Positions 1 through 64,000 of a stretch of DNA of 64,000 nucleotides are shown in pieces (the first letter of the stretch is position 1; each line of letters starts with the position of its first letter). A model generated the notes under the pieces. That model was given only the letters and a program-made list of their open reading frames with translations, was not told where the DNA came from and searched no databases. The position numbers and the translations under genes are program-made. Origin of the DNA: Paragemmobacter amnigenus (GTDB lineage: Bacteria; Pseudomonadota; Alphaproteobacteria; Rhodobacterales; Rhodobacteraceae). The stretch spans positions 186,001-250,000 of the forward strand of contig NZ_JAAATX020000005.1 of NCBI RefSeq assembly GCF_009908265.2, written 5' to 3'.

Positions 1-1
1 T

Positions 2-1276
2 GTTTCAGAGTCGACCGTCGCCCGCATGATTGCGCTTGTGACCGAGGCACAGGCGATGAAGGCCCCGTCCGAACGGTTCTCGGACTGGTTCGGACAACGC
101 TACACCGTGGGCGTTCTTCTTGGTTCGGTGTTATTCTTTCTCCTGTTTGTCCGCATCGGCATCGACATCGAGACCGCGCTTTACCGTGCTGCGACGCTTC
201 TTGTTGCGGCAAGTCCCTGCGCTGTTGTGATCTCTGTTCCTGCCGCCATTCTGTCCGCCCTGTCTGCCGCTGCCCGCGGTGGCGTGCTGTTCAAGGGGGG
301 CGCCGCACTTGAAACGCTTGCCGAGGTCAAGACCTTTGCCTTCGACAAGACCGGAACGCTGACAACCGGCAAGGCCGAGGTGAAACGGATCATCTCCCTT
401 TGCGGGACCGAGGATGACGTGCTCTCGCTCTTTGCAGGGATAGAAGCGCATTCAGAACATCCTATCGCCGAAGCCATTCGCAGGGCTGCGGTTGCACGCC
501 GACTCGTTCCCGCAGTTTTCGGCGAAGTGACCGCCTACCCGAGCGAGGGCATCACCGGACAGGACAAAGGACAGGTGATCTGGGCGGGAAATCCCAGAAT
601 GGTGGCGCGTATGGGGGCCGACCTTGCACACCCCTCCCTGAACCTGCTGCAAGATGGGTCCGAGACGGTGGTGTACCTTGGCCGTGACGCGCGCCTTTTG
701 GGGGCGATCACCGTTGCCGACCAACCCCGCGCTACCTCGGCAGCAGGCCTGGCAGCCCTTCGTGCTGTCGGAATCGACCGTCTTCTCATGATGACAGGTG
801 ACCGCCGACCGGTTGCGGAACGGATTGGCGCAGCCCTCGGTTTGCGAACCGAGGACATCCATTCGGACCTCTTGCCGGCCGACAAGGTCCGTCTGGTCGA
901 TGAACTCGGTCGCGACGGAAAAGTGGCTTTTGTCGGCGATGGCGTGAACGATGCCGCCGCCCTCGCCCGCGCGGATGTAGGCATCGCGATGGGCGCTGCG
1001 GGCAGCGAGGTTGCGCTTCAGGCGGCAGAGGTCGCCCTGCTTTCAGACAATATGGAGCGGCTTGCAGAAGCCCACCGGCTTGCCCGCCGGACGGCAACGA
1101 TCATCCGCCAGAATCTGGTCTTTGCCCTTGCCGCGATGCTCGTTCTGGTTGTGGGTGGGCTTTTTTTCGAACTTCCTTTGCCGCTTGCCGTGTTGGGGCA
1201 CGAAGGTGGAACCGTTCTGGTTGTCCTGAACGGCCTTCGACTGCTGTTTGACCCCATTCGAGTTAACAAAGGTTGA
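2..1276 (+). CDS. Heavy-metal P1B-type ATPase, C-terminal part (5' end outside window)
   Basis: This is a metal-exporting P-type ATPase of the inner membrane. The reading frame is open to the window edge, so the N-terminus is missing and the ATG at 26 is internal. About 424 residues are visible. They include a transmembrane SPC metal-site motif (AASPCAVVIS), the phosphorylated aspartate in FDKTGTLT, and the hinge motif GDGVNDAAAL. The last helix carries HEGGT before NGLRLL. SPC combined with HEGxT is the P1B-4 pattern (Co/Zn/Fe/Cd exporters), rather than the CPC of copper pumps. Metal specificity cannot be read further. No regulator gene is visible downstream. Confidence 0.9.
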   Translation, partial: VSESTVARMIALVTEAQAMKAPSERFSDWFGQRYTVGVLLGSVLFFLLFVRIGIDIETALYRAATLLVAASPCAVVISVPAAILSALSAAARGGVLFKGGAALETLAEVKTFAFDKTGTLTTGKAEVKRIISLCGTEDDVLSLFAGIEAHSEHPIAEAIRRAAVARRLVPAVFGEVTAYPSEGITGQDKGQVIWAGNPRMVARMGADLAHPSLNLLQDGSETVVYLGRDARLLGAITVADQPRATSAAGLAALRAVGIDRLLMMTGDRRPVAERIGAALGLRTEDIHSDLLPADKVRLVDELGRDGKVAFVGDGVNDAAALARADVGIAMGAAGSEVALQAAEVALLSDNMERLAEAHRLARRTATIIRQNLVFALAAMLVLVVGGLFFELPLPLAVLGHEGGTVLVVLNGLRLLFDPIRVNKG

Positions 1277-1638
1277 CAAACTAGACGTCTCTCAAGACCC
1301 TGAAACTGTAGTGTAACCAGTTGCCGGGTTGTTGGCAGATGTCTGAATACAAGTTCCCCTACGGCCATGGCGGCCGCGACTTCCCTCAGCACGATTCCCT
1401 TTTCGGGAATCCGGAAGTCAATCTTCCCACGGATCACTTCCTGCCTTCGCCAATGGCCCAAACGGACCGGATAGCCGGGTCGGACCTGAGATTGCGCCAT
1501 TTCGGATGGGCCATCTGTGGCGCAATCCGGACTGCATTCTACCGGGCTTGCCCAAAAATGCCCCGCTTCGGCCCCACGACCGACATGCAGTTTGGCTTTC
1601 CTGACCGCGTTCTGGGTTTCGCATGGCTGGGGAGTTGC
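1277..1638. other. Non-coding gap with two inverted repeats
   Basis: This 362-base stretch separates the metal ATPase from the protease gene. The protease frame stays open upstream to 1321, but the residues there look non-protein-like and the chosen start is 1639. The gap holds a 7-bp hairpin (GATTCCC/GGGAATC, 1393-1411) and a 10-bp perfect inverted repeat (GATTGCGCCA/TGGCGCAATC, 1490-1527) with a second nested dyad inside it. A TTAAC sequence lies just upstream, at the end of the ATPase gene. No gene is supported here. Confidence 0.5.
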
Positions 1639-2277
1639 ATGCTCGGATTAGAAAAGCTGCCAATACGCGCCTCGAGGCACCGGATCGGTGCCGCCTGGCT
1701 TGCCGTTGTTATCGGACTGGGCGGGGCCACCCCTGCGCTGTCCATAGATGCAAACCGGCCCTCGGTGACCGGTCTCATACCTGTGCGTGCAGTGGTCCAG
1801 CCGCCAAGCGGCGCAAAGCATCTCTGCTCGGTCTATGACTGGGCTTGTGCGCGATCAGGTCGGACCAAGGCCATTGACGATGCCTCCCTTCGCATGGTGA
1901 TGGACGTCAACCTGCGGGCAAATCGTTCCATCCGTGCGGTATCCGATCTGTCGCAGTATCGGATCGAAGAGCGCTGGGCCTTGCCGACAAAGCGGGGTGG
2001 GGATTGCGAGGACTACGCGCTTTTCAAGAAGAACGAGCTCATCAAGGCAGGAATCCCCCCGGAACAACTGCTGATCGCGGCGGTGTTGGACCGTAACCGC
2101 AATTCACATGCGGTACTTGTCCTGCGGACCGGGAAGCAGGACCTTATTCTCGATAATCTGACCAACCGCATCGTGCCGTGGCACAAGACGGGATACACGT
2201 TCCTGCGACTGCAGGATCCACAGAATCCCGCGCGCTGGCTCTCCGCCTACGCAGGCGGCATCTTCCCGCTCAGTTGA
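1639..2277 (+). CDS. Transglutaminase-like cysteine protease (BTLCP / LapG-like)
   Basis: This is a 212-residue protein of the bacterial transglutaminase-like cysteine protease family. In LapG members these are periplasmic proteases that clip surface adhesins. The catalytic triad is visible as Cys123 (GGDCEDYALFK), His157 (NSHAVLVL) and Asp172 (LILDN). An N-terminal hydrophobic segment (about residues 17-36) is consistent with export. The start at 1639 is chosen because GGGGAG lies 5 bases upstream and the hydrophobic segment follows. A type I secreted repeat protein lies 30 kb away at 32327-35569 and could be a substrate, but I saw no clear di-alanine cleavage site in it. No LapD-like partner is adjacent. 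Confidence 0.8.
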   Translation: MLGLEKLPIRASRHRIGAAWLAVVIGLGGATPALSIDANRPSVTGLIPVRAVVQPPSGAKHLCSVYDWACARSGRTKAIDDASLRMVMDVNLRANRSIRAVSDLSQYRIEERWALPTKRGGDCEDYALFKKNELIKAGIPPEQLLIAAVLDRNRNSHAVLVLRTGKQDLILDNLTNRIVPWHKTGYTFLRLQDPQNPARWLSAYAGGIFPLS

Positions 2278-2281
2278 CGGA

Positions 2282-2296
2282 TTAACCGTCGTTACT
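2282..2296. promoter_or_regulatory. TTAACCGTCG element, possible CtrA-like half-site
   Basis: TTAACCGTCGTTAC lies just upstream of the TPR-sulfotransferase. The same ten bases TTAACCGTCG recur at 10648-10657 before the other TPR protein of this window. TTAACC-type sequences resemble the CtrA half-site of alphaproteobacteria (TTAACCAT), but the spacing to the second TTA half is 6 bases, not the classical 7. The assignment is inference. Confidence 0.3.
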
Positions 2297-2301
2297 TTGC
2301 C

Positions 2302-3753
2302 TTGACGGCCGCGCCCGCGCCGCCTGTATCATCCGCGCAGACATTGGCGACGGAACGGATTACGCACTTGAGCGAGATTAAACAGCTTCTCGACAACCGC
2401 TTCGACGACGCGACCGAAGCCGCGGATGACGGCAAGTTCGCCGAAGCCGTTTCCATCTGTAACGAAATTGTCCGCCTTGACCGCACCCATAATGAAGCAT
2501 GGAAACTGCGGACCGAGATGCTGATCGCCATCGGCAGGCGCGATCTGGCCTTCGAGAACGCACGCGAGGCGACGAAGCTGTTTCCGAAGATCCGCGCGCA
2601 CCGTTTGATGCAGGCCCGCATCCATGTGCTCGAACGGCGCTGGGACAAGGCAGCCGCCACATACAGGGCCGTATTGCGCGATCACCCGCTCCATATGAAT
2701 GCAATCCGCGAGCTTATGGACTTCGAACAGATCACGCCCGAGGACGATATCTGCAAAAGGCTGAACGCAGGTCAGGACAACCCGGACTTGAACGTCTATG
2801 ACCGCGCATCCACCCAGTTCCTGCAGGGTCAGATCTACATGAACGCAGGGCGCGACGAAGAGGCTTTCGCATTCTTCGAGGAGGGGAACCGCCAGATGCG
2901 CGCCGTGCATGAAGGCGTGCGTCTCGAATACAGCTTCAGCCGTTGCCTGCCCGAATTCGATGCAGCCTTCCAGCGGCGCCATCAACAGCCAGAGCGTCCG
3001 GCTGATTGCCCGCTGTTCGTGATCGCTGGCCTTCCGCGTTCCGGAAAGTCCCTGCTCGAACGTCTGCTGTCCTCCCAGCCTGACCTTGTTGCAGGCGGGG
3101 AAACGGCAAAGATCTACAAGATCTTTCTGGACGTTGACCGATCCCGGGGCGCGGACGTTGCGATGGAAAAGCTCTTGTCACGCAAAGTTTCACCGATCCG
3201 GCGCTATTTCGAGGCCGTTCTCGCGAACGGACCAAAACCGAAGGCCCGGCGGGTGATCGACACGACTCCCGGAAATCTGGAACAACTGGCCTTTCTTGGG
3301 CCGCTGCATCCGGATGTGCCCATCGTCTTTGTGCAGCGCGAGCCGCGCGATTTCGCTGCCGCTCTGTATTTCAAGCAGTTCAACAAGGCACACCGCTATA
3401 CCTACGATCTCGAGGTAGCCGCACGCGCCATCGCGCGGACCGAGCATCTGGCGAAGCGTTGGCGCGAGACCATGCCCAATCCGACCATCACGGTATCCTA
3501 CGAAGAGCTGGTCGCAGATCCCGTGGGTGTCGCTGCCCGTATCCTCGGACATTTTTCCATGCCCGTGGACCGCGCTGCGCTTGAAGCTGCGGCTTTTGGC
3601 GACGGCCGCCAGCTCAATCTGACCCCGGGCCGTTCGCTGGATGGTGTCGGAATGATCAGCAGCGATCTGGTGGGTTTCTCGCGACGATTTGCAGGCAGAC
3701 TTGCGTCAACCATGTCTGCGTACCTAACTGAACAACAGCGTTTAACTGCATAG
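2302..3753 (+). CDS. TPR-domain sulfotransferase-family protein
   Basis: This 483-residue fusion has an N-terminal TPR-like helical half (about residues 25-200) and a C-terminal sulfotransferase fold. The sulfotransferase would transfer sulfate from PAPS to an unknown acceptor. The 5'-phosphosulfate loop is GLPRSGKSLLERLL, starting near residue 243, and VFVQREPRDFAAALYF fits the 3'-phosphate-binding segment. Sulfotransferases of this TPR-linked kind are common in alphaproteobacteria, usually with unknown substrates. The start is uncertain: TTG at 2302 has no good ribosome site, and TTG codons at 2344 or 2368 are alternatives. The gene is convergent with the acidic repeat protein, with a shared hairpin between them. 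Confidence 0.8.
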   Translation: MTAAPAPPVSSAQTLATERITHLSEIKQLLDNRFDDATEAADDGKFAEAVSICNEIVRLDRTHNEAWKLRTEMLIAIGRRDLAFENAREATKLFPKIRAHRLMQARIHVLERRWDKAAATYRAVLRDHPLHMNAIRELMDFEQITPEDDICKRLNAGQDNPDLNVYDRASTQFLQGQIYMNAGRDEEAFAFFEEGNRQMRAVHEGVRLEYSFSRCLPEFDAAFQRRHQQPERPADCPLFVIAGLPRSGKSLLERLLSSQPDLVAGGETAKIYKIFLDVDRSRGADVAMEKLLSRKVSPIRRYFEAVLANGPKPKARRVIDTTPGNLEQLAFLGPLHPDVPIVFVQREPRDFAAALYFKQFNKAHRYTYDLEVAARAIARTEHLAKRWRETMPNPTITVSYEELVADPVGVAARILGHFSMPVDRAALEAAAFGDGRQLNLTPGRSLDGVGMISSDLVGFSRRFAGRLASTMSAYLTEQQRLTA

Positions 3754-3765
3754 AATGCAGCTAAA

Positions 3766-3789
3766 AAGGCCCGCACGGATGCGAGCCTT
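3766..3789. terminator. Hairpin between convergent genes, probable bidirectional terminator
   Basis: AAGGC pairs with GCCTT and CGC with GCG around the loop ACGGAT, with one internal mismatch. A run of five A begins 3 bases upstream of the stem, giving a T-run for minus-strand transcription. It lies between the stop codons of the sulfotransferase (+) and the acidic repeat protein (-). Confidence 0.6.
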
Positions 3790-3801
3790 CTCCTGAAATT
3801 A

Positions 3802-4848
3802 TCACTCGCTGCCCTGTTGCTGGCCGCGGTCGCCTTGCTGCTGCTGGCCGCGGTCGCCTTGCTGCTGCTGGCCACCGTCGCCTTGCTGCTGCTGGCCGCG
3901 GTCGCCTTGCTGCTGCTGGCCACCGTCGCCTTGCTGCTGCTGGCCACCGTCGCCTTGCTGCTGCTGGCCACCGTCACCTTGCTGCTGCTGGCCGCGGTCG
4001 CCTTGCTGCTGCTGGCCACCGTCGCCTTGCTGCTGCTGGCCGCGGTCGCCTTGCTGCTGCTGGCCACCGTCGCCTTGCTGCTGCTGGCCACCGTCACCTT
4101 GCTGCTGCTGGCCGCCGCCGGTTGGGCGATGATGAGAACCAGAAGAAGGCTCCTGCCCTGTCGTTCCATCGAAGGGGGCACTGCCTACTTCAAGATCATT
4201 CCCAGGGTTCGTTCCTTGTATTCTGTCTTCCTCTTCCTCTTCCTCTTCCTCTTCCTCTTCCTCTTCGTCTTCTTCGTCTTCTTCGTCTTCTTCGTCTTCT
4301 TCGTCTTCTTCGTCTTCGTCTTCGTCTTCGTCGTCTTCGTCGTCTTCGTCTTCTTCGTCTTCGTCTTCGTCGTCTTCGTCGTCTTCGTCTTCGTTGGTGT
4401 CGTCGTCAGTGTCGGAGTCGTCGTTGGTATCGTCGTCGTTAGTGTCGTCGTCGTCGACGTTGGTATTGTCTTCGTCTGTGTCGGTATCCGGCGTAGGTCC
4501 ATCCGACGGAGGATTCGACGGATTGAAATTCGGCCCGCCCGTCGCACGATCCCTTACCGTGGGAATCGATGCGGTCGGTCCAAACAGTGCCGAACCCAGC
4601 GCACCACAGTTTTCATCGACGTACTCCAGGATTTCCAGAAAGTCCTCCCGGTCGCGAATTGCACGGAGCAAGCCTCTGTCCAACGGTTCTTCCCGCAGGA
4701 CGTCACACATCTCTTCGGGCAGCTTCAATTCGCGGATCTGCGCGCCGGCCGTGTGCGGCAGCACGAAGAGCGACCCCATGAGAATGAAGGCAGACCCGAA
4801 ACCGGCGGCGACCTTCCTTTTCGGTATGTATCTGTTGCGTCGGGACAT
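3802..4848 (-). CDS. Secreted low-complexity protein: Asp/Glu tract plus QQQQGD repeats
   Basis: This 348-residue protein has a Sec signal peptide (basic start, hydrophobic residues 14-32, likely cleavage at AGA/Q near 36). A short globular-looking segment follows (37-105) with cysteines at 48 and 81. Then come an almost pure Asp/Glu/Asn/Thr tract (about 121-207), a linker, and twelve near-identical QQQQGD[G/R]G units (about 246-345). The start has AGGAG 8 bases upstream. The function is not recognised. The acidic tract could bind cations or stay disordered. The DNA behind both repeats is microsatellite- and minisatellite-like, so length changes between strains are likely. The opposite strand is also open, but its product is pure Leu/Ala/Val or Phe/Val low complexity and is not credible. 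Confidence 0.7.
   Translation of the reverse strand: MSRRNRYIPKRKVAAGFGSAFILMGSLFVLPHTAGAQIRELKLPEEMCDVLREEPLDRGLLRAIRDREDFLEILEYVDENCGALGSALFGPTASIPTVRDRATGGPNFNPSNPPSDGPTPDTDTDEDNTNVDDDDTNDDDTNDDSDTDDDTNEDEDDEDDEDEDEEDEDDEDDEDEDEDEEDEEDEEDEEDEEDEEEEEEEEEEEEEDRIQGTNPGNDLEVGSAPFDGTTGQEPSSGSHHRPTGGGQQQQGDGGQQQQGDGGQQQQGDRGQQQQGDGGQQQQGDRGQQQQGDGGQQQQGDGGQQQQGDGGQQQQGDRGQQQQGDGGQQQQGDRGQQQQGDRGQQQGSE
3814..4113. repeat. 24-bp minisatellite inside the acidic secreted protein
   Basis: Twelve tandem 24-bp units encode QQQQGD[G/R]G on the minus strand. Units differ mainly at the Gly/Arg codon (gccacc versus gccgcg on the plus strand) and occasionally by one more base. The unit length is a multiple of three, so copy number can change without breaking the frame. 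Confidence 0.9.
4228..4488. repeat. Trinucleotide-rich tract (GAA/GAC) coding for poly-Asp/Glu
   Basis: On the plus strand this region is almost entirely tct/ctt/cgt triplets, giving GAA, GAG and GAC codons on the minus strand. It includes a block of repeated tcttcc. It is an in-frame microsatellite encoding roughly residues 121-207 of the secreted protein. Confidence 0.85.
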
Positions 4849-5522
4849 GTCTGAACTCCTGGGTCATGCACATCCAAACGGATGGCTATCTATTAACTTC
4901 TGTTAACGTGACAGCAGGAGGTCGGTCAAATTTTAGCCCTAATTATGCCAAAAAGGTCTCCAATTGATGGCGCATTTCGTCCCCAGCGGTAATTGTCTAA
5001 GATTCTATACACGCGAAACGTGTGTATCGTTGCAGATCGGTTAACAAGCTGAACCAATCCTGAAACGAATCACCTGCAAGGAACCGCGATCGACCCGTCA
5101 ATCTGGCTGGAAGGAGCAATGAGCCCTCCTAAACCTCAGTTTATGGCAGCTGGATCAAAACTTTTGACACACTTACGCCCAAAATGTGGCAATCCCGCCA
5201 CATTTCGGCGGACCTCGGGACCCGAACGCGGCATCCTGCCATAATCGCTCCGCTGAGGACGGGACGGGAGCTGCATTCCCCAAGGCCGGGTTTCGGCTCC
5301 TGTGAAAGGCAATTCTTCAGGATTATCAAAACGGAAATACGAAATACGAAATTGCTGAGGAAACCGATCAAGCAATTACCCTAAAGCAGAAATCTTCAAG
5401 AGTTCCTGCGTAATCGATCTGTTCAGAAACGCGCGCAAGACGTGAACCACACTTGACTCACTGCGCCCATCCTCTATCTGTGAATGAACGTTCATTCTCG
5501 TCCTGCCGACAGGAACAGCCCT
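4849..5522. other. Long intergenic region with several dyads
   Basis: This 670-base gap lies between divergent genes. It contains a TTAAC-N5-TTAAC direct repeat at 4893-4907, about 45-60 bases before the acidic-protein start. It also has a dyad around ATACAC/GTGTAT (5007-5027), a perfect 9-bp hairpin AAATGTGGC/GCCACATTT with a 6-base loop (5182-5205), and the tetR promoter/operator near 5453-5497. A 41-codon frame (5119-5244, ATG preceded closely by AAGGAG) exists but is not convincing. No known RNA was recognised. Confidence 0.5.
5453..5497 (+). promoter_or_regulatory. Promoter and palindromic operator of the tetR-RND operon
   Basis: A -35-like TTGACT (5453-5458) is followed after 16 bases by TATCTG (5475-5480), and then directly by the perfect 16-bp palindrome GAATGAACGTTCATTC (5482-5497). 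Such a palindrome at the expected transcription start is typical of TetR autorepression. It also covers the first in-frame ATG (5484), which argues that translation starts further downstream. Confidence 0.6.
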
Positions 5523-6143
5523 GTGAACCTGCCTGACCGAACCCCGCCGCAAGCCGAACACAAGGCTCTCGAAATCCTCGACGGCGTCCGCGACGCCTTT
5601 GTCGAAAAGGGCTTTGACGGAGCGTCCATGCAGGACCTTGCACGCGCCTGCGGCATGAGTGTCGGAAACTTCTACCGGTACTTCCCGTCAAAGGCCGCGA
5701 TCGTTGCCGCTCTCATCACGCGCGATCTGGCAGAAGTGGGCGAACAGTTCAGCCAGATCATCGAAAGCCCGGACCCGATGGCCACCCTTCGGTTGGCCCT
5801 GCACCAGCGGATTGCCGATAACCAATGCCAGGGTGACGGAAAACTCTGGGCAGAGATGACGGCCGCCTCTCTCCGAAAGCCCGAAATCGCCGAGATAACC
5901 CGCCAGATGGAGACCGAGGTCACACGATACCTTGCCATCGTTTTTGCCCGCGTTCTGGGTATCCCTGCCGAAATCGCCCAGCAACGATATGCCGCCCATG
6001 CCAGCCTGCTTGTCATGATGATCAAGGCCACTGCAATGCACCATACCGATACCGAAAAGGGCCGCGACGCCCTGATCGCCCTGACGGTCCGAACCATGAA
6101 CCGCATTCTCGATGAAATCGTCAGTGATTATGTGAAAGGTTGA
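5523..6143 (+). CDS. TetR/AcrR-family repressor of the RND efflux operon
   Basis: This is a transcriptional repressor of about 206 residues. The helix-turn-helix is clear (SMQDLARACGMSVGNFYRYF), followed by a C-terminal ligand-binding domain. The GTG at 5523, with AGGAA upstream, is preferred over the ATG at 5484 because that ATG sits inside the palindromic operator. The stop is 2 bases before the adaptor gene, so the three genes are probably one operon repressed by this protein through the site at 5482-5497. The inducer is unknown. Confidence 0.85.
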   Translation: MNLPDRTPPQAEHKALEILDGVRDAFVEKGFDGASMQDLARACGMSVGNFYRYFPSKAAIVAALITRDLAEVGEQFSQIIESPDPMATLRLALHQRIADNQCQGDGKLWAEMTAASLRKPEIAEITRQMETEVTRYLAIVFARVLGIPAEIAQQRYAAHASLLVMMIKATAMHHTDTEKGRDALIALTVRTMNRILDEIVSDYVKG

Positions 6144-6145
6144 CC

Positions 6146-7321
6146 ATGCGTCTGTCCATCCTGCTCGCCTTGTCTGCCATGTTGGTCGCCTATGCCCCCA
6201 CAAGGGTATTCGCGGCCGAGGAAACACAGGACGGGACCCCCACGGCAACCCTTCCAGCCATCACCGTCTCGACCGTCGAACGGCGTCTTCTTCGGGACCG
6301 CGTGATCGTGTCCGGACTGGTGAACCCGGTCGAGGAAGTGCAGGTCGCGCCCCTGATCGAAGGGCAGCCGATCGAAACGCTGCTTGCCGATGTCGGTGAC
6401 AGGGTAGAGGAGGGCCAGGTACTTGCGACTCTGTCCAAGACCACGCTGGAACTGCAGAAAAGCCAGTATCAGGCTTCGCTCGCCTCGGCAGAGGCGACGA
6501 TTGCACAGGCCGAGGCACAGTTGCTCGAGGCCCGGGCGAGCGCGGATGAGGCCCGGCGCGTGAACGAACGGACAGAAGCCCTGCGGGAACAGGGTGCAGC
6601 CTCGCAGGCGGCTGCCGATCAGGCGAGCGCGACCGCAATTGCATCGACCGCCCGCGTAACGGTGGCAACGCAGTCGCTCGAGGCGGCCCGTGCGCAACTC
6701 GCCCTGGTTCAGGCACAGCTTGCCAATGTCGACCTTCAACTGTCGCGGACCGAGGTCAAGGCCCCTGTCGCGGGCGAAATCACGCGTCGCAACGCGGTTT
6801 TCGGGTCCATTGCCTCGGCCGCCGGGCAGCCGATGTTCACCATCATCCGCGACGGTGCGCTGGAACTTTTGGCGGATGTTGCCGAAATCGACCTGATGCG
6901 CCTGCAACCGGGCCAAAAGGTCGGAATGGTGGCGGTCGGCGCGCCCGAGCGGCTGAGCGGCATGATCCGTCTGGTCGAGCCGACGATTGATGTCGCAACG
7001 CGCCTTGGCCGTGCGCGCATTACGATCGACCAACCGGACGGCGTGCGGTCCGGTATGTTCGTCGATGCCGAAATTCTTGTGGCCGAACGGGAAACGGTCG
7101 CTGTTCCGGTGACGGCTGTCGGATCAAACGGCGCCGGAAGCACGGTCATGAAAGTGGTGGATGGCACCGTGCTGCGCGCGGCCGTCCAAACCGGAATCCG
7201 CGACGGAGGCTGGGTCGAAATCCTTGAGGGCATTTCCGAGGGCGACACCGTCGTTACCAAGGCAGGTGCTTTTGTCCGGGATGGCGACCGGATCAATCCC
7301 GTCCCCGCCGCAACGAATTGA
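6146..7321 (+). CDS. RND efflux periplasmic adaptor (membrane fusion protein)
   Basis: This 391-residue adaptor links an RND pump to an outer-membrane channel. It has a signal peptide ending near VFAAEE, a biotinyl-lipoyl half (IETLLADVGDRVEEGQVLATL), an Ala/Gln/Glu-rich alpha-hairpin (about residues 105-205), the second lipoyl half (RTEVKAPVAGEITRR) and beta-barrel domains. Translation starts at ATG 6146, just after the tetR stop; an upstream TTG overlaps that stop. The pump gene starts 11 bases downstream. No outer-membrane factor follows, so a TolC encoded elsewhere would be needed. The TolC-like gene at 35584 belongs to a secretion cluster. Confidence 0.9.
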   Translation: MRLSILLALSAMLVAYAPTRVFAAEETQDGTPTATLPAITVSTVERRLLRDRVIVSGLVNPVEEVQVAPLIEGQPIETLLADVGDRVEEGQVLATLSKTTLELQKSQYQASLASAEATIAQAEAQLLEARASADEARRVNERTEALREQGAASQAAADQASATAIASTARVTVATQSLEAARAQLALVQAQLANVDLQLSRTEVKAPVAGEITRRNAVFGSIASAAGQPMFTIIRDGALELLADVAEIDLMRLQPGQKVGMVAVGAPERLSGMIRLVEPTIDVATRLGRARITIDQPDGVRSGMFVDAEILVAERETVAVPVTAVGSNGAGSTVMKVVDGTVLRAAVQTGIRDGGWVEILEGISEGDTVVTKAGAFVRDGDRINPVPAATN

Positions 7322-7332
7322 GGGGACCTGCG

Positions 7333-10300
7333 ATGAATTTCTCCGCCTGGTCCATCCGCAATCCCGTCGCCCCGCTTCTTGCCTTTGTCTTGCTGGTGGT
7401 ACTCGGCTGGCAGAGTTTCACCACCCTGCCGATCACGCGGTTCCCCAATATCGATGTTCCATTGGTTGCCGTGACCGTGAACCAGTCCGGCGCCGCACCG
7501 GCCGAGATGGAGACGCAGGTCACAAAGGAAATCGAAGATGCCGTAGCGGGGATCACGGGCGTCAAGAACGTTGTCTCGACCGTGACGGATGGTTCTTCGA
7601 CCACGGTCGTCGAATTCCGCATGGAAGTACCGACCGACAAGGCGGTGCAGGACACCAAGGACGCTATCGACCAGATCCGCGGAGATCTTCCTGGTTCGAT
7701 CGAAGCGCCGATCGTAAGCCGCATCGACGTCGAGGGTCAGGCGATCATGACCTTTGCCGTATCGGCGCCCGATATGACCATCGAAGAACTATCCTGGTTC
7801 GTGGATGACACGATCATCCGCAGCCTGCAGGGCCGGCCCGGCATCGGGCGGGTCGACCGATATGGCGGGGCGGAACGGGAAATCCGTATCTCGCTCGACC
7901 CTGTGAAACTGGACAGCTATGGCATCACTGCCAGTGCGGTGAACGCGCAGCTGCGCGCGACCAACGCCAATGTGGGTTCCGGCCGGTCCGAACTGGGTGC
8001 GGGAGAGCAAGCCATCCGGACATTGGGCGATGCCAGAACGGTGGAGCGGTTGGCAAACACCACCATTGCGCTTCCGTCTGGTCGCCATGTGCGTCTGTCC
8101 GATCTGGGGGACGTGACCGACACATACGAGGAACTGCGATCCTTCTCGCGGCTCAACGGGGAACAGGTCGTCACCTTTGCGGTGTTCCGTGCCAAGGGTG
8201 CATCCGAAGTGTCGGTCGCCGAAACCGTGAACCAGCAACTCGACACGCTCCGCGCCCAAAACCCGGACGTGCAGATCAAGCTGGTGGACGAGACTGTCTT
8301 CTACACCTACGGCAACTACGAATCCGCGCTGCATACGCTGATCGAAGGGGCGATCCTCGCCGTTCTCGTGGTGCTCGCTTTCCTCAAGAACTGGCGCGCG
8401 ACGCTCATCTCTGCCGTTGCATTGCCGCTCTCGGCAATCCCGACCTTTTATGTGATGGACCTGCTGGGCTTTTCGCTGAACCTTGTAAGCTTTCTTGCGA
8501 TCACGCTGGCCACCGGAATTCTCGTCGACGACGCGATTGTCGAGGTCGAGAATATCGCACGCCATATCCGCATGGGCAAAACCCCCTATCGTGCCGCGAT
8601 CGAGGCTGCCGACGAAATCGGTCTTGCCGTGATCGCGACCTCGGCCACGATTGTGGCCGTCTTCGTTCCGGTTTCCTTCATGCCAGGCATTCCGGGCCAG
8701 TATTTCCGCCAGTTCGGACTGACCGTGGCCATTGCGGTGATCTTCTCTCTGATCGTCGCGCGCCTGATCACGCCCATGATGGCCGCCTACCTGATGCGCG
8801 CCAAGGACGTCGAGGAAAAGCACAGCGATGATGGACCGCTGATGAGATCCTATCTTCGTGTGGTCCGGGCAACGACCTCCGGCCGCATCTGGTTGATCCC
8901 TGCGCGCTATCTGACCTTGGGTGGGGCCATCGCCGTTCTGGCCGTCTCTGTCTTCTTCATGCTGAAAGTTCCCGGCAGCTTCATCCCGCCAGAGGATGTC
9001 AGCCGGATACCGATCTCGGTCGAACTTCCCCCCGGCACGACGCTCGAGGAAACCGACCGCACCACACAGGCGATGGTGAAAGCCATTCAGGAAGTCGACT
9101 GGGTCGAAAACGTCTTCGTGCTTGGCGGCTCCTCGCCCACCGGTGACCGTGACATCCGGAGGGCTTCGGTCACTGTTCTGCTGAAACGGCTCGACCATTC
9201 GCTGCTGCTGAAGCTGTCGCAGATCGGCAATCGCATCCCTGTCCTGAGCTGGATCGTTCCCGAGGTCGAGAATACCGGTCGCACCGTTCCGCAAAACCAG
9301 ATCGAGGCCCAGATTTTTGCGAAACTGGCGCAGATCCCCGACATCCGCGCATTCAAGCTGAACGACAGAGGCGAACGCGACCTTTCCTTCTCGATCCTTG
9401 CCGGCAACGAGGCCGATCTCAACATCGCCGTTGCACGGTTGGAAGAGGCCCTTTCAGGTGATCCCCTTCTCGCAAACGTCGCCTCGGAAGGTGCCTTGCC
9501 GCGCCCCGAAATCCAGATCACCCCCCGTGCCAACGAAGCGGCGCGGTTGGGCATCACGACGGCGCAGATCGCAGAGGTCGTTCGCGTGGCCACCATCGGC
9601 GACGTGGATGCCGCGCTGGCCAAACTGTCCATCGACAACCGTCTGATCCCGGTGCGCGTCCGTCTGAATGACGCCAGTCGCGAAGACCTGACCCGGATCG
9701 GTGCATTGAAACTCACCACGGCAACGGGTGCCGCCGTTCCATTATCTGCTGTGGCCGATATCACCATCGCCGAGGGGCCATCGATGGTGGACCGCCTGAA
9801 CCGCGAGCGCCGCGCAACGATCGGTGCCAACCTGCCCGTCGGCGTCGCACTGGGTACCGCAGCCGCAAGGTTCAAGGAGGTGATCGAAAGCGTCGAACTT
9901 CCGCCCACCGTCCGCGTGCAAGAGGCCGGCGATGCCGAGGTGCAGCAGGAACTGATGGCAAGCTTCGGCAATGCCATGATCCTTGGCTTGATGCTGGTGC
10001 TTACGGTTCTGATCCTGCTGTTCAAATCGGTGATCCAGCCTTTCACCATCCTTTTCTCTCTGCCCCTCGCAATCGGTGGCGTGGCTGCGGCGCTGATACT
10101 GACCAACTCGGCCCTCTCCATGCCTGTCCTCATCGGCATCCTGATGCTGATGGGGATCGTGACCAAGAATGCCATCCTGCTGATCGATTTCGCGATCGAG
10201 ATGCGCCATCAGGGAATGTCCCGTTTCGAGGCAGTGATCGAGGCCGGACATAAACGCGCCCGACCCATCGTCATGACCTCCATCGCCATGTCGGCCGGAA

Positions 10301-10605
10301 TGCTTCCCTCGGCGCTTGGCGTAGGCGAGGGGGGATCATTCCGCGCACCGATGGCGACGGCTGTCATCGGCGGGATCATCGTGTCCACCGTCCTGTCGCT
10401 CGTGATCGTTCCGGCTTTCTTCCTGATCATGGACGACCTTTCGCGTCTGTTGGTTCGCCTCTTCAGCCGCGTGATCGGTCCCAAGGAGGAAGAACCGGAA
10501 GAGCCCGCCGCCCATGTCCTTGCTGAACGGATCGACGCGCTCGAGGCCCGCCTGGACGGCCGTCCGCCTCAGAGGGGCACCCCTGCGCTGCATGTGGCGG
10601 AATAG
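7333..10605 (+). CDS. RND-family efflux permease (AcrB/HAE1-like)
   Basis: This 1090-residue proton-driven pump of the inner membrane has the usual family length. It has two periplasmic loops and the repeated transmembrane halves. The proton-relay motif GILVDDAIVEVENIARH gives the paired aspartates, and the second half has GIVTKNAILLIDFAIEM with the conserved lysine. The start at ATG 7333 follows GAGGGGAC. The C-terminal tail carries a short acidic Glu/Pro stretch (KEEEPEEPA). The substrate is not predictable. Position in the operon makes it the main target of the TetR regulator. Confidence 0.93.
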   Translation: MNFSAWSIRNPVAPLLAFVLLVVLGWQSFTTLPITRFPNIDVPLVAVTVNQSGAAPAEMETQVTKEIEDAVAGITGVKNVVSTVTDGSSTTVVEFRMEVPTDKAVQDTKDAIDQIRGDLPGSIEAPIVSRIDVEGQAIMTFAVSAPDMTIEELSWFVDDTIIRSLQGRPGIGRVDRYGGAEREIRISLDPVKLDSYGITASAVNAQLRATNANVGSGRSELGAGEQAIRTLGDARTVERLANTTIALPSGRHVRLSDLGDVTDTYEELRSFSRLNGEQVVTFAVFRAKGASEVSVAETVNQQLDTLRAQNPDVQIKLVDETVFYTYGNYESALHTLIEGAILAVLVVLAFLKNWRATLISAVALPLSAIPTFYVMDLLGFSLNLVSFLAITLATGILVDDAIVEVENIARHIRMGKTPYRAAIEAADEIGLAVIATSATIVAVFVPVSFMPGIPGQYFRQFGLTVAIAVIFSLIVARLITPMMAAYLMRAKDVEEKHSDDGPLMRSYLRVVRATTSGRIWLIPARYLTLGGAIAVLAVSVFFMLKVPGSFIPPEDVSRIPISVELPPGTTLEETDRTTQAMVKAIQEVDWVENVFVLGGSSPTGDRDIRRASVTVLLKRLDHSLLLKLSQIGNRIPVLSWIVPEVENTGRTVPQNQIEAQIFAKLAQIPDIRAFKLNDRGERDLSFSILAGNEADLNIAVARLEEALSGDPLLANVASEGALPRPEIQITPRANEAARLGITTAQIAEVVRVATIGDVDAALAKLSIDNRLIPVRVRLNDASREDLTRIGALKLTTATGAAVPLSAVADITIAEGPSMVDRLNRERRATIGANLPVGVALGTAAARFKEVIESVELPPTVRVQEAGDAEVQQELMASFGNAMILGLMLVLTVLILLFKSVIQPFTILFSLPLAIGGVAAALILTNSALSMPVLIGILMLMGIVTKNAILLIDFAIEMRHQGMSRFEAVIEAGHKRARPIVMTSIAMSAGMLPSALGVGEGGSFRAPMATAVIGGIIVSTVLSLVIVPAFFLIMDDLSRLLVRLFSRVIGPKEEEPEEPAAHVLAERIDALEARLDGRPPQRGTPALHVAE

Positions 10606-10647
10606 GATTGGTCACTACCTATGGCGGCAATGCCCTTCTCGAGGTAG

Positions 10648-10661
10648 TTAACCGTCGCTAA
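10648..10661. promoter_or_regulatory. TTAACCGTCG element upstream of TPR-glycosyltransferase
   Basis: TTAACCGTCGCTAA repeats the ten-base TTAACCGTCG seen at 2282 upstream of the TPR-sulfotransferase. It lies 54-67 bases before the start codon. It is a possible CtrA-type or other shared regulator site; only the repetition is observed. Confidence 0.3.
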
Positions 10662-10714
10662 TACTTCTTTGGCACGGTACGGCTGCCTTACGGTCGGACC
10701 GATGGAGGTTGGCG

Positions 10715-12013
10715 ATGAGCACTCAGCACAGCAAGGCCGACAATACCGAATCCCGACGTGATCATGCCTTACGACTGGTGCGAGAGCGCCGGTATCAGGC
10801 CGCCGTAAAGCTGCTTGAACCCCTTACCGTCGAGTTCGGTGATGGGGACCCGGAGCTCTTCGCTGCCCTGGGCCGCTGTCACTGGAGCCTTGAAAACTAC
10901 GACGAGGCAATCCGCCTATGTGATCGCGCCTCTGCACTCGATCCGTCCGATGCTGAATCCATGTTCCTGGCGGGCAGGTCGCTCAAGAAATCCGGACAGA
11001 TGTCAGCCGCCCTCGCCCGGTTCGAAACCTTGACTGCCCGATTTCCAGCTTTTGCCGAAGGCTGGAACCTTCTGGGATCATGCCTACGCGAAAGCGGGCG
11101 CTTCGAAGATGCCATATCCGCGTATGAAAAATACCTGTCGATGAAACCTGAAGCGGTCGAGGCGACAAATGCCTATGTTATGGCTCTTGTGCGCGGCGGC
11201 TATGAGGAAAAAGCCCGTACCGTTGGGCTGCGCCTACTGAAGTTGAAACATGACAACGCGATCAGTGCCTTCGCAAAGGCAAGTGAAAATCTGTCTCTTC
11301 ACCCTGCGGAAAAGATCTTCAATCCCTCAAAGCCGAAGCGGAATGTGATCTGCTTTTCGCTGTGGGGCAACCTTCCAGCATATGTGACTGGCGCTATCCT
11401 CAATGCGCGCATCGCAAGTGCAATCTATCCGGGCTGGACGTGCCGATTCTATTGCGATCCAAATGTTCCTCCCGATGCGCTGGAGCAACTCCGCCTGTCG
11501 GGGGCGCAGGTCATCATGATGCCCGGGCCCGATTTGGCCCGCCTGCGGAACATGTGGCGGTTCTTTGCCTCTGACGATCCAGAGGTGGATTTCTTCCTGT
11601 GCCGCGACACAGACTCCCGCCTGAACGTGAAAGAGGCCATCGCTGTGGACCTCTGGCTGAAGTCTGGCAAACCTTTCCACGTCATCCGCGACCACCTTTA
11701 TCACACCGAACTGATGCTCGCCGGAATGTGGGGCGGCATGGCACGTGTTTTGCCGGACCAACGCAGGTTGATCGATGCAAAGCATGGCTCCAGCTTTTAC
11801 CATTTCGGTGATCAGGCGTATCTGGCCCGCTATGTATGGCCGCTGATATGCGATCATGTCGTCCAGCATGACAAGTATTATGCATTCCACGGCGCGGCAC
11901 CTTTGGACTGCAACTATGAGCTTGCCCCGTGGCAACACATCGGGGGATCGACAAAATCTGATGTGCCGCACTGGTCCACAATTGCCTATCCGGCCGAGGA
12001 CACCAACTCCTGA
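10715..12013 (+). CDS. TPR-repeat protein with glycosyltransferase-like C-terminal domain
   Basis: This 432-residue fusion has an N-terminal TPR array (about residues 10-180; AALGRCHWSLENYDEAIRLC is typical). Its C-terminal domain (about 205-432) resembles small glycosyltransferases, with FFLCRDTDSRLNVKEA giving a DxD-type metal/nucleotide-sugar motif. GGAGG lies 7 bases before the ATG at 10715, which decides the start. There is no signal peptide or membrane segment, so it should be cytosolic. Acceptor and sugar are unknown. It parallels the TPR-sulfotransferase at 2302 in architecture and upstream motif. Confidence 0.7.
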   Translation: MSTQHSKADNTESRRDHALRLVRERRYQAAVKLLEPLTVEFGDGDPELFAALGRCHWSLENYDEAIRLCDRASALDPSDAESMFLAGRSLKKSGQMSAALARFETLTARFPAFAEGWNLLGSCLRESGRFEDAISAYEKYLSMKPEAVEATNAYVMALVRGGYEEKARTVGLRLLKLKHDNAISAFAKASENLSLHPAEKIFNPSKPKRNVICFSLWGNLPAYVTGAILNARIASAIYPGWTCRFYCDPNVPPDALEQLRLSGAQVIMMPGPDLARLRNMWRFFASDDPEVDFFLCRDTDSRLNVKEAIAVDLWLKSGKPFHVIRDHLYHTELMLAGMWGGMARVLPDQRRLIDAKHGSSFYHFGDQAYLARYVWPLICDHVVQHDKYYAFHGAAPLDCNYELAPWQHIGGSTKSDVPHWSTIAYPAEDTNS

Positions 12014-12016
12014 CGG

Positions 12017-12991
12017 TCAGAAGGTCAGCCCGGAAAAACGCGAGGGCCGCTGTGGCACTCCGGGCAGAACGCAGAGCATCTCGTACAGGATGTTCGCCCC
12101 GATCAATGCGGTGTTGCCCGTCGGATCATAGGGCGGCGAGACTTCCACCAGATCCCCGCCCACGATGTTCAGACCAGCGCATCCCCGGATGATCTCGAGC
12201 GCCTGCCAGGTCGAAAGACCGCCCGGTTCCACCGTGCCCGTTCCAGGCGCAAATGCGGGGTCAAGGCTGTCGATGTCATAGCTGATGTAAACGGGCTTCT
12301 CGCCGATCCTTGCCCGCACGATCTCCATCAAGCGGACAAGCGACTTGCCCCAGCATTCCTCCGCCTGAACGACGGTCCATCCCTGCCCGCGCGCCCAGTC
12401 GAAATCATCCGCAGCATAGCCGGTGCCGCGCAGGCCGATCTGGAACACCTTGTCGTTGATCAGGCACTCGTCCTCCCACGCGCGGCGGAAGGGGCAGCCA
12501 TGGGCGACGGTCTCGCCAAACATATGCTCGTTGATATCGGCATGGGCATCGATGTGGATGAGCGCGACGGGACCATATTTCTCTTTCATCGCGCGCAGGA
12601 TTGGCCAGGTCAGGGTATGGTCGCCGCCCAGCGTCAGGGGAACGACGTCTTCGGCAAGAACCTTGCGGTAGTGGTCGGTGATGATGTCGACCGTCTTCTT
12701 CAGGTCGAAGGTGTTGATCGGCACATCACCAAGATCCGCCACCTGCAGGTGGTCGAAGGGGGCCGCGCCGGTCGCCATGTTGTAGGGCCGCAGCATCCGG
12801 CTTTCGTCCCTGATCTGGCGCGGACCGAGGCGGGTGCCTGATCGGTTCGATGTCCCATGATCCATCGGAATCCCGATGAAGGCAACGTCGAGACCCTCGG
12901 CCGACGTGACCGCCGGGAGCCGCATCATCGTGGCTGGCCCGCCAAAGCGTGCCATCTCGTTTCCGCCAAGGGGTTGGTTGAACGTTTTCAT
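12017..12991 (-). CDS. speB: Agmatinase-family ureohydrolase
   Basis: This 324-residue manganese ureohydrolase probably splits agmatine into putrescine and urea. The metal motifs are all present: GGDHTLTWPI, DAHADINEH and SYDIDSLDPAFAPGTGT. The family also includes guanidinobutyrase and related guanidino hydrolases, which cannot be excluded from sequence alone. It is the last gene of a six-gene minus-strand operon, and its ATG overlaps the stop of the MBL-fold gene by ATGA. A polyamine-type ABC importer upstream supports an imported guanidino or polyamine substrate. It ends 3 bases from the convergent TPR-glycosyltransferase gene. Confidence 0.85.
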   Translation of the reverse strand: MKTFNQPLGGNEMARFGGPATMMRLPAVTSAEGLDVAFIGIPMDHGTSNRSGTRLGPRQIRDESRMLRPYNMATGAAPFDHLQVADLGDVPINTFDLKKTVDIITDHYRKVLAEDVVPLTLGGDHTLTWPILRAMKEKYGPVALIHIDAHADINEHMFGETVAHGCPFRRAWEDECLINDKVFQIGLRGTGYAADDFDWARGQGWTVVQAEECWGKSLVRLMEIVRARIGEKPVYISYDIDSLDPAFAPGTGTVEPGGLSTWQALEIIRGCAGLNIVGGDLVEVSPPYDPTGNTALIGANILYEMLCVLPGVPQRPSRFSGLTF

Positions 12992-13722
12992 GCCTTTTCC
13001 TTCGCCTTCAGCCAGTCGCCGATGATCTGCCGATGCCTCTCGCGCCCATAGCTGGGGTAATGCCCTGCATGAACCACCCTTACGGGCAGGTCGTAAAGCC
13101 TCTCCATGCTGCGCCGGTAATCGGCGGCATTGGAATGATAGGCGTCTTCGATGAGCGGACCGTCATAAACCAGATCACCGGCGAACAGGATGCCCGTTCG
13201 CGCCTCCCACAAGGCGATCCCGCCGGGCGAATGGCCGGGGGTATGGATCACCTCGAAATGCCGGTCGCCCAGATCGACGACATCCCCGTCCCACAACAAC
13301 CGTGTCGCCGGGGCCGACCGGACCTCATAGGTTGCGGATTGATAGGGCGCAGGGGGCATCCGGACAAAGATATCGTCCTGCACATAGGGATCAGCCAGCG
13401 TCGCCCGTCGTGTCGGGCTCCGCATCATCTCGGCCTCGGCTGCGTGGCAGAGACGACAGTCGAATTCGTGGTGGCAGCCGATATGGTCGAAATGCGTGTG
13501 GCTTGCCACCGCCTGCAACGGCCGTTCGGTCACCAGTGGCACCCACTCGCGCAGACTGACCACACCCATCCCGCTATCGACAAGCATGTCGCCAGTCCGA
13601 CCGCGCACGTGCCAGACATTGCAACGGTAGAAATCATGCAGATTCGGCTCGTCGATCCACGTCACGCCATCGTCCAGTTTCCGCACCCGCCACCAGCCGT
13701 CCGGCCCTGTCCGTTCCATCAT
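12988..13722 (-). CDS. MBL-fold metallo-hydrolase in polyamine operon
   Basis: This 244-residue metallo-beta-lactamase-fold hydrolase has the zinc motif SHTHFDHIG, then HTPGHSPGG, a second-sphere AGDLVYD, and a late histidine in VVHAGHYPSYG. Its start (ATG 13722 or 13719, tandem ATGs after GGAGG) overlaps the stop of the ABC ATPase, and its stop overlaps the speB start. It is therefore translated together with transport and ureohydrolase genes. The substrate is unknown. Hydrolysis of a thioester, lactone or lactam intermediate of polyamine breakdown is a guess from context only. Confidence 0.75.
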   Translation of the reverse strand: MMERTGPDGWWRVRKLDDGVTWIDEPNLHDFYRCNVWHVRGRTGDMLVDSGMGVVSLREWVPLVTERPLQAVASHTHFDHIGCHHEFDCRLCHAAEAEMMRSPTRRATLADPYVQDDIFVRMPPAPYQSATYEVRSAPATRLLWDGDVVDLGDRHFEVIHTPGHSPGGIALWEARTGILFAGDLVYDGPLIEDAYHSNAADYRRSMERLYDLPVRVVHAGHYPSYGRERHRQIIGDWLKAKEKA

Positions 13723-14717
13723 GCCTCCAGCACCACATGGGTTTCCGCGCCAAGGTCGAGAACCGTTCCGACCTCCGGTGCAGATCTTTGCGGAAGATGC
13801 ACCACCAATCGCAGATCCGGCGCCCGCACGGGCGAGACCCGCGCCCGCAGATAGGTTCCGAAAAAGGTCGTTTCCTCCACGCGGCATGGCCCCAGCCGCA
13901 AAGAACCACGCTCGGAAATCGCCTCGGGACGGATACACAGACACCCGTCCGGCACGCCCAGTACGCCCAGACGCGACACGCCGTCCTTGACGGGGATCCG
14001 GTTGATCTCGCCCATGAACGCGGCCGAAAAAAGGGTGCGCGGACGAAGGTAGACCTGTTGTGGCGGTCCCTCGTCCTCGATGCGCCCGCCATTCATCACG
14101 ACGATGCGGTCCGCAATGGCCATCGCTTCTTCCTGATCGTGGGTCACGTGGACAAAGGTCGTTCCGACCCGCCTCTGGATGTCCTTCAGCTCATCCTGCA
14201 TCGCGCGGCGCAATTTCAGATCCAGCGCGCCCAGCGGTTCGTCCAGCAGCAGGACATCCGGCTCGACCGCAAGGGCACGGGCCAGTGCCACCCGCTGCCG
14301 CTGCCCGCCGCTCAACTCGTGCGGTCGGAAGGCACCGCGCCCGCCCAGTCCGACCAGTGCCAGCATATCGTTCGCCTTTGCTTCCCGCGCCATCCTGCCG
14401 ATCCCGCGCATCCGCAGGCCGAAGGCGACATTTTCGGCCAGTGTCATATGCGGAAATAGCGCATAGTCCTGAAACACCGTCGTCGTGGGCCGGTTCTTCG
14501 GCGCGACCCCCGTCATGTCCCGCCCTCCGATCAGGACGCGGCCCTCGCTGGGTTCGGCAAACCCGCCGATGATGTTCAAAAGCGTGGTCTTGCCGCAACC
14601 CGAAGGCCCCAGCAACACCACGAATTCCCCCGCCGCGATGTCCAGTGATACCCCGTCCAGAGCCAGCGCCGTTCCGTACCGCTGCGTCACCTTCGCGATG
14701 GACACGCCTGCCGTCAT
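13719..14717 (-). CDS. Polyamine-type ABC transporter ATP-binding protein (PotA-like)
   Basis: This 332-residue ATPase energises the importer encoded upstream. It has Walker A LLGPSGCGKTTLLN, a Q-loop (TTVFQDYALFPHMT), signature LSGGQRQRVALARAL, Walker B VLLLDEPLGALD and switch histidine in VTHDQEEAMA. A C-terminal TOBE-like region follows (about 240-332). This is the PotA/PotG layout of spermidine/putrescine systems. It overlaps both neighbours by four bases. Confidence 0.88.
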   Translation of the reverse strand: MTAGVSIAKVTQRYGTALALDGVSLDIAAGEFVVLLGPSGCGKTTLLNIIGGFAEPSEGRVLIGGRDMTGVAPKNRPTTTVFQDYALFPHMTLAENVAFGLRMRGIGRMAREAKANDMLALVGLGGRGAFRPHELSGGQRQRVALARALAVEPDVLLLDEPLGALDLKLRRAMQDELKDIQRRVGTTFVHVTHDQEEAMAIADRIVVMNGGRIEDEGPPQQVYLRPRTLFSAAFMGEINRIPVKDGVSRLGVLGVPDGCLCIRPEAISERGSLRLGPCRVEETTFFGTYLRARVSPVRAPDLRLVVHLPQRSAPEVGTVLDLGAETHVVLEA

Positions 14718-15481
14718 TTCACCCTCCGGAACACGAAGATCTCGAGCACGACGACCAGCGTGACAGAGACAAGAAAAACCAGAGACCCCACCGCATTGGT
14801 TGCAGGCGAAAGCCCCGATTTCAGCATCGACCAGATTTCGACCGGCAGCGTTACGTCAAAGCGGGTGAGAAGGAAGGCTATGATGAATTCATCCCAGCTG
14901 AACGTGACCGACAGGAAGAATGCGGCCGCCAGCGGGGCAGCCAGCATGGGCGCCGACACCAGAAAGAGCACCTTCCATTCCGGCGCGCCCAGATCGCGCG
15001 CGGCGCGTTCGGCGCTCTTCTGATGATCCCCCATCGCGGCATAGCTTATCGCAAAACAGAGCGGCAGGTTGATCACCACGTGGCCGATACCGGCGGTCCA
15101 AAGCGACAACCGCACGCCCATCTGGTTGAAAAGTGCCAGCAAGCCCAGCGCGATGATCAGGTAACTCACCGTCATCGGCGCGATCAGCATTCCCCGCAAC
15201 AGCATTGTCCCGGGCAACCTTACCCGTGCCAGCGCATGGGCAGCCAGAAACCCCAAGACCAGTGCCACGAGCGACGACACCGTGGCCACCATGGCCGAAT
15301 TCACGAGCGCCGCCACCAGATCGCGGTCACCCAGCACGGCGGCATACCAGTCCAGCGTCACCCCTTGAAATGGCGGAACCGGCAGTCGGCCATCCTGAAA
15401 CGAGAACGCGACCAGCACGACCACGGGCAGAAAGACAAAGGCATAGGCAGCGGCCAGATAAACCCAGGACAAAACGCGCAT
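14714..15481 (-). CDS. Polyamine-type ABC transporter permease (PotC-like)
   Basis: This 255-residue inner-membrane permease has six predicted membrane segments and the cytoplasmic EAA loop (AARDLGAPEWKVLFLVSAPM). The start is set at ATG 15481, because the frame upstream of it only reads through the preceding permease gene. Two bases separate it from that gene, and its stop overlaps the ATPase start by ATGA. It pairs with the PotB-like permease. Confidence 0.87.
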   Translation of the reverse strand: MRVLSWVYLAAAYAFVFLPVVVLVAFSFQDGRLPVPPFQGVTLDWYAAVLGDRDLVAALVNSAMVATVSSLVALVLGFLAAHALARVRLPGTMLLRGMLIAPMTVSYLIIALGLLALFNQMGVRLSLWTAGIGHVVINLPLCFAISYAAMGDHQKSAERAARDLGAPEWKVLFLVSAPMLAAPLAAAFFLSVTFSWDEFIIAFLLTRFDVTLPVEIWSMLKSGLSPATNAVGSLVFLVSVTLVVVLEIFVFRRVK

Positions 15482-15483
15482 CG

Positions 15484-16338
15484 CTATACCCTGTCCAGTC
15501 GCAGCCATCTGCTGCAGGCGAAATAGGCCACTGTCACCACGGCCATCAGCACCACTGACAAAGCCGACGCCAACGGGAAGTTTCCGCTTCGGCCAAGCTG
15601 CAGCATGATGAGCTGTGGCAGTGTCAATTCGTTGTTTCCGCCCAGTATCTGCGGCGTGATGTAATCCCCGATGCACAAGACAAAGGTCAGGAAGGCGCCG
15701 GTCATCACACCCGGCAGGGTAAGCGGCAGGATCACATGCCGGAAGGTCGCCCAGCGACCGGCCCCAAGATCGGCGGCCGCACGGGCATAGTTCGGTGACA
15801 GCTGGATCAGGTTGGCATAGATCGTAAGCGTGAGCAGCATCACGAAGAAATGGACGAAACCGATCACTGTCGCCACGCGGGTCGAGGCGATCTCCAAAGG
15901 TTCTGCAATCAGTCCCAGTCCCAGCAGCGCCTTGTTGACGACCCCGTTCTGGCCCAGCACCAGAAGCCACGAATAGGATCGCACGACATAGGACGTCCAG
16001 AAAGGCAGCACCGCCAGCAACAATGCCAGCCTTTGCCACCGCGCAGGAACGCGGAACGCGATGATCGCAGCCAAGGGATAGGCCAGCAGGACCGAGATCA
16101 CCGTCACAATCGCGGTGATCTCGAGCGAATTCAGCAAAGCCTTCAGCATGGTCCAGTCGGTGAAGATGCGGACGTAATTCCCGGGATCAAATCCCCGCAC
16201 CACGTCACGCCCTTCCATATGGGCAAAGGACAGCGCGATCATGGCCGCAAAGGGCAGGACAAAGAAGGCCAACGTCCAAAGCAGGGCAGGGGCCACAAGG
16301 CCCCAGCCCATCCGCTGTTCTGCCCGTGCCAGGTTCAC
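15484..16338 (-). CDS. Polyamine-type ABC transporter permease (PotB-like)
   Basis: This permease of about 284 residues has several hydrophobic helices and the EAA-type loop (AAADLGAGRWATFRHVILPL). The start is placed at GTG 16338 because it forms a GTGA overlap with the stop of the binding-protein gene; a GTG at 16359 is the alternative. It is the first of the two permeases and a partner of the PotC-like protein. Confidence 0.87.
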   Translation of the reverse strand: MNLARAEQRMGWGLVAPALLWTLAFFVLPFAAMIALSFAHMEGRDVVRGFDPGNYVRIFTDWTMLKALLNSLEITAIVTVISVLLAYPLAAIIAFRVPARWQRLALLLAVLPFWTSYVVRSYSWLLVLGQNGVVNKALLGLGLIAEPLEIASTRVATVIGFVHFFVMLLTLTIYANLIQLSPNYARAAADLGAGRWATFRHVILPLTLPGVMTGAFLTFVLCIGDYITPQILGGNNELTLPQLIMLQLGRSGNFPLASALSVVLMAVVTVAYFACSRWLRLDRV

Positions 16339-17390
16339 TGGTTCAGCATCTCGGTCCACATGTCCTGCATCGCGGTATCCAGCGCCGCGTCAGGGATCGG
16401 ATACAGCTGGGCGCGCTTCAGAAATTCCGGCTGCTCTGACCAACGCAGGACGGTTTTCTGTTCCACCGAAAGGGAATCCCCCGCCTTGGCATTCGCAGGC
16501 ATCCCCCAATAGCAAGACGAGCTCGCCAGCCGTGCCTGTCCCTCGGGCGAGACGATGTATTTCACGAACTCCAGCGCCAGATCCGGCTGCGTCGATCCTG
16601 CGACCACTCCGATGGATTGCGCCCAGCGCAGCCCGCCCTGCTTGGGGATGGTCCAATCGAGGTTGGGGTTCTCGGCCGACAGGACCGCAGTCAGCCATTC
16701 CCCCCCGCCAACGACGATATCCACCTCGCCGGTGGCCAGCGCCGTCTGGGCAGAGACCACATCCGAAACCTGCTTCGACGCGGCCCGCAGCTTGAACAGC
16801 GGATCCTTGAGCGAGGAAAGGTTCCCTGCGGTGATGTCAGCGGTGTTCACCCCCTGACCCAGCGCGACCAGGCCGATGACCGGCAGGTAATAGTCGTAGA
16901 TCCCGATCCGGCCGTCGTATTTTCCCGACGTCAGCGCCGCCATGTCCTGCATGTCTGCCGGATCGACCTTGGTCTTGTCATAGGAAATCGTGTTGTAGCC
17001 GAACTTCTCGGTCACGGCATAGGTCTTGCCGTCGATCACGTTGTTCTCTGCCATCACCACTTCGGGGAAGAAATCCGCGGTCGGCAGCTGATCGGCCGGG
17101 ATTTCCGCCAGATGCCCCGCCTCGACTGCGCGTCCGACATCGACGGCGTCGATCACCAGCACGTCCCAATCGCCGGGCTGCGACTGGTCAAGGATCGCAA
17201 GACCTGCCGCCGTGCCTTCGTATTCTTTCAGGTTCACCGTGACGCCGAATTGTTCCTCGAACGGTTCGACCAGCGCTGGGTCGGTATGGTCACACCAGAC
17301 CAGCGCATTCAATTCTTGGGCAAAAGACGGGCTTGCCCCCGCCAGAAGCGCCAGGGCGGTAAGGGAAACGGAGTGGAAACGGGCCATCAT
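16335..17390 (-). CDS. Polyamine-type periplasmic substrate-binding protein (PotD/PotF-like)
   Basis: This 351-residue binding protein has a signal peptide ending at SFAQELN. The mature protein shows family 1-type features: early NALVWCDHTDPALVEPFEEQFG, a central AVTEKFGYNTISYD, and late EFVKYIVSPEGQARLAS. It is the first gene of the minus-strand operon, divergent from a TetR gene. Spermidine/putrescine binders are the nearest general class, but agmatine or another guanidino compound is equally plausible given speB and the agmatine deiminase nearby. Confidence 0.85.
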   Translation of the reverse strand: MMARFHSVSLTALALLAGASPSFAQELNALVWCDHTDPALVEPFEEQFGVTVNLKEYEGTAAGLAILDQSQPGDWDVLVIDAVDVGRAVEAGHLAEIPADQLPTADFFPEVVMAENNVIDGKTYAVTEKFGYNTISYDKTKVDPADMQDMAALTSGKYDGRIGIYDYYLPVIGLVALGQGVNTADITAGNLSSLKDPLFKLRAASKQVSDVVSAQTALATGEVDIVVGGGEWLTAVLSAENPNLDWTIPKQGGLRWAQSIGVVAGSTQPDLALEFVKYIVSPEGQARLASSSCYWGMPANAKAGDSLSVEQKTVLRWSEQPEFLKRAQLYPIPDAALDTAMQDMWTEMLNQ

Positions 17391-17452
17391 TCTTCTCCAT
17401 GTCGGGGGATTGACAGCTCTGTCGGCTGTCTTCTGGAAAAGAATTGAGTTCG

Positions 17453-17464
17453 TTCAAATTTGAA
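17453..17464. promoter_or_regulatory. Palindrome between divergent tetR and polyamine operon
   Basis: TTCAAATTTGAA is a perfect 12-bp palindrome in the 112-base region between the divergent starts at 17390 and 17503. It is flanked by TTGAG and GTCAA, which extend the dyad imperfectly. It is a likely operator for the adjacent TetR protein, by position only. Confidence 0.45.
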
Positions 17465-17502
17465 GTCAATGTCAAAATCGGGACGATTTGCGAACGGTTG
17501 TG

Positions 17503-18120
17503 ATGACAGGGCTGCGCGAAAGACAAAAGGCCGACCGGACCCGCCGCATCCTCGAGGCGGCCTCGACGCTTTTCCGCGAACGTGGCTACGGAGCCATACG
17601 CATCGACGACATCGCCCACGCCGCCGAGGTCTCTGTGGGAACGCTCTACAACTACTTCGCCACAAAGGGAGATCTCCTGCTCGCCATCGTGTCGATGGAG
17701 GTCGAAGAGGTGCTGGAGTCGGGCAAGGCGCTGGTGGCCGCCCCGCCGCCGGATCCGGCAGAGGCCCTGTCGCGTCTTGTGGGCATCTATTACGACCACT
17801 CCCTTTACTACCTGTCGAAAGAGATGTGGCGCACTGCGATGGCAATTTCGATCGAGGCGCCCGATACCCCGTTTTCGGCCCGCTATACCGCGCTGGACGG
17901 GATGCTGGCACAACAGGTCTGCGATCTGATCCTTGAACTGCAACGGCGCGGATATGCGCGCCCCTGTGTCGATCCGGTTGCGATGGGTCAGGTGATCTTC
18001 AACAACCTGAACCAGATGTTCATCGAATTCGTCAAACAGGACGACATGCCCGTCGCGACACTCCATGCCGCAACGGATCGCCAGCATGTCGTCCTTGCCG
18101 AAATGCTCGCCCCGCGATGA
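17503..18120 (+). CDS. TetR-family regulator divergent from polyamine operon
   Basis: This regulator of about 205 residues has a clear N-terminal helix-turn-helix (IDDIAHAAEVSVGTLYNYF) and a helical C-terminal effector domain. ATG 17503 (or GTG 17500) is preferred over an upstream TTG. Divergence from the PotD-like gene suggests that it controls the transport/ureohydrolase operon, with a polyamine or related compound as possible inducer. That is inference. Confidence 0.85.
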   Translation: MTGLRERQKADRTRRILEAASTLFRERGYGAIRIDDIAHAAEVSVGTLYNYFATKGDLLLAIVSMEVEEVLESGKALVAAPPPDPAEALSRLVGIYYDHSLYYLSKEMWRTAMAISIEAPDTPFSARYTALDGMLAQQVCDLILELQRRGYARPCVDPVAMGQVIFNNLNQMFIEFVKQDDMPVATLHAATDRQHVVLAEMLAPR

Positions 18121-18184
18121 CACCTCCTTTACGCTTCGACCGTCACCCGCTTAGGGTCGTCACGTCCTGTAATCCGGTGATGCC

Positions 18185-19147
18185 ATGCTCTCTGCCTTTC
18201 GCGAAGCCGACGGACGCCTGATCCGCCTCGCACCCGAGGCCGCATTGACCGAAGCGGTCTGGATCGACCTGTTCCGCCCGACCGAGGTCGAGACAGCCGC
18301 AGTCGCAGCGCTGGGGATCGAGGTGCCGACGCTGGACGACATGGAAGAGATCGAAATATCGAACCGCCTCTACCGCGAGGACGGCATCGATTACATGACC
18401 ATCCAGCTGACAGGGCATTCCGAAACCAACGCTCCGATCGCCGGACCCGTCACCTTCATCCTCACTCCGCGCCGTATCGTCACGGTCCGCCATCACGCCT
18501 CCCGCCCGTTCGAAACCTATCCCACACGCGCCGACAAGGTTGGCCCGGGATGCAGCAGTGCCAATGCCGTGTTCCTGTCTCTGGTTGAAGAAATCGTTGG
18601 CCGTCTGGCGGATCTGCTGGAAAGTTCGGGCCGCAGTCTGGATCACGTTTCGCGGTCGGTCTACGCGCCCGGAAAACGCGGGCAGAACCAGAAACGGCTG
18701 GAGGTGGCCCTTCGCCATATCGGACGCGAGGCCGAACTGATGGGAAACATCCGCCTTGCGCTGCTGACGCTGAACCGCGCGTTGGGCTTTTATGGCCAGA
18801 CCGCCAAGGACCGCACCGGAGACGAGGGTTTGTCGGGTGCGGTGGCGAACCTGATGCGCGACATCGACTCGCTCGAGGTCCACACCGATTTCCTGTCGCA
18901 GCGGGTGGGTCTGACCTCGGACGCAACGCTCGGGATGATCAATCTTGCCCAGAACTCGACAGTCCGGATCGTTTCCGTTGTTGCGGTCCTCTTCTCTCCG
19001 CCAACCCTGATCGCGTCGATCTACGGAATGAATTTCGACGTCATGCCGGAACTGGAACAGCCTTGGGGTTACCCCACCGCACTTGTCGTCATGCTGGCCT
19101 CCTCGGCCATCGCCTATCTCTACTTCCGCTGGAAAAACTGGCTCTGA
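18185..19147 (+). CDS. CorA-family divalent cation channel
   Basis: This 320-residue protein is of the CorA Mg2+/Co2+ channel family. It has a long cytoplasmic N-terminal domain, then two C-terminal membrane helices with the pore signature YGMNF between them, and a basic C-terminal end (RWKNWL). The length is normal for CorA. It starts 65 bases after the TetR gene on the same strand. No functional link to the polyamine genes is evident. Confidence 0.9.
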   Translation: MLSAFREADGRLIRLAPEAALTEAVWIDLFRPTEVETAAVAALGIEVPTLDDMEEIEISNRLYREDGIDYMTIQLTGHSETNAPIAGPVTFILTPRRIVTVRHHASRPFETYPTRADKVGPGCSSANAVFLSLVEEIVGRLADLLESSGRSLDHVSRSVYAPGKRGQNQKRLEVALRHIGREAELMGNIRLALLTLNRALGFYGQTAKDRTGDEGLSGAVANLMRDIDSLEVHTDFLSQRVGLTSDATLGMINLAQNSTVRIVSVVAVLFSPPTLIASIYGMNFDVMPELEQPWGYPTALVVMLASSAIAYLYFRWKNWL

Positions 19148-19188
19148 CACAGCCGAAACCGCATTTCACCCGTAACGGACAGCTTGCC

Positions 19189-20217
19189 ATGACCTGGACC
19201 ATGCCCCCCGAAACCGCGCCACAGGACCGTATCTGGATGGCCTTCCCCCGAGAGGGAGCCACCCTCGGTACGACTGTGGCAGAGCGTGAGTCTGGCTATG
19301 CCGCCTGGACCGCCGTCGCCCATGCCATCGCGGAATTCCAGCCGGTCACCATGATCGTGGATCCGTCCGAATCCGCCCGCGCGCGGCGGATGCTGTCAGC
19401 GCAGATCGAAACGGTCGAGCGTGTGATCGACGATTTCTGGATGCGCGATTCCGGTCCCACCTTCGTCCATGCCGATGACGGGTCCCTTGCTGCGGTGGAC
19501 TGGATTTTCAATGGCTGGGGCGGGGGCGACTGGACCTCGGCCACGCATGACCGGGGGCTTGCGCGTTTTGTGGCCGATCTCGCAGGCGTACCGGTGATCC
19601 CTTCGCTTCTGGTGAACGAAGGTGGCGGCATCCATGTCGACGGCGAAGGCACCATCCTTCTGACCGAAACCGTCCAGCTCGGCGCGGAACGAAACCCCCA
19701 GGCCGATGCTCTGCGGGTCGAGGCAGAGATGACGCGCACCCTCGGCACGTCCAAGGCAATCTGGCTTCCCCGTGGCCTTGCCCGGGACTACGAGGAATTC
19801 GGAACCCGCGGCCATGTCGATATCGTGGCCACCTTCCCCGCTCCGGGCAAGGTTCTGGTCCACGCACAGGAAAACACCGGTCACCCCGACCATGCCACGA
19901 TGCGGGACATCCGTGCCTTGCTCGCGGCCGCAACAGACGCCAAGGGCCGTCGGCTGGAGGTGATCGACCTGCCCGCACCGGATACCCAGACCGATGCCCA
20001 CGGTTTCGTGGACTGGTCTTATGTGAACCACCTTGTCATCAATGGCGCGGTCATCGCCTGCGCCTTCGGCGAGGCAAAGGCGGATGCGCGCGCGGCAGAC
20101 ATCCTCGCCGCCGCCTATCCCGGGCGGAGGATCATACCCGTCGACGCGCGGGAACTCTTTGCCCGCGGTGGCGGCGTCCATTGCATCACCCAGCAGCAAC
20201 CGAAACCGCTGACATGA
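19189..20217 (+). CDS. aguA: Agmatine deiminase
   Basis: This 342-residue enzyme of the peptidyl-arginine-deiminase fold converts agmatine to N-carbamoylputrescine and ammonia. Visible family motifs are FWMRDSGPTFV near the start, NEGGGIHVDGEG, the histidine block GTRGHVDIVATF, and the nucleophile cysteine near the C-terminus in GGGVHCITQQQP. ATG 19189 is chosen because the frame upstream only overlaps the corA coding sequence. The stop overlaps the next gene by ATGA. An AguB (nitrilase-type carbamoylputrescine amidase) is absent next door; an amidase-signature enzyme occupies that position. Confidence 0.9.
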   Translation: MTWTMPPETAPQDRIWMAFPREGATLGTTVAERESGYAAWTAVAHAIAEFQPVTMIVDPSESARARRMLSAQIETVERVIDDFWMRDSGPTFVHADDGSLAAVDWIFNGWGGGDWTSATHDRGLARFVADLAGVPVIPSLLVNEGGGIHVDGEGTILLTETVQLGAERNPQADALRVEAEMTRTLGTSKAIWLPRGLARDYEEFGTRGHVDIVATFPAPGKVLVHAQENTGHPDHATMRDIRALLAAATDAKGRRLEVIDLPAPDTQTDAHGFVDWSYVNHLVINGAVIACAFGEAKADARAADILAAAYPGRRIIPVDARELFARGGGVHCITQQQPKPLT

Positions 20218-22178
20218 ACATCGTCGAAGCTTCCCTTGCCGACCTGCGCGCCGCGCTGGATGCAGGCCGCACCACCACTGTCGCGCTGACAGCGGCCTAT
20301 CTCGCCCGGATCGCGGCCCATGACCGCCATGGGATCGCGCTGAACGCCGTCCCCGTCCTGAACCCCGCGATGTTCGAAGAGGCTCGCGCCGCCGATTTGC
20401 GCCGCGCGCGGGGCCAAACTCTGGGTCCGCTGGACGGAATCCCCTACACAGCAAAGAACAGCTACAAGGTCAGGGGTCTGACCGTCGCGTCCGGCTCACC
20501 TGCCTTTGCCGGGCTTGTTGCCAAGGACGATGCCTTTGCCATTGCGCGCCTGCGTGCGGCAGGTGCCGTGCTGGTCGGCCTGACCAACATGCCGCCCATG
20601 GCGAATGGCGGGATGCAGCGCGGCGTCTATGGCCGCGCCGAAAGCCCCTATAACGCTGCCTTCCTTACCGCGGCCTATGCATCCGGTTCCTCCAATGGTT
20701 CGGGCACCGCCACGGCGGGCAGTTTCGCCGCCTTCGGTTTGGGCGAGGAGACATGGTCCTCGGGGCGTGCGCCCGCCGCGAATAACGGCCTGTGTGCCTA
20801 TACCCCGTCGCGCGGCATCATCTCGGTGCGGGGAAACTGGCCGCTGGTCCCGACGATGGATGTGGTGGTTCCGCACACGCGCAACATGTCGGACATGCTG
20901 GCCCTTCTGGATGTGATCGTCGCGGATGATCCCGAAACGCGCGGCGATCTCTGGCGCAGCCAGCCCTGGGTAGCGATCCCGAAAAGCAGCGATGTCCGAC
21001 CGCCGTCCTATCCCGCGCTGGCCGCGAATGCCTCGCTGAAGGGCAAGCGGATCGGGGTTCCGGCCATGTATATAAACGCTGACCCGCTTGCCGGAACGGC
21101 CGGGCACCCCGGGATCGGCGGGCCGACCGGGCAGAGGATAGACACCCGTCCCTCCATCATCGCCCTGTGGCAACAGGCGCGCGCAGCGATCGAGGCGGCG
21201 GGCGCGACCATTGTCGTGACCGACTTCCCGGTCATCACCAATTACGAAGGCGATCGCCCGGGTGCCCCCACGATCCGCACCCGTGGGCTGGTCTCCCCGG
21301 AATATCTCAGACGCGAGATCGTTGATCTGTCGGTCTGGTCCTGGGACGATTTTCTTGCCGCCAACGGTGACCCGCAACTGAACCGTCTGGCCCAGGTGGA
21401 CGGGAAGCTGATCTTCCCGCTGCCCAAGGGGGCATTGCCTGACCGCTATGACGGGTTCGACGATGATATCGGGACCTATCCCGCCTATGCCCGCGCCAAT
21501 CCCGTCGCAGATTTCCGCACCATTCCCCATCTGGCCGACGGTTTCCGCGCGCTCGAGGAGACGCGCCGCCGTGATCTTGAAGAATGGATGGATTCACTTG
21601 GTCTGGACGCCGTGGTCTTTCCGGCGGTGGCCGATGTCGGCCCTGCCGACGCCGATGTGAACCCCGCTTCCTTTGATCGGGCTTGGGCCAATGGCGTCTG
21701 GGTTGCCAATGGTAATCTGGCGATCCGGCATCTGGGGATTCCCACGGTCACCGTCCCGATGGGCGTGATGGAAGATACCGGAATGCCTGCGGGCCTGACC
21801 TTTGCGGGTCGCGCATGGGATGACGCGGCCCTGCTGCAAGTGGCTACGGCCTTCGAGGCGACGGGGACTTACCGCTCTGCCCCGTCGCGATTGCCGGCTG
21901 AATGTCTTGCGCCTTCCCGTTCCCTGCCGCAGGCAGAGGCGCCTGCCCCCGTGCTGGTCTTGAACGCGGAACCGCTGGGCGATGGGCAACGTCGGCTGAC
22001 GATCCGGTGGAAGTCGGATGCGGCGTTGCTGCGGCTGACCGTGAACGGACAGGACGTGCAGGAAACGTCTCTGATCCTGCCGGAAAACACGCATTTCCAC
22101 AGCGAATGGATGCCGCCTTGGGGCGATCTGGTGATTGCAGAATTCGCCGATGGCAGCGCGGCCTTCGCCGAGGTCTAG
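20214..22178 (+). CDS. Amidase-signature-family enzyme with C-terminal extension
   Basis: This 654-residue protein is longer than typical amidases (about 450-520). The Lys of the Ser-cisSer-Lys triad is Lys81 (PYTAKNSYKVRG), the Gly/Ser-rich loop is ASGSSNGSGTATAG (near 157-169), and the nucleophile region is GEETWSSGRAPA (near 178-188), a variant of the usual GTDTGGSIR. About 80 extra C-terminal residues form a separate segment of beta-rich character. It is coupled to aguA by a four-base overlap, so it may hydrolyse N-carbamoylputrescine or another amide of the same pathway. That assignment is speculative. The stop shares CTAG with the convergent nagA stop. Confidence 0.75.
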   Translation: MNIVEASLADLRAALDAGRTTTVALTAAYLARIAAHDRHGIALNAVPVLNPAMFEEARAADLRRARGQTLGPLDGIPYTAKNSYKVRGLTVASGSPAFAGLVAKDDAFAIARLRAAGAVLVGLTNMPPMANGGMQRGVYGRAESPYNAAFLTAAYASGSSNGSGTATAGSFAAFGLGEETWSSGRAPAANNGLCAYTPSRGIISVRGNWPLVPTMDVVVPHTRNMSDMLALLDVIVADDPETRGDLWRSQPWVAIPKSSDVRPPSYPALAANASLKGKRIGVPAMYINADPLAGTAGHPGIGGPTGQRIDTRPSIIALWQQARAAIEAAGATIVVTDFPVITNYEGDRPGAPTIRTRGLVSPEYLRREIVDLSVWSWDDFLAANGDPQLNRLAQVDGKLIFPLPKGALPDRYDGFDDDIGTYPAYARANPVADFRTIPHLADGFRALEETRRRDLEEWMDSLGLDAVVFPAVADVGPADADVNPASFDRAWANGVWVANGNLAIRHLGIPTVTVPMGVMEDTGMPAGLTFAGRAWDDAALLQVATAFEATGTYRSAPSRLPAECLAPSRSLPQAEAPAPVLVLNAEPLGDGQRRLTIRWKSDAALLRLTVNGQDVQETSLILPENTHFHSEWMPPWGDLVIAEFADGSAAFAEV

Positions 22179-23293
22179 GCAGCGACGCCAGCCCGCCAGA
22201 CCCCGCAAAGCGTCCAATCCGGCCCCAGATGAACCAGATCCGCCTGCGCCCCGATGCGCAGGTGGCCCAGATCCCCGCGCCCGATCACAGAGGCGGGAAT
22301 GGTTGTGGCCATAGCCAGCGCACGCCCCGACGGGATGCCCACGGCCTCGACAAGCACCTGCACCGCGCGCGGCAGCGTGAGGTCTGCGCCAGCCAAGGTG
22401 CCATCCTCAAGCGTCAGGCGTCCCCCTTCCCGCAGGATGCGGCGGCCGCCAAGGTGGAATTCTGTGGCCCCGGTCCCAGCCAGCGCCATGCAGTCGGACA
22501 CAAGGAAAACCCCGTCCTGTTTGGCCGCCAAGGCCACACGCAGTGTCAGGGGGTCGACATGAATGCCATCCGCGATCAGTCCGGCGAACCCGTCAGCCGT
22601 AAGGGCGGCGCCGACCATCCCCGCCTCGCGATTGCCCAACTGGCTCATGGCGTTGAACAAATGCGTGGTGCAGCGCGCACCTGCGGCGAAGGCTGACCGT
22701 GCCGTTGCCGCAGTGCAGTCGGTATGACCAAGCGAGACGATGACCCCTGCCGAAGCCATGGTGGCAATCTGGTCGGTCGTGACCGACTCTGGCGCGACGG
22801 TGACCATCAGGGCGGGCAGTTCCGCCGCCGCCTCGAGCACGAGAGCGAGATCGCGTTCCGTCATCTGCCGTATCAGGGCTGCGTCATGTGCCCCTTTGCG
22901 CCGAGGGTCCAGATGCGGGCCCTCGAGATGCAGGCCAAGAAAACCGGGTACCTGCGCCTTTGTCGCGGCAATCCCTGCCTCGACCACCCGCGCCGTGGCG
23001 TCATAGCTGTCGGTGATCAGGGTTGGCAGGCAACCTGTCGCGCCAAGCCGTGCCTGAACCGTACAAACAGTCTCTAACACTGCCCGATCCGTTGATCCGT
23101 CTATAGCCAGACCACCCGATCCGTTCACCTGAAGGTCAAGAAAACCGGGGGCAAGGATGCCGCCCCGAAGGTTGACGACATGCCCCTCGGGCGGGCCATA
23201 GCCGATCACAACGCCGTCCTCGACGACCAGCGCGCCGTCCTGGAAATCTGTGCCGTCGAAAACCCTTGCTCCGGTGAAAGAGACCCGTCCCAT
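22175..23293 (-). CDS. nagA: N-acetylglucosamine-6-phosphate deacetylase
   Basis: This 372-residue amidohydrolase removes the acetyl group from GlcNAc-6-phosphate in amino-sugar breakdown. It has PGFLDLQVNGSGG near the N-terminus, the metal ligand region LHLEGPHLDPRRKGAHD, the histidines SLGHTDC and THLFNAMSQLGNREAG, and the catalytic aspartate in LVSDCMALAG. ATG 23293 overlaps the SIS-gene stop (TGATG). It is the last gene of the minus-strand half of the amino-sugar locus. Confidence 0.92.
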   Translation of the reverse strand: MGRVSFTGARVFDGTDFQDGALVVEDGVVIGYGPPEGHVVNLRGGILAPGFLDLQVNGSGGLAIDGSTDRAVLETVCTVQARLGATGCLPTLITDSYDATARVVEAGIAATKAQVPGFLGLHLEGPHLDPRRKGAHDAALIRQMTERDLALVLEAAAELPALMVTVAPESVTTDQIATMASAGVIVSLGHTDCTAATARSAFAAGARCTTHLFNAMSQLGNREAGMVGAALTADGFAGLIADGIHVDPLTLRVALAAKQDGVFLVSDCMALAGTGATEFHLGGRRILREGGRLTLEDGTLAGADLTLPRAVQVLVEAVGIPSGRALAMATTIPASVIGRGDLGHLRIGAQADLVHLGPDWTLCGVWRAGVAA

Positions 23294-24315
23294 CACACCG
23301 TCTCCGTCACCTTGCGAAGGTGTGGCGGGGTGTCCGGATCGAAGCCGCGCCGTCGGGCCAAGGCTTCGACAAAGGCATAGAAGCCGACGGCCAGAACCAG
23401 TGGCGCGACCAGCGGGTGCAGCCCCTTGACCGAAGGTAGCGTGGTGCAACCCGCAGCCTCGACCCCCGTCACGAACACGTCCGCTCCCTGTGCCGCAAGC
23501 TGTACCGCTGTCTGTATGACTCCGGCCTGTGCCGCATCCTCGACCGCAAGCGCCAGAACGGGAAAATGCGCCTGCACGATTGCAGAGGGTCCGTGCAGAA
23601 CTTCCGCTGCGGAATAGGCCTCGGCATGGAGACCGCATGTCTCTTTAAGCTTGAGCGCACATTCACTGGCGATGGCAAAGGCGGGACCCCGTCCCAGCAC
23701 AAAGCCCGACTGCGCCCGCGCCATGCGTGCTGCCAGCGGCGACCAGTCCAGCGCCAACGCTTCGGCGAAGGCATCGGGCAATGTCGCCACCGCCGCGCGC
23801 AGTGCCGCATCCTCGCGCCACTCGGCCACCAGAGCCAGACCCGCCAGAACCGAGGTGACGAAGGTCTTGGTCGCGGCAACGGACTGTTCCACACCCGCAA
23901 GCAGCGGAAGGCAATGCGCGCAGACCTCGGCCATCGGGCTGTCAGCGAAATTTGTGATCGCGATGGACAGCGCCCCACCCTCCCCTGCGGCGCGCATCAT
24001 CTCGACGATATCGGGGCTGCGGCCGGACTGGGAAATTCCGACGCAGGCCGCCCCCGAAAGGCGCAGGGGTCTGTGATAGACCGACGCCACCGAAGGCCCG
24101 ACCGAGGCGACCGGAACACCGGCCAGCAATTCGACCGCATATTTCAGGTAGGTCGCTGCATGGTCCGATGATCCCCGCGCCACCGTCACGATCAGGGCGG
24201 GATCGACCGTCCGCATCGCTGCCGCCGCTGCCTGAAGCGCGGGGCGCGAGTCGTCCAGAAACCGTCTTGCGGCCTGCGGAATCTCGGCCACCTCGCGCGC
24301 CATATGGCTGGTCAT
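23293..24315 (-). CDS. SIS-domain glucosamine-6-phosphate deaminase (NagB-II type)
   Basis: This 340-residue protein has two sugar-isomerase (SIS) domains like the C-terminal half of GlmS. It has TVARGSSDHAATYLKY, GISQSGRSPDIVE, EQSVAATKTFVTS, GLHAEAYSAAEVLHGP and the C-terminal VTETV end. It lacks a glutamine amidotransferase domain. In this neighbourhood the best reading is the NagB-II type deaminase that turns glucosamine-6-phosphate into fructose-6-phosphate and ammonia. Both ends overlap neighbouring genes. Confidence 0.85.
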   Translation of the reverse strand: MTSHMAREVAEIPQAARRFLDDSRPALQAAAAAMRTVDPALIVTVARGSSDHAATYLKYAVELLAGVPVASVGPSVASVYHRPLRLSGAACVGISQSGRSPDIVEMMRAAGEGGALSIAITNFADSPMAEVCAHCLPLLAGVEQSVAATKTFVTSVLAGLALVAEWREDAALRAAVATLPDAFAEALALDWSPLAARMARAQSGFVLGRGPAFAIASECALKLKETCGLHAEAYSAAEVLHGPSAIVQAHFPVLALAVEDAAQAGVIQTAVQLAAQGADVFVTGVEAAGCTTLPSVKGLHPLVAPLVLAVGFYAFVEALARRRGFDPDTPPHLRKVTETV

Positions 24316-25082
24316 GGTCCGGTCCTTTCTGCGTCAGGGGCAAGCTTCAGTTCCACCGCAAAGTCATAGGCGTCACCGCGATAGAGCGAACGCGTGAACT
24401 CGACCACGCGCCCGTCCGGCAGATAGCCGATCCGTTCGATCCGCAATCCTGCCGCACCTGTCGGCACGCCCAGCAATTCCGCGTCCCGCGCGCCCAGATT
24501 GGCGGCAGAGATCCGCTGCACGGCGCGCACGGGGCGAAGTCCGCGCGACTGGAGCACGGCATACAAGGACGCTTCCACCCCTTCCGGTTCCGGCAGGATC
24601 TGCGCCGAAAGCGAGGCGCGTTCGATGGCCAGCGGCACGCCATCGGACCGCCGCACCCGTTCCAGCCGCGCCACGCGGTCCCCCGCGCCAAGACCGAGCG
24701 CCATCACCTCTTCCGGTGCCGGTGCGTGCAGTCCCCGCGCCAGCCAGACCGACTCCACGCTTTTGCCGCGCCGCGCCATATCCTCGGTAAAGCTTGTCAG
24801 CAGGCTGAGCGCCTGTTCCAGACGTTCCACCCGTTGCGCGACAAAGGTGCCGGACCCGCGCTTTTGCACAAGCTGCCCCGAGGCCACCAGCCCCTCGACC
24901 GCCTTGCGGACCGTGACACGGCTTAGCCCTGTCAGCGCGGCCATGTCGCGTTCCGGTGGCAGGCTGTCCCCCGGTTTCAGGCGACCCGACCCGATGGCAT
25001 CGGCAATGCGCCGCTGCAATTGCAGATAGAGCGGACCCGACCCCACCTCTTCGAACCCGTCGGGAGAGAAGAGCCGTTCCAT
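24312..25082 (-). CDS. GntR/HutC-family regulator of the amino-sugar locus
   Basis: This 256-residue regulator has an N-terminal winged helix (LPPERDMAALTGLSRVTVRKAV) and a C-terminal UTRA effector domain (from about residue 85). HutC-subfamily members such as NagR/DasR sense phosphorylated amino sugars. ATG 25082 gives TGATG coupling with the kinase stop; GTG 25085 is the alternative. The likely operators are the mirrored sequences at 25934-25951 and 26023-26040 in front of both halves of the locus. Confidence 0.87.
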   Translation of the reverse strand: MERLFSPDGFEEVGSGPLYLQLQRRIADAIGSGRLKPGDSLPPERDMAALTGLSRVTVRKAVEGLVASGQLVQKRGSGTFVAQRVERLEQALSLLTSFTEDMARRGKSVESVWLARGLHAPAPEEVMALGLGAGDRVARLERVRRSDGVPLAIERASLSAQILPEPEGVEASLYAVLQSRGLRPVRAVQRISAANLGARDAELLGVPTGAAGLRIERIGYLPDGRVVEFTRSLYRGDAYDFAVELKLAPDAERTGP

Positions 25083-25909
25083 CACGCCGCCTCGCGCGCG
25101 AGCATGAGTGCGCCGTCAAGGGCCGTGCCCTGCGCTGTCTGGATGCGGAAGCGATCCGCCATCCCTGCGGCAAAGACCGGACCCAGCCCGCCAAGGAATA
25201 CCACCGGAAGGTCATCGTTCCCCGCAAGCAGGGACACCGCTGCGATCACATCCTTTCGGGCCTGTTCCATGACCGACAGCGCCGCCGGATCGTCGCTTTG
25301 GACGACGCGGGGCGCGAAGGCGGCAAGATCGACGGGCCGCGCCCGCAGGGACAGGGCAACCACCCCGTCGGCACCGCCCGCCTCGGCCAGCAGGGCGGAA
25401 AGGAGAGGCGTCATCGGCGCATAGCCGTCGGTCGCGCGCAAGGCGGCGGACAGGATGGCGCGACCGATCCATGCCCCGCTCGCCTCGTCCCCCAGAACCA
25501 GCCCGCGTCCGCCGATCTGGCGGATCGTCCCGCCGCGCTGGGCTGCGAAGACCGATCCGGTGCCCAGCGCCGCGACAATCCCGTCCCCCGTCCCCAGCGC
25601 GCCCTTCACGGCCGTGATTGCGTCCGTAACCACGGCGACCCTGCGATAGGGCAGGGCCCCGCGCAACCTGTCCGCCGCTCCTGCGGCATTGGCCCCCGCC
25701 AGACCGAGCCCTGCCGCGACCACCTGTCCACCGCCCGCCGCATCCAGTGCGGCCGTGGCGGCCCTGAGGATATTGTCCGCCGCCCCCTGCGGATCAGAGG
25801 CGATGTTGGCGGGCCCCGCCTCGGCCCGCCCGCGCACCACACCTGCGGCATCGGCCACGGCCGCGCGGCAGCCCGTGCCGCCCCCATCAATGCCCAAGAA
25901 CAGCTGCAT
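25082..25909 (-). CDS. BadF/BcrA-type sugar kinase (GlcNAc/MurNAc kinase)
   Basis: This 275-residue kinase of the BadF/BadG/BcrA ATPase fold has the phosphate motif FLGIDGGGTGCRAAV, a central VAALGTGSVFAA, GLVLGDEASGAWIG and VFLGGLGPVF. Family members with this layout phosphorylate GlcNAc, and MurK-type members also phosphorylate MurNAc. Because MurQ, which needs MurNAc-6-phosphate, is encoded divergently and no PTS or AnmK is seen, this kinase may act on both sugars. The start at 25909 follows AAAGGG. The frame extends further upstream but runs through the regulatory region. Confidence 0.85.
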   Translation of the reverse strand: MQLFLGIDGGGTGCRAAVADAAGVVRGRAEAGPANIASDPQGAADNILRAATAALDAAGGGQVVAAGLGLAGANAAGAADRLRGALPYRRVAVVTDAITAVKGALGTGDGIVAALGTGSVFAAQRGGTIRQIGGRGLVLGDEASGAWIGRAILSAALRATDGYAPMTPLLSALLAEAGGADGVVALSLRARPVDLAAFAPRVVQSDDPAALSVMEQARKDVIAAVSLLAGNDDLPVVFLGGLGPVFAAGMADRFRIQTAQGTALDGALMLAREAA

Positions 25910-25933
25910 GGCGAATCCCTTTCGCCAATAAAG

Positions 25934-25951
25934 ATACCAAAACAATACCAA
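25934..25951 (-). promoter_or_regulatory. Operator-like site, kinase-proximal copy
   Basis: Read on the minus strand this is TTGGTATTGTTTTGGTAT, containing two TTGGTAT direct repeats 11 bases apart. It lies 25-42 bases before the kinase start. The same sequence (17 of 18 bases) appears in inverted orientation at 26023-26040. It is a likely target of the locus's GntR regulator. Confidence 0.65.
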
Positions 25952-26022
25952 ATGGAAAGAACCTTGCAGATTTCTGCCGCAAATCCTTTGCTGCACCTGC
26001 AAAATGGAAAGATGCTTTACAA

Positions 26023-26040
26023 TTGGTATTGTTTTGGCAT
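26023..26040 (+). promoter_or_regulatory. Operator-like site, murQ-proximal copy
   Basis: TTGGTATTGTTTTGGCAT matches the reverse complement of 25934-25951 at 17 of 18 positions. It lies 25-42 bases before the murQ start, so the two sites sit at mirror positions relative to the divergent genes. It is a likely binding site for the GntR-family protein. Confidence 0.65.
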
Positions 26041-26064
26041 TGTCGGTGACGCAGGAGGAATCAC

Positions 26065-26958
26065 ATGGCCGACCGCCCGACAGAGGCCCGTCATCCCCAT
26101 TCCGCCGGGCTGCATGCCCTGTCGGGGCCTGATGCCCTGTCGCGGTTGCTGGACGCGCAACTCGCGGCGCTGTCCATGGTGCGCCCTGCCATTGCCGCGA
26201 TAGATGCCGCCGCGACCGCCGCCGCCGAAAGTCTGCGCGGCGGGGGAAGGCTGGGCTATGCGGGGGCCGGTTCATCGGGGCTGATGGCTTTGGCGGATGC
26301 GCTGGAACTGGCGGGAACCTTCGGCATTCCGCCCCGGCGGACGCCGGTCCTCTTTGCGGGGGGCGCCGGGGCGCTGCTTCACATGACCGGTGCGGTCGAG
26401 GACGACCCTGCACTGGCCCGGGCGGATTTCCGTGCCGCAGGCCTCGTGCGCGGCGATACGGTCCTGTGCCTCTCCGCCTCTGGCAGCACACCCTACACGC
26501 TGGTCGTGGCCGCGCTTGCGCGCGAGGCGGGGGTGACGGTGGTCGGCATCGCCAATGTCGCGGGCTCGGCGCTGCTGCGGGACAGCGACATTCCGGTGCT
26601 TCTGGATACCGGACCCGAGGTGGTGAACGGGTCCACCCGCATGGGGGCGGCCACGGCGCAGAAGGTGGCGCTGAACATGCTGTCGGTGCGGATGGGGTGC
26701 CTGCTTGGCCATGTCCATGACGGGTATATGGTCAATCTCGTGGCCGACAATGCCAAGCTGACCGAGCGCGCGGCGCGCATCGTGGCGGGGATTTCCGGGT
26801 GCGACATGGACATGGCGAAACACGCGCTGCGCCAGACGGGCGGGGCGGTGAAACCGGCGGTGCTGATTGCCGCCGGCGCCTCGGCCGAACGGGCAGAGGC
26901 AGAGTTGACGAACAGCGGGGGGGCAATCGGCCCGGCCCTCGCCGCTTTGAACGCATAA
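26065..26958 (+). CDS. murQ: N-acetylmuramic acid 6-phosphate etherase
   Basis: This 297-residue SIS-domain lyase removes the lactyl ether from MurNAc-6-phosphate, giving GlcNAc-6-phosphate and D-lactate. It has RLGYAGAGSSGLMALAD, a serine-rich CLSASGSTPYTL loop, and the MurQ signature EVVNGSTRMGAATAQKVALN. AGGAGG lies 7 bases before the ATG. It opens the plus-strand half of the locus, directly ahead of the sugar-binding protein. This points to MurNAc (peptidoglycan fragments) as one imported substrate. Confidence 0.92.
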   Translation: MADRPTEARHPHSAGLHALSGPDALSRLLDAQLAALSMVRPAIAAIDAAATAAAESLRGGGRLGYAGAGSSGLMALADALELAGTFGIPPRRTPVLFAGGAGALLHMTGAVEDDPALARADFRAAGLVRGDTVLCLSASGSTPYTLVVAALAREAGVTVVGIANVAGSALLRDSDIPVLLDTGPEVVNGSTRMGAATAQKVALNMLSVRMGCLLGHVHDGYMVNLVADNAKLTERAARIVAGISGCDMDMAKHALRQTGGAVKPAVLIAAGASAERAEAELTNSGGAIGPALAALNA

Positions 26959-26981
26959 GGCCATCAATAGGGAGTTGATCA

Positions 26982-28232
26982 ATGACCAAGACCTTCCGCT
27001 TCGCGCTTCTCGCCTCCACCCTGCTGGGTGGCGCGGCGTCGGCGCAGGATGTGACGCTGACGATCGAAAGCTGGCGCAACGACGACCTTACGATCTGGCA
27101 GGACACCATCATTCCGGCCTTCGAGGCCGCCAATCCCGGTATCAAGGTGGTCTTCGCGCCCACCGCCCCCGCCGAATACAACGCCGCGCTGAACTCCAAG
27201 CTGGCGGCGGGCAGCGCCGGTGACCTGATCACCTGCCGTCCCTTCGACGCCTCGCTTGAACTCTACAATCAGGGGCATCTGGCGGACCTGTCGGGGCTGG
27301 CGTCCATGGCCAATTTCTCGCCGGTGGCGAAATCGGCATGGCAGACGGATGACGGCAGCGCGACCTTCTGCGTGCCCATGGCATCGGTGATCCACGGCTT
27401 CATCTACAACAAGGACGCCTTCGACGCGCTGGGCATCGCAGTGCCCACCACCCGCGACGAATTCTTCGCCGCGCTGGACAAGATCAAGGCCGACGGCACC
27501 TACATCCCGATGGCAATGGGCACCAACGACCAGTGGGAAGCCGCCACGATGGGTTACAACAACATCGGGCCGAACTACTGGAAGGGCGAAGAAGGGCGTC
27601 TGGCGCTGATCAAGGGCGAACAGAAGCTGACGGACGCGCAATGGGTCGCCCCGTTCGAGGAACTGGCCCGCTGGAAGGACTATCTGGGTGACGGCTTCGA
27701 GGCCCAGACCTATCCGGACAGCCAGAACCTGTTCACCCTTGGCCGTGCCGCGATCTATCCGGCGGGGTCGTGGGAGATCTCGGGCTTCAACGCGCAGGCG
27801 CAGTTCGCCATGGGCGCCTTCCCGCCGCCGGTCGCCGCGGCTGGCGACACCTGCTATATCTCGGACCATACCGACATCGCGATCGGCATGAACGCCAAAT
27901 CACCGAATGCCGAGGCAGCCAAGACCTTCCTCGAATGGGTCGGCAGCCCGGAATTCGCCACGCTCTACGCGAACGCGCTGCCCGGCTTCTTCAGCCTGAA
28001 CTCCACCCCGGTGGAAATGCAGGACCCGCTGGCGCAGGAATTCGTGTCCTGGCGCGGCAAGTGCCAGTCGACGATCCGGTCCACCTACCAGATCCTGTCG
28101 CGCGGCACCCCGAACCTGGAGAACGAGACGTGGAACGCCTCGGCCAACGTGATCAAGGGGACCGAGACGCCTGCGGATGCGGGCAAGCGCCTGCAGGACG
28201 GGCTGGCAAGCTGGTACGAACCGCAGAAATAA
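26982..28232 (+). CDS. ABC sugar importer, substrate-binding protein
   Basis: This 416-residue extracellular solute-binding protein (family 1 type) has a signal peptide ending at ASAQDV. Typical features are TLTIESWRNDD at the mature start, VPMASVIHGFIYNKDAFDALG, and LGRAAIYPAGSWEISG. It lies between murQ and two permeases, so its ligand is expected to be MurNAc, GlcNAc, a muropeptide-derived disaccharide or chitobiose. The exact ligand is not readable. Confidence 0.87.
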   Translation: MTKTFRFALLASTLLGGAASAQDVTLTIESWRNDDLTIWQDTIIPAFEAANPGIKVVFAPTAPAEYNAALNSKLAAGSAGDLITCRPFDASLELYNQGHLADLSGLASMANFSPVAKSAWQTDDGSATFCVPMASVIHGFIYNKDAFDALGIAVPTTRDEFFAALDKIKADGTYIPMAMGTNDQWEAATMGYNNIGPNYWKGEEGRLALIKGEQKLTDAQWVAPFEELARWKDYLGDGFEAQTYPDSQNLFTLGRAAIYPAGSWEISGFNAQAQFAMGAFPPPVAAAGDTCYISDHTDIAIGMNAKSPNAEAAKTFLEWVGSPEFATLYANALPGFFSLNSTPVEMQDPLAQEFVSWRGKCQSTIRSTYQILSRGTPNLENETWNASANVIKGTETPADAGKRLQDGLASWYEPQK

Positions 28233-28253
28233 GCGCGGGTTGACCTGACAGCA

Positions 28254-28312
28254 CCGGGGGGGCCGCCTGCCCCCCCGGACCCCCCCCCGGGGGTATTTGT
28301 CCCGAGATGAAG
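28254..28312 (+). repeat. G/C-run palindromic intergenic element, copy 1
   Basis: The element starts with a perfect 9-bp stem (CCGGGGGGG/CCCCCCCGG, 28254-28278). A second C/G run palindrome CCCCCGGGGG and the tail TATTTGTCCCGAGATGA follow. A related copy in reverse orientation is found at 61169-61226. Similar elements are frequent between genes in Rhodobacteraceae. Here it lies between the binding-protein gene and the first permease, where the hairpin could cap the upstream transcript. Confidence 0.6.
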
Positions 28313-28323
28313 GAGGCAGGCAG

Positions 28324-29241
28324 ATGGCTTCGCGCAGGCCCGTCCGCTGGCATATCGGCGTGTTTCTGGCGCCTGCCGTGCTGGTCTATACGGCCATCAT
28401 GATCATCCCGCTTTTCGGGACGCTGAACCTGTCGCTTTACAATCTGGATGGCCAGAACCGCATCTTTGTCGGACTGGCGAATTTCGCCACGCTGTTCGGC
28501 GACCCGCGTTGGTCGGGTGCCTTCTGGAACGCGTTGTGGAACAATTGCTGGTTCTTCATCATCCATATGCTGGTGCAGAACCCCATCGGCATCCTGCTGG
28601 CCGCGCTTCTGTCATCCCCCCGCCTGCGGATGGCGGCCTTTTACCGGACGGCCATCTTCATCCCCACCATCCTGTCCTTCGTCATCGTGGGCTTCGTGTG
28701 GAAGCTGATCCTGTCCCCCATCTGGGGCATCGCGCCGGGGATGCTGGGCGCGGTCGGGTTGCAGTCGCTGTTCGCGCCGTGGCTGGGCAAGGAGGAATAT
28801 GCGCTGACCACGTTGGCCCTGATCTCCGTCTGGCAGTTCGTGGGCATCCCGATGATGCTGATCTATGCTGCCCTGCTGTCCATCCCTGACGACGTGATCG
28901 AGGCGGCCGAAATGGATGGCCTGACGGGGTGGAGCCAGTTCTGGAAGATCAAGCTGCCGCTGATCCTGCCCAGCATCGGGATCATATCCATCCTCACCTT
29001 CGTGGGCAACTTCAACGCCTTCGACCTGATCTATGTGGCGCAGGGTGCGCTGGCGGGGCCGGATTTCAGCACCGATATCCTTGGCACCTTCCTGTACCGC
29101 ACCTTCTTCGGCTTCCAGCTGCAACTGGGTGACCCGCATATGGGCGCGGCCATCGCGACGGCCATGTTCGGCATCATTCTTGTGGGTGTGTGCATCTATC
29201 TGTTCGGCATCCAGACGCGGCTGCGCCGCTATCAGTTCTGA
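28324..29241 (+). CDS. ABC sugar importer, permease (MalF-like)
   Basis: This 305-residue permease has six hydrophobic segments and the EAA loop (IEAAEMDGLTGWSQFWKIKL). It starts at ATG 28324 after AAGGAGG; an upstream ATG at 28297 lies in the repeat element and is not preferred. It pairs with the permease starting 10 bases after its stop. Confidence 0.88.
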   Translation: MASRRPVRWHIGVFLAPAVLVYTAIMIIPLFGTLNLSLYNLDGQNRIFVGLANFATLFGDPRWSGAFWNALWNNCWFFIIHMLVQNPIGILLAALLSSPRLRMAAFYRTAIFIPTILSFVIVGFVWKLILSPIWGIAPGMLGAVGLQSLFAPWLGKEEYALTTLALISVWQFVGIPMMLIYAALLSIPDDVIEAAEMDGLTGWSQFWKIKLPLILPSIGIISILTFVGNFNAFDLIYVAQGALAGPDFSTDILGTFLYRTFFGFQLQLGDPHMGAAIATAMFGIILVGVCIYLFGIQTRLRRYQF

Positions 29242-29251
29242 GGGGGCAGGA

Positions 29252-30091
29252 ATGGCCAAGACCCGCACCCATGCCGGACGCAGCATCGCCGCCCATGCGA
29301 TATTGCTGACCTATACGCTGATCGCGCTGTTTCCCGTTTTTGTCATCGTCATCAACAGCTTCAAATCCCGCCGCGCGATCTTTGCCGAGCCGCTGATGCC
29401 ACCGATGCCGGGGAACTGGGATCTGGTGGGCTATACCACGGTGCTGGAGCAGGGGGATTTCTTCCAGTACTTCCTCAACTCCATGACCGTAACGGTGGCG
29501 AGCCTGTTCTTCGTCCTGCTGTTCGGGGCGATGGCGGCATTCGCCCTTTCGGAATACCGGTTCCGCGGCAATCTGCTGATGGGTCTCTATCTGGCGCTGG
29601 GGATCATGATCCCGATCCGTCTTGGCACGGTGGCGATCCTCGAGCTCATGGTTTCGGCCGGTCTGGTGAATACGCTGACCGCGCTGATCCTTGTCTACAC
29701 GGCGCAGGGGTTGCCTCTGGCGGTGTTCATCCTGTCGGAGTTCATGCGATCTGTCTCGGACGACCTGAAGAACGCCGGAAGGATCGACGGCCTGTCGGAA
29801 TACCGCATCTTCTTCACCCTGGTCCTGCCGCTGGTGCGTCCTGCCATGGCGACGGTGGCGGTGTTCACCATGATCCCGATCTGGAACGACCTGTGGTTCC
29901 CGCTGATCCTTGCCCCGTCGGAAGAGACCAAGACGATCACGCTGGGGTCGCAGGTGTTCATCGGGCAGTTCGTCACCAACTGGAACGCCGTTCTTTCTGC
30001 CCTCTCTCTCGCCATTGTCCCGGTGCTGGTGCTGTACCTGATCTTCTCGCGCCAGCTGATCCGCGGCATCACCGCAGGAGCCGTCAAATGA
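29252..30091 (+). CDS. ABC sugar importer, permease (MalG-like)
   Basis: This 279-residue permease has an N-terminal helix (AILLTYTLIALFPVFVIVINS) and the EAA-type loop (LKNAGRIDGLSEYRIFFTLV). ATG 29252 follows AGGGGG; the frame open further upstream overlaps the previous permease and is discarded. The stop overlaps the oxidoreductase start by ATGA. Confidence 0.88.
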   Translation: MAKTRTHAGRSIAAHAILLTYTLIALFPVFVIVINSFKSRRAIFAEPLMPPMPGNWDLVGYTTVLEQGDFFQYFLNSMTVTVASLFFVLLFGAMAAFALSEYRFRGNLLMGLYLALGIMIPIRLGTVAILELMVSAGLVNTLTALILVYTAQGLPLAVFILSEFMRSVSDDLKNAGRIDGLSEYRIFFTLVLPLVRPAMATVAVFTMIPIWNDLWFPLILAPSEETKTITLGSQVFIGQFVTNWNAVLSALSLAIVPVLVLYLIFSRQLIRGITAGAVK

Positions 30092-31125
30092 CCATCCGCA
30101 CCCCGATCCGCACCCTCGTCGCCGGCCTTGGGACCATGGGGCGCAGCCACGCGCTGGCCTATCACCGCGACCCGGCCTTTGACCTTGTCGGTCTGGTGAA
30201 CCGGTCGGAACCGAAACTGGACGCGTCAATGGCCGGTTATGCCATCGAACCGGATTACAAAGCGGCTCTGACACGGCTGAAACCTGATCTCGTCAACATT
30301 TCCACCTATTCCGACAGCCATGCCGATTACGCGGTCATGGCGATGGAACAGGGCGCGCATGTCTTTGTCGAAAAGCCGCTGGCGACCACCGTCGCGGATG
30401 CCCGCCGCGTGGTCGATTGCGCCAAGGCGAATAACCGCAAGCTCGTCGTCGGCTATATCCTGCGCCACCATCCGTCTTGGATGCGGCTGATCGCCGAGGC
30501 ACGGGCGCTGGGCGGGCCGTATGTCTTCCGGTTGAACCTGAACCAGCAATCCTCGGGTCCGACATGGGACGTGCACAAGACGTTGATGCAGACCACGTCC
30601 CCCATCGTCGATTGCGGGGTGCATTATGTCGACGTCATGTGCCAGATCACCGATGCAAAGCCGGTCGAGGTTCGGGGCATGGGGCTGCGCCTGTCGGACG
30701 AGATCGCGCCGGACATGTACAATTACGGTCATTTCCAGGTGCTGTTCGCGGATGGCAGTCTGGGCTGGTACGAGGCGGGCTGGGGACCGATGATGTCGGA
30801 CACCGCCTTTTTCGTGAAGGATGTTGTCAGCCCGAACGGTGCCGTCTCCATCCGGATGCCCGAAAGCGCGCGGTCCGACGATCACGACACGCATACCAAG
30901 ACCTCGACCATCCGCGTGCACCGTGTGGGGCAGCCGGATGAGGATCTGAGCATGGCCGACGAACCCGGACATCAGGAGCTGTGCGAGCGTGAGCAGGCCT
31001 TCATGGCGCGCGCCATCACCGAGGACATGGACCTGAGCCGCCATATGGAGGACGCCGTCCAGTCGCTTGCCATCTGTCTGGCCGCCGACGAGAGCGTCCG
31101 GTCCGGCCAGCCCGTCAAACTGTAA
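30088..31125 (+). CDS. Gfo/Idh/MocA-family oxidoreductase
   Basis: This 345-residue NAD(P)-dependent dehydrogenase has an N-terminal Rossmann motif (LVAGLGTMGRSHALAY), the family motif EKPLATT near residue 93, and a C-terminal domain with GVHYVDVMCQITDAKP. It lies inside the importer operon, coupled to the MalG-like gene by ATGA and 9 bases before the ATPase gene. No oxidation step is needed in the standard MurNAc/GlcNAc route, so its substrate (an oxidised, reduced or anhydro sugar derivative) is unknown. Confidence 0.82.
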   Translation: MTIRTPIRTLVAGLGTMGRSHALAYHRDPAFDLVGLVNRSEPKLDASMAGYAIEPDYKAALTRLKPDLVNISTYSDSHADYAVMAMEQGAHVFVEKPLATTVADARRVVDCAKANNRKLVVGYILRHHPSWMRLIAEARALGGPYVFRLNLNQQSSGPTWDVHKTLMQTTSPIVDCGVHYVDVMCQITDAKPVEVRGMGLRLSDEIAPDMYNYGHFQVLFADGSLGWYEAGWGPMMSDTAFFVKDVVSPNGAVSIRMPESARSDDHDTHTKTSTIRVHRVGQPDEDLSMADEPGHQELCEREQAFMARAITEDMDLSRHMEDAVQSLAICLAADESVRSGQPVKL

Positions 31126-31134
31126 GGAAAGCCC

Positions 31135-32133
31135 ATGGGTGCGCTGACACTGTCCAAGGTCACCAAGAGCTTCGGCAAGACCGAGGTCATCAAGGGCATC
31201 GACCTGCATGTGGCCGAGGGGGAGTTCTGCGTCTTTGTCGGTCCGTCCGGCTGCGGAAAGTCCACCTTGCTGCGGATGATCGCGGGACTGGAGGATGTCT
31301 CGGCGGGGTCGGTCACGCTGGACGGTCGGGACATCACGAACGAGGCCCCGGCGCAGCGGGAAATCGCGATGGTGTTCCAGACCTATGCGCTTTACCCCCA
31401 TCTGACGGTGCGCGACAACATGAGCCTTGCGCTGAAACAGGCGGGCGAGTCCCGGGCGCGGATCGATCAGGCCACTGCCCGTGCCGCGTCCATGCTGGCG
31501 CTGGAACCCTATCTGGACCGTCGCCCTGCCGAGTTGTCGGGCGGACAGCGGCAGCGCGTCGCCATCGGTCGCGCCATCGTGCGGACGCCCAAGCTGTTCC
31601 TGTTCGACGAACCGCTGTCCAACCTCGACGCCGCGCTGCGGGTGGCGACACGGATCGAGATCGCCCGCCTGCACCGCGAACTGGGCGCGACCATGGTCTA
31701 TGTGACCCATGATCAGGTCGAGGCCATGACGCTGGCCGACAAGATCGTCGTCCTGCGCGCCGGTGTGGTGGAGCAGGTCGGCAGCCCGATGGAGCTGTAC
31801 AACAACCCCGCCAATACCTTCGTCGCGGGGTTCATCGGCAGCCCGCAGATGAACTTCCTCAAATCCGCGGCGCTGGACGGGCGGGGCGAGACGACAGGCA
31901 TCCGTCCCGAACATCTGGAATTGTCGCGCGAGGGCGGGAGGATCGCCGGAACCGTATCCCATGTCGAGAAACTGGGTGGAGAGACGCTGGTCTATGTCCG
32001 GACGGAGTTGCATGGACTGCTGACCGTCCGCCTGTTCGGTGAACATGATTATGCTGTGGGCGAGCCTGTGCACCTGACGCCGGACGCCGCGCGCGCCTTC
32101 CATTTCGGACCGGACGGACAGCGCCTGCGCTGA
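31135..32133 (+). CDS. ABC sugar importer, ATP-binding protein (UgpC/MsmK-like)
   Basis: This 332-residue ATPase has Walker A VGPSGCGKSTLLRM, Q-loop MVFQTYALYPHLT, signature LSGGQRQRVAIGRAI, Walker B LFLFDEPLSNLDA and VTHDQVEAMTLAD. A C-terminal regulatory TOBE/MalK-type domain follows (about 235-332). It is the last gene of the amino-sugar import operon. ATPases of this class can serve several importers. Confidence 0.88.
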   Translation: MGALTLSKVTKSFGKTEVIKGIDLHVAEGEFCVFVGPSGCGKSTLLRMIAGLEDVSAGSVTLDGRDITNEAPAQREIAMVFQTYALYPHLTVRDNMSLALKQAGESRARIDQATARAASMLALEPYLDRRPAELSGGQRQRVAIGRAIVRTPKLFLFDEPLSNLDAALRVATRIEIARLHRELGATMVYVTHDQVEAMTLADKIVVLRAGVVEQVGSPMELYNNPANTFVAGFIGSPQMNFLKSAALDGRGETTGIRPEHLELSREGGRIAGTVSHVEKLGGETLVYVRTELHGLLTVRLFGEHDYAVGEPVHLTPDAARAFHFGPDGQRLR

Positions 32134-32326
32134 CCGGTGCTTGTGGCGGGTCCGGGCCGGGCCGACAAAATGGGGTAGCCCGTTCCAGACGGAACGCTGC
32201 CCGTTGTTCGAAAAGTGCTGGAAAGCACATCCGAAAACAGGTATGCATTTTTGCAAGGCCCGCCAAAAGGGCCAGCGAAAGCAGTACGCCGGCATATTCC
32301 TCGGCGGTTGAGGCGGAGTAGTAGTA

Positions 32327-35300
32327 ATGAGTTCGGCGATTGATTTCGCCGTCCGCGCTGGCGCGGGCGGAACGACATACGGCCAGGTCGCGGGACCTGA
32401 TGGCGGCAGCTTCATCCAGACCGGTGTCGGTGACAGTGTCTCGCTGAACATCTCTCCGCAAAGCGTTCTGTCCTATACGCGCGACGGCAGCGATCTTCTG
32501 ATCGAACTGGCCGATGGTCGCGTGATCACGCTTGCGGACTGGTTCGACACCCTGCCTGACGGCGAGAAGCGGCTGTATCTGTCGACGGATGGCATGGTCA
32601 CCGAGGTGGCCTTTTCCGAAGCGGCTGACGGCACGCTGATCCCCCAGCTTGCCTTTGCGGGCGGGGGCGAGAAGTGGAGCCCGGTCGACGACCTGCGCTT
32701 TGACTATCCCGATCCGGTGATCGCGGCGGTGGGCACGGGCGACGATGAACCGGCAGGGATGGGGATTTTTACCCCTGCCCTTCTGGGGATGGGCGGTGCG
32801 GGCCTTGCGGGAGTTGGTGCGCTTGCGGGTGTCGGCGCGCTTGTCGGCGGGGGTGGCAGCGGCGGTGGCGGCGGCGGATCGACCCTGACCCGCACCATCG
32901 ACGGTGTGAATACCAGCACCACGATCACCTCGAACACGGTTCCGCCCGCCATCACCGTGTCGGGCACGGGCATGCCGGGCGATACGGTCAGTGTGACGGT
33001 CGGCGGGCAGAACCAGACCGTCACGGTCGGCAATGATGGCAAGTGGACCGCCGGTTTCTCGGGCAATACCTTGCCCGCCGACGGCACCCACAGCGCCACG
33101 GCGGTCTTTACCGGTAACGGCACGTCGACGACCCTGACCGGCGGGAGCTTTGTCATCGACATGACGCCCCCCGACCTGCGTCCGACATCGGGTTTCCAGT
33201 CGAATGGCGACGTGGAAAACCTTGCCGAATATGCGGATGGCGTCACGCTCAGGGGGACATCGGAACCCGGCGCGACGGTGAATGTCACGCTGGGTGTGCC
33301 GGGGCAGCCGGGCGCGATTACCCGTCCGGCCATCGTCGGGGCGGACGGTTCATGGGTAATCACCTTCGACCAGCAACAGATCGCGGGTGGCGAACGGACC
33401 CAGACCGTCACGGTCACCGCCTCGGACCGGCTGGGCAATTCCCGCACGATCACCGAGACGGTGGTCCTCGATACGATCGCGCCGCCGGTGAGCATCGCAC
33501 GGGTCGCGGGCGATGATGTCGTGAACCGCGCCGAAAGCCTGTCGCCCGTGGTCATCGGTGGGACGGCGACGCCGAATTCGACCCTGCAACTGCAGATTTC
33601 GGGGATGCAGGGCAGCACCACGGTCAACGTGGACGCCAATGGCAGATGGTCCCACGAGATCGCGGCAGGCACATTGACCGACGGCACCTACACCGTCACC
33701 GCGACGGCGCGGGATGCGGCCGGAAACGAGACGAGAGAGCAATCGACCTTCCGCGTCGATACGCAGATGGCCGTCGGCATCGACCCGAACTTCGCCGACG
33801 ACAATGTGGTGAACCTGCGCGAGTCGCGCGACGCGCTGCTTCTGAGCGGAACCGTCCCCGCCGATGCGACGCGGGTCGAGGTGACGTGGCTTGGCCAACC
33901 CTATCCTGTCGTGCTGAACGGCAACGGTACATGGTCGGTCAGCTTCCCCGCGGGTACGGCGACCGCGTCGCAGATGTCGGAAATCCGCGTGACCGCATGG
34001 GACGCGGCCAACAACAGCCAGAGCGCCACGCGCACGGTCCGCATCGACCTTGAAACCGCGATGACGCTGACGCCCGAGCCTGTGGGTGCGGACCGTATCC
34101 TGTCCGGTCCCGAACGGACGGCAGGCGTCGTCGTCGGCGGCGAAGGCGAGGCGGGGGCAAGGGTTTTCCTGAACCTGAACGGTACGAATTTCGGCCCCGT
34201 GACGGTGGGCACCGATGGCAGGTGGAGCTACCCGTTCACCTTCGCCAACCTGTCCGGCCTGCAGCATGGCCAGCAGGTCACGCTGACCGCCTATTCCGAA
34301 GATGCCGCAGGCAACCGCAGCACCACCCAGACACGCACCTTTACCGTGGACACGCAGGTGGGCGACTTCACCTTTGCCGCGCCGAACCTGATCGGTGCGG
34401 TGAATGATGGTCCGCGCGATGCCAGCGTGCTGAACGCGGCCGAACGCAATGCGGGCCTGCTGATCGAGGGCAGCGTGGAACGCGGCGCGTCGGTGACGGT
34501 CCGTGTCGCTGAAACGAACTGGTCCACCACGATCCCCGCCAGCCAGATCCAGAACGGTGCATGGAACCTCACCCTTCCCGCAGCCGCCCTGCCCGAGGGG
34601 GGTATACGGACGGCGACGATCATCGCCACGGCCACCGACGCGCTGGGCAACACGGCCGAGCAGCAGCACACCGTCGCCATCGACACGCTGGTGCAGAACT
34701 TCTCCGCAGCCGACATCCGGCTTTCCACCGGAAGCGACAACATCCTGAACGCGCGCGAACACGCGCTGGGCCTGCCCGTCTCCGGCACGGCCGAGGCGGG
34801 GTCGACCGTGTCGGTCACGGTCAACAACCACACGCGCACTGTCCTTGTGGACGACACCGGCATCTGGACCACCACCTTCGGTGCAGACCTGCTTCCCACG
34901 GGCGAACGGACAAACATACCCGTCAGCGTCATCGCGACCGACAGCGCGGGCAATGTGAGCGGTCCCTTCACCAGCACCTTTGCGGTGGACACCATCGCGC
35001 CTGCCACGCCGACCGTTATCGCCACCGAGGATGTCGCCGGCGGATATCGCGCGATCACCACGGCGAATACCAGCGATGCCTATAGCTTCTATCAGGTCGC
35101 GAATACGGGTGCCGCCCGACAGATGACGGCGCAGGAAAGCCTGAACGCCCGCGGCGAGGACCGCTTCGATTTCGCCACGACCATCCCCGATGGCAGCTAC
35201 CTTGTCATCAATACCCGTGACGCGGCAGGGAACGAGGTGAACACGCTTTTGATCAAGGACACCGGAACCGGCGTTCCGGTCGACCTGGCGCGTGAAGGAT

Positions 35301-35569
35301 TGCAGGCCTTCGATTTCTCGGCAATCGATCTGACCCGCGCGCCCGACGCGCGGCTGACGATCAGCGCGCAGCAACTCTCATCGCTCGTCGGACCCGACAA
35401 CCAGCTGGTCATCAAGGGCGAGGCAGCCGATCAGGTGATCCTCCAGAACGTGACGGCCGAACGGCACAACGTCACGGTGAACGGCCAGATCTACGACATC
35501 TACACCTTGGGCAGCTCTGGCGCGCAGGTCTTGCTCGAGGATGATATCACACGGAACGTGATGCCCTGA
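32327..35569 (+). CDS. Type I secreted Ig-like repeat protein with BapA-like prefix
   Basis: This 1080-residue surface or extracellular protein has no Sec signal. Residues 1-130 resemble the BapA prefix domain, followed by a hydrophobic Gly-rich segment (150-186). Seven bacterial Ig-like domains of about 95-110 residues follow; each contains a GT-type strand such as VSGTAEAGSTVSVTV and ends with an AVDTI/VIDMT-type hinge. A partial eighth domain and a C-terminal module (from about 1000) end the protein. It is short for the adhesin class and lacks RTX nonapeptides. The three genes of a type I exporter follow directly, so it is almost certainly their substrate. A biofilm/adhesion role is inferred. 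Confidence 0.8.
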   Translation: MSSAIDFAVRAGAGGTTYGQVAGPDGGSFIQTGVGDSVSLNISPQSVLSYTRDGSDLLIELADGRVITLADWFDTLPDGEKRLYLSTDGMVTEVAFSEAADGTLIPQLAFAGGGEKWSPVDDLRFDYPDPVIAAVGTGDDEPAGMGIFTPALLGMGGAGLAGVGALAGVGALVGGGGSGGGGGGSTLTRTIDGVNTSTTITSNTVPPAITVSGTGMPGDTVSVTVGGQNQTVTVGNDGKWTAGFSGNTLPADGTHSATAVFTGNGTSTTLTGGSFVIDMTPPDLRPTSGFQSNGDVENLAEYADGVTLRGTSEPGATVNVTLGVPGQPGAITRPAIVGADGSWVITFDQQQIAGGERTQTVTVTASDRLGNSRTITETVVLDTIAPPVSIARVAGDDVVNRAESLSPVVIGGTATPNSTLQLQISGMQGSTTVNVDANGRWSHEIAAGTLTDGTYTVTATARDAAGNETREQSTFRVDTQMAVGIDPNFADDNVVNLRESRDALLLSGTVPADATRVEVTWLGQPYPVVLNGNGTWSVSFPAGTATASQMSEIRVTAWDAANNSQSATRTVRIDLETAMTLTPEPVGADRILSGPERTAGVVVGGEGEAGARVFLNLNGTNFGPVTVGTDGRWSYPFTFANLSGLQHGQQVTLTAYSEDAAGNRSTTQTRTFTVDTQVGDFTFAAPNLIGAVNDGPRDASVLNAAERNAGLLIEGSVERGASVTVRVAETNWSTTIPASQIQNGAWNLTLPAAALPEGGIRTATIIATATDALGNTAEQQHTVAIDTLVQNFSAADIRLSTGSDNILNAREHALGLPVSGTAEAGSTVSVTVNNHTRTVLVDDTGIWTTTFGADLLPTGERTNIPVSVIATDSAGNVSGPFTSTFAVDTIAPATPTVIATEDVAGGYRAITTANTSDAYSFYQVANTGAARQMTAQESLNARGEDRFDFATTIPDGSYLVINTRDAAGNEVNTLLIKDTGTGVPVDLAREGLQAFDFSAIDLTRAPDARLTISAQQLSSLVGPDNQLVIKGEAADQVILQNVTAERHNVTVNGQIYDIYTLGSSGAQVLLEDDITRNVMP

Positions 35570-35583
35570 CGGCGGAGCCCGAG

Positions 35584-36930
35584 ATGTTCGCCATGGACTC
35601 CCTCGACTCCGGCCATAGCCCGCCCGGGTTTTCCGTCTTTACCCGGGTGTTGGCTGTTGCGGTGCTGCTTTCGGGCTGTCAGGGCGGGTTGCAGCCGCCC
35701 GCGATGCTGGCCTTCGGTCGCGGGATGGCCCCGTCCGATCCCGCCGTCTCGGGCCAGCTTCTGCCCGGGGGCAGCACCGCCTCTTTGGTCATTGCGGATC
35801 TGGCGGCGCGCCGGTCTGTCCTGCCACCCGACAGCCCCTATGCCCGCGTGGCCGGTGCCGTCCTGTCTGCGGCCCCGGGCGTGGAAGCCGCCGAACTGGG
35901 TCTTGCGCGCCTGCGGGCCGAAGCCGCACGCCAGAACCGCTGGCCCAGCCTGTCGCCCCTGCTGACTCTGGACAGTCTGGCGGGACTTGCGGCGCAGCTT
36001 GTGGCGGAACAGCCGCTGCTGGATCATGGCCGCCGTCGGGCCGAGCGTGATCTTGCCACAGCCGAGGTGGATCTTGCAGCCGTCACCCTGTCCCAGCGCC
36101 AGAACGAGCGGGCCTTTACCGGCCTGACGCTCTATCTGGCGGCGGAACAGGCGCGTGTTCAGGGCCGCATCGCCGAGGGGGCTGCCGCACAGCTGGACGG
36201 TCTGCGCCGCATCGTGACCGAGCGTGTAGCGGGCGGGCTTTCGGACCGTTCGGAAGAGCAGGTGATCGCCCAGACCGTGGCCGAAATGCAGGCCACCCTT
36301 GCCACCGACCGCCAGACACGGGCGCAGGCGCTGGCCGATCTTGCGGCGCTGGCGCGGGTGACCCCGCCCGCGGATCTGACCGGAACCTCCCCGCTTGCCA
36401 CCATTCCACAAGAGCGCGCACTGTCCGTCCTGCGTGCAACGGCCGAGGGCGCGCGCACGCTGGCCGAGGCGCGCATCGCCCGCGCAAATGCTTTGCCGGG
36501 CCTGTCGGCCGTCGCCACCGCAACACCGGATCGCGTGACGCCCGGCCTTCGCATCGGCGGCGCGCAGATCGGCGCGGGAAGTCCGGCCGCGCTGGCCGCC
36601 GCCAATGCCGCGCCCGATCTTGTGGCCCGCCAGACAGCCGAGGCCGAACAGGCCGCCGCCCGCCGCCGGACCGAACTTCTGGGCCGGATCGACGCGCTTG
36701 CCACGCGCCAGTCGCAGGGGGCCGAGGTGTTGCGCCAGACCAAGGCGAACCTTGACCTTTACGTCGAGCAATACCGGATGGGGCGGCGCAGCCTGACCGA
36801 TCTGACCGCGCAAACGGCCAATGCCGCGCGTCTGGAACGCGATCAGGCGGCGCTGGCCTTCGAGATCGCAAGGACCGAGCTGGAGCTTGCCCGCGATGCG
36901 GGGCTGCTGGTCGACGGGGGTAGCCTGTGA
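35584..36930 (+). CDS. TolC-family outer-membrane protein of type I secretion
   Basis: This protein of about 448 residues has a lipoprotein signal (LAVAVLLSGC; lipobox LSGC). The mature part is Ala/Arg/Leu/Gln-rich and helical with heptad-like stretches, as in TolC-type channels, including EQYRMGRRSLTDLT near the end, a typical outer-membrane-factor motif. It starts 14 bases after the repeat-protein stop, and its end overlaps the exporter start by GTGA. It would form the outer-membrane duct of the secretion system. Confidence 0.82.
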   Translation: MFAMDSLDSGHSPPGFSVFTRVLAVAVLLSGCQGGLQPPAMLAFGRGMAPSDPAVSGQLLPGGSTASLVIADLAARRSVLPPDSPYARVAGAVLSAAPGVEAAELGLARLRAEAARQNRWPSLSPLLTLDSLAGLAAQLVAEQPLLDHGRRRAERDLATAEVDLAAVTLSQRQNERAFTGLTLYLAAEQARVQGRIAEGAAAQLDGLRRIVTERVAGGLSDRSEEQVIAQTVAEMQATLATDRQTRAQALADLAALARVTPPADLTGTSPLATIPQERALSVLRATAEGARTLAEARIARANALPGLSAVATATPDRVTPGLRIGGAQIGAGSPAALAAANAAPDLVARQTAEAEQAAARRRTELLGRIDALATRQSQGAEVLRQTKANLDLYVEQYRMGRRSLTDLTAQTANAARLERDQAALAFEIARTELELARDAGLLVDGGSL

Positions 36931-39122
36931 CGCAAGCGCAGCCGCCCCGCGTCATCTCGTTCGACATGCATCCCGCCCGTGCGGCGCAGACAGCAGTGGC
37001 CGTCACCCCCGCGCAGCCGCCGCAACCGCCCGCGCCCCTGCGCGCCCGTGCCGAAACCGCCGCGGTGCTGTCCGCGCGGCTGGGGGGCAGGTTGCTGGCT
37101 TCGGACATCGTCGATCTTCTTGTGCAGACCGGCGCGCCGGAGCGTCCGGGGCTTGACCATATCGCCGCGGCCTTTCGCCGTGCGGGCTATTCCGTGTCGC
37201 TGGATCAGGACGCCGCTCTGGACGGGCTGCCCGCGCTGGCCGAAATGCAGACGGGACAGATCGTTCTGGTCCTGTCGCGGGATGGCGATCTGGTCACGAT
37301 CTATGATCCCACGGTCCCCGATCGCATGGCCGAAGTTCCTCTTTCCGACTTCGCCGCGCATCATACCGGCTGGATCCTGCGCGTCCGCCTGCCCTTTGCC
37401 GAAGTCGAGACGCGCCACGCCGAACCCGGGAAACGCCCGCACTGGTTCTGGTCCGAATTCCGCAACCACCGCCGTGCGATGGCCGAGGTGGCGGTCGCCT
37501 CGCTGGTGACCAATCTTCTGGCAACCGCGATCGCCTTCTATTCGATGCAGATCTACGACCGCGTCATCCCCAACCAGTCCGAGCCGACGCTCTGGGTGCT
37601 GACGCTCGGCGCGCTTCTGGCCATCGCGCTTGACGGGGCGCTGCGTGTGGCCCGCGCCGCCCTGATGGACACATCGGGCCGGAAGATCGAACTCTCGGTT
37701 CAGGACCGGCTGATGCAGCGCCTTCTGGGAATGCGCGCCGCCCCCGGGGACCGCCGCCCGTCGCAGATCTTCGGGGCGATGCGCGAATTCGGGTCGGTAC
37801 GGGAATTCTTCACCGCCTCGACCATCGGTACGCTGACCGACCTGCCCTTTCTCGTGATCTTCCTGGCCCTTGTCGCCATGGTCGGAGGAAATCTTGTCTG
37901 GGTGCTGGTGCTGGGCGGGCTCTTGATGGTGGTTCCGGGTTTCCTGCTGCAATCGCGGATGGTGGCCCTGACCCAAGCCACGCAGGGGGCCAACATGCGG
38001 GCGGCAAAGCTTCTGTACGAAGCGGTTTTCGAACATGAAACCCTGACGACCCAGCGCGGGCAGGACCGCGTGCGTCGGCTCTGGAGCGAACTTGTCACAC
38101 TGTCGGCGCTGCGCGCCTCGGACCAGCGGCATCTGACGACCATGCTCACCTCGTGGGCAAATGCGGTGCAGCAGGCGACCTATGTCGCGACGATCCTGAT
38201 CGGCACCTACCTTGTCTTTGCGGGCAGTTTCACGGTGGGCACCATCATTGCCGTCTCCATGCTCGCCTCGCGCACGCTTGCCCCTCTGGCGCAGCTTTCG
38301 GCGCTTCTGGCGCGCTGGTCCAACGTCAAGTCGGCGCTGACCGGACTTGAGGCCATAGCCGAGGCGAAACAGACCGAGGATCCCGCCCGCCGCTATCTGC
38401 GCCGCGACCGCCTGACCGGCAGTTTCGAATTGCGCGAGGTGACCTTCCGCTATTCCCCCGATGCCGCGCCGACGGTGGATGTCGCGGCGCTGGCGGTTCC
38501 GGCGGGGCAGCATGTCGCCATCCTTGGCGCAAACGGATCGGGCAAGTCCACCTTTCTGCGACTGCTGGCGGGGCTTTACGATCCCGACCACGGGCGCATC
38601 CTGCTGGATGGCAGCGACATGGGCCAGATCCACCCGCGCGACCTGCGCCGGCATGTCGGCTATCTGGGTCAGGAGGTGCGGCTGATCGAAGGCAGCCTGC
38701 GCGACAACCTGACCATGACGGACCTTGAACGCGACGATGACCGGCTTCTTGCCGCGCTCGACTTCGCGGGGCTGGGCCCGTTTGTCCGCAACCACCCGCG
38801 CGGGCTGGATCTTGAACTGCGCGAAACCGGTGAGGGGCTTTCCGTCGGTCAGCGCCAGTCGGTCGGCTGGGCGCGCCTGTGGTTGCAGGACCCGAAGGTG
38901 GTGCTTCTGGATGAACCCACCGCCGCACTGGACCAGACACTGGAGGCGACGCTTGTCTCGCGTCTGGGTCACTGGTTGCAGGGGCGCACCGCCTTGATCG
39001 CCACCCACCGCATCCCGATCCTTCATCTGACGACGCGTACGCTGATCCTGCAGGGCGGGCGACTTGCTGTGGATGGACCGCGGGATGCGGTGCTGGCCCA
39101 TCTGGCAAAGGCCGCGACATGA
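36927..39122 (+). CDS. Type I secretion ABC exporter with degenerate C39-like domain
   Basis: This 731-residue fused permease/ATPase has an N-terminal C39 peptidase-like domain (about 45-150) without the catalytic cysteine, as in adhesin exporters that recognise but do not cut their substrate. A membrane domain follows (about 185-440). The ATPase has Walker A LGANGSGKSTFLRL, a variant signature LSVGQRQSVGWARL, and Walker B VVLLDEPTAALD. It starts with GTG at 36927. It matches LapB-type exporters in layout and is coupled by overlaps to both neighbours. Confidence 0.87.
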   Translation: MTQAQPPRVISFDMHPARAAQTAVAVTPAQPPQPPAPLRARAETAAVLSARLGGRLLASDIVDLLVQTGAPERPGLDHIAAAFRRAGYSVSLDQDAALDGLPALAEMQTGQIVLVLSRDGDLVTIYDPTVPDRMAEVPLSDFAAHHTGWILRVRLPFAEVETRHAEPGKRPHWFWSEFRNHRRAMAEVAVASLVTNLLATAIAFYSMQIYDRVIPNQSEPTLWVLTLGALLAIALDGALRVARAALMDTSGRKIELSVQDRLMQRLLGMRAAPGDRRPSQIFGAMREFGSVREFFTASTIGTLTDLPFLVIFLALVAMVGGNLVWVLVLGGLLMVVPGFLLQSRMVALTQATQGANMRAAKLLYEAVFEHETLTTQRGQDRVRRLWSELVTLSALRASDQRHLTTMLTSWANAVQQATYVATILIGTYLVFAGSFTVGTIIAVSMLASRTLAPLAQLSALLARWSNVKSALTGLEAIAEAKQTEDPARRYLRRDRLTGSFELREVTFRYSPDAAPTVDVAALAVPAGQHVAILGANGSGKSTFLRLLAGLYDPDHGRILLDGSDMGQIHPRDLRRHVGYLGQEVRLIEGSLRDNLTMTDLERDDDRLLAALDFAGLGPFVRNHPRGLDLELRETGEGLSVGQRQSVGWARLWLQDPKVVLLDEPTAALDQTLEATLVSRLGHWLQGRTALIATHRIPILHLTTRTLILQGGRLAVDGPRDAVLAHLAKAAT

Positions 39123-40291
39123 CGGCGACCTTCGATCCGCCGCTCGACCGGCGCGACCGCCGCCCCTCGGCCACGGTCTGGCTGATCGGGATGACCGTCC
39201 TTGCCTTCCTTCTCTGGTCGGCCTTTGCCTGGGTCGAGGAGATCGTCCGCGCGCCGGGCCAGATCGTGCCATCGTCACGCCCGCAGATCATCCAGAACCT
39301 TGAAGGCGGTATCCTTGCCGAGCTGTCCGTCAGCGAAGGTGACACGGTCGAGGCCGGGCAGGTTCTGGCCCGTCTGCATGCCACGCAGTATCAGGCGGCG
39401 GTCGATGACCTGACCGACCAGATTGCCACGCTGGATGCGCGGCGCCTGCGGCTCGAGGCGGAACTGGCGGGACAGGACAGCTTTGTGGCGCCCCCCGATC
39501 TTGTCGCCCGCGTGCCCGACATCGTCGCCTCAGAGCTTTCGCTTCTGTCGGCGCGGCGGACCGACCTTGCCTCGCGGATCGCGGGGGCGCGGGCGGTTCT
39601 GGAACAGGCCGCACAGGAAGAGGACATGGTCCGCCGCATGGCCGATCGCGGGCTTGCCCCCGAAATCGAACTGACCCGTGCGGAAAAGGCGCTGGCCGAT
39701 GCCCGCGCGCGGCTGGACGAGGTGACGACAGGGGCGGAACTGGAGCGCGCCGACGACTATGCCCGCACGCAGGGCGAGCTTGCCTCGCTCCGCCAGAAGC
39801 TGAAGCTGTCGCAGGACCAGCTGTCGCGCACCACGCTGACCGCGCCGCTGCGCGGGGTAGTGAACCGCATCGCCGTCACCACCATCGGCGGTGTCGTCCG
39901 GCCGGGCGAGGAAATCCTGCAGATCATCCCGCTGGACACCGGTCTTTTCGTCGAGGCCAAGGTCAGGCCCGCCGACATCGCTGCCCTGCGCGAGGGGCAG
40001 AGCGCCACGGTAAAGCTTTCGGCCTATGACTACACGATCTGGGGAACCCTGCCCGCGACCGTGACCTTCGTGTCTGCCGATACCTTCCGCGACGAACGCA
40101 GCCGCGATGCCGAACCGCATTATCGTGTCACCCTGCGCGTCGATCAGGACAGCCTGACCGAGCGGCAGAAATCCATCGCCATCCGCCCCGGCATGCAGGC
40201 CGAGGTGGAATTCCAGACCGGCGGCAAGACGATCCTGACCTATCTGACCAAACCGCTCTGGCGCGGATCCGAGGCGCTGCGCGAACGCTAG
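39119..40291 (+). CDS. HlyD-family adaptor of type I secretion
   Basis: This 390-residue inner-membrane adaptor has a single N-terminal membrane helix (about 20-40), then EEIVRAPGQIVPSSRPQIIQ, a lipoyl half (GILAELSVSEGDTVEAGQVL), a long coiled-coil hairpin, and the second half (LTAPLRGVVNRIAVTTIGG). It bridges the ABC exporter and the TolC-like protein. ATGA overlaps the exporter stop. Its TAG stop shares the CTAG sequence with the convergent thiQ stop. Confidence 0.88.
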   Translation: MTATFDPPLDRRDRRPSATVWLIGMTVLAFLLWSAFAWVEEIVRAPGQIVPSSRPQIIQNLEGGILAELSVSEGDTVEAGQVLARLHATQYQAAVDDLTDQIATLDARRLRLEAELAGQDSFVAPPDLVARVPDIVASELSLLSARRTDLASRIAGARAVLEQAAQEEDMVRRMADRGLAPEIELTRAEKALADARARLDEVTTGAELERADDYARTQGELASLRQKLKLSQDQLSRTTLTAPLRGVVNRIAVTTIGGVVRPGEEILQIIPLDTGLFVEAKVRPADIAALREGQSATVKLSAYDYTIWGTLPATVTFVSADTFRDERSRDAEPHYRVTLRVDQDSLTERQKSIAIRPGMQAEVEFQTGGKTILTYLTKPLWRGSEALRER

Positions 40292-40980
40292 CCGAGATAG
40301 TCGCGCAGGGCCTTTGGCGGATCGGCCAGAAGGGCGGAGGTCTCGCACGGGGAGTGGGCGGTGCCATCCGCAACCAGCATGGTCAGCCCGCCCAGCCGCA
40401 GCGCATCGCCCGGATCATGGGTGACCATCAGGACCGTCGCCCCCGTCTCGCGCGCGACATCCAGCACAAGGTCCAGCATTTCCGCCTTGAGCGCCGGACC
40501 CAGCGCGGCAAACGGCTCGTCCAGCAGCAGAAGGGGACGCGCCCGCAACAGCGCCCGCGCCAGTGCCGCCCGACCTTGCTGCCCGCCGGACAGTTGTGCC
40601 GGACGCCGCTGTCCCAAACCGCCCAGCCCCGTGCGTTCCAGCGCGGCCGCGATGCGGGCACGCGCGGCCCCGTCCATCCGCCCGTCGGGTGCCAGACCCA
40701 GCGCAAGGTTCCGCTCCACCGTCAGATGGGGAAACAGGTTCTGGTCCTGAAACAGGATCGAAACGGGCCGGGCCCCGGCAGGTTGGCCTGCCAGATCCTG
40801 ACCGTTCCACAGGATGCGGCCCGCCGCTGGCACGACGAAGCCCGCAATCGCGTTGAGCAGGGTGGATTTCCCCGCCCCCGACGGCCCGATCACCGCGACA
40901 TGCGCGCCGGTCGGGATGGTCAGGTCCGCCTCCAGCCGGAAGCCCGGCTCGGTCAGCAGCAGATGGTCAAGGTGCAGCAT
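40288..40980 (-). CDS. thiQ: Thiamine ABC importer ATP-binding protein
   Basis: This 230-residue ATPase has Walker A VIGPSGAGKSTLLNAI, a Q-loop ILFQDQNLFPHLT, signature LSGGQQGRAALARAL, and Walker B LLLLDEPFAALGPAL. The D-loop aspartate common in ABC proteins is Gly here (AALGP). It is the last gene of the riboswitch-led thi operon, overlapping the thiP stop by 14 bases. It energises thiamine or thiamine-phosphate uptake. The upstream-open frame is discarded because it runs through thiP. Confidence 0.88.
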   Translation of the reverse strand: MLHLDHLLLTEPGFRLEADLTIPTGAHVAVIGPSGAGKSTLLNAIAGFVVPAAGRILWNGQDLAGQPAGARPVSILFQDQNLFPHLTVERNLALGLAPDGRMDGAARARIAAALERTGLGGLGQRRPAQLSGGQQGRAALARALLRARPLLLLDEPFAALGPALKAEMLDLVLDVARETGATVLMVTHDPGDALRLGGLTMLVADGTAHSPCETSALLADPPKALRDYLG

Positions 40981-42523
40981 GGCGTCCCAACCCGTCGAAC
41001 AGGGCAAACAGCCCGAAGGAAAGCAGCACGAGCAACAGGGCGGCACCCGCCGCCGCCTCCATCCGGTATGCCCCCATAAGCCCGTGGATGAACAGGGGCA
41101 GCGTCGCATCCGTTTCGCCCGCAAAGAGTGTGATGACACCCAGATCGCCCGTCGACAATGCCGCCGTGATACCGGCGCCGAACCCCAGTGGCCGCGCAAG
41201 GCGGGGCAGGGTCACAAGACGCAATCGCGCCAGCGGCGTCAGGTCCAGCGCCCGCGCCAGACGGTCGTAATCGCTGTGCAGGGCCCGCGCCTCGGGCAGC
41301 AGCAGGCGATAGGCATAGGGCAGGGCCAGCGTGGCATTCACCGCGACGGTCACGGGGATCGCCATGTCCGAAGGCGCGGCCCACGGGCGCAGCAGCAGGA
41401 ACAGCCCCGTCCCGATCACCAGAGACGAGGCCGCAAGCGGCAGCGTGGCCGCAAGATCGAAGAGCCGCGCCCCACCCGCCCGCCGCGCCACTGCAAGGGC
41501 CAGCGCCAGTGCCGCCCCTGTCGTCAGCACCGTCGAGCCGACCGCCACGGCCAAAGAGCGCAGGGCCGCCGGACCCGTTCCCTGCGGCAGGTCCGCCAGA
41601 CCGGCCACACCGCGCAGCACGACAGCCGACAGCGGCAGCAGAAGGAACAGCGCCGCCAGACCGATTGCCGCGACATCCACCCCGCGACGCCAGCCCGGCG
41701 GGGCGGGCAGCTCTGCCCGCCGTCCGATGCCCGCGCCAAATCCGGTATCGCGCAACAGGCCCCAGCCTGCCGCCAGCGCCCCCGCACAGAGCAGGAATTG
41801 CACCACGGCCAGCGTCGCCGCCCGCTCGGGGACGAAATCGAACCGCAGCGCCTGATAGATCGCCAGTTCCACCGTCGTTGCCGCAGGGCCGCCACCCAGC
41901 GTCAGCGCGACGGCGAAGCTGGCAAGGCAAAGGGTGAAGATCGTCACGAAGGCCCCCGGCACGGTCGCCCGCAGCATCGGCCATTCCAGATGCCGCAGCA
42001 TCGCGAAAGGGCTAAGCCCCAGCGACTGCGCCAGACGGAACCGCTCGGCCGGGATGGCCTGCCAGCCCATGAGCAGCATCCGCACCGCAAGCGGAAGGTT
42101 CAGGAACACATGGGCCAGCACGACGCCGTGCAGGCCGTAGACCGTGATCCTTGGCAGGCCCAGCAGGGCCAGAGCGTCATTCACGATGCCCGACCGCCCG
42201 AACACGGCCAGCAGCCCGAGGATCGCCACGATGACAGGCAGCAGGAAAGGCGCCCCCATCAGCGTGATCAGCGCGCCGCGAAGCGGAAACCGCCGCCGCG
42301 CAAGGGCCCGCGCAACCGGCACGGCCAGCAGGCAGGACAGGCCCGCCGACAGCGCCGCCTGCAACAGCGTGAAGCGGACGGCTGCCCAGTCCGCAGCCGT
42401 CGGCAAGGCCGCGCCAGCGCGCAGCGCCACAACGCCGGCCGTGCCCAGCGTCATTGCGGCCAACAGGGCGGCGGCCAGCGCCGCCGCCCATGGCACGCTT
42501 ATCGCGCCAGCGCGGCTTGCCAT
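40967..42523 (-). CDS. thiP: Thiamine ABC importer permease
   Basis: This 518-residue permease has two fused membrane halves with about twelve hydrophobic helices, as is usual for ThiP. EAA-type loops are visible in both halves ([20 protein letters not shown] and [19 protein letters not shown]). It overlaps thiB by 25 bases and thiQ by 14. It works with the thiamine-binding protein under TPP riboswitch control. Confidence 0.9.
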
Positions 42524-43488
42524 TCCGCCAGCGCCGCATCCCGCGCCGCCAAGGCCTCGTCCGAGGACAGAAGCAGGGATGTTGCAGGCTGGATCAGCGT
42601 CTCGAAACCGGCAGGCAGGCCCGCCGCAGGCGTCACTGCCGGATACATCCAGTTCGTCGTCGGGATCACCGACTGGAAGGCATCCGTTCCGATGAAGGCA
42701 AGGAAGGCATCGGCCAGTTCCGGCTGGTCTGTCGCGGCCAGTTTGCCCGCGACTTCGACCTGCAGGTAATGCCCTTCGGCAAAGGCTGCCGCGGCCTTGC
42801 TGTCATCGCTTTCCGCGATCAGGTGATAGGCGGGCGAGGTGGTATAGGACAGGACCATGTCCGCCTCGCCCTCAAGAAACAGGCCATAGGCCTCGGACCA
42901 GCCGGGGGTGACGGTGACGACGTTATCGGCCAGCCCCTGCCAGATTTCACCTGCCCGCTCGCCATAGGCGGCCTTGACCCACATCAGAAGCCCCAGTCCG
43001 GGCGTCGAGGAACGCGGATCCTGAATGACGATCTTCACGTCCGATGCCGCCAGATCTTCGAAGGACGCGGGCGGCTGAGGCAGTTTCGCCTTGTCATGGA
43101 CAAAGGCGAACCAGCCCCAGTCATAGGGCAGGAAGGTCGCATCGTCATAGGCCACGGGAAGCGTATTCTTCCACGTCTGGCCATGCGGCGCGAAAAGGCC
43201 GGTCGCCGCCGCCGCCGCGGTCAGGTTGGTGTCCAGACCCAGAACGACATCCGCGTCCGAGGCCGCGCCTTCCATCTGGATGCGCGACAGCAGCGCCGCG
43301 CCATCGCCTGCGGCGACGAATTGCAGATCGCAGGCGCAGGTTGCCTCGAACGCCTTTTCCACCGCCGGGCCGGGGCCCCATTCGGCGGTGAAGCTGTCAT
43401 AGGTCAGGACGGTAAGCACGGGTTTGTCCTGCGCCACCGCAGCGGTGGCAACAGTGGCAAGGCCCAGCGCAAGGAACGAAGTCCGCAT
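42499..43488 (-). CDS. thiB: Thiamine-binding periplasmic protein
   Basis: This 329-residue binding protein has a signal peptide ending at AVAQDKP, with the mature start [20 protein letters not shown] typical of ThiB. Later motifs are [14 protein letters not shown] and [20 protein letters not shown] 43488 is set by GAGGAAG upstream and by the signal peptide. It is the first gene after the TPP riboswitch. Confidence 0.92.
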
Positions 43489-43540
43489 CTTTTCTTCCTC
43501 CATGTGCGACGGGTAGGTCGGGGATGGAGGTTCGAATTCC

Positions 43541-43630
43541 ATGCACCTTCCCTCCGCCGGTATGATCCGGTTCAGGTTCAACGGGTCCGCTTTCGCATCT
43601 CAGCCTGTCGCCAGGCACCCCGAGGTAGGG
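43541..43630 (-). ncRNA. TPP riboswitch (THI element)
   Basis: Read on the minus strand, the region begins with GGGGTGCCTGGC, then GGCTGAGA, ACCCGTTGAACCTGAACC, GGATCATACCGGCGGAGGGAA and ends near GGTGCATGG. These are the conserved blocks of the thiamine-pyrophosphate riboswitch in the right order. It ends about 55 bases before thiB and should shut off thiBPQ when TPP is plentiful. Confidence 0.95.
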
Positions 43631-43782
43631 CGGAAGATATGGGCTGGCGCGGCGGGCGCAAGGGGGAAAAGACCGCCCATACCTCTGACCGGACCGACCG
43701 CTCCGGTCGGACCCGCCGCAAAGCCCTTTGCGCGCTGCACGGGATTGCCCTATGGACGGTGCGGCAAAACCGGAGCGCACGC

Positions 43783-44883
43783 ATGTCCTTCAACACCTTC
43801 GGCCATATCTTCCGCGTCACGACATGGGGCGAAAGCCACGGCCCCGCGCTGGGCTGCACGGTCGACGGCGTGCCGCCGGGCGTGGCACTGGCCGAAACCG
43901 ACATCCAGCCGTGGATGGACAAGCGCAAGCCGGGCCAGAACAAGTTCACGACCCAGCGCAAGGAACCGGACGAGGTCCGCATCCTGTCGGGCGTGTTCGA
44001 AGGTGTGACCACCGGCACCCCGATCCAGCTGATGATCGAGAACACCGACCAGCGGTCCAAGGATTACGGCGACATCGCGCAGGCCTTCCGCCCCGGCCAT
44101 GCCGACATCACCTACCACCAGAAATACGGCATCCGCGACTATCGCGGTGGCGGCCGGTCCAGCGCGCGCGAGACCGCGGCGCGGGTGGCCGCAGGGGCCG
44201 TGGCGCGGGCTGTTCTGGCACGCATGGTTCCGGCGCTGCGGATCACGGGCTATATGGTCCAGATGGGCGTGAAGGGCATCGACCGCACGCGGATCGATCT
44301 GGCCGAGGTGGACCGCAACCCCTTCTGGTGCCCCGATCCGGTCGCCGCAGGCGAATGGGCGGCCTATCTGGACGACCTGCGCCTGTCCCACAACTCTGTC
44401 GGCGCCGTGATCGAAGTCGTGGCCGAGGGCGTCCCCGCGGGCCTTGGCGCGCCGCTTTACGGCAAGCTCGACAGCGACCTCGCCTCGGCCATGATGTCGA
44501 TCAACGCGGTCAAGGCGGTGGAAATCGGTGACGGCATGGCGGCGGCCGCGCTGACCGGGGTCGAGAATGCCGATGAAATCCGCATGGGTCCGGACGGCCC
44601 CGAATTCCTGTCCAACCACGCGGGGGGCATCCTTGGCGGCATCTCGACCGGCCAGCCCGTGGTCTGCCGCTTTGCGGTGAAACCCACCTCCTCCATCCTC
44701 ACCCCGCGCCAGACCATCAACACCCGCGGCGAGGAACTGGACCTCGTCACCAAGGGCCGCCACGACCCCTGCGTTGGCATCCGCGCCGTGCCGGTGGGCG
44801 AGGCGATGATGGCCTGCGTCCTGCTCGACCACCTGCTGCTCGACCGCGCCCAGACCGGCGGCGCGCGCGGGCGGATCGGCTAG
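43783..44883 (+). CDS. aroC: Chorismate synthase
   Basis: This 366-residue enzyme performs the last step of the shikimate pathway, from EPSP to chorismate, with reduced FMN. Strong motifs are [20 protein letters not shown] at the N-terminus, [19 protein letters not shown] near residue 125, and KPTSSI with [16 protein letters not shown] near the C-terminus. The frame is open far upstream, but the start is fixed by the N-terminal motif. It is divergent from the thi operon. Confidence 0.96.
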
Positions 44884-44905
44884 GCGACGCCATCGCGCGG
44901 CCTGA

Positions 44906-45784
44906 TCACTGCGGGCGGCGGCTGATCTGCACGGCAAGGATTCCGCCCGCCACGACCGCCGACCCGACAAGGTCCAGAAGACCCAGCCGCTCGCCCAGCA
45001 GGGCGGCGGCGATGGCCGTGCCGAAGGCGGGGTTCAGGAAGTGGAAGGTCGCGGCCCGCGTCGGCCCGATCCGCCGGACCAGCGCGAACCAGATCAGCGT
45101 CGCGGCCAGCCCCGGAATGGCGATCTGGTAGGCAAAGGCTGCGACCAGTTCCGGCGTCAGCGTCAGGCGCGGTGTTTCAAACGGCAGCGCGACCATCGCA
45201 AGCGCCACCGATCCGGCCAGCATCTGCAAGCCCACGACCATCAGCAGCCCCGCAACACCCCCCTGCGCCCCCGAGGCCGATCGCAGCGTCAGCGTGGCAA
45301 TGGCCAGCCCGAGCGCGCCCGCCACGCAGAGCAGGACGCCAAAGGGATCGGCGCCCCCGCCCAGCCTCGTGCCCATGATCAGCCCGACGCCCGCAAATCC
45401 CGCCGCCAGCCCCGCCAGCCCCAGCAGCGGCAACCGTTCGCCCCGCAGCGCCCATGACAGCGCCGCCACCATCAGCGGCATGGAAGCCGCGATGATCACG
45501 GCAAGCGACGCCTCGACCCATTGCATCGCGATGAAGTTCAGCCCCAGATAGGCCGCGTTCTGCAACAGGCCAAAGACCGCGACCGACCGCCATTGCGCCG
45601 GTGCCAGACGCGGCCGCGCACCCATCGCCCAAGCCGCAGCAACAGCCAGCAGCCCCGAAATCGCAAATCGCAGCGCCAGCGCATGGAGTGGCGCGGCATC
45701 CGCCACGATCACCCGCGCGGTGGCAAAGGCCGAGGACCACATCAGGGCGAAGATCAGCCCCATCCCGATTGCGCGCAGGTCCAT
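44906..45784 (-). CDS. EamA/DMT-family transporter
   Basis: This 292-residue membrane protein has ten hydrophobic helices in two EamA halves (first half FALMWSSAFATARVIV; second half FHFLNPAFGTAIAAALLGE). It is a drug/metabolite exporter or permease of unknown substrate. ATG 45784 follows GGAG, and the frame upstream lies in the HU terminator region. Confidence 0.85.
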   Translation of the reverse strand: MDLRAIGMGLIFALMWSSAFATARVIVADAAPLHALALRFAISGLLAVAAAWAMGARPRLAPAQWRSVAVFGLLQNAAYLGLNFIAMQWVEASLAVIIAASMPLMVAALSWALRGERLPLLGLAGLAAGFAGVGLIMGTRLGGGADPFGVLLCVAGALGLAIATLTLRSASGAQGGVAGLLMVVGLQMLAGSVALAMVALPFETPRLTLTPELVAAFAYQIAIPGLAATLIWFALVRRIGPTRAATFHFLNPAFGTAIAAALLGERLGLLDLVGSAVVAGGILAVQISRRPQ

Positions 45785-45799
45785 CGTCCGTCTCCAAGG

Positions 45800-45825
45800 A
45801 AAAGGCCGCCCGTTTCGGGGCGGCC
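45800..45825 (-). terminator. Terminator of the HU gene
   Basis: On the minus strand a perfect 8-bp stem (GGCCGCCC/GGGCGGCC, 45804-45825) with a 6-base loop is followed by TTTT. It lies 28 bases after the HU stop and overlaps the leader of the EamA gene. Confidence 0.75.
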
Positions 45826-45853
45826 CGTCCATCCGGCCAGACTGGCCGATCCA

Positions 45854-46141
45854 TCAGGCGTTGACGCTGTCCTTCAGCGCCTTCGCGATCGAGAACTTCA
45901 CCTGCTTGTCGGCCGGCTTCGTCACGGTCTCGCCCGTCGCCGGGTTACGCACCTGACGCTCCGGACGCGCGCGGCAGACAACCTTGCCCAGCCCCGGCAG
46001 AGTGACCGCGCCACCCGAGGCGACTTCACGCGCAACGACGGCGGCGATGGCGTCCAGCGCCGCGCCGGCGGTCTTCTTGTCCGAACCCATCTGTTCGGCA
46101 AGAGCAGCCACGAGTTGGGTCTTGGTCATCGGTTTCGACAT
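45854..46141 (-). CDS. HU-family DNA-binding protein
   Basis: This 95-residue nucleoid protein begins MSKPMTKTQLVAALAEQM and has the dimer/DNA-arm features GGAVTLPGLGKVVCRARPER and RNPATGETVTKPA. Its length is as usual for HU/IHF-like proteins. ATG 46141 is preferred; the longer frame upstream has no homology-like character. It is a single gene with its own terminator. Confidence 0.9.
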   Translation of the reverse strand: MSKPMTKTQLVAALAEQMGSDKKTAGAALDAIAAVVAREVASGGAVTLPGLGKVVCRARPERQVRNPATGETVTKPADKQVKFSIAKALKDSVNA

Positions 46142-46291
46142 GTCATGTTCCTTCGTTTGCGGGTCCCGTTCAGGTGCGGGACTGTCCCTGTCCATGAAGC
46201 GACTTGTGTGGCTAAAGTCTGTTTCGACGAACAAATCAAGCCTATTCTGACGAATTGGCCGCGTTTGGCCCTGCTTGTCTTGCGGAAAGTG

Positions 46292-47770
46292 TCAGAGAAA
46301 GGCCGTTTCGTCGAAACTCCGCAGTTTCCGGCTGTGGATGCGCTCGACGGGCATCTCCCTCAGCCGTTCCATCGCCCGGACGCCGATCTGGAGATGCCGC
46401 GCGACCTGCGTCTTGTAGAACTCGGACGCCATGCCCGGAAGTTTCAACTCTCCATGCAGCGGCTTGTCCGATACGCACAGAAGCGTTCCGTAGGGCACGC
46501 GGAAGCGGAAGCCGTTGGCCGCGATCGTGGCGCTTTCCATGTCCAGCGCGATGGCCCGCGACTGCGACAGGCGCTGCACCGGACCGGACTGGTCCCGCAG
46601 TTCCCAGTTGCGGTTGTCGATCGTGGCGACGGTCCCCGTCCGCATGATCCGCTTCAGCTCATAGCCTTCAAGCTGCGTCACCTCCTCCACCGCATCCTCC
46701 AGCGCGATCTGGATTTCCGCCAGCGCGGGGATGGGCACCCAGATCGGCAGATCGTCGTCAAGGACGTGGTCCTCGCGCAGATAGGCGTGGGCCAGAACGA
46801 AATCGCCCAGAGACTGCGAATTCCGCAGGCCCGCGCAATGGCCCACCATCAGCCACGCATGGGGCCGCAGCACGGCGATATGGTCTGTCGCCGTCTTGGC
46901 ATTGGATGGCCCGACCCCGATGTTGACCAGCGTGATCCCCTGCCCGTCGGCCCGCTTGAGATGATAGGTCGGCATCTGCGGCATCTTCACCGGCGCGGCC
47001 AGCACGCCATCCGCCGTCGTCAGCGTCTGGTTTCCGGGCCCCACGAATTCCACATAGCCCGAGGCGGGATCGGCCAGAACCTGCCGCGCATAGCCTTCGA
47101 ATTCGTCGACATAGAACTGGTAGTTGGTGAACAGGACATGGTTCTGGAAATGCGCCGCATCCGTCGCGGTGTAATGCATCAGGCGCGCCAGCGAATAATC
47201 CACCCGCTGCGCGGTAAAGGGCGCCAGCGGGCGCGAGCCGTCGGGATGCACCTGCCGCGTCCCGTTGACGATGTCGTCATTCGTGGTCGCAAGGTCCGGC
47301 ACGTCGAATACGTCGCGCAGCGAGAATTCCAGAACGCCCTCTTGCGGCACGGATACCTTGGGATTGCCCGCCACGGCGAAATGCACCGGAATCGGCGTAT
47401 CGGACGACCCGATGACGACGGGTTGCCCGTGATGGCGCACCAGAAGCTCGATCTGTTGCGTCAGGTAGTTGCGGAACAGGTCAGGCCGCGTGACGGTTGT
47501 CGAATAGGTGCCGGGCCCCGCCACATGCCCGAAGGACAGGCGCGAATCCGTCTTGACGTGGCTGGTCGTCGTCAGCCGGATTTCCGGATAGAAGGCGCGG
47601 ATGCGGGCCTGCGGTTTCTGCCCTGTCACGGCCTTTGTGAAATGTTCCGACAGATACCCCGTCGCCGCGAAATACAGCTCCTCCAGCCGTGCCACGGCAA
47701 GGGCGGCGTCGGTGAAGGCTTCGGGGGCGGCGCGGTCCGGCGTCAGAAGGGGAAGGGCGTCGTCGTTCAT
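46292..47770 (-). CDS. amn: AMP nucleosidase
   Basis: This 492-residue enzyme splits AMP into adenine and ribose-5-phosphate. It shows the family's N-terminal region (RIRAFYPEIRLTTTSHVKTD), FTNYQFYVDEF, and the nucleoside-phosphorylase-like C-terminal domain with LVNIGVGPSNAKTATDH, MVGHCAGLRNSQSLGDFVLA and ALDMESATIAANGFRFRVP. ATG 47770 is chosen over 47812 because conserved-looking sequence begins after it. Monocistronic as far as can be seen. Confidence 0.93.
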   Translation of the reverse strand: MNDDALPLLTPDRAAPEAFTDAALAVARLEELYFAATGYLSEHFTKAVTGQKPQARIRAFYPEIRLTTTSHVKTDSRLSFGHVAGPGTYSTTVTRPDLFRNYLTQQIELLVRHHGQPVVIGSSDTPIPVHFAVAGNPKVSVPQEGVLEFSLRDVFDVPDLATTNDDIVNGTRQVHPDGSRPLAPFTAQRVDYSLARLMHYTATDAAHFQNHVLFTNYQFYVDEFEGYARQVLADPASGYVEFVGPGNQTLTTADGVLAAPVKMPQMPTYHLKRADGQGITLVNIGVGPSNAKTATDHIAVLRPHAWLMVGHCAGLRNSQSLGDFVLAHAYLREDHVLDDDLPIWVPIPALAEIQIALEDAVEEVTQLEGYELKRIMRTGTVATIDNRNWELRDQSGPVQRLSQSRAIALDMESATIAANGFRFRVPYGTLLCVSDKPLHGELKLPGMASEFYKTQVARHLQIGVRAMERLREMPVERIHSRKLRSFDETAFL

Positions 47771-47903
47771 CGTTCTTCTTGTTCTTTCAATGCCTGCGAT
47801 TTGATCAGCCATCTAATCCGAAACAAGGGGGCCACCGCAAGCAAAGGCTTCATGACACGCCTCGGCCCTTGCGGGCGGATGGCGGGCGCGGAATAGTCGC
47901 GCC

Positions 47904-48743
47904 ATGAAAACGCTTCTCTCCATCGGACATGGCTATTCCGCACAGGCACTTGCCCGCAGGCTGCTGCCTGCGGGGTGGACTGTCATCGGCACCACACGCA
48001 ACACGCAAACGGCGCAGGCCCTGCACGAGGCGGGGGTGGAGCCGCTGCTCCTGCCCGCGCCGCTGGCACCGGCCCTGTCGCGGGCGACCCATGTGCTGAC
48101 ATCGGTCGCGCCGGATGCGACGGGTGATCCGATCCTGCGCGACCATGCGGATGAACTGCGCCGCGCCGCGCCGGAATGGGCGGGCTATCTGTCCACGACC
48201 GCCGTCTATGGCGACCACGCCGGCGGCTGGGTGGACGAGGATACACCGCCCGATCCTGCCACCGCCCGCGGCAAGGCGCGCGCGGCGGCCGAGGCGGACT
48301 GGTCCGCGCTGGGCCTGCCGCTGCATATCTTCCGGCTGGCGGGCATCTACGGGCCGGGTCGCGGCCCGTTCGAGAAAGTCCGCGACGGCACCGCGCGGCG
48401 GATCATCAAGGCGGGGCAGGTGTTCAGCCGTATCCATGTCGACGATATCGCCCGCGTGGTCGAGGCGTCGATGCTCCATCCCCGTCCCGGAGCCATCTAC
48501 AATGTCTGCGACGACGACCCCGCCCCGCCCGAGGATGTCATCGGGCATGCCGCGGAACTTCTGGGCCTGCCGCTGCCGCCCGCCATTCCCTATGAACAGG
48601 CCGATCTGACGCCGATGGCGCGCAGCTTCTATGCCGAGTCCAAGCGCGTGCGGAACGACCGGATCAAGGCAGAGCTGGGCGTGCGCCTGCTTTATCCCAC
48701 CTATCGCGAGGGGCTTGCCGCCCTGCTGGCCCAGGGTGGATAG
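47904..48743 (+). CDS. NAD-dependent epimerase/dehydratase-like (SDR) protein
   Basis: This 279-residue extended SDR-type protein has a short N-terminal nucleotide-binding motif (LLSIGHGYSAQALARRL), STTAVYGDHAGGWVDE carrying the active-site-like Tyr, and IFRLAGIYGPGRGPFE. It resembles YeeZ-type proteins of unknown reaction. It is followed after 2 bases by a very strong hairpin. Confidence 0.78.
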   Translation: MKTLLSIGHGYSAQALARRLLPAGWTVIGTTRNTQTAQALHEAGVEPLLLPAPLAPALSRATHVLTSVAPDATGDPILRDHADELRRAAPEWAGYLSTTAVYGDHAGGWVDEDTPPDPATARGKARAAAEADWSALGLPLHIFRLAGIYGPGRGPFEKVRDGTARRIIKAGQVFSRIHVDDIARVVEASMLHPRPGAIYNVCDDDPAPPEDVIGHAAELLGLPLPPAIPYEQADLTPMARSFYAESKRVRNDRIKAELGVRLLYPTYREGLAALLAQGG

Positions 48744-48745
48744 CG

Positions 48746-48785
48746 CAGGTTTTTCACGCCCCTGTGAGCGGGCGTGAAAAACCTG
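48746..48785. promoter_or_regulatory. 16-bp perfect hairpin after SDR gene
   Basis: CAGGTTTTTCACGCCC pairs perfectly with GGGCGTGAAAAACCTG around an 8-base loop, and flanking GCG/CGC could extend it after a small bulge. It begins 3 bases after the SDR stop codon. There is no T-run right after the stem, so it is either a factor-assisted terminator or a transcript-end stabiliser. Confidence 0.55.
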
Positions 48786-48961
48786 TGCGCGAGATACTTG
48801 AATAGACCAGACCGCTTCCCATCTTTCCCCAGCGGGCCGGGCCCCTCTGACGCGTCATCGCGCCATGTCGGACCGCATCGAGTGCGCCTCGATGTCATGC
48901 CCGGACTCCTGATCGGCTGACCTCCCGGCGTGTTGATGTGCAACCGGAAGGATCGACGGGG

Positions 48962-49954
48962 ATGGAATTCCTTTTTCTGCTGTTTCTGGGCAAGCCGATG
49001 TGGATGTGGCTGCTCTTCATAACTCTGGTCATCGCGCTTCTGGCGTTCGACCTTGGCGTTCTGCACAAGGACGGCAACCACGAGATCGGCGTCGCCGAAA
49101 GCCTGAAGCTGTCGGGCATGTATATCGCGCTTGGCCTTTCCTTTGCGGGCTTCGTCTACTGGCAGATGGGGTGGGAGCCGACGGCGCATTACCTTACCGC
49201 CTTCGTGGTAGAAAAGACGCTTGCGATGGACAACGTCTTTGTCATCGCGCTGATCTTCACATTCTTTGCTGTGCCGCGCGCCTATCAGCACCGCGTGCTG
49301 TTCTGGGGTATTCTGGGCGTGATCGTGCTGCGGGGGATCATGATCGGGCTGGGGGCGACGATCGTCGCGTCCTATAGCTGGGTTCTGTACATCTTTGCGG
49401 TCTTCCTGATCTTCACCGGCATCAAGATGCTGTTCGTGGCCGACAAGGAGCACAACATCGCGGACAATCCGCTGTTGAAGTTCATCAAGCGCCGCTTTCG
49501 CGTCACGGACGAACTGCACGGCAACAGCTTCTTCGTGCAGAAGGCCGATGCCCACGGCAGGATGGTGCGCTATGCCACCCCCCTCTTCATCGCGCTGATC
49601 CTGATCGAGATTGCGGACCTTGTCTTCGCGGTCGACTCGGTTCCCGCCGTGTTCACCATCACGACGGACCCCTATATCGTCTACACGTCGAACATCTTTG
49701 CGATCCTCGGTCTGCGCGCGCTCTACTTCGCGCTTGCCGCGATCCTGCACCGCTTTGCCTATCTGAAGTATGCACTGTCGCTGCTGCTGGTCTTCATCGG
49801 GTCCAAGATCTTCATCGCCGACATCATGGGCTGGGAGAAGTTCCCGCCGAGCTGGTCGCTGGGCATCACCTTTGCGATCCTCGGGGCGGGGGTGTTCTTC
49901 TCGCTGTGGAAGACCAGAGGCGAAAAGGACCCCGCCGTGAAGCCCGCCGAATAG
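48962..49954 (+). CDS. TerC/Alx-family membrane transporter
   Basis: This 330-residue integral membrane protein has about nine hydrophobic segments and the conserved acidic motifs VEKTLAMDNVFVIALIF and EIADLVFAVDSVPAVF. The family includes manganese exporters (Alx/MntP-like function) and tellurite-resistance proteins. ATG 48962 starts the conserved MEFLFLLFLGKP; AAGGA lies upstream. The 180-base leader after the hairpin was checked by eye for a yybP-ykoY manganese riboswitch without a convincing match. Confidence 0.88.
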   Translation: MEFLFLLFLGKPMWMWLLFITLVIALLAFDLGVLHKDGNHEIGVAESLKLSGMYIALGLSFAGFVYWQMGWEPTAHYLTAFVVEKTLAMDNVFVIALIFTFFAVPRAYQHRVLFWGILGVIVLRGIMIGLGATIVASYSWVLYIFAVFLIFTGIKMLFVADKEHNIADNPLLKFIKRRFRVTDELHGNSFFVQKADAHGRMVRYATPLFIALILIEIADLVFAVDSVPAVFTITTDPYIVYTSNIFAILGLRALYFALAAILHRFAYLKYALSLLLVFIGSKIFIADIMGWEKFPPSWSLGITFAILGAGVFFSLWKTRGEKDPAVKPAE

Positions 49955-49982
49955 GCGAAGCGCAACGCAACGCAGAGAAAAG

Positions 49983-50016
49983 CGTCCGGCCCCCGTGGCC
50001 GGACGTTGCCTTTTTT
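49983..50016 (+). terminator. Terminator of the TerC-family gene
   Basis: A 9-bp stem (CGTCCGGCC/GGCCGGACG) with a 5-base loop is followed within five bases by TTTTTT. It lies 28 bases after the stop codon. Confidence 0.85.
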
Positions 50017-50064
50017 CGCGGACTGTTCGAAATCGCTGGCAGGAAACACACTAGCGAGTGAACG

Positions 50065-50841
50065 ATGTCCCTGCGCGATACCATTGCCGTCTGGCTTGAC
50101 TCTCCCAAATTCAACAACTTCATCCTCGGCGTGATCCTATTCAACGCCGTGCTGATGGGGATGGAAACCTCTCCGGCCATCATGGCCTCGATCGGCGGGG
50201 CGATCCATTTCCTGGATACCCTCTGTCTTGCGATCTTCGTGGTCGAGCTTCTGGCGAAGCTGTCCACACAAGGACTGCGCTTCTTTCGCTCCGGTTGGAA
50301 CATCTTTGACGCCATCATCATCGGCATCGCGCTGCTTCCCGACTCCAAGGGGCTTTCGGTGCTCCGGGGCCTGCGGGTGTTGCGGGTTCTGCGCGTCGTC
50401 TCCATCGCGCCCAGCCTGCGCCGCGTGGTCGAGGGCCTGCTCAAGGCGCTGCCCGGCATGGCGTCGGTCTTTCTGCTCATGGGTATCCTGTTCTACATCG
50501 CCGCCGTCATGGCGACCCAGCTTTACGGGCAGCAATTCCCCGACCGCTTCGGCGATCTGGCAGGATCGGCCCTGACGCTGTTTCAGGTGATGACGATGGA
50601 AGGCTGGGCCGATGGCGTGGTGCGTCCGGTGATGGAAATCCACCCCTATGCGTGGCTTTTCTTCATCCCCTTCATCTTCGCCACCAGCTTTGCCGTGATG
50701 AACCTTCTGGTCGGTCTGATCGTGAACTCGATGCAAGAGGTCGCCGAGGCAGACATGAAGAAGTTCGAGGTCGACCAGCACGACCAGTTGCTTGCCCGTC
50801 TGGACGCGCTGGAAGCCAAGATCGACCGTCTGGCAAAATAG
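50065..50841 (+). CDS. Single-domain voltage-gated cation channel, predicted calcium-type filter
   Basis: This 258-residue protein has the six-helix layout of bacterial NaChBac-type channels. The S4 voltage sensor has arginines every third residue (R101, R104, R107, R110 in VLRGLRVLRVLRVV). The pore ends with S6 FATSFAVMNLLVGLIVNSM, and a C-terminal coiled-coil tail follows (about 226-258). The selectivity filter is TMEGWAD (residues 177-183) instead of TLESWxx in sodium channels. From memory, the native prokaryotic Ca2+ channel CavMr has TLEGWVD, with the Gly as the calcium determinant. Calcium selectivity is therefore predicted. It is an isolated gene between a terminator and a convergent hydrolase. 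Confidence 0.88.
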   Translation: MSLRDTIAVWLDSPKFNNFILGVILFNAVLMGMETSPAIMASIGGAIHFLDTLCLAIFVVELLAKLSTQGLRFFRSGWNIFDAIIIGIALLPDSKGLSVLRGLRVLRVLRVVSIAPSLRRVVEGLLKALPGMASVFLLMGILFYIAAVMATQLYGQQFPDRFGDLAGSALTLFQVMTMEGWADGVVRPVMEIHPYAWLFFIPFIFATSFAVMNLLVGLIVNSMQEVAEADMKKFEVDQHDQLLARLDALEAKIDRLAK

Positions 50842-50848
50842 GGGCGGA

Positions 50849-51913
50849 TCACTCCGCCACGGCTTCGTCGATCCGGAAGGCGAGGGCATCCAGTGAGATG
50901 CTCTCGCCATTCGCCAGCAGGATCACGCTGACCCCCGATGTCAGGTTCCGCAGGTAATAGGTCGATGTTCCGGTCCAGCTGCCAGAGTGGAAGGCGTAAT
51001 CCCCCTCTCCGAAACTCTGCACCTCCCAGCCAAAGCCGTATCCTGCGCCGTCATCGTCGATCGGTGTGCCGTCATCCAGCGTGCCGTTGCGGAAGAGCGG
51101 GCGCATTTCGGGCAGCATCCCCACCTCGTCCAGCCATGCCTCGTAAAGCGCAAGGTCGGCCAAGGTGGAAAAGACGTTGCCGTCCCCTTCCGAGATGTTG
51201 GGATCGCTGACCTCTTCGAAATCGCCATCCGTTCCGTCATATCCCGTGACCCGCGCCGCCTCGTCGACAGGGGTGACGAGCGATGTCATCTCCATCCCCA
51301 GTGGACCCCAGATTCGTTCTTCCAGCACATCCCCCAGCGAGTCCTTGCCCCCGGCCTCGGCCACAAGGCTGCCCAGAGCAAGATAGCCGCTGTTGGAATA
51401 GGAAAACTCGGTCCCCGGCGCGGCGTCGCGCTCTTGCGCGGCAAGCCAGTCGACCACCTCGTCGTTGGGGGTCATGGCACCATAGTCGTCATAGCCGGAA
51501 AGATAGTCCGTCAGGCCGGAAACGTGCTGGACCAGATCCAGCACGATCAAGGGTCGATCCGCCTCTAGATCCTCTGCAAAGGCGGGCAAGATCGTGCCGA
51601 TTTCGGTTTCGGCGGCATAAAGCCCGTCATTCATCTGCAAGATCGCGGCGACCGCCGTCATCTGCTTGGACACCGAGGCAAGGTCGAAGATCGATCCGGG
51701 CGTGACGGGCGTTTCTTCGGCAAGATCGGCGAAGCCATAGCCCGCCATGTGGATCACCTCGCCCTCGCGCGTCACTAGAACCGCCAGTCCGGGCGTTTCG
51801 GTGCCGACGACCGCTTCCGCCTCTTCATCCACGACCGGAAGTCGGGGTTCGGCCAGCGCGGCGCCAGGCAGGGCAGCGACAAGCAGGAACGGCAAGGCAA
51901 AGTTGGACAACAT
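50849..51913 (-). CDS. Secreted serine hydrolase of the beta-lactamase/class C family
   Basis: This 354-residue protein has a signal peptide (LLVAALPGAALAEPR). The active site motif SxxK is in DLASVSKQMTAV, the second motif Y-S-N in EFSYSNSGYLALG, and a C-terminal HSG in YAFHSGSWTG. The fold covers esterases, D-aminopeptidases and class C-like proteins; genuine beta-lactamase activity is not implied. It is convergent with the channel gene, with 7 bases between stops. Confidence 0.85.
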   Translation of the reverse strand: MLSNFALPFLLVAALPGAALAEPRLPVVDEEAEAVVGTETPGLAVLVTREGEVIHMAGYGFADLAEETPVTPGSIFDLASVSKQMTAVAAILQMNDGLYAAETEIGTILPAFAEDLEADRPLIVLDLVQHVSGLTDYLSGYDDYGAMTPNDEVVDWLAAQERDAAPGTEFSYSNSGYLALGSLVAEAGGKDSLGDVLEERIWGPLGMEMTSLVTPVDEAARVTGYDGTDGDFEEVSDPNISEGDGNVFSTLADLALYEAWLDEVGMLPEMRPLFRNGTLDDGTPIDDDGAGYGFGWEVQSFGEGDYAFHSGSWTGTSTYYLRNLTSGVSVILLANGESISLDALAFRIDEAVAE

Positions 51914-51973
51914 GGCACCCCTTGATGTTACAGGGTGCAGGATACACGCCTTTCCGGCGGGTGAAAGTCCGGA

Positions 51974-53887
51974 TCAGGCGCGCTTGCCCACGACCGCAAC
52001 ACCCAGCGCGGCAAGAACCTTTGCCTCGATCTGCGCGGCATCCATGCCTGCGATTTCGTACATCCGTTCCGGACTGGCCTGATCAATGAAGATGTCGGGC
52101 AGGACCATGCTGCGGAATTTCAGGCCACGGTCAAAAACGCCTTCGTCAGCCAGCAATTGCGCCACGTGGCTGCCGAAACCGCCCACCGCGCCCTCTTCCA
52201 CCGTCACCACAGCCTCGTGGTTGCGCGCGGCGTTCAGGATCAGGTCGCGGTCCAGCGGCTTGGCAAAGCGCGCGTCGATCACCGTGGGGGCCAGCCCGCG
52301 CTGGGCCAGCGCCTCGGCGGCTTTCAGAACCTCTGACAGCCGCGTGCCAAAGGACATGATCGCCGCCCGCCCCCCTTCGCGGATCACGCGTCCCTTCCCG
52401 ATCTCCAGCACCGTGCCCCGCGCGGGCAGATCGCAGCCCACGCCATCCCCGCGCGGATAACGGAACGCGATCGGCCCCTCGTCATGCGCGGCCGCCGTGG
52501 CGACCATGTGCATCAGTTCCGCCTCATCCGCCGCGGCCATCACCACGATGCCGGGCAGGTTGGCAAGGAAGGCCACATCGAAACTGCCCGCATGGGTGGC
52601 CCCGTCCGCCCCCACCAGCCCTGCGCGGTCGATGGCGAACCGCACGGGCAACCGCTGGATCGCGACGTCATGCACCACCTGATCGTATCCGCGCTGCAGG
52701 AAGGTGGAATAGATCGCACAGAAGGGCTTCATCCCGCCCGCCGCCAGACCGGCCGAGAATGTCACCGCGTGCTGCTCGGCTATGCCCACGTCAAAGCACC
52801 GCCGCGGGAAACGGTCCGCAAACAGGTTCAACCCCGTGCCGTCCGGCATCGCCGCCGTCACCGCCACGATCTTCTCGTCCCGCTCCGCCTCGGCGATCAG
52901 GCCTTGCGCGAAGACCTTGGTATAGCTCGGCGCGTTCGATGCGGCCTTGGCCTGCACGCCCGTCAGAACATCGAACCGCCCCGTCGCATGGCCCCTGTCC
53001 CGCGCAGCCTCGGCTGGGGCATAGCCCTTCCCCTTCTTGGTCAGCACATGGATCAGCATCGGCCCCGTCGCCCGCGCCTTCACCGTCCGCAACAGCGGCA
53101 GCAACTGGTCCAGATCATGCCCGTCGATGGGGCCGACATAGGAAAACCCCAGCTCCTCGAACAGCGTGCCGCCGACGGCCATGCCCTTCAGCATTTCCTT
53201 CGCGCGCCGCGCCCCTTCCTGGAACGGTTCGGGCAGCAGACTGACCGCCCCCTTCGCCGCCGCCTTCAACTCCTGGAACGGCGCGCCGGAATACAGCCGC
53301 GACAGGTAGGACGACAGCGCCCCCACCGGCGGGGCGATCGACATCTCGTTGTCGTTCAGGATGACGAAAAGCCGCTTCTTCAGATGGCCCGCGTTGTTCA
53401 TCGCCTCGAAGGCCATGCCCGCGCTCATCGACCCGTCGCCGATCACGGCAATGGCATCGCCCGCATCGCCGCCCAGATCGCGCGCGCAGGCAAAGCCCAG
53501 CGCGGCCGAGATGGAGGTCGACGAATGCGCCGCCCCGAACGGGTCATAGGGCGACTCGCTGCGCTTGGTGAATCCCGACAGCCCGCCTTCCGTCCGCAGG
53601 GTACGGATGCGGTCCCGCCGCCCCGTCAAAATCTTGTGCGGATAGCACTGGTGCCCCACGTCCCAGATCAGCTTGTCGCGCGGCGTGTCGAAGACGGCGT
53701 GCAGCGCCACCGTCAGTTCCACCACCCCCAGACCCGCGCCAAGATGGCCGCCCGTCACCGACACTGCGCTGATCGTTTCGGCGCGCAATTCGTCGGCCAA
53801 CTGCCGCAATTCGCGGTCACTCAACCCCTTCATGTCCGAAGGGGCTGTCACACGGTCCAGCAGCGGGGTCTTTGGTCTGTCGGTCAT
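51974..53887 (-). CDS. dxs: 1-Deoxy-D-xylulose-5-phosphate synthase
   Basis: This 637-residue thiamine-diphosphate enzyme makes DXP from pyruvate and glyceraldehyde-3-phosphate, the first step of the MEP isoprenoid pathway. It has [18 protein letters not shown], the ThDP motif [32 protein letters not shown], the transketolase-like middle block [19 protein letters not shown], and [20 protein letters not shown] 53887 starts [11 protein letters not shown]. It is the last gene of the HDAC-xseB-ispA-dxs run, 34 bases after ispA. Confidence 0.96.
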
Positions 53888-53921
53888 GCTGCCCTCCAAG
53901 GGCAAAAGGGCGGGGACCGCC

Positions 53922-54791
53922 TCAGTTCTCGCGGCTGATAACGAAGCGCGCGCAGGCGATCAAGTTCGCAGCCCGCGCGCCATAGGGGGCAAGATGGCCC
54001 TCCGCCTCGGCGATCAAAGCCCCCGCGCGCGTTTTTGCCGCGTCCAGCCCCAACAGCGACACGAAGGTCGCCTTGCCCGCCTCGGCATCCTTCTGCAGCC
54101 GCTTGCCGGTCTTGGCCACATCGCCCTCGACATCCAGCACATCGTCCCAGATCTGGAATGCCAGACCCAGCGCCGTGGCATAGCCCGCCAGCGGTGCCGT
54201 ATCCGCCCCCGCCAGCACCGCCCCCGCCTCGGCCGACCAGCGGATCAGTGCGCCGGTCTTGCCCGCCTGCAATTCGGTGATCTGTTCCAGCGTCAGCGGC
54301 ACCGCCGATGTCTCGGCCGCGATGTCCAGCGCCTGCCCCAGAACCATCCCCTCGGCCCCGCTGGCCCGCGCAAGACCGGCGACCAGCGCGATCCGCACAT
54401 CCCCCGACCCCAGCGCCGGATCGGCCAGCAGTTCGAAGGCCAGCGTCTGCAACGCATCCCCCGCCAGAACCGCCGTCGCCTCGTCCCATTTCACATGCAC
54501 GGTGGGCTGTCCGCGCCGCAGGTCGTCATCATCCATGCAGGGCATGTCATCATGCACCAGCGAATAGGCATGCAGCGCCTCGACCGCCGCCGCCGCGCTG
54601 ATCGCCTGCGTGTCGGTCAGGCCGTGCATCCGCGCGCCCTCCATCACCAGAAACCCGCGCAGCCGCTTGCCGCCCCGCAGCGCATAGCGCATCGCATGGA
54701 CGACCGGCTGATCCGCCCGCCCCTCCAGCGCCCGCATCAGCCGCGCCTCGATGGCGGCGGCGTCGCGGGTCAGCACATCGGCAAAGCTCAC
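53922..54791 (-). CDS. ispA: Farnesyl/geranyl diphosphate synthase
   Basis: This 289-residue prenyl transferase condenses IPP with DMAPP/GPP. The first aspartate-rich motif is [15 protein letters not shown] and the second is [23 protein letters not shown] and [10 protein letters not shown] are also typical. The GTG start at 54791 overlaps the xseB stop (GTGA). It supplies precursors for quinones, bactoprenol and possibly carotenoids together with the neighbouring dxs. Confidence 0.93.
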
Positions 54792-55027
54792 ATCCCCTCC
54801 GCCGGCGTGGTGCCCGTGGCGCGGCCTTCCTGCGCGCGGATCAGTTCCACCTTCTGCTCGGCCGCTGCCAGCTTGGCCGCGCAATGCGCCTTCAGCGCCG
54901 CCCCGCGTTCATACAGCGCGATGGATTCCTCCAGCGCGACCTCGCCGCGTTCCAGCTGGTTGACGACCTGTTCCAGCGCCGACATCGCCTCTTCGAAGGT
55001 CATTTCGGATACGGCTTTCGCGGTCAT
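54788..55027 (-). CDS. xseB: Exodeoxyribonuclease VII small subunit
   Basis: This 79-residue helical protein has MTFEEAMSALEQVVNQLERG and ALEESIALYERGAAL, the hallmark of the ExoVII small subunit. Its start overlaps the HDAC-like gene stop and its stop overlaps the ispA start. The large subunit XseA is not in the window. Confidence 0.92.
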   Translation of the reverse strand: MTAKAVSEMTFEEAMSALEQVVNQLERGEVALEESIALYERGAALKAHCAAKLAAAEQKVELIRAQEGRATGTTPAEGM

Positions 55028-55950
55028 CTTCCTCGCTCCTCCAACACGCCCACATGCGCCGCCACCGACGCCTGCAAGGCAGCAAGATCATATCCGCCCT
55101 CGAGTGTCGAGACGATGCGGCCAAAGGCGTGCCGCCCGGCAAGATCGCACAGCCGCCGCGTCAGCCAGGCGTAATCTTCGGTCTGCCAGTCCAGCCCCGC
55201 CAAGGGGTCCGCCTCATGCGCGTCGAACCCCGCCGAGATCAGCACGAACTCGGGACGGAACGCCTCCAGCGCGGGCAGGATCACCCCGTCATAGGCCGCC
55301 CGCATCGCCGCACTGCCAGACCCGCCCCGCAGCGGATGGTTCACGATCTGCCCATGCGCGCCCCGTTCCCCCGCGCTGCCCGTCCCGGGATAGAGCGGCA
55401 TCTGGTGGGTCGAGGCGAACATCACCCGCCCCTCGTCCCAAAGCAGGTCCTGCGTCCCGTTTCCGTGATGCACGTCGAAATCCACCACCGCCACCCGCGA
55501 CAGCCCGTGATGGTCCACCAACCGCTTGGCCGCTATGGCAACCGTCCCGAACAGGCAGAACCCCATCGCCGTCGCCGTTTCCGCATGGTGCCCGGGCGGA
55601 CGGGCCGCGACAAAGGCGTTCGCCGCCTCGCCCGCCATCACCGCATCCACCGCCGCGCAGATGCCGCCCACCGCCCGCAGCGCCGCATCAAGCGAGCCGG
55701 GCGACAGCATGGTGTCACCATCCAGCGCCACCCATCCCGCGGACGGCACCGCACGCCGCACCTTGGCCAGATAGGCCGCGGGATGACAGCGCAGCACCTC
55801 GTCCTCGCTGGCCAGCGGTGCCTCGCGCCAGTCGACGGGCAGGGGCCTCAACCCCTGCAGAACGGCATCCATCCGCGCCACCTGCTCGGGGTGGCCGGGG
55901 GGCGTGACGTGCCGCCGGAAATCCTCATGTGAAAAGACGAGCGTGCCCAT
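55024..55950 (-). CDS. Histone-deacetylase-family hydrolase (acetylpolyamine aminohydrolase-like)
   Basis: This 308-residue zinc amidohydrolase has the HDAC fold. RPPGHHAETATAMGFCLF carries the histidine pair, VAVVDFDVHHGNGTQDLL the zinc ligands, SAGFDAHEADPLAGL the second aspartate, and EGGYDL the catalytic tyrosine. Bacterial members act on acetylpolyamines or other acetylated small molecules. It is the first gene of a coupled run with xseB, ispA and dxs. Confidence 0.9.
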   Translation of the reverse strand: MGTLVFSHEDFRRHVTPPGHPEQVARMDAVLQGLRPLPVDWREAPLASEDEVLRCHPAAYLAKVRRAVPSAGWVALDGDTMLSPGSLDAALRAVGGICAAVDAVMAGEAANAFVAARPPGHHAETATAMGFCLFGTVAIAAKRLVDHHGLSRVAVVDFDVHHGNGTQDLLWDEGRVMFASTHQMPLYPGTGSAGERGAHGQIVNHPLRGGSGSAAMRAAYDGVILPALEAFRPEFVLISAGFDAHEADPLAGLDWQTEDYAWLTRRLCDLAGRHAFGRIVSTLEGGYDLAALQASVAAHVGVLEERGR

Positions 55951-56007
55951 ACCTCTCCCCCGCAGAGACAGCGGAGATCATAGCGCCGGACACGCCCGCC
56001 GTCAGGG

Positions 56008-56517
56008 TCAACCGCCCGAAGCGGCGTTCTGCTTGTCCTGGCACTCGATCAGCTTGGCCACCGCATCGGCCGAACCGGTGATGTCCAGAGACATCACCTC
56101 GGTGCCCTCATGCGTCAGCGTCAGCGACTGTGCATCCACCAGACCGGCAAGGAAATCGGGATTGTCGAAATCCACATTCGCGCCCGGCAGGTCGTCGATC
56201 GGATAACCCGTGGCCTCACCGTTGAAGGTGTTGCCATCCAGCGCAATCGTCACCGGATAGGTCTGGCCCTCCTCGATGCCCTGCCACGCCGGATTGGCCG
56301 ACAGGATATACCCGAAGCCCGTCGTCATATCGATGCCGATGCGTACGACAGAATTGTCCTCGAACTCGCTGATCATCAGACAGCCGTTGTTCAGGCCCGG
56401 GTCGATCATGATCGACCAGTTCTCCGTTTCGGCATAGTCCTGTAGTTCTTCCTGCGCGAAGGACGGAACTGCCACAAGGGTGGCCGCAACCGCCACCGCG
56501 AAAATCTTGTTCATCAC
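56008..56517 (-). CDS. Hypothetical secreted protein
   Basis: This 169-residue protein has a Sec signal peptide (AVAVAATLVAVPSFAQEE). The mature part is acidic and beta-rich, with one WSIMIDPGLNNGCLMISEF stretch and a C-terminal LIECQDKQN; the two cysteines could form a disulfide. The family is not recognised. It sits alone between the HDAC-like operon and the PetR-like regulator. Confidence 0.7.
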   Translation of the reverse strand: MMNKIFAVAVAATLVAVPSFAQEELQDYAETENWSIMIDPGLNNGCLMISEFEDNSVVRIGIDMTTGFGYILSANPAWQGIEEGQTYPVTIALDGNTFNGEATGYPIDDLPGANVDFDNPDFLAGLVDAQSLTLTHEGTEVMSLDITGSADAVAKLIECQDKQNAASGG

Positions 56518-56607
56518 ACACTCCAGTTGCTGCCCACTGCGGGCCCGCGCAAGGTATCAGCCCCCATGCCGCCGTCAATCGGCGCAAGAGGCCGGCCGCG
56601 GAAACAG

Positions 56608-57312
56608 TCAATCCGGCTGGAGCATATAGCCCTCGCCGCGCACCGTCTGGAGATAGCGCGGCTGGCGCGGGTCTTCCTCGATCTTGCGGCGCAGGCGCGT
56701 GATCTGGACATCCACCGCCCGTTCCTGTGCGCCCTCCTCGCCCGCCTTGCCCGGATCCCCCACCAGACGCTCGCGCGGGATGGGCTGGCCGGGTTGCGCA
56801 GCGAACTGGCGCATCAGCGCGGCCTCGGTCGCGGTCAGCCGCACAGGATCGGACCCGCGCCACAGCTCACCCCGCTCCATGTCATAGCGCACCGCGCCCA
56901 GATGCAGCACCTTGGGCGGCGCCTCGGTCGCGCGCGGCTGCGGCACCCGCCGCAGGATCGCGTTGATCCGCAGCAGCAATTCCTTCGGTTCGAACGGCTT
57001 GACCAGATAGTCATCCGCCCCCGCCTCGAACCCTTCGATCCGGTTCGCCGTCTCGCCGCGCGCGGTCAGCAGCAGGATCGGCACCGCCAGCCGCGACCGC
57101 AACTCGCGCGTCAGGCTGATGCCGTCCTCGCCGGGCATCATGACATCCAGCACGATCATGTCGAATTCCAGCCCCGCCAGCAGCCGCCGCGCCTGTGCCG
57201 CATCGCGGGCGACCGTGACCAGATACCCGCTCCGCATCAGGAACTTCTGCAGAAGCCCCCGGATGCGTTCGTCATCATCGACGACCAGAAGATGCGCCTG
57301 TGGTTCCGTCAT
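56608..57312 (-). CDS. petR: OmpR-type response regulator (PetR-like)
   Basis: This 234-residue response regulator has the receiver acidic pair DDD (residues 11-13), the phosphorylation aspartate in MIVLDVMMPGEDG, the lysine in DYLVKPFEPKELL, and a C-terminal winged helix (RAVDVQITRLRRKIEEDP, VRGEGYML). No kinase gene is adjacent. Its coupling by ATGA overlap to a MarR-type gene is the petP-petR arrangement known from Rhodobacter capsulatus, where petR is linked to the cytochrome bc1 genes. Confidence 0.85.
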   Translation of the reverse strand: MTEPQAHLLVVDDDERIRGLLQKFLMRSGYLVTVARDAAQARRLLAGLEFDMIVLDVMMPGEDGISLTRELRSRLAVPILLLTARGETANRIEGFEAGADDYLVKPFEPKELLLRINAILRRVPQPRATEAPPKVLHLGAVRYDMERGELWRGSDPVRLTATEAALMRQFAAQPGQPIPRERLVGDPGKAGEEGAQERAVDVQITRLRRKIEEDPRQPRYLQTVRGEGYMLQPD

Positions 57313-57809
57313 CTCTCTCCCTCGCGCAGGGATTGGTACTGCCGCCGCATCTCGGGGTCCATCATCGCCTCGAGCACCGTGCGGAACCCCTGCACCGCCA
57401 CCGGCCCCGCCGCGCGATAGGCCGCCCGCATCCGCGCGCGCTGGGCATCCGACAGTTGCCGTTCCAGCTCCTGCCCCTTGGCCGTCAGATACAGGTTCCG
57501 CTCGCGCTTGTCCTCGCGGCCCACGCGCGCCTCGACCAGACCGTCGTCAATCAGCGTCCGCAGCACTCGGTTCAGGCTCTGCTTCGTCACGCCAAGGATC
57601 GTCAGAAGGTTCGACACCGTCGTGGCGGGCGAGCGGTGGATGAAATGGATCGCGCGGTGATGCGCCCGCCCGTAATCCATCCCCTCCAGAATCCGGTCAG
57701 GGTCCGCCGTGAACCCGCGATAGGCGAAGAACATCGCCTCGATTCCCTTCCTCAACTGCTCGTCGGTCAGGAACAGCAGGTTCTCGCCGCCGGTATTGCC
57801 CTCTGCCAT
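57309..57809 (-). CDS. petP: MarR-family regulator (PetP-like)
   Basis: This 166-residue regulator has a winged-helix core (TTVSNLLTILGVTKQSLNRVLRTL) and the beta-wing GREDKRERNLYLT. ATG 57809 is chosen by AAGGAGG 8 bases upstream; a farther ATG at 57896 would run into the promoter region. The stop overlaps the petR start. It is divergent from ilvE. Confidence 0.85.
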   Translation of the reverse strand: MAEGNTGGENLLFLTDEQLRKGIEAMFFAYRGFTADPDRILEGMDYGRAHHRAIHFIHRSPATTVSNLLTILGVTKQSLNRVLRTLIDDGLVEARVGREDKRERNLYLTAKGQELERQLSDAQRARMRAAYRAAGPVAVQGFRTVLEAMMDPEMRRQYQSLREGER

Positions 57810-57961
57810 CGCCGCCTCCTTGGCCTGACCGGAATTTACGTCAGCCTTGTTGACTTTCCAAGCATCAACTGTTAGCCAAACCCCGCATTTGCGCAACTTT
57901 ATGTCCGAAGCGGACCTAACGGACGCAAGATTCGCAAAATTCGACCCTTGGGAGTGGGATC

Positions 57962-58828
57962 ATGGCTGGCTACGACGATCGCGACGGTTTCATCTGGATG
58001 GACGGCAAGCTGGTGGAGTGGCGCGGCGCGAATGTCCACATCCTGACCCACGCCCTGCACTATGCCAGCGCCGTCTTCGAGGGCGAGCGTTGCTATAACG
58101 GCAAGATCTTCAAATCGACCGAACATTCCGAACGCCTGCGCAAGTCCGGCGAACTGCTCGACATGCCGCTGCCCTTCTCGGTCGAGGAAATCAACGCCGC
58201 GAAAGAGGCCGTGCTCAAGGCCAACAACCTGACCGATGCCTATGTGCGCGCCATCGCATGGCGCGGCGCGGGCGAGGATATGGGCGTGGCGTCCAAGCGC
58301 AACCCGATCCGCCTTGCCGTGGCCTGCTGGTCGTGGGGCAACTACTATGGCGACGCCAAGTTCAAGGGCGCGAAACTCGACATCGCGAAATGGAAGCGTC
58401 CTTCGCCCGAAACCATCCCCCACGCGGCCAAGGCGGCGGGTCTTTACATGATCTGCACCATGTCCAAACACGCGGCCGAGGCGAAGGGCTGCTCTGACGC
58501 CATGATGTTCGACTATCGCGGCTACGTGGCCGAGGCGACGGGTGCCAACATCTTCTTCGTCAAGGACGGCGAGGTGCACACCCCCATCCCGGACGCCATC
58601 CTGAACGGCATCACCCGCCAGACCGTCATCGGCATGCTCAAGGACATGCAGATCAAGGTCCACGAACGCCGGATCGAGGCGTCGGAGCTTGAAGGGTTCC
58701 AGCAGTGCTTCCTGACCGGCACCGCCGCCGAAGTCACTCCCGTGGGCCAGATCGGCGACTACAACTTCGAAGTGGGCGACCTGACCAAGCGCGTCGCGAC
58801 CGAATACGAAAAGCTCGTCCGCGCCTGA
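57962..58828 (+). CDS. ilvE: Branched-chain amino-acid aminotransferase
   Basis: This 288-residue class IV PLP enzyme performs the last step of Ile/Leu/Val synthesis. It has LTHALHYASAVFEGERCYNG, the PLP lysine near residue 157 in PHAAKAAGLYM, FDYRGYVAEATGANIFFVKD, and LTGTAAEVTPVGQIG. It has its own promoter region, divergent from petP, and a strong terminator follows. Confidence 0.94.
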   Translation: MAGYDDRDGFIWMDGKLVEWRGANVHILTHALHYASAVFEGERCYNGKIFKSTEHSERLRKSGELLDMPLPFSVEEINAAKEAVLKANNLTDAYVRAIAWRGAGEDMGVASKRNPIRLAVACWSWGNYYGDAKFKGAKLDIAKWKRPSPETIPHAAKAAGLYMICTMSKHAAEAKGCSDAMMFDYRGYVAEATGANIFFVKDGEVHTPIPDAILNGITRQTVIGMLKDMQIKVHERRIEASELEGFQQCFLTGTAAEVTPVGQIGDYNFEVGDLTKRVATEYEKLVRA

Positions 58829-58850
58829 TCGCGGCGGCCTGACACGCAAG

Positions 58851-58880
58851 ACGCCCGCACCGATGGTGCGGGCGTTTTCC
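58851..58880 (+). terminator. Terminator of ilvE
   Basis: ACGCCCGCACC pairs with GGTGCGGGCGT around a three-base loop and is followed by TTTT. It lies 22 bases after the ilvE stop, between ilvE and the convergent ohr gene. Confidence 0.9.
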
Positions 58881-58896
58881 ATTCCGCCGGACAGTG

Positions 58897-59325
58897 TCAG
58901 GCGACGACCGTCTCGACCGTGATGTTGCCCTTTGTCGCGTGCGAATAGGGGCAGATGAAATGCCCGCGCTCGGCGATCTTCTCGGCCACCGCACGCTCCA
59001 CCCCCGGCATGGTCACGACCAGTTTCACCGTCAGACCGAAGCCGCCCTCGGCCCGTCCGCCGATCCCCACATGGGCGTCCACCGTGGCATCCTCGGGCAC
59101 GGTGCCCAGCTTCTCCAGCCCCGCGACATAGCGCATCGCGCCCAGATAGCAGGCCGCATAGCCCAGCGCGAACAGCTCTTCGGGGTTATGCCCCGCGCCC
59201 GACCCGCCCAGCTCCTTGGGGCTGGTCATCGTCACGGTCAGCTTGCCATCGGCCAGCTTCGCCAACCCGTTGCGCCCGCCACCCGTCGCCTGCGCCGCGG
59301 CCGTGTATTTTGCTTCGATCGACAT
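58897..59325 (-). CDS. ohr: Organic hydroperoxide resistance protein (Ohr)
   Basis: This 142-residue peroxidase is of the Ohr/OsmC family. The two reactive cysteines lie in ALGYAACYLGA and FICPYSHATKGN. NPEELFALGYAACY is the Ohr signature. ATG 59325 follows GGAGA. It is divergent from ohrR, with a dyad operator between. Confidence 0.92.
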   Translation of the reverse strand: MSIEAKYTAAAQATGGGRNGLAKLADGKLTVTMTSPKELGGSGAGHNPEELFALGYAACYLGAMRYVAGLEKLGTVPEDATVDAHVGIGGRAEGGFGLTVKLVVTMPGVERAVAEKIAERGHFICPYSHATKGNITVETVVA

Positions 59326-59338
59326 GAGTCTCTCCATT

Positions 59339-59369
59339 ATATCGTATTCGATTAAATCGTGTGCGATAT
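59339..59369. promoter_or_regulatory. OhrR operator between ohr and ohrR
   Basis: Two 15-base arms (ATATCGTATTCGATT and AATCGTGTGCGATAT) flank a single central A. The arms are inverted repeats at 12 of 15 positions. It lies 14 bases before the ohr start. It is the expected place for OhrR binding. Confidence 0.65.
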
Positions 59370-59436
59370 ATCTACCGGCCAGATGCCCTCATGTCAATCG
59401 CTTGCGCCTTCATCGCGCGCGACCTAGCATGATCCG

Positions 59437-59874
59437 ATGTCAGACCGCGCCGCCCTTCCACCCCCCCAGATGCTGTGCTTCGCGCTGTATTCGGCGGCCC
59501 ATGCCATGCAGGCTGCCTACAAGCCACTGCTCGATCCGCTGGGACTGACCTATCCGCAATACCTCGCCCTTGCCGCGCTCTGGGCCAGGGACGCACAGAC
59601 CGTCGGCCAGATCGGCGCGACCCTGCATCTGGACAGCAACACGCTGACCCCGCTTCTGAAGCGGCTGGAACAGGCCGGATGGATCACGCGCCAGCGGGAC
59701 AGTGCAGATGAACGCCAAGTCCGCCTGCACCTGACCGCAGCAGGCAGGCAATTGCAGGAAAAGGCCGCAGAGGTGCCGCTCTGTTTCCTCGATCTGGCTG
59801 GCCTTGACCGCGAACAGGCGGCAGCGCTGCGCGACGAACTGGCCGCACTCCGCGACCGGATGCGTCGGCGTTAG
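59437..59874 (+). CDS. ohrR: MarR-family peroxide sensor
   Basis: This 145-residue repressor has the peroxide-sensing cysteine at residue 14 in MLCFALYSAAHAM, LTYPQYLALAALWA, and the wing DSADERQVRLHLTAAG. It represses ohr until the cysteine is oxidised. It is divergent from ohr. Confidence 0.92.
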   Translation: MSDRAALPPPQMLCFALYSAAHAMQAAYKPLLDPLGLTYPQYLALAALWARDAQTVGQIGATLHLDSNTLTPLLKRLEQAGWITRQRDSADERQVRLHLTAAGRQLQEKAAEVPLCFLDLAGLDREQAAALRDELAALRDRMRRR

Positions 59875-60038
59875 GCGCTCCGCCCCCGCGCGATCCGCAG
59901 GAATTGCACCAGCCGTGACGACCCCGCCCCGCCCCTCGGACGGTGCCATGTCTCGCGCGGGGTACGGGAAAGACGCAGGAATTGCTTTACGCGGCTGCCA
60001 GTCGATGCGCTGCGTTTGTCGGCAAGATGTTTGGCCAT
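59871..60038 (-). CDS. Possible small basic protein (doubtful)
   Basis: A frame of about 55 codons (from ATG 60038; 60056 also possible) encodes a basic peptide with two QFLR segments, which come from a direct DNA repeat CGCAGGAATTGC (near 59898 and 59976). It overlaps the ohrR stop by four bases. There is no clear ribosome site or known family. It may be chance. Confidence 0.2.
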   Translation of the reverse strand: MAKHLADKRSASTGSRVKQFLRLSRTPRETWHRPRGGAGSSRLVQFLRIARGRSA

Positions 60039-60119
60039 GCCATCCTCCAGATCCACGATACGCCAAAAGGCTAACAGCGAATCGCCGAACGCCCAACCAT
60101 CCGTTCACAGCAACTGCGC

Positions 60120-61163
60120 CTATCCGCCGCCATCCTGCGCCGACAGGCGCGCAACCGCCCAACGGGCGGCATCCGCCACCGAAGGGTCCGCATCGTCCCG
60201 CAGGGGTTCCGCAACAGCCTGCAGCCGCGGCAGGCCCGAATTTCCGATCGCATAGAGCACGTTGCGCACAAAACGGTCCCGACCGATCCGCTTGATCGGA
60301 CTGCCCGCAAACCGCGCGCGGAACCCCGCATCATCCAGCGTGGCAAGCTCGGCCAGTTCCGGCGCGCCGACGCGCGGCTGATAGCCGATTTCGCGCGCCG
60401 CCTGCGCGAACTTGTTCCACGGGCAGACCGCCAGACAGTCATCGCAGCCATAGATGCGGTTGCCCATCAGCGCCCGCAATTCCGGCTCCACCGGCCCCTT
60501 GTGCTCGATCGTCAGATAGGAAATGCACCGCCGCGCATCCAGCTGATAGGGCGCCGGAAAGGCCCGCGTGGGGCAGGCGTCCAGACAGGCCGTGCAACTG
60601 CCGCAATGGCTGACTTCCGCAGCGTCCTTCGGCAGGTCCAGCGTCGTGAAGATCGCGCCAAGGAAGAACCAGTTGCCCAGATCGCGCGACAGAAGGTTGG
60701 TATGCTTGCCCTGCCAGCCCAGCCCTGCCGCCTGCGCCAGCGGCTTCTCCATCACCGGCGCGGTGTCGACGAAGACCTTGATCTCGCCCCCGGCCTGATC
60801 GATCAGCCACCGCCCCAGCCGCTTCAGCCGCCGCTTGACCAGATCGTGGTAATCCTTGCCCTGTGCATAGACGCTGATCGCCCCCCTCTCCGGCTGCGCC
60901 AGCACGGCCAGGGGGTCTGCCTCGGGCGTATAGACCTCGGCCAGCATGATGACCGACCGCGCCTCGGGCCACAGCGCCGCCGCATTGCCGCGCCATTCCA
61001 TCCGCTCGGCCATCCATCCCATCTGCCCGTGCCGCCCCGCCTCGACAAAGGCCGCCAGCCGCGCGGCCGTTCCGGGCACCGCGTCGGGCGCGCAGATGCC
61101 GACCTTGGAGAACCCCTCCTCCAGCGCCCGCGCCACCAGCGCCTCTTTGATCGTCCCTGTCAT
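60120..61163 (-). CDS. queG: Epoxyqueuosine reductase
   Basis: This 347-residue cobalamin- and iron-sulfur-dependent enzyme makes queuosine in tRNA. It has [36 protein letters not shown], two cluster motifs ([12 protein letters not shown] and [11 protein letters not shown]), and a C-terminal HEAT-like segment ([14 protein letters not shown]). Its start is preceded by the G/C-run intergenic element. Confidence 0.95.
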
Positions 61164-61168
61164 TTTCC

Positions 61169-61226
61169 GTCCCCAAATATCTTCGGGGGGAGTCGCCGCA
61201 TGGCGACGGGGGGCAGACAGCCCCCC
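61169..61226 (-). repeat. G/C-run palindromic intergenic element, copy 2
   Basis: Read on the minus strand it has GGGGGG...CCCCCC, a GTCGCC/GGCGAC stem, CCCCCCG and the tail GAAGATATTTGGGGACGG. The layout and TATTTG tail match copy 1 at 28254-28312. It lies between the GST stop and the queG start, and GGGGACGG may act as the queG ribosome site. Confidence 0.6.
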
Positions 61227-61241
61227 TGCGACGCCGGCCGC

Positions 61242-61907
61242 CTAGAAATCCAGATCCGCATAGTGCAGCGGCGGCGGGAAGCCCGGCACCTGATCAGCCA
61301 GCAGCGTGCGGAAACTGGGCCGCGACTTGATCTTGGCATACCAGTCCTTCACCGTGGCCGACCGGTTCCAGTCCACATCGCTGATATAGTCCAGACAGGA
61401 CAGATGCGCCGCCGCGGTGAAATCGGCCAGCGTCATCACATCCCCCGCCAGCCAGCGCCTCTGGTCCAGCAGCCACGCCAGATAATCCAGATGGTACTTG
61501 ATCCGCGTCGCGCCGAACTTGACGTTCTTGCTGTCCGGATAGCCCTGTCCCATCACCTTCTTGTTGACCCGCTCGTAAAGCAGCTTCGACGTCACCTCGG
61601 TATGGAACTTGTCGTCGAACCACGCGCAAAGCCGCCGCACCTCGTAGCGCTGTTCGGGGTCGCGCGGCATCAGTTGCGGGGTGGGGATCGCCTCTTCCAG
61701 ATATTCGCAGATCGCTTGGCTTTCGGACAGCACGCGGGTGTCCCAGCGCAGGACCGGCACCTTGCCCGCCGGATTGCGCCGCAGGAAATCGGGCGAGGGC
61801 TCCCAGTACCGCTCTTCCACCAGCTCCACCTCCAGCCGCTTTTCGGCAAGGGTCAGGCGGACCTTGCGGCAAAAGGGGGAGAGCGGAAAGTGATACAGGC
61901 GGATCAT
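61242..61907 (-). CDS. Glutathione S-transferase family protein
   Basis: This 221-residue protein has a thioredoxin-like N-terminal domain (HFPLSPFCRKVRLTLAEKR, with the CxxK region at the active site; KVPVL and ESQAICEYL bind glutathione) and a helical C-terminal domain. The specific substrate is not predictable. It is in line with queG, 78 bases upstream. Confidence 0.88.
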   Translation of the reverse strand: MIRLYHFPLSPFCRKVRLTLAEKRLEVELVEERYWEPSPDFLRRNPAGKVPVLRWDTRVLSESQAICEYLEEAIPTPQLMPRDPEQRYEVRRLCAWFDDKFHTEVTSKLLYERVNKKVMGQGYPDSKNVKFGATRIKYHLDYLAWLLDQRRWLAGDVMTLADFTAAAHLSCLDYISDVDWNRSATVKDWYAKIKSRPSFRTLLADQVPGFPPPLHYADLDF

Positions 61908-61981
61908 CTGGCCAATGCGTCCCGAAGGGTCATGTAACGGTTCTGAATCTCTTGCCCGCTCGGGGGCGGGAATTCAACGCC

Positions 61982-62737
61982 TCATTCCTCGAAACAGGCG
62001 GCTCGGCCATCTGCCGCAATGGTTTCGGCGCCCGACATGATCGACCGCGTGCGCGAGCGGACGAAGCTTGACGGTTCCGATGCCGACCGGTTCTGCGGAT
62101 CGGGCAGGACGGCGGCCAGACGGGCGGCCTGTGTGGGGGACAGATCGCGGGCATCCACACCGAAATGGTGCTGTGCCGCGGCCTGTACGCCAAACACGCC
62201 CTCGTCGAATTCCGCTACGTTCAGATAGACTTCGAGGATCCGCCGCTTGGTCCAGACCGTCTCGACCACAGGGGTCAGCGCAGCCTCCATCGCCTTTCGC
62301 AGCCATGACCGCCCGTGCCACAGAAAGACATTCTTCACCATCTGCTGGCTGATGGTCGATGCGCCGCGGTTCGATCCCTTTTCGACCGCCTCGCGGATCG
62401 CGGCCATGTCAAAGCCCCAGTGCAGGCAGAAATTCGCATCCTCGGCCGCCACGGCCGACCGCGCCATGACGGGGGCGATCTCTTCGAAGGATACCCAGTC
62501 CTTCTCGATCCCGCCCAGACGCGCCACCTCGCCCAGCTGGTAGAAGTTGATCGGCGGCGGCAGGAAGGAAAAGAGCAGGATCAGCACGGCATAGACCGCC
62601 CCCACCCCCGCCAGCCCGCGCCCTGCCCAGCGCAGCGCGCGCCTGCGCCACGGCGGTGCCGGTGCGGGCTCGGCCTCGGCGGCCTTGACCGCGGATTTGC
62701 GCGGCTTGCGGGCGGGTTTCTCGGGGCTGTCGGTCAT
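61982..62737 (-). CDS. mtgA: Monofunctional peptidoglycan glycosyltransferase
   Basis: This 251-residue transglycosylase has a short cytoplasmic basic N-terminus, one membrane helix (about 42-60), and the GT51 domain. AVAAEDANFCLHWGFD holds the catalytic glutamate, followed by NRGASTISQQMVKNVFLW and RRILEVYLNVAEFDEGVFG. It lacks a transpeptidase domain. ATG 62737 is chosen, but 62749 and 62773 are possible and no strong ribosome site decides. Confidence 0.92.
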   Translation of the reverse strand: MTDSPEKPARKPRKSAVKAAEAEPAPAPPWRRRALRWAGRGLAGVGAVYAVLILLFSFLPPPINFYQLGEVARLGGIEKDWVSFEEIAPVMARSAVAAEDANFCLHWGFDMAAIREAVEKGSNRGASTISQQMVKNVFLWHGRSWLRKAMEAALTPVVETVWTKRRILEVYLNVAEFDEGVFGVQAAAQHHFGVDARDLSPTQAARLAAVLPDPQNRSASEPSSFVRSRTRSIMSGAETIAADGRAACFEE

Positions 62738-62778
62738 GGCGGCGAACATAGCCACGAAATGCCGTGGCCGCAAAGGTC

Positions 62779-62806
62779 GAAGGCCCCCGGTTTCGCGGGG
62801 GCCTTC
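62779..62806 (-). terminator. Terminator after gltB
   Basis: GAAGGCCCCCG pairs perfectly with CGGGGGCCTTC (11 bp, 6-base loop) directly after the gltB stop on the minus strand, before mtgA. It lacks a strong T-run. Confidence 0.7.
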
Positions 62807-62813
62807 GGTCAGA

Positions 62814-64000
62814 TCACTCGGCCGGAACCTTCTGTGCCTCGTCCGAGAGCGGATGGGGCAGGCGGCTCACCATCTCCTTCGGGCAGACCTGCAGGAAGTT
62901 GCGCTTCTCTGCCTCCCAGTCACCCAGAATCCGCGCCCCGATCCGCGAGCCCGTCTCGGCCACATGCGCCTCGATCAGACCCTTGAGCTGTGCTTCCCAA
63001 TGGGGATGCCCGATGCCGCAGGTCAGGATCGACTCGAGGTTCATGAACTCTTCCGCCACTCCGTCGGGGTCATAGACATAGGCCATGCCGCCCGTCATGC
63101 CCGCGCCGAAGTTCGCGCCGATCCGGCCAAGGATCACCGCGACGCCGCCGGTCATGTATTCGCAGCCGTTCGACCCGCAGCCTTCGACCACCACCTTGGC
63201 GCCCGAGTTCCGCACCGCAAAGCGTTCGCCCGCGCGGCCCGAGGCGTAAAGGAAGCCGTCGGTCGCCCCGTAAAGCACGGTGTTGCCGATGATCGTGTTC
63301 TCTTCCGCCTTGAGCGGCGAGGACATCAGCGGACGCACGGTGATCGTGCCGCCCGACAGGCCCTTGCCCACATAGTCATTGGCGTCGCCCTGCACCTCGA
63401 TCTTCAGACCGCGGACAGAGAAGGCGCCCAGCGACTGCCCGCAGGAGCCGGTCAGTTTCACCGTCAGGTGGTCGGGTTGCAGGCTGTTCCGCATCCCGAA
63501 TTTCTTGACGATGTGCGACGAGGCCCGCGTCCCGATGGTCCGCAGCGTGTTCCGCACGGCATAGGACAGCTGCATCTTTTCGCCATCTTCAAAGAAGCGG
63601 TGGCCGTCCTTGATGATTTCGGCATCCAGCGTATCCGGCACGGCATTGCGCGGCTTTGACCGGTCGTAGGTGATCTTGGACGACCCGTCGACCGTGATCA
63701 GCAGCGGGTTCAGGTCCAGATCGTCCAGATGCGCGGACCCGCGGCTGACCTGCGTCAGCAGATCGGCACGTCCGATGATCTCGTCCAGACTGCGCGCGCC
63801 GATGGAGGCGAGGATTTCCCGCACTTCCTGCGCGTAGAAGGTGATCAGGTTCACCACCTTGTCCGCATTGCCCGTGAACTTCTGGCGCAGTGCCTCGTTC
63901 TGGGTGCAGACGCCGACGGGGCAGGTGTTGGACTGGCACTGGCGGACCATGATGCAGCCCATCGCGATCAGGGCGGCGGTGCCGATGCCGTATTCCTCGG
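62814..64000 (-). CDS. gltB: Glutamate synthase large subunit, C-terminal part (5' end outside window)
   Basis: About 394 codons of the NADPH-dependent glutamate synthase alpha subunit are visible. The frame is open to the window edge with EEYGIGTAALIAMGC, so the ATG at 63962 is internal. CIMVRQCQSNTCPVGVCTQ carries the 3Fe-4S cysteines. The glutamine-rich beta-helix domain follows (GSCGQSLGAFSVRG, DYVGKGLSGGTITVRP, EGCGSNGCEYMTGG). It makes glutamate from glutamine and 2-oxoglutarate. The missing N-terminus would hold the amidotransferase and FMN domains. Confidence 0.95.
   Translation of the reverse strand, partial: EEYGIGTAALIAMGCIMVRQCQSNTCPVGVCTQNEALRQKFTGNADKVVNLITFYAQEVREILASIGARSLDEIIGRADLLTQVSRGSAHLDDLDLNPLLITVDGSSKITYDRSKPRNAVPDTLDAEIIKDGHRFFEDGEKMQLSYAVRNTLRTIGTRASSHIVKKFGMRNSLQPDHLTVKLTGSCGQSLGAFSVRGLKIEVQGDANDYVGKGLSGGTITVRPLMSSPLKAEENTIIGNTVLYGATDGFLYASGRAGERFAVRNSGAKVVVEGCGSNGCEYMTGGVAVILGRIGANFGAGMTGGMAYVYDPDGVAEEFMNLESILTCGIGHPHWEAQLKGLIEAHVAETGSRIGARILGDWEAEKRNFLQVCPKEMVSRLPHPLSDEAQKVPAE

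Follow-up and report, generated by a model that had tools for sequence, protein, structure and literature searches.

A calcium-type selectivity filter in a sodium-channel lineage of Rhodobacteraceae, with a natural mismatch between sensor and pore

The locus

The window analysed here is the whole 64,000-nucleotide stretch from Paragemmobacter amnigenus. It carries a gene for a voltage-gated channel of the BacNav type, with a terC/alx gene directly upstream. Gly4, Ser4, Met7 and the like below name the residue at that position of the selectivity filter, and a row is one sequence of an alignment. The features are:

48829..48880 (+): terC RNA, Rfam RF03067, a curated structured element and cis-regulatory candidate before terC (52.2 bits against a gathering score of 39.9)
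48938..49954 (+): terC/alx gene, TIGR03718, TerC/Alx family metal homeostasis membrane protein (NCBIfam profile match)
49981..50017 (+): terminator-like hairpin with T-run, between terC and the channel (consensus match)
50065..50841 (+): voltage-gated channel gene, BacNav-type, a six-transmembrane single-domain Ion_trans protein of 258 residues (open reading frame, Pfam, search for structural relatives)
50092..50442 (+): voltage-sensor part, residues 10-126, with R101, R104, R107 and R110 in S4 and the counter-charges N27, E61 and D82
50470..50742 (+): pore module S5-P1-filter-P2-S6, residues 136-226, whose history departs from that of the sensor in relatives within the genus
50545..50547 (+): Arg161, turret; Arg, Lys or Gln in 14/14 Gly-filter rows and Trp in 29/29 Ser-filter rows of the Rhodobacteraceae subset
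50572..50574 (+): Leu170, P1 helix; Leu in 14/14 Gly-filter rows and Tyr in 29/29 Ser-filter rows of the same subset
50593..50613 (+): selectivity filter TMEGWAD, residues 177-183, aligned gap-free to TLESWSM of NavMs and NavAb
50602-50604 (+): Gly180, filter position 4
50611-50613 (+): Asp183, filter position 7
50852-51913 (-): serine beta-lactamase-family hydrolase, PF00144, convergent with the channel

The end of terC/alx and the start of the channel gene are 110 bases apart. The hairpin between them means that the two genes may be transcribed separately; the region 48700-50950 holds six terminator-like sites, against a mean of 1.9 in shuffles. The hydrolase lies near the channel site in some genomes of the genus only, and its best 25 of 46 NCBIfam matches are all far below the cut-offs. 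Further off, at 43532-43632 (-), there is a TPP riboswitch (73 bits).

A terC gene lies at most 1 kb upstream on the same strand at 14/33 Gly4 loci, 2/94 Ser4 loci and 0/8 Asn4 or Asp4 loci, a count that omits four loci without a read filter. Eleven of those 14 Gly4 loci are from Rhodobacteraceae and so are not independent. The two Ser4 loci are L010 and L014, the pair with the odd pores described below. In the distant alphaproteobacterial loci L123, L124 and L126 (TLEGWAE, TLEGWPD) terC likewise precedes the channel, by 30-75 bases and in the same orientation. The arrangement varies: in genomes G013 and G014 terC is some 7.8 kb from the channel, and at L187 (G015), L188 (G017) and L189 (G001) terC and dxs are close together with no channel match between them, which is apparently an empty site.

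TerC proteins are described as handling Mn2+, and a paper on the LysE superfamily finds that TerC scores highest against Ca2+/H+ antiporters (PMC4608589). A functional link between terC and the channel is offered as a suggestion.

The channel and its filter

The channel frame opens with ATG, and Pfam Ion_trans matches the 258-residue product with an E-value of 3.7e-44. Its top solved relative is PDB entry 5hvx (E 6.5e-74), listed as 'Ion transport protein', which we take to be NavMs. Entries 3rvy and 6mwa are presumably NavAb. The protein is a single-domain, six-transmembrane Ion_trans relative of both, with 50.4% identity to NavMs over 226 positions and 44.4% to NavAb over 216.

R101, R104, R107 and R110 match the four arginines of S4 in NavMs and NavAb, and N27, F58, E61 and D82 are retained as well. 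All eight are invariant across a 46-sequence alignment. Judged by these residues, the voltage sensor is complete. The sole cysteine is C54, and alignment to NavMs and NavAb gives no L6 extension. The initial annotation had described a 258-residue channel with an S4 sensor and a pore; the open reading frame, the Ion_trans match, the four arginines and a gap-free pore all bear this out.

The pore aligns to NavMs and NavAb with zero gaps, NavAb numbering being that of the window minus 2. Gly180 is therefore the equivalent of NavAb Ser178, which places it within the filter; likewise Asp183 corresponds to Met181 and Glu179 to Glu177. The annotation had placed TMEGWAD at 50593-50613, which is exact, and had held that a Gly180 outside the filter would count against its reading. 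The alignment puts Gly180 inside, at position 4.

The TxEGWxD pattern is retained. Since the filter reads TMEGWAD and not the sodium-type TLESWxx, filing the gene as a sodium channel would be inappropriate. TMEGWAD is also no chance string, as Gly4 is found in 12 of the 14 channel-bearing genomes of the genus. What the annotation said about CavMr is right too: its filter is TLEGWVD, and G4S or G4D is reported to lower its Ca2+ selectivity (PMC7041947, PMC7041941).

Kinship and distribution

Two trees were computed, both with the filter columns excluded and with NaChBac, CavMr and NavPp in neither. In the 137-row tree, made by a quick method, the window channel falls in an 83-row Rhodobacteraceae clade (support 97, starred) that is mainly TLESWSM. 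The careful 57-row tree, rooted on NavAb and L084 and with a bootstrap that had not fully settled, places it in a 45-row Rhodobacteraceae clade (100/99) of 29 Ser4, 14 Gly4 and 2 Asn4 rows. Within that, its own clade of seven rows (99/98) has the filters TMEGWAD, TLEGWAG and TLEGWAD.

By these trees, the nearest kin of the window channel are the canonical TLESWSM channels of Rhodobacteraceae. In trees without CavMr it stands among these channels and not on a branch separate from canonical BacNavs. At the same time its filter has the Gly4 and the polar or acidic residue 7 that mark the AnclNav group. According to the CavMr paper of 2020, canonical BacNavs show neither Gly4 nor a residue 7 that is polar or acidic (PMC7041947). 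The group of the window channel is an exception to this statement.

The initial reading of a voltage-gated, CavMr-type TxEGWxD channel in an alphaproteobacterium, from an under-described group, survives in these terms. The group does exist. It is larger and more varied than had been noted, with close TLESWSM relatives among its members.

Another type of TxEGWxD channel is one residue shorter after the filter and is placed elsewhere in the 137-row tree. Outside Rhodobacteraceae, 11 TxEGWxD channels were found, and ten are of this type (L076, L077, L081, L085, L086, L124, L126, L131, L132 and L133). The sole exception, L134, has the canonical length, as does the window channel.

Within the genus the channel is present in 14/19 genomes, with TMEGWAD in 2, TLEGWAG in 4, TLEGWAD in 6 and TLESWSM in 2. 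Across the family, 256/394 Rhodobacteraceae genomes, sampled at roughly one per genus, contain a relative. A filter-pattern search of the same 394 genomes matched 251, and among the matches listed nearly all are Ser4; Gly4 was read in G259 and also, in G192, in a second gene. That second gene (L137, 1872-2627) is a BacNav with TLEGWNG, in a genome that also bears a TLESWSM-type channel. At the level of the class, a Gly4 filter of the searched form occurs in 13/385 genomes, counting that of the window.

A single Gly4 ancestor for all Gly4 channels, as whole proteins, was considered and dropped: the Gly4 rows are scattered in both trees, though for the pores by themselves a single clade is not rejected.

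Other filters were also met. L055, L138-L141, L026, L027 and L080 have TLENWAD, TLEDWAD, TLEDWSS, TLENWVD, TLENWAG and TLDSWAT, and at G359:C119:3285-3313 (+), the second pattern match in that genome, position 4 is Phe (TLEFW).

Filter positions change together. Among the 137 sequences, a set biased towards odd filters, 13 loci having been drawn from a Gly4 search and others hand-picked, Met7 is found in 0/33 Gly4 rows and 95/96 Ser4 rows, and an acid at position 7 or 8 in 31/33 and 0/96 respectively. In the Rhodobacteraceae subset, six sites (161, 170, 180, 182, 183 and 185) split the 14 Gly4 from the 29 Ser4 rows with no overlap, in a comparison uncorrected for kinship. The natural Gly4 channels examined avoid the combination of Gly4 with Met7 that defines the engineered channel LivAb. 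This matters because that combination, in NavAb S178G, gains no Ca2+ permeability.

Sensor and pore histories

Two species of the genus have TLESWSM: G016 (locus L010) and G018 (L014). Their sensors belong with Gly4 channels. L014 shares 96% identity with L011 (TLEGWAD) in S1-S4, against 71% in S5 and 74% in filter plus P2. L010 is 93% identical in S1-S4 to L007, another TLEGWAD channel, and L007 and L011 are 95-100% identical to each other across S5, P1 and filter.

Sites can be counted by whether they support the sensor grouping or the pore grouping of four sequences. In one such quartet the ratio is 39:0 left of codon 135 and 3:30 right of it; two others give 48:4 and 42:3 left of the break, and 10:30 and 12:29 right of it. 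The best breaks of the three are 135/136, again 135/136 (50469/50470) and 124/126. Permutations as extreme numbered 0/10000 in each.

Tree tests agree. The Gly4 grouping fails on sensor DNA (p-AU 1.1e-4 or less), and the sensor grouping fails on pore DNA (p-AU 6.4e-4; 1.1e-5 for first and second codon positions). Protein AU tests point the same way with p from 0.0014 to 0.023, for groups chosen after the trees were seen.

The flanking genes show which part has departed. Trees of dxs (with composition warnings for 10/19 rows) and terC put G018 with G008 and G006 (and G004), and G016 with G010, G011, G002 and G003. This matches the sensor for both genomes, so the part out of line there is the pore. 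A tree of the pores unites the 14 Gly4 pores from Rhodobacteraceae in a single clade (93/89, not starred). L010 and L014 pair (98/94) in the other part (84/75), with TLESWSM and two TLENWAG pores.

Recombination of the pore module would best explain this conflict, although third codon positions leave it undecided. Those of the pore reject neither grouping (p-AU 0.32-0.56), and synonymous pore sites in four quartets divide 3:4, 7:3, 9:3 and 3:3 between the sensor and pore groupings. In S5-P1, third positions place the sensor grouping ahead by 5.1 log units, which is not significant (p-AU of the others 0.185). That silent sites fail to favour the pore grouping, and in S5-P1 lean the other way, is what one would expect if the pores had evolved in parallel at the amino-acid level, under selection for another ion and with no recombination. 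We consider such parallel evolution unlikely, though by no means negligible. Right of codon 135, each of the four quartets has 16 amino-acid sites for the pore grouping and 0 for the sensor grouping, several lying in S5, where a connection with the filter is not apparent. The break is sharp, and even outside the filter both TLESWSM pores pair with each other amid other TLESWSM pores and not with their sensor neighbours.

Movement was not confined to the pore. The channels of the window (G000) and of G004 are sisters over their whole length, which conflicts with the dxs tree, where G000 is next to the G010 group and G004 falls with G006, G008 and G018. Whole genes have therefore moved too, or some flanking genes have. 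As for direction, most channels of the genus have Gly4 and the site is shared, which suggests that the sodium-type pore was regained twice.

A wider reading is that a calcium-type pore arose inside the Rhodobacteraceae sodium-channel clade, and has since been swapped with sodium-type pores on unchanged sensors, between terC/alx and dxs. The resulting genes would be natural chimaeras, in which selectivity is a swappable cassette and a NavAb-like channel turns to calcium by joint change at positions 4 and 7. This is tentative, and we put it at somewhat under an even chance.

Calcium or sodium

The gene probably encodes a homotetrameric, depolarisation-gated cation channel. It is kin to NavAb and NavMs, with a pore that would have shifted from TLESWSM to a calcium-favouring TMEGWAD, and in the genus pore and sensor can differ in history. 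The ring of Glu179 would still be the main binding site. Gly180 takes away the Ser side chain and would widen the outer mouth. Asp183 replaces Met, and so might lose a residue that helps NavAb to exclude divalents while adding a second acidic ring. Depolarisation would make S4 open the gate at S6, admitting Ca2+ and perhaps other divalents.

Published results on Gly4 conflict. In CavMr, Gly4 is reported as a determinant of Ca2+ selectivity, and D4G makes NavPp divalent-selective (PMC7041947). A review describes one-domain channels as Ca2+ selective when this filter position is Gly (PMC10120453). In NavAb, S178G (TLEGWSM) prefers Li+ and has a PCa/PNa below 0.05. M181A, with looser divalent exclusion, reaches 0.36, and S178G/M181A 0.47 (PMC12919392). 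The role that the initial annotation gave to Gly thus holds for CavMr, and Gly4 alone is insufficient for Ca2+ selectivity in a NavAb-like channel. Ca2+ selectivity here would then need Gly4, Asp7 and changes in the scaffold together. The scaffold does matter, as CavMr D7M retains a PCa/PNa of 144, so that Asp7 is not key in that channel (PMC7041947).

Those NavAb values could equally mean that the Gly/Asp filter broadens selectivity and does not switch it. The channel would then be nonselective, or conduct Na+ and Li+ with modest Ca2+ permeability or Ca2+ block. NavPp, which has one Asp more than CavMr and still prefers Na+ in the published account (PMC7041947), points the same way. This is a real possibility, to which we give about a third of our belief. 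The NavAb mutants concerned differ from native Gly4 rows, which lack Met7 throughout and nearly all have an acid at 7 or 8, and in which turret and pore-helix sites are altered as well. A different possibility is that the channel is itself of the CavMr (AnclNav) type, or gained a pore of that type from outside the family. The TxEGWxD pattern is common to both, and keeping 20 Gly4 pores of the subset together in a single clade is not rejected (p-AU 0.316, 82 columns). Such an origin is nevertheless very improbable: the whole protein sits within the Rhodobacteraceae clade, it has the canonical length after the filter where nearly all outside TxEGWxD channels are shorter, and the L6 extension is missing. 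A Ca2+ preference of the window channel is plausible, and we infer that Gly4, Asp7 and the pore-helix changes would together make a calcium-favouring pore.

It was also considered that habitat sets the pore, with low-salt water favouring the calcium type. Genus proxies failed to separate the TLESWSM genomes G016 and G018 from the rest, and this was set aside. Many named TLESWSM loci are presumably from marine genera. Ectoine synthase is found in G003, G004, G007 and G016 and not in G018 (21 genomes). Among the 14 channel-bearing genomes, the BCCT transporter is found only in G002 and NqrA in 0/14. The net charge of four neighbouring proteins in G016 and G018 falls inside or close to the spread seen in the other genomes. 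The source of L015 is a hydroelectric reservoir (PMC3894272), and the CavMr paper draws the same habitat contrast for CavMr and NavPp (PMC7041947). The habitat link is kept as an idea.

A literature text search, mostly of papers outside subscription, found TLEGWVD in two papers and did not find TLEGWAD, TMEGWAD, LEGWAG or TLEGWS. Three papers matched the theme of recombination or modular evolution in bacterial sodium channels. No title among the literature matches listed concerns Gly-filter channels of Rhodobacteraceae.

The window therefore holds a real and correctly read calcium-type filter in a sodium-channel lineage, with a natural sensor/pore mismatch that can be tested. Because Gly4 and Asp7 occur here naturally on a NavAb-like scaffold, and near-identical TLESWSM sisters share the same sensor, the published conflict over Gly4 is directly testable. 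These channels also bear on how evolution turns calcium into sodium selectivity and back.

Comparison with known channels

NavMs and NavAb share with the window channel their length, the complete S1-S4 sensor and the gap-free pore. They differ in having TLESWSM, a P1 Tyr and a turret Trp where the window channel has TMEGWAD, Leu170 and Arg161.

CavMr of Meiothermus ruber, a native prokaryotic Ca2+ channel with TLEGWVD, has the same TxEGWxD, Gly4 and Asp7 (PMC7041947). According to a review it bears a disulfide-containing L6 extension, absent from the window channel, and is described in the separate AnclNav group (PMC10120453). Its Ca2+ selectivity is measured, whereas that of the window channel is predicted.

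Two engineered forms of NavAb are also comparable. LivAb (S178G, TLEGWSM) is similar in placing Gly4 on a NavAb-like scaffold, but keeps the Met7 that the natural Gly4 rows lack, and is reported to prefer Li+ and exclude Ca2+ (PMC12919392). CavAb (TLDDWSD) resembles the window channel in having Asp7 on the NavAb scaffold, and has Asp at positions 3 and 4 where the window channel has Glu and Gly (PMC10120453).
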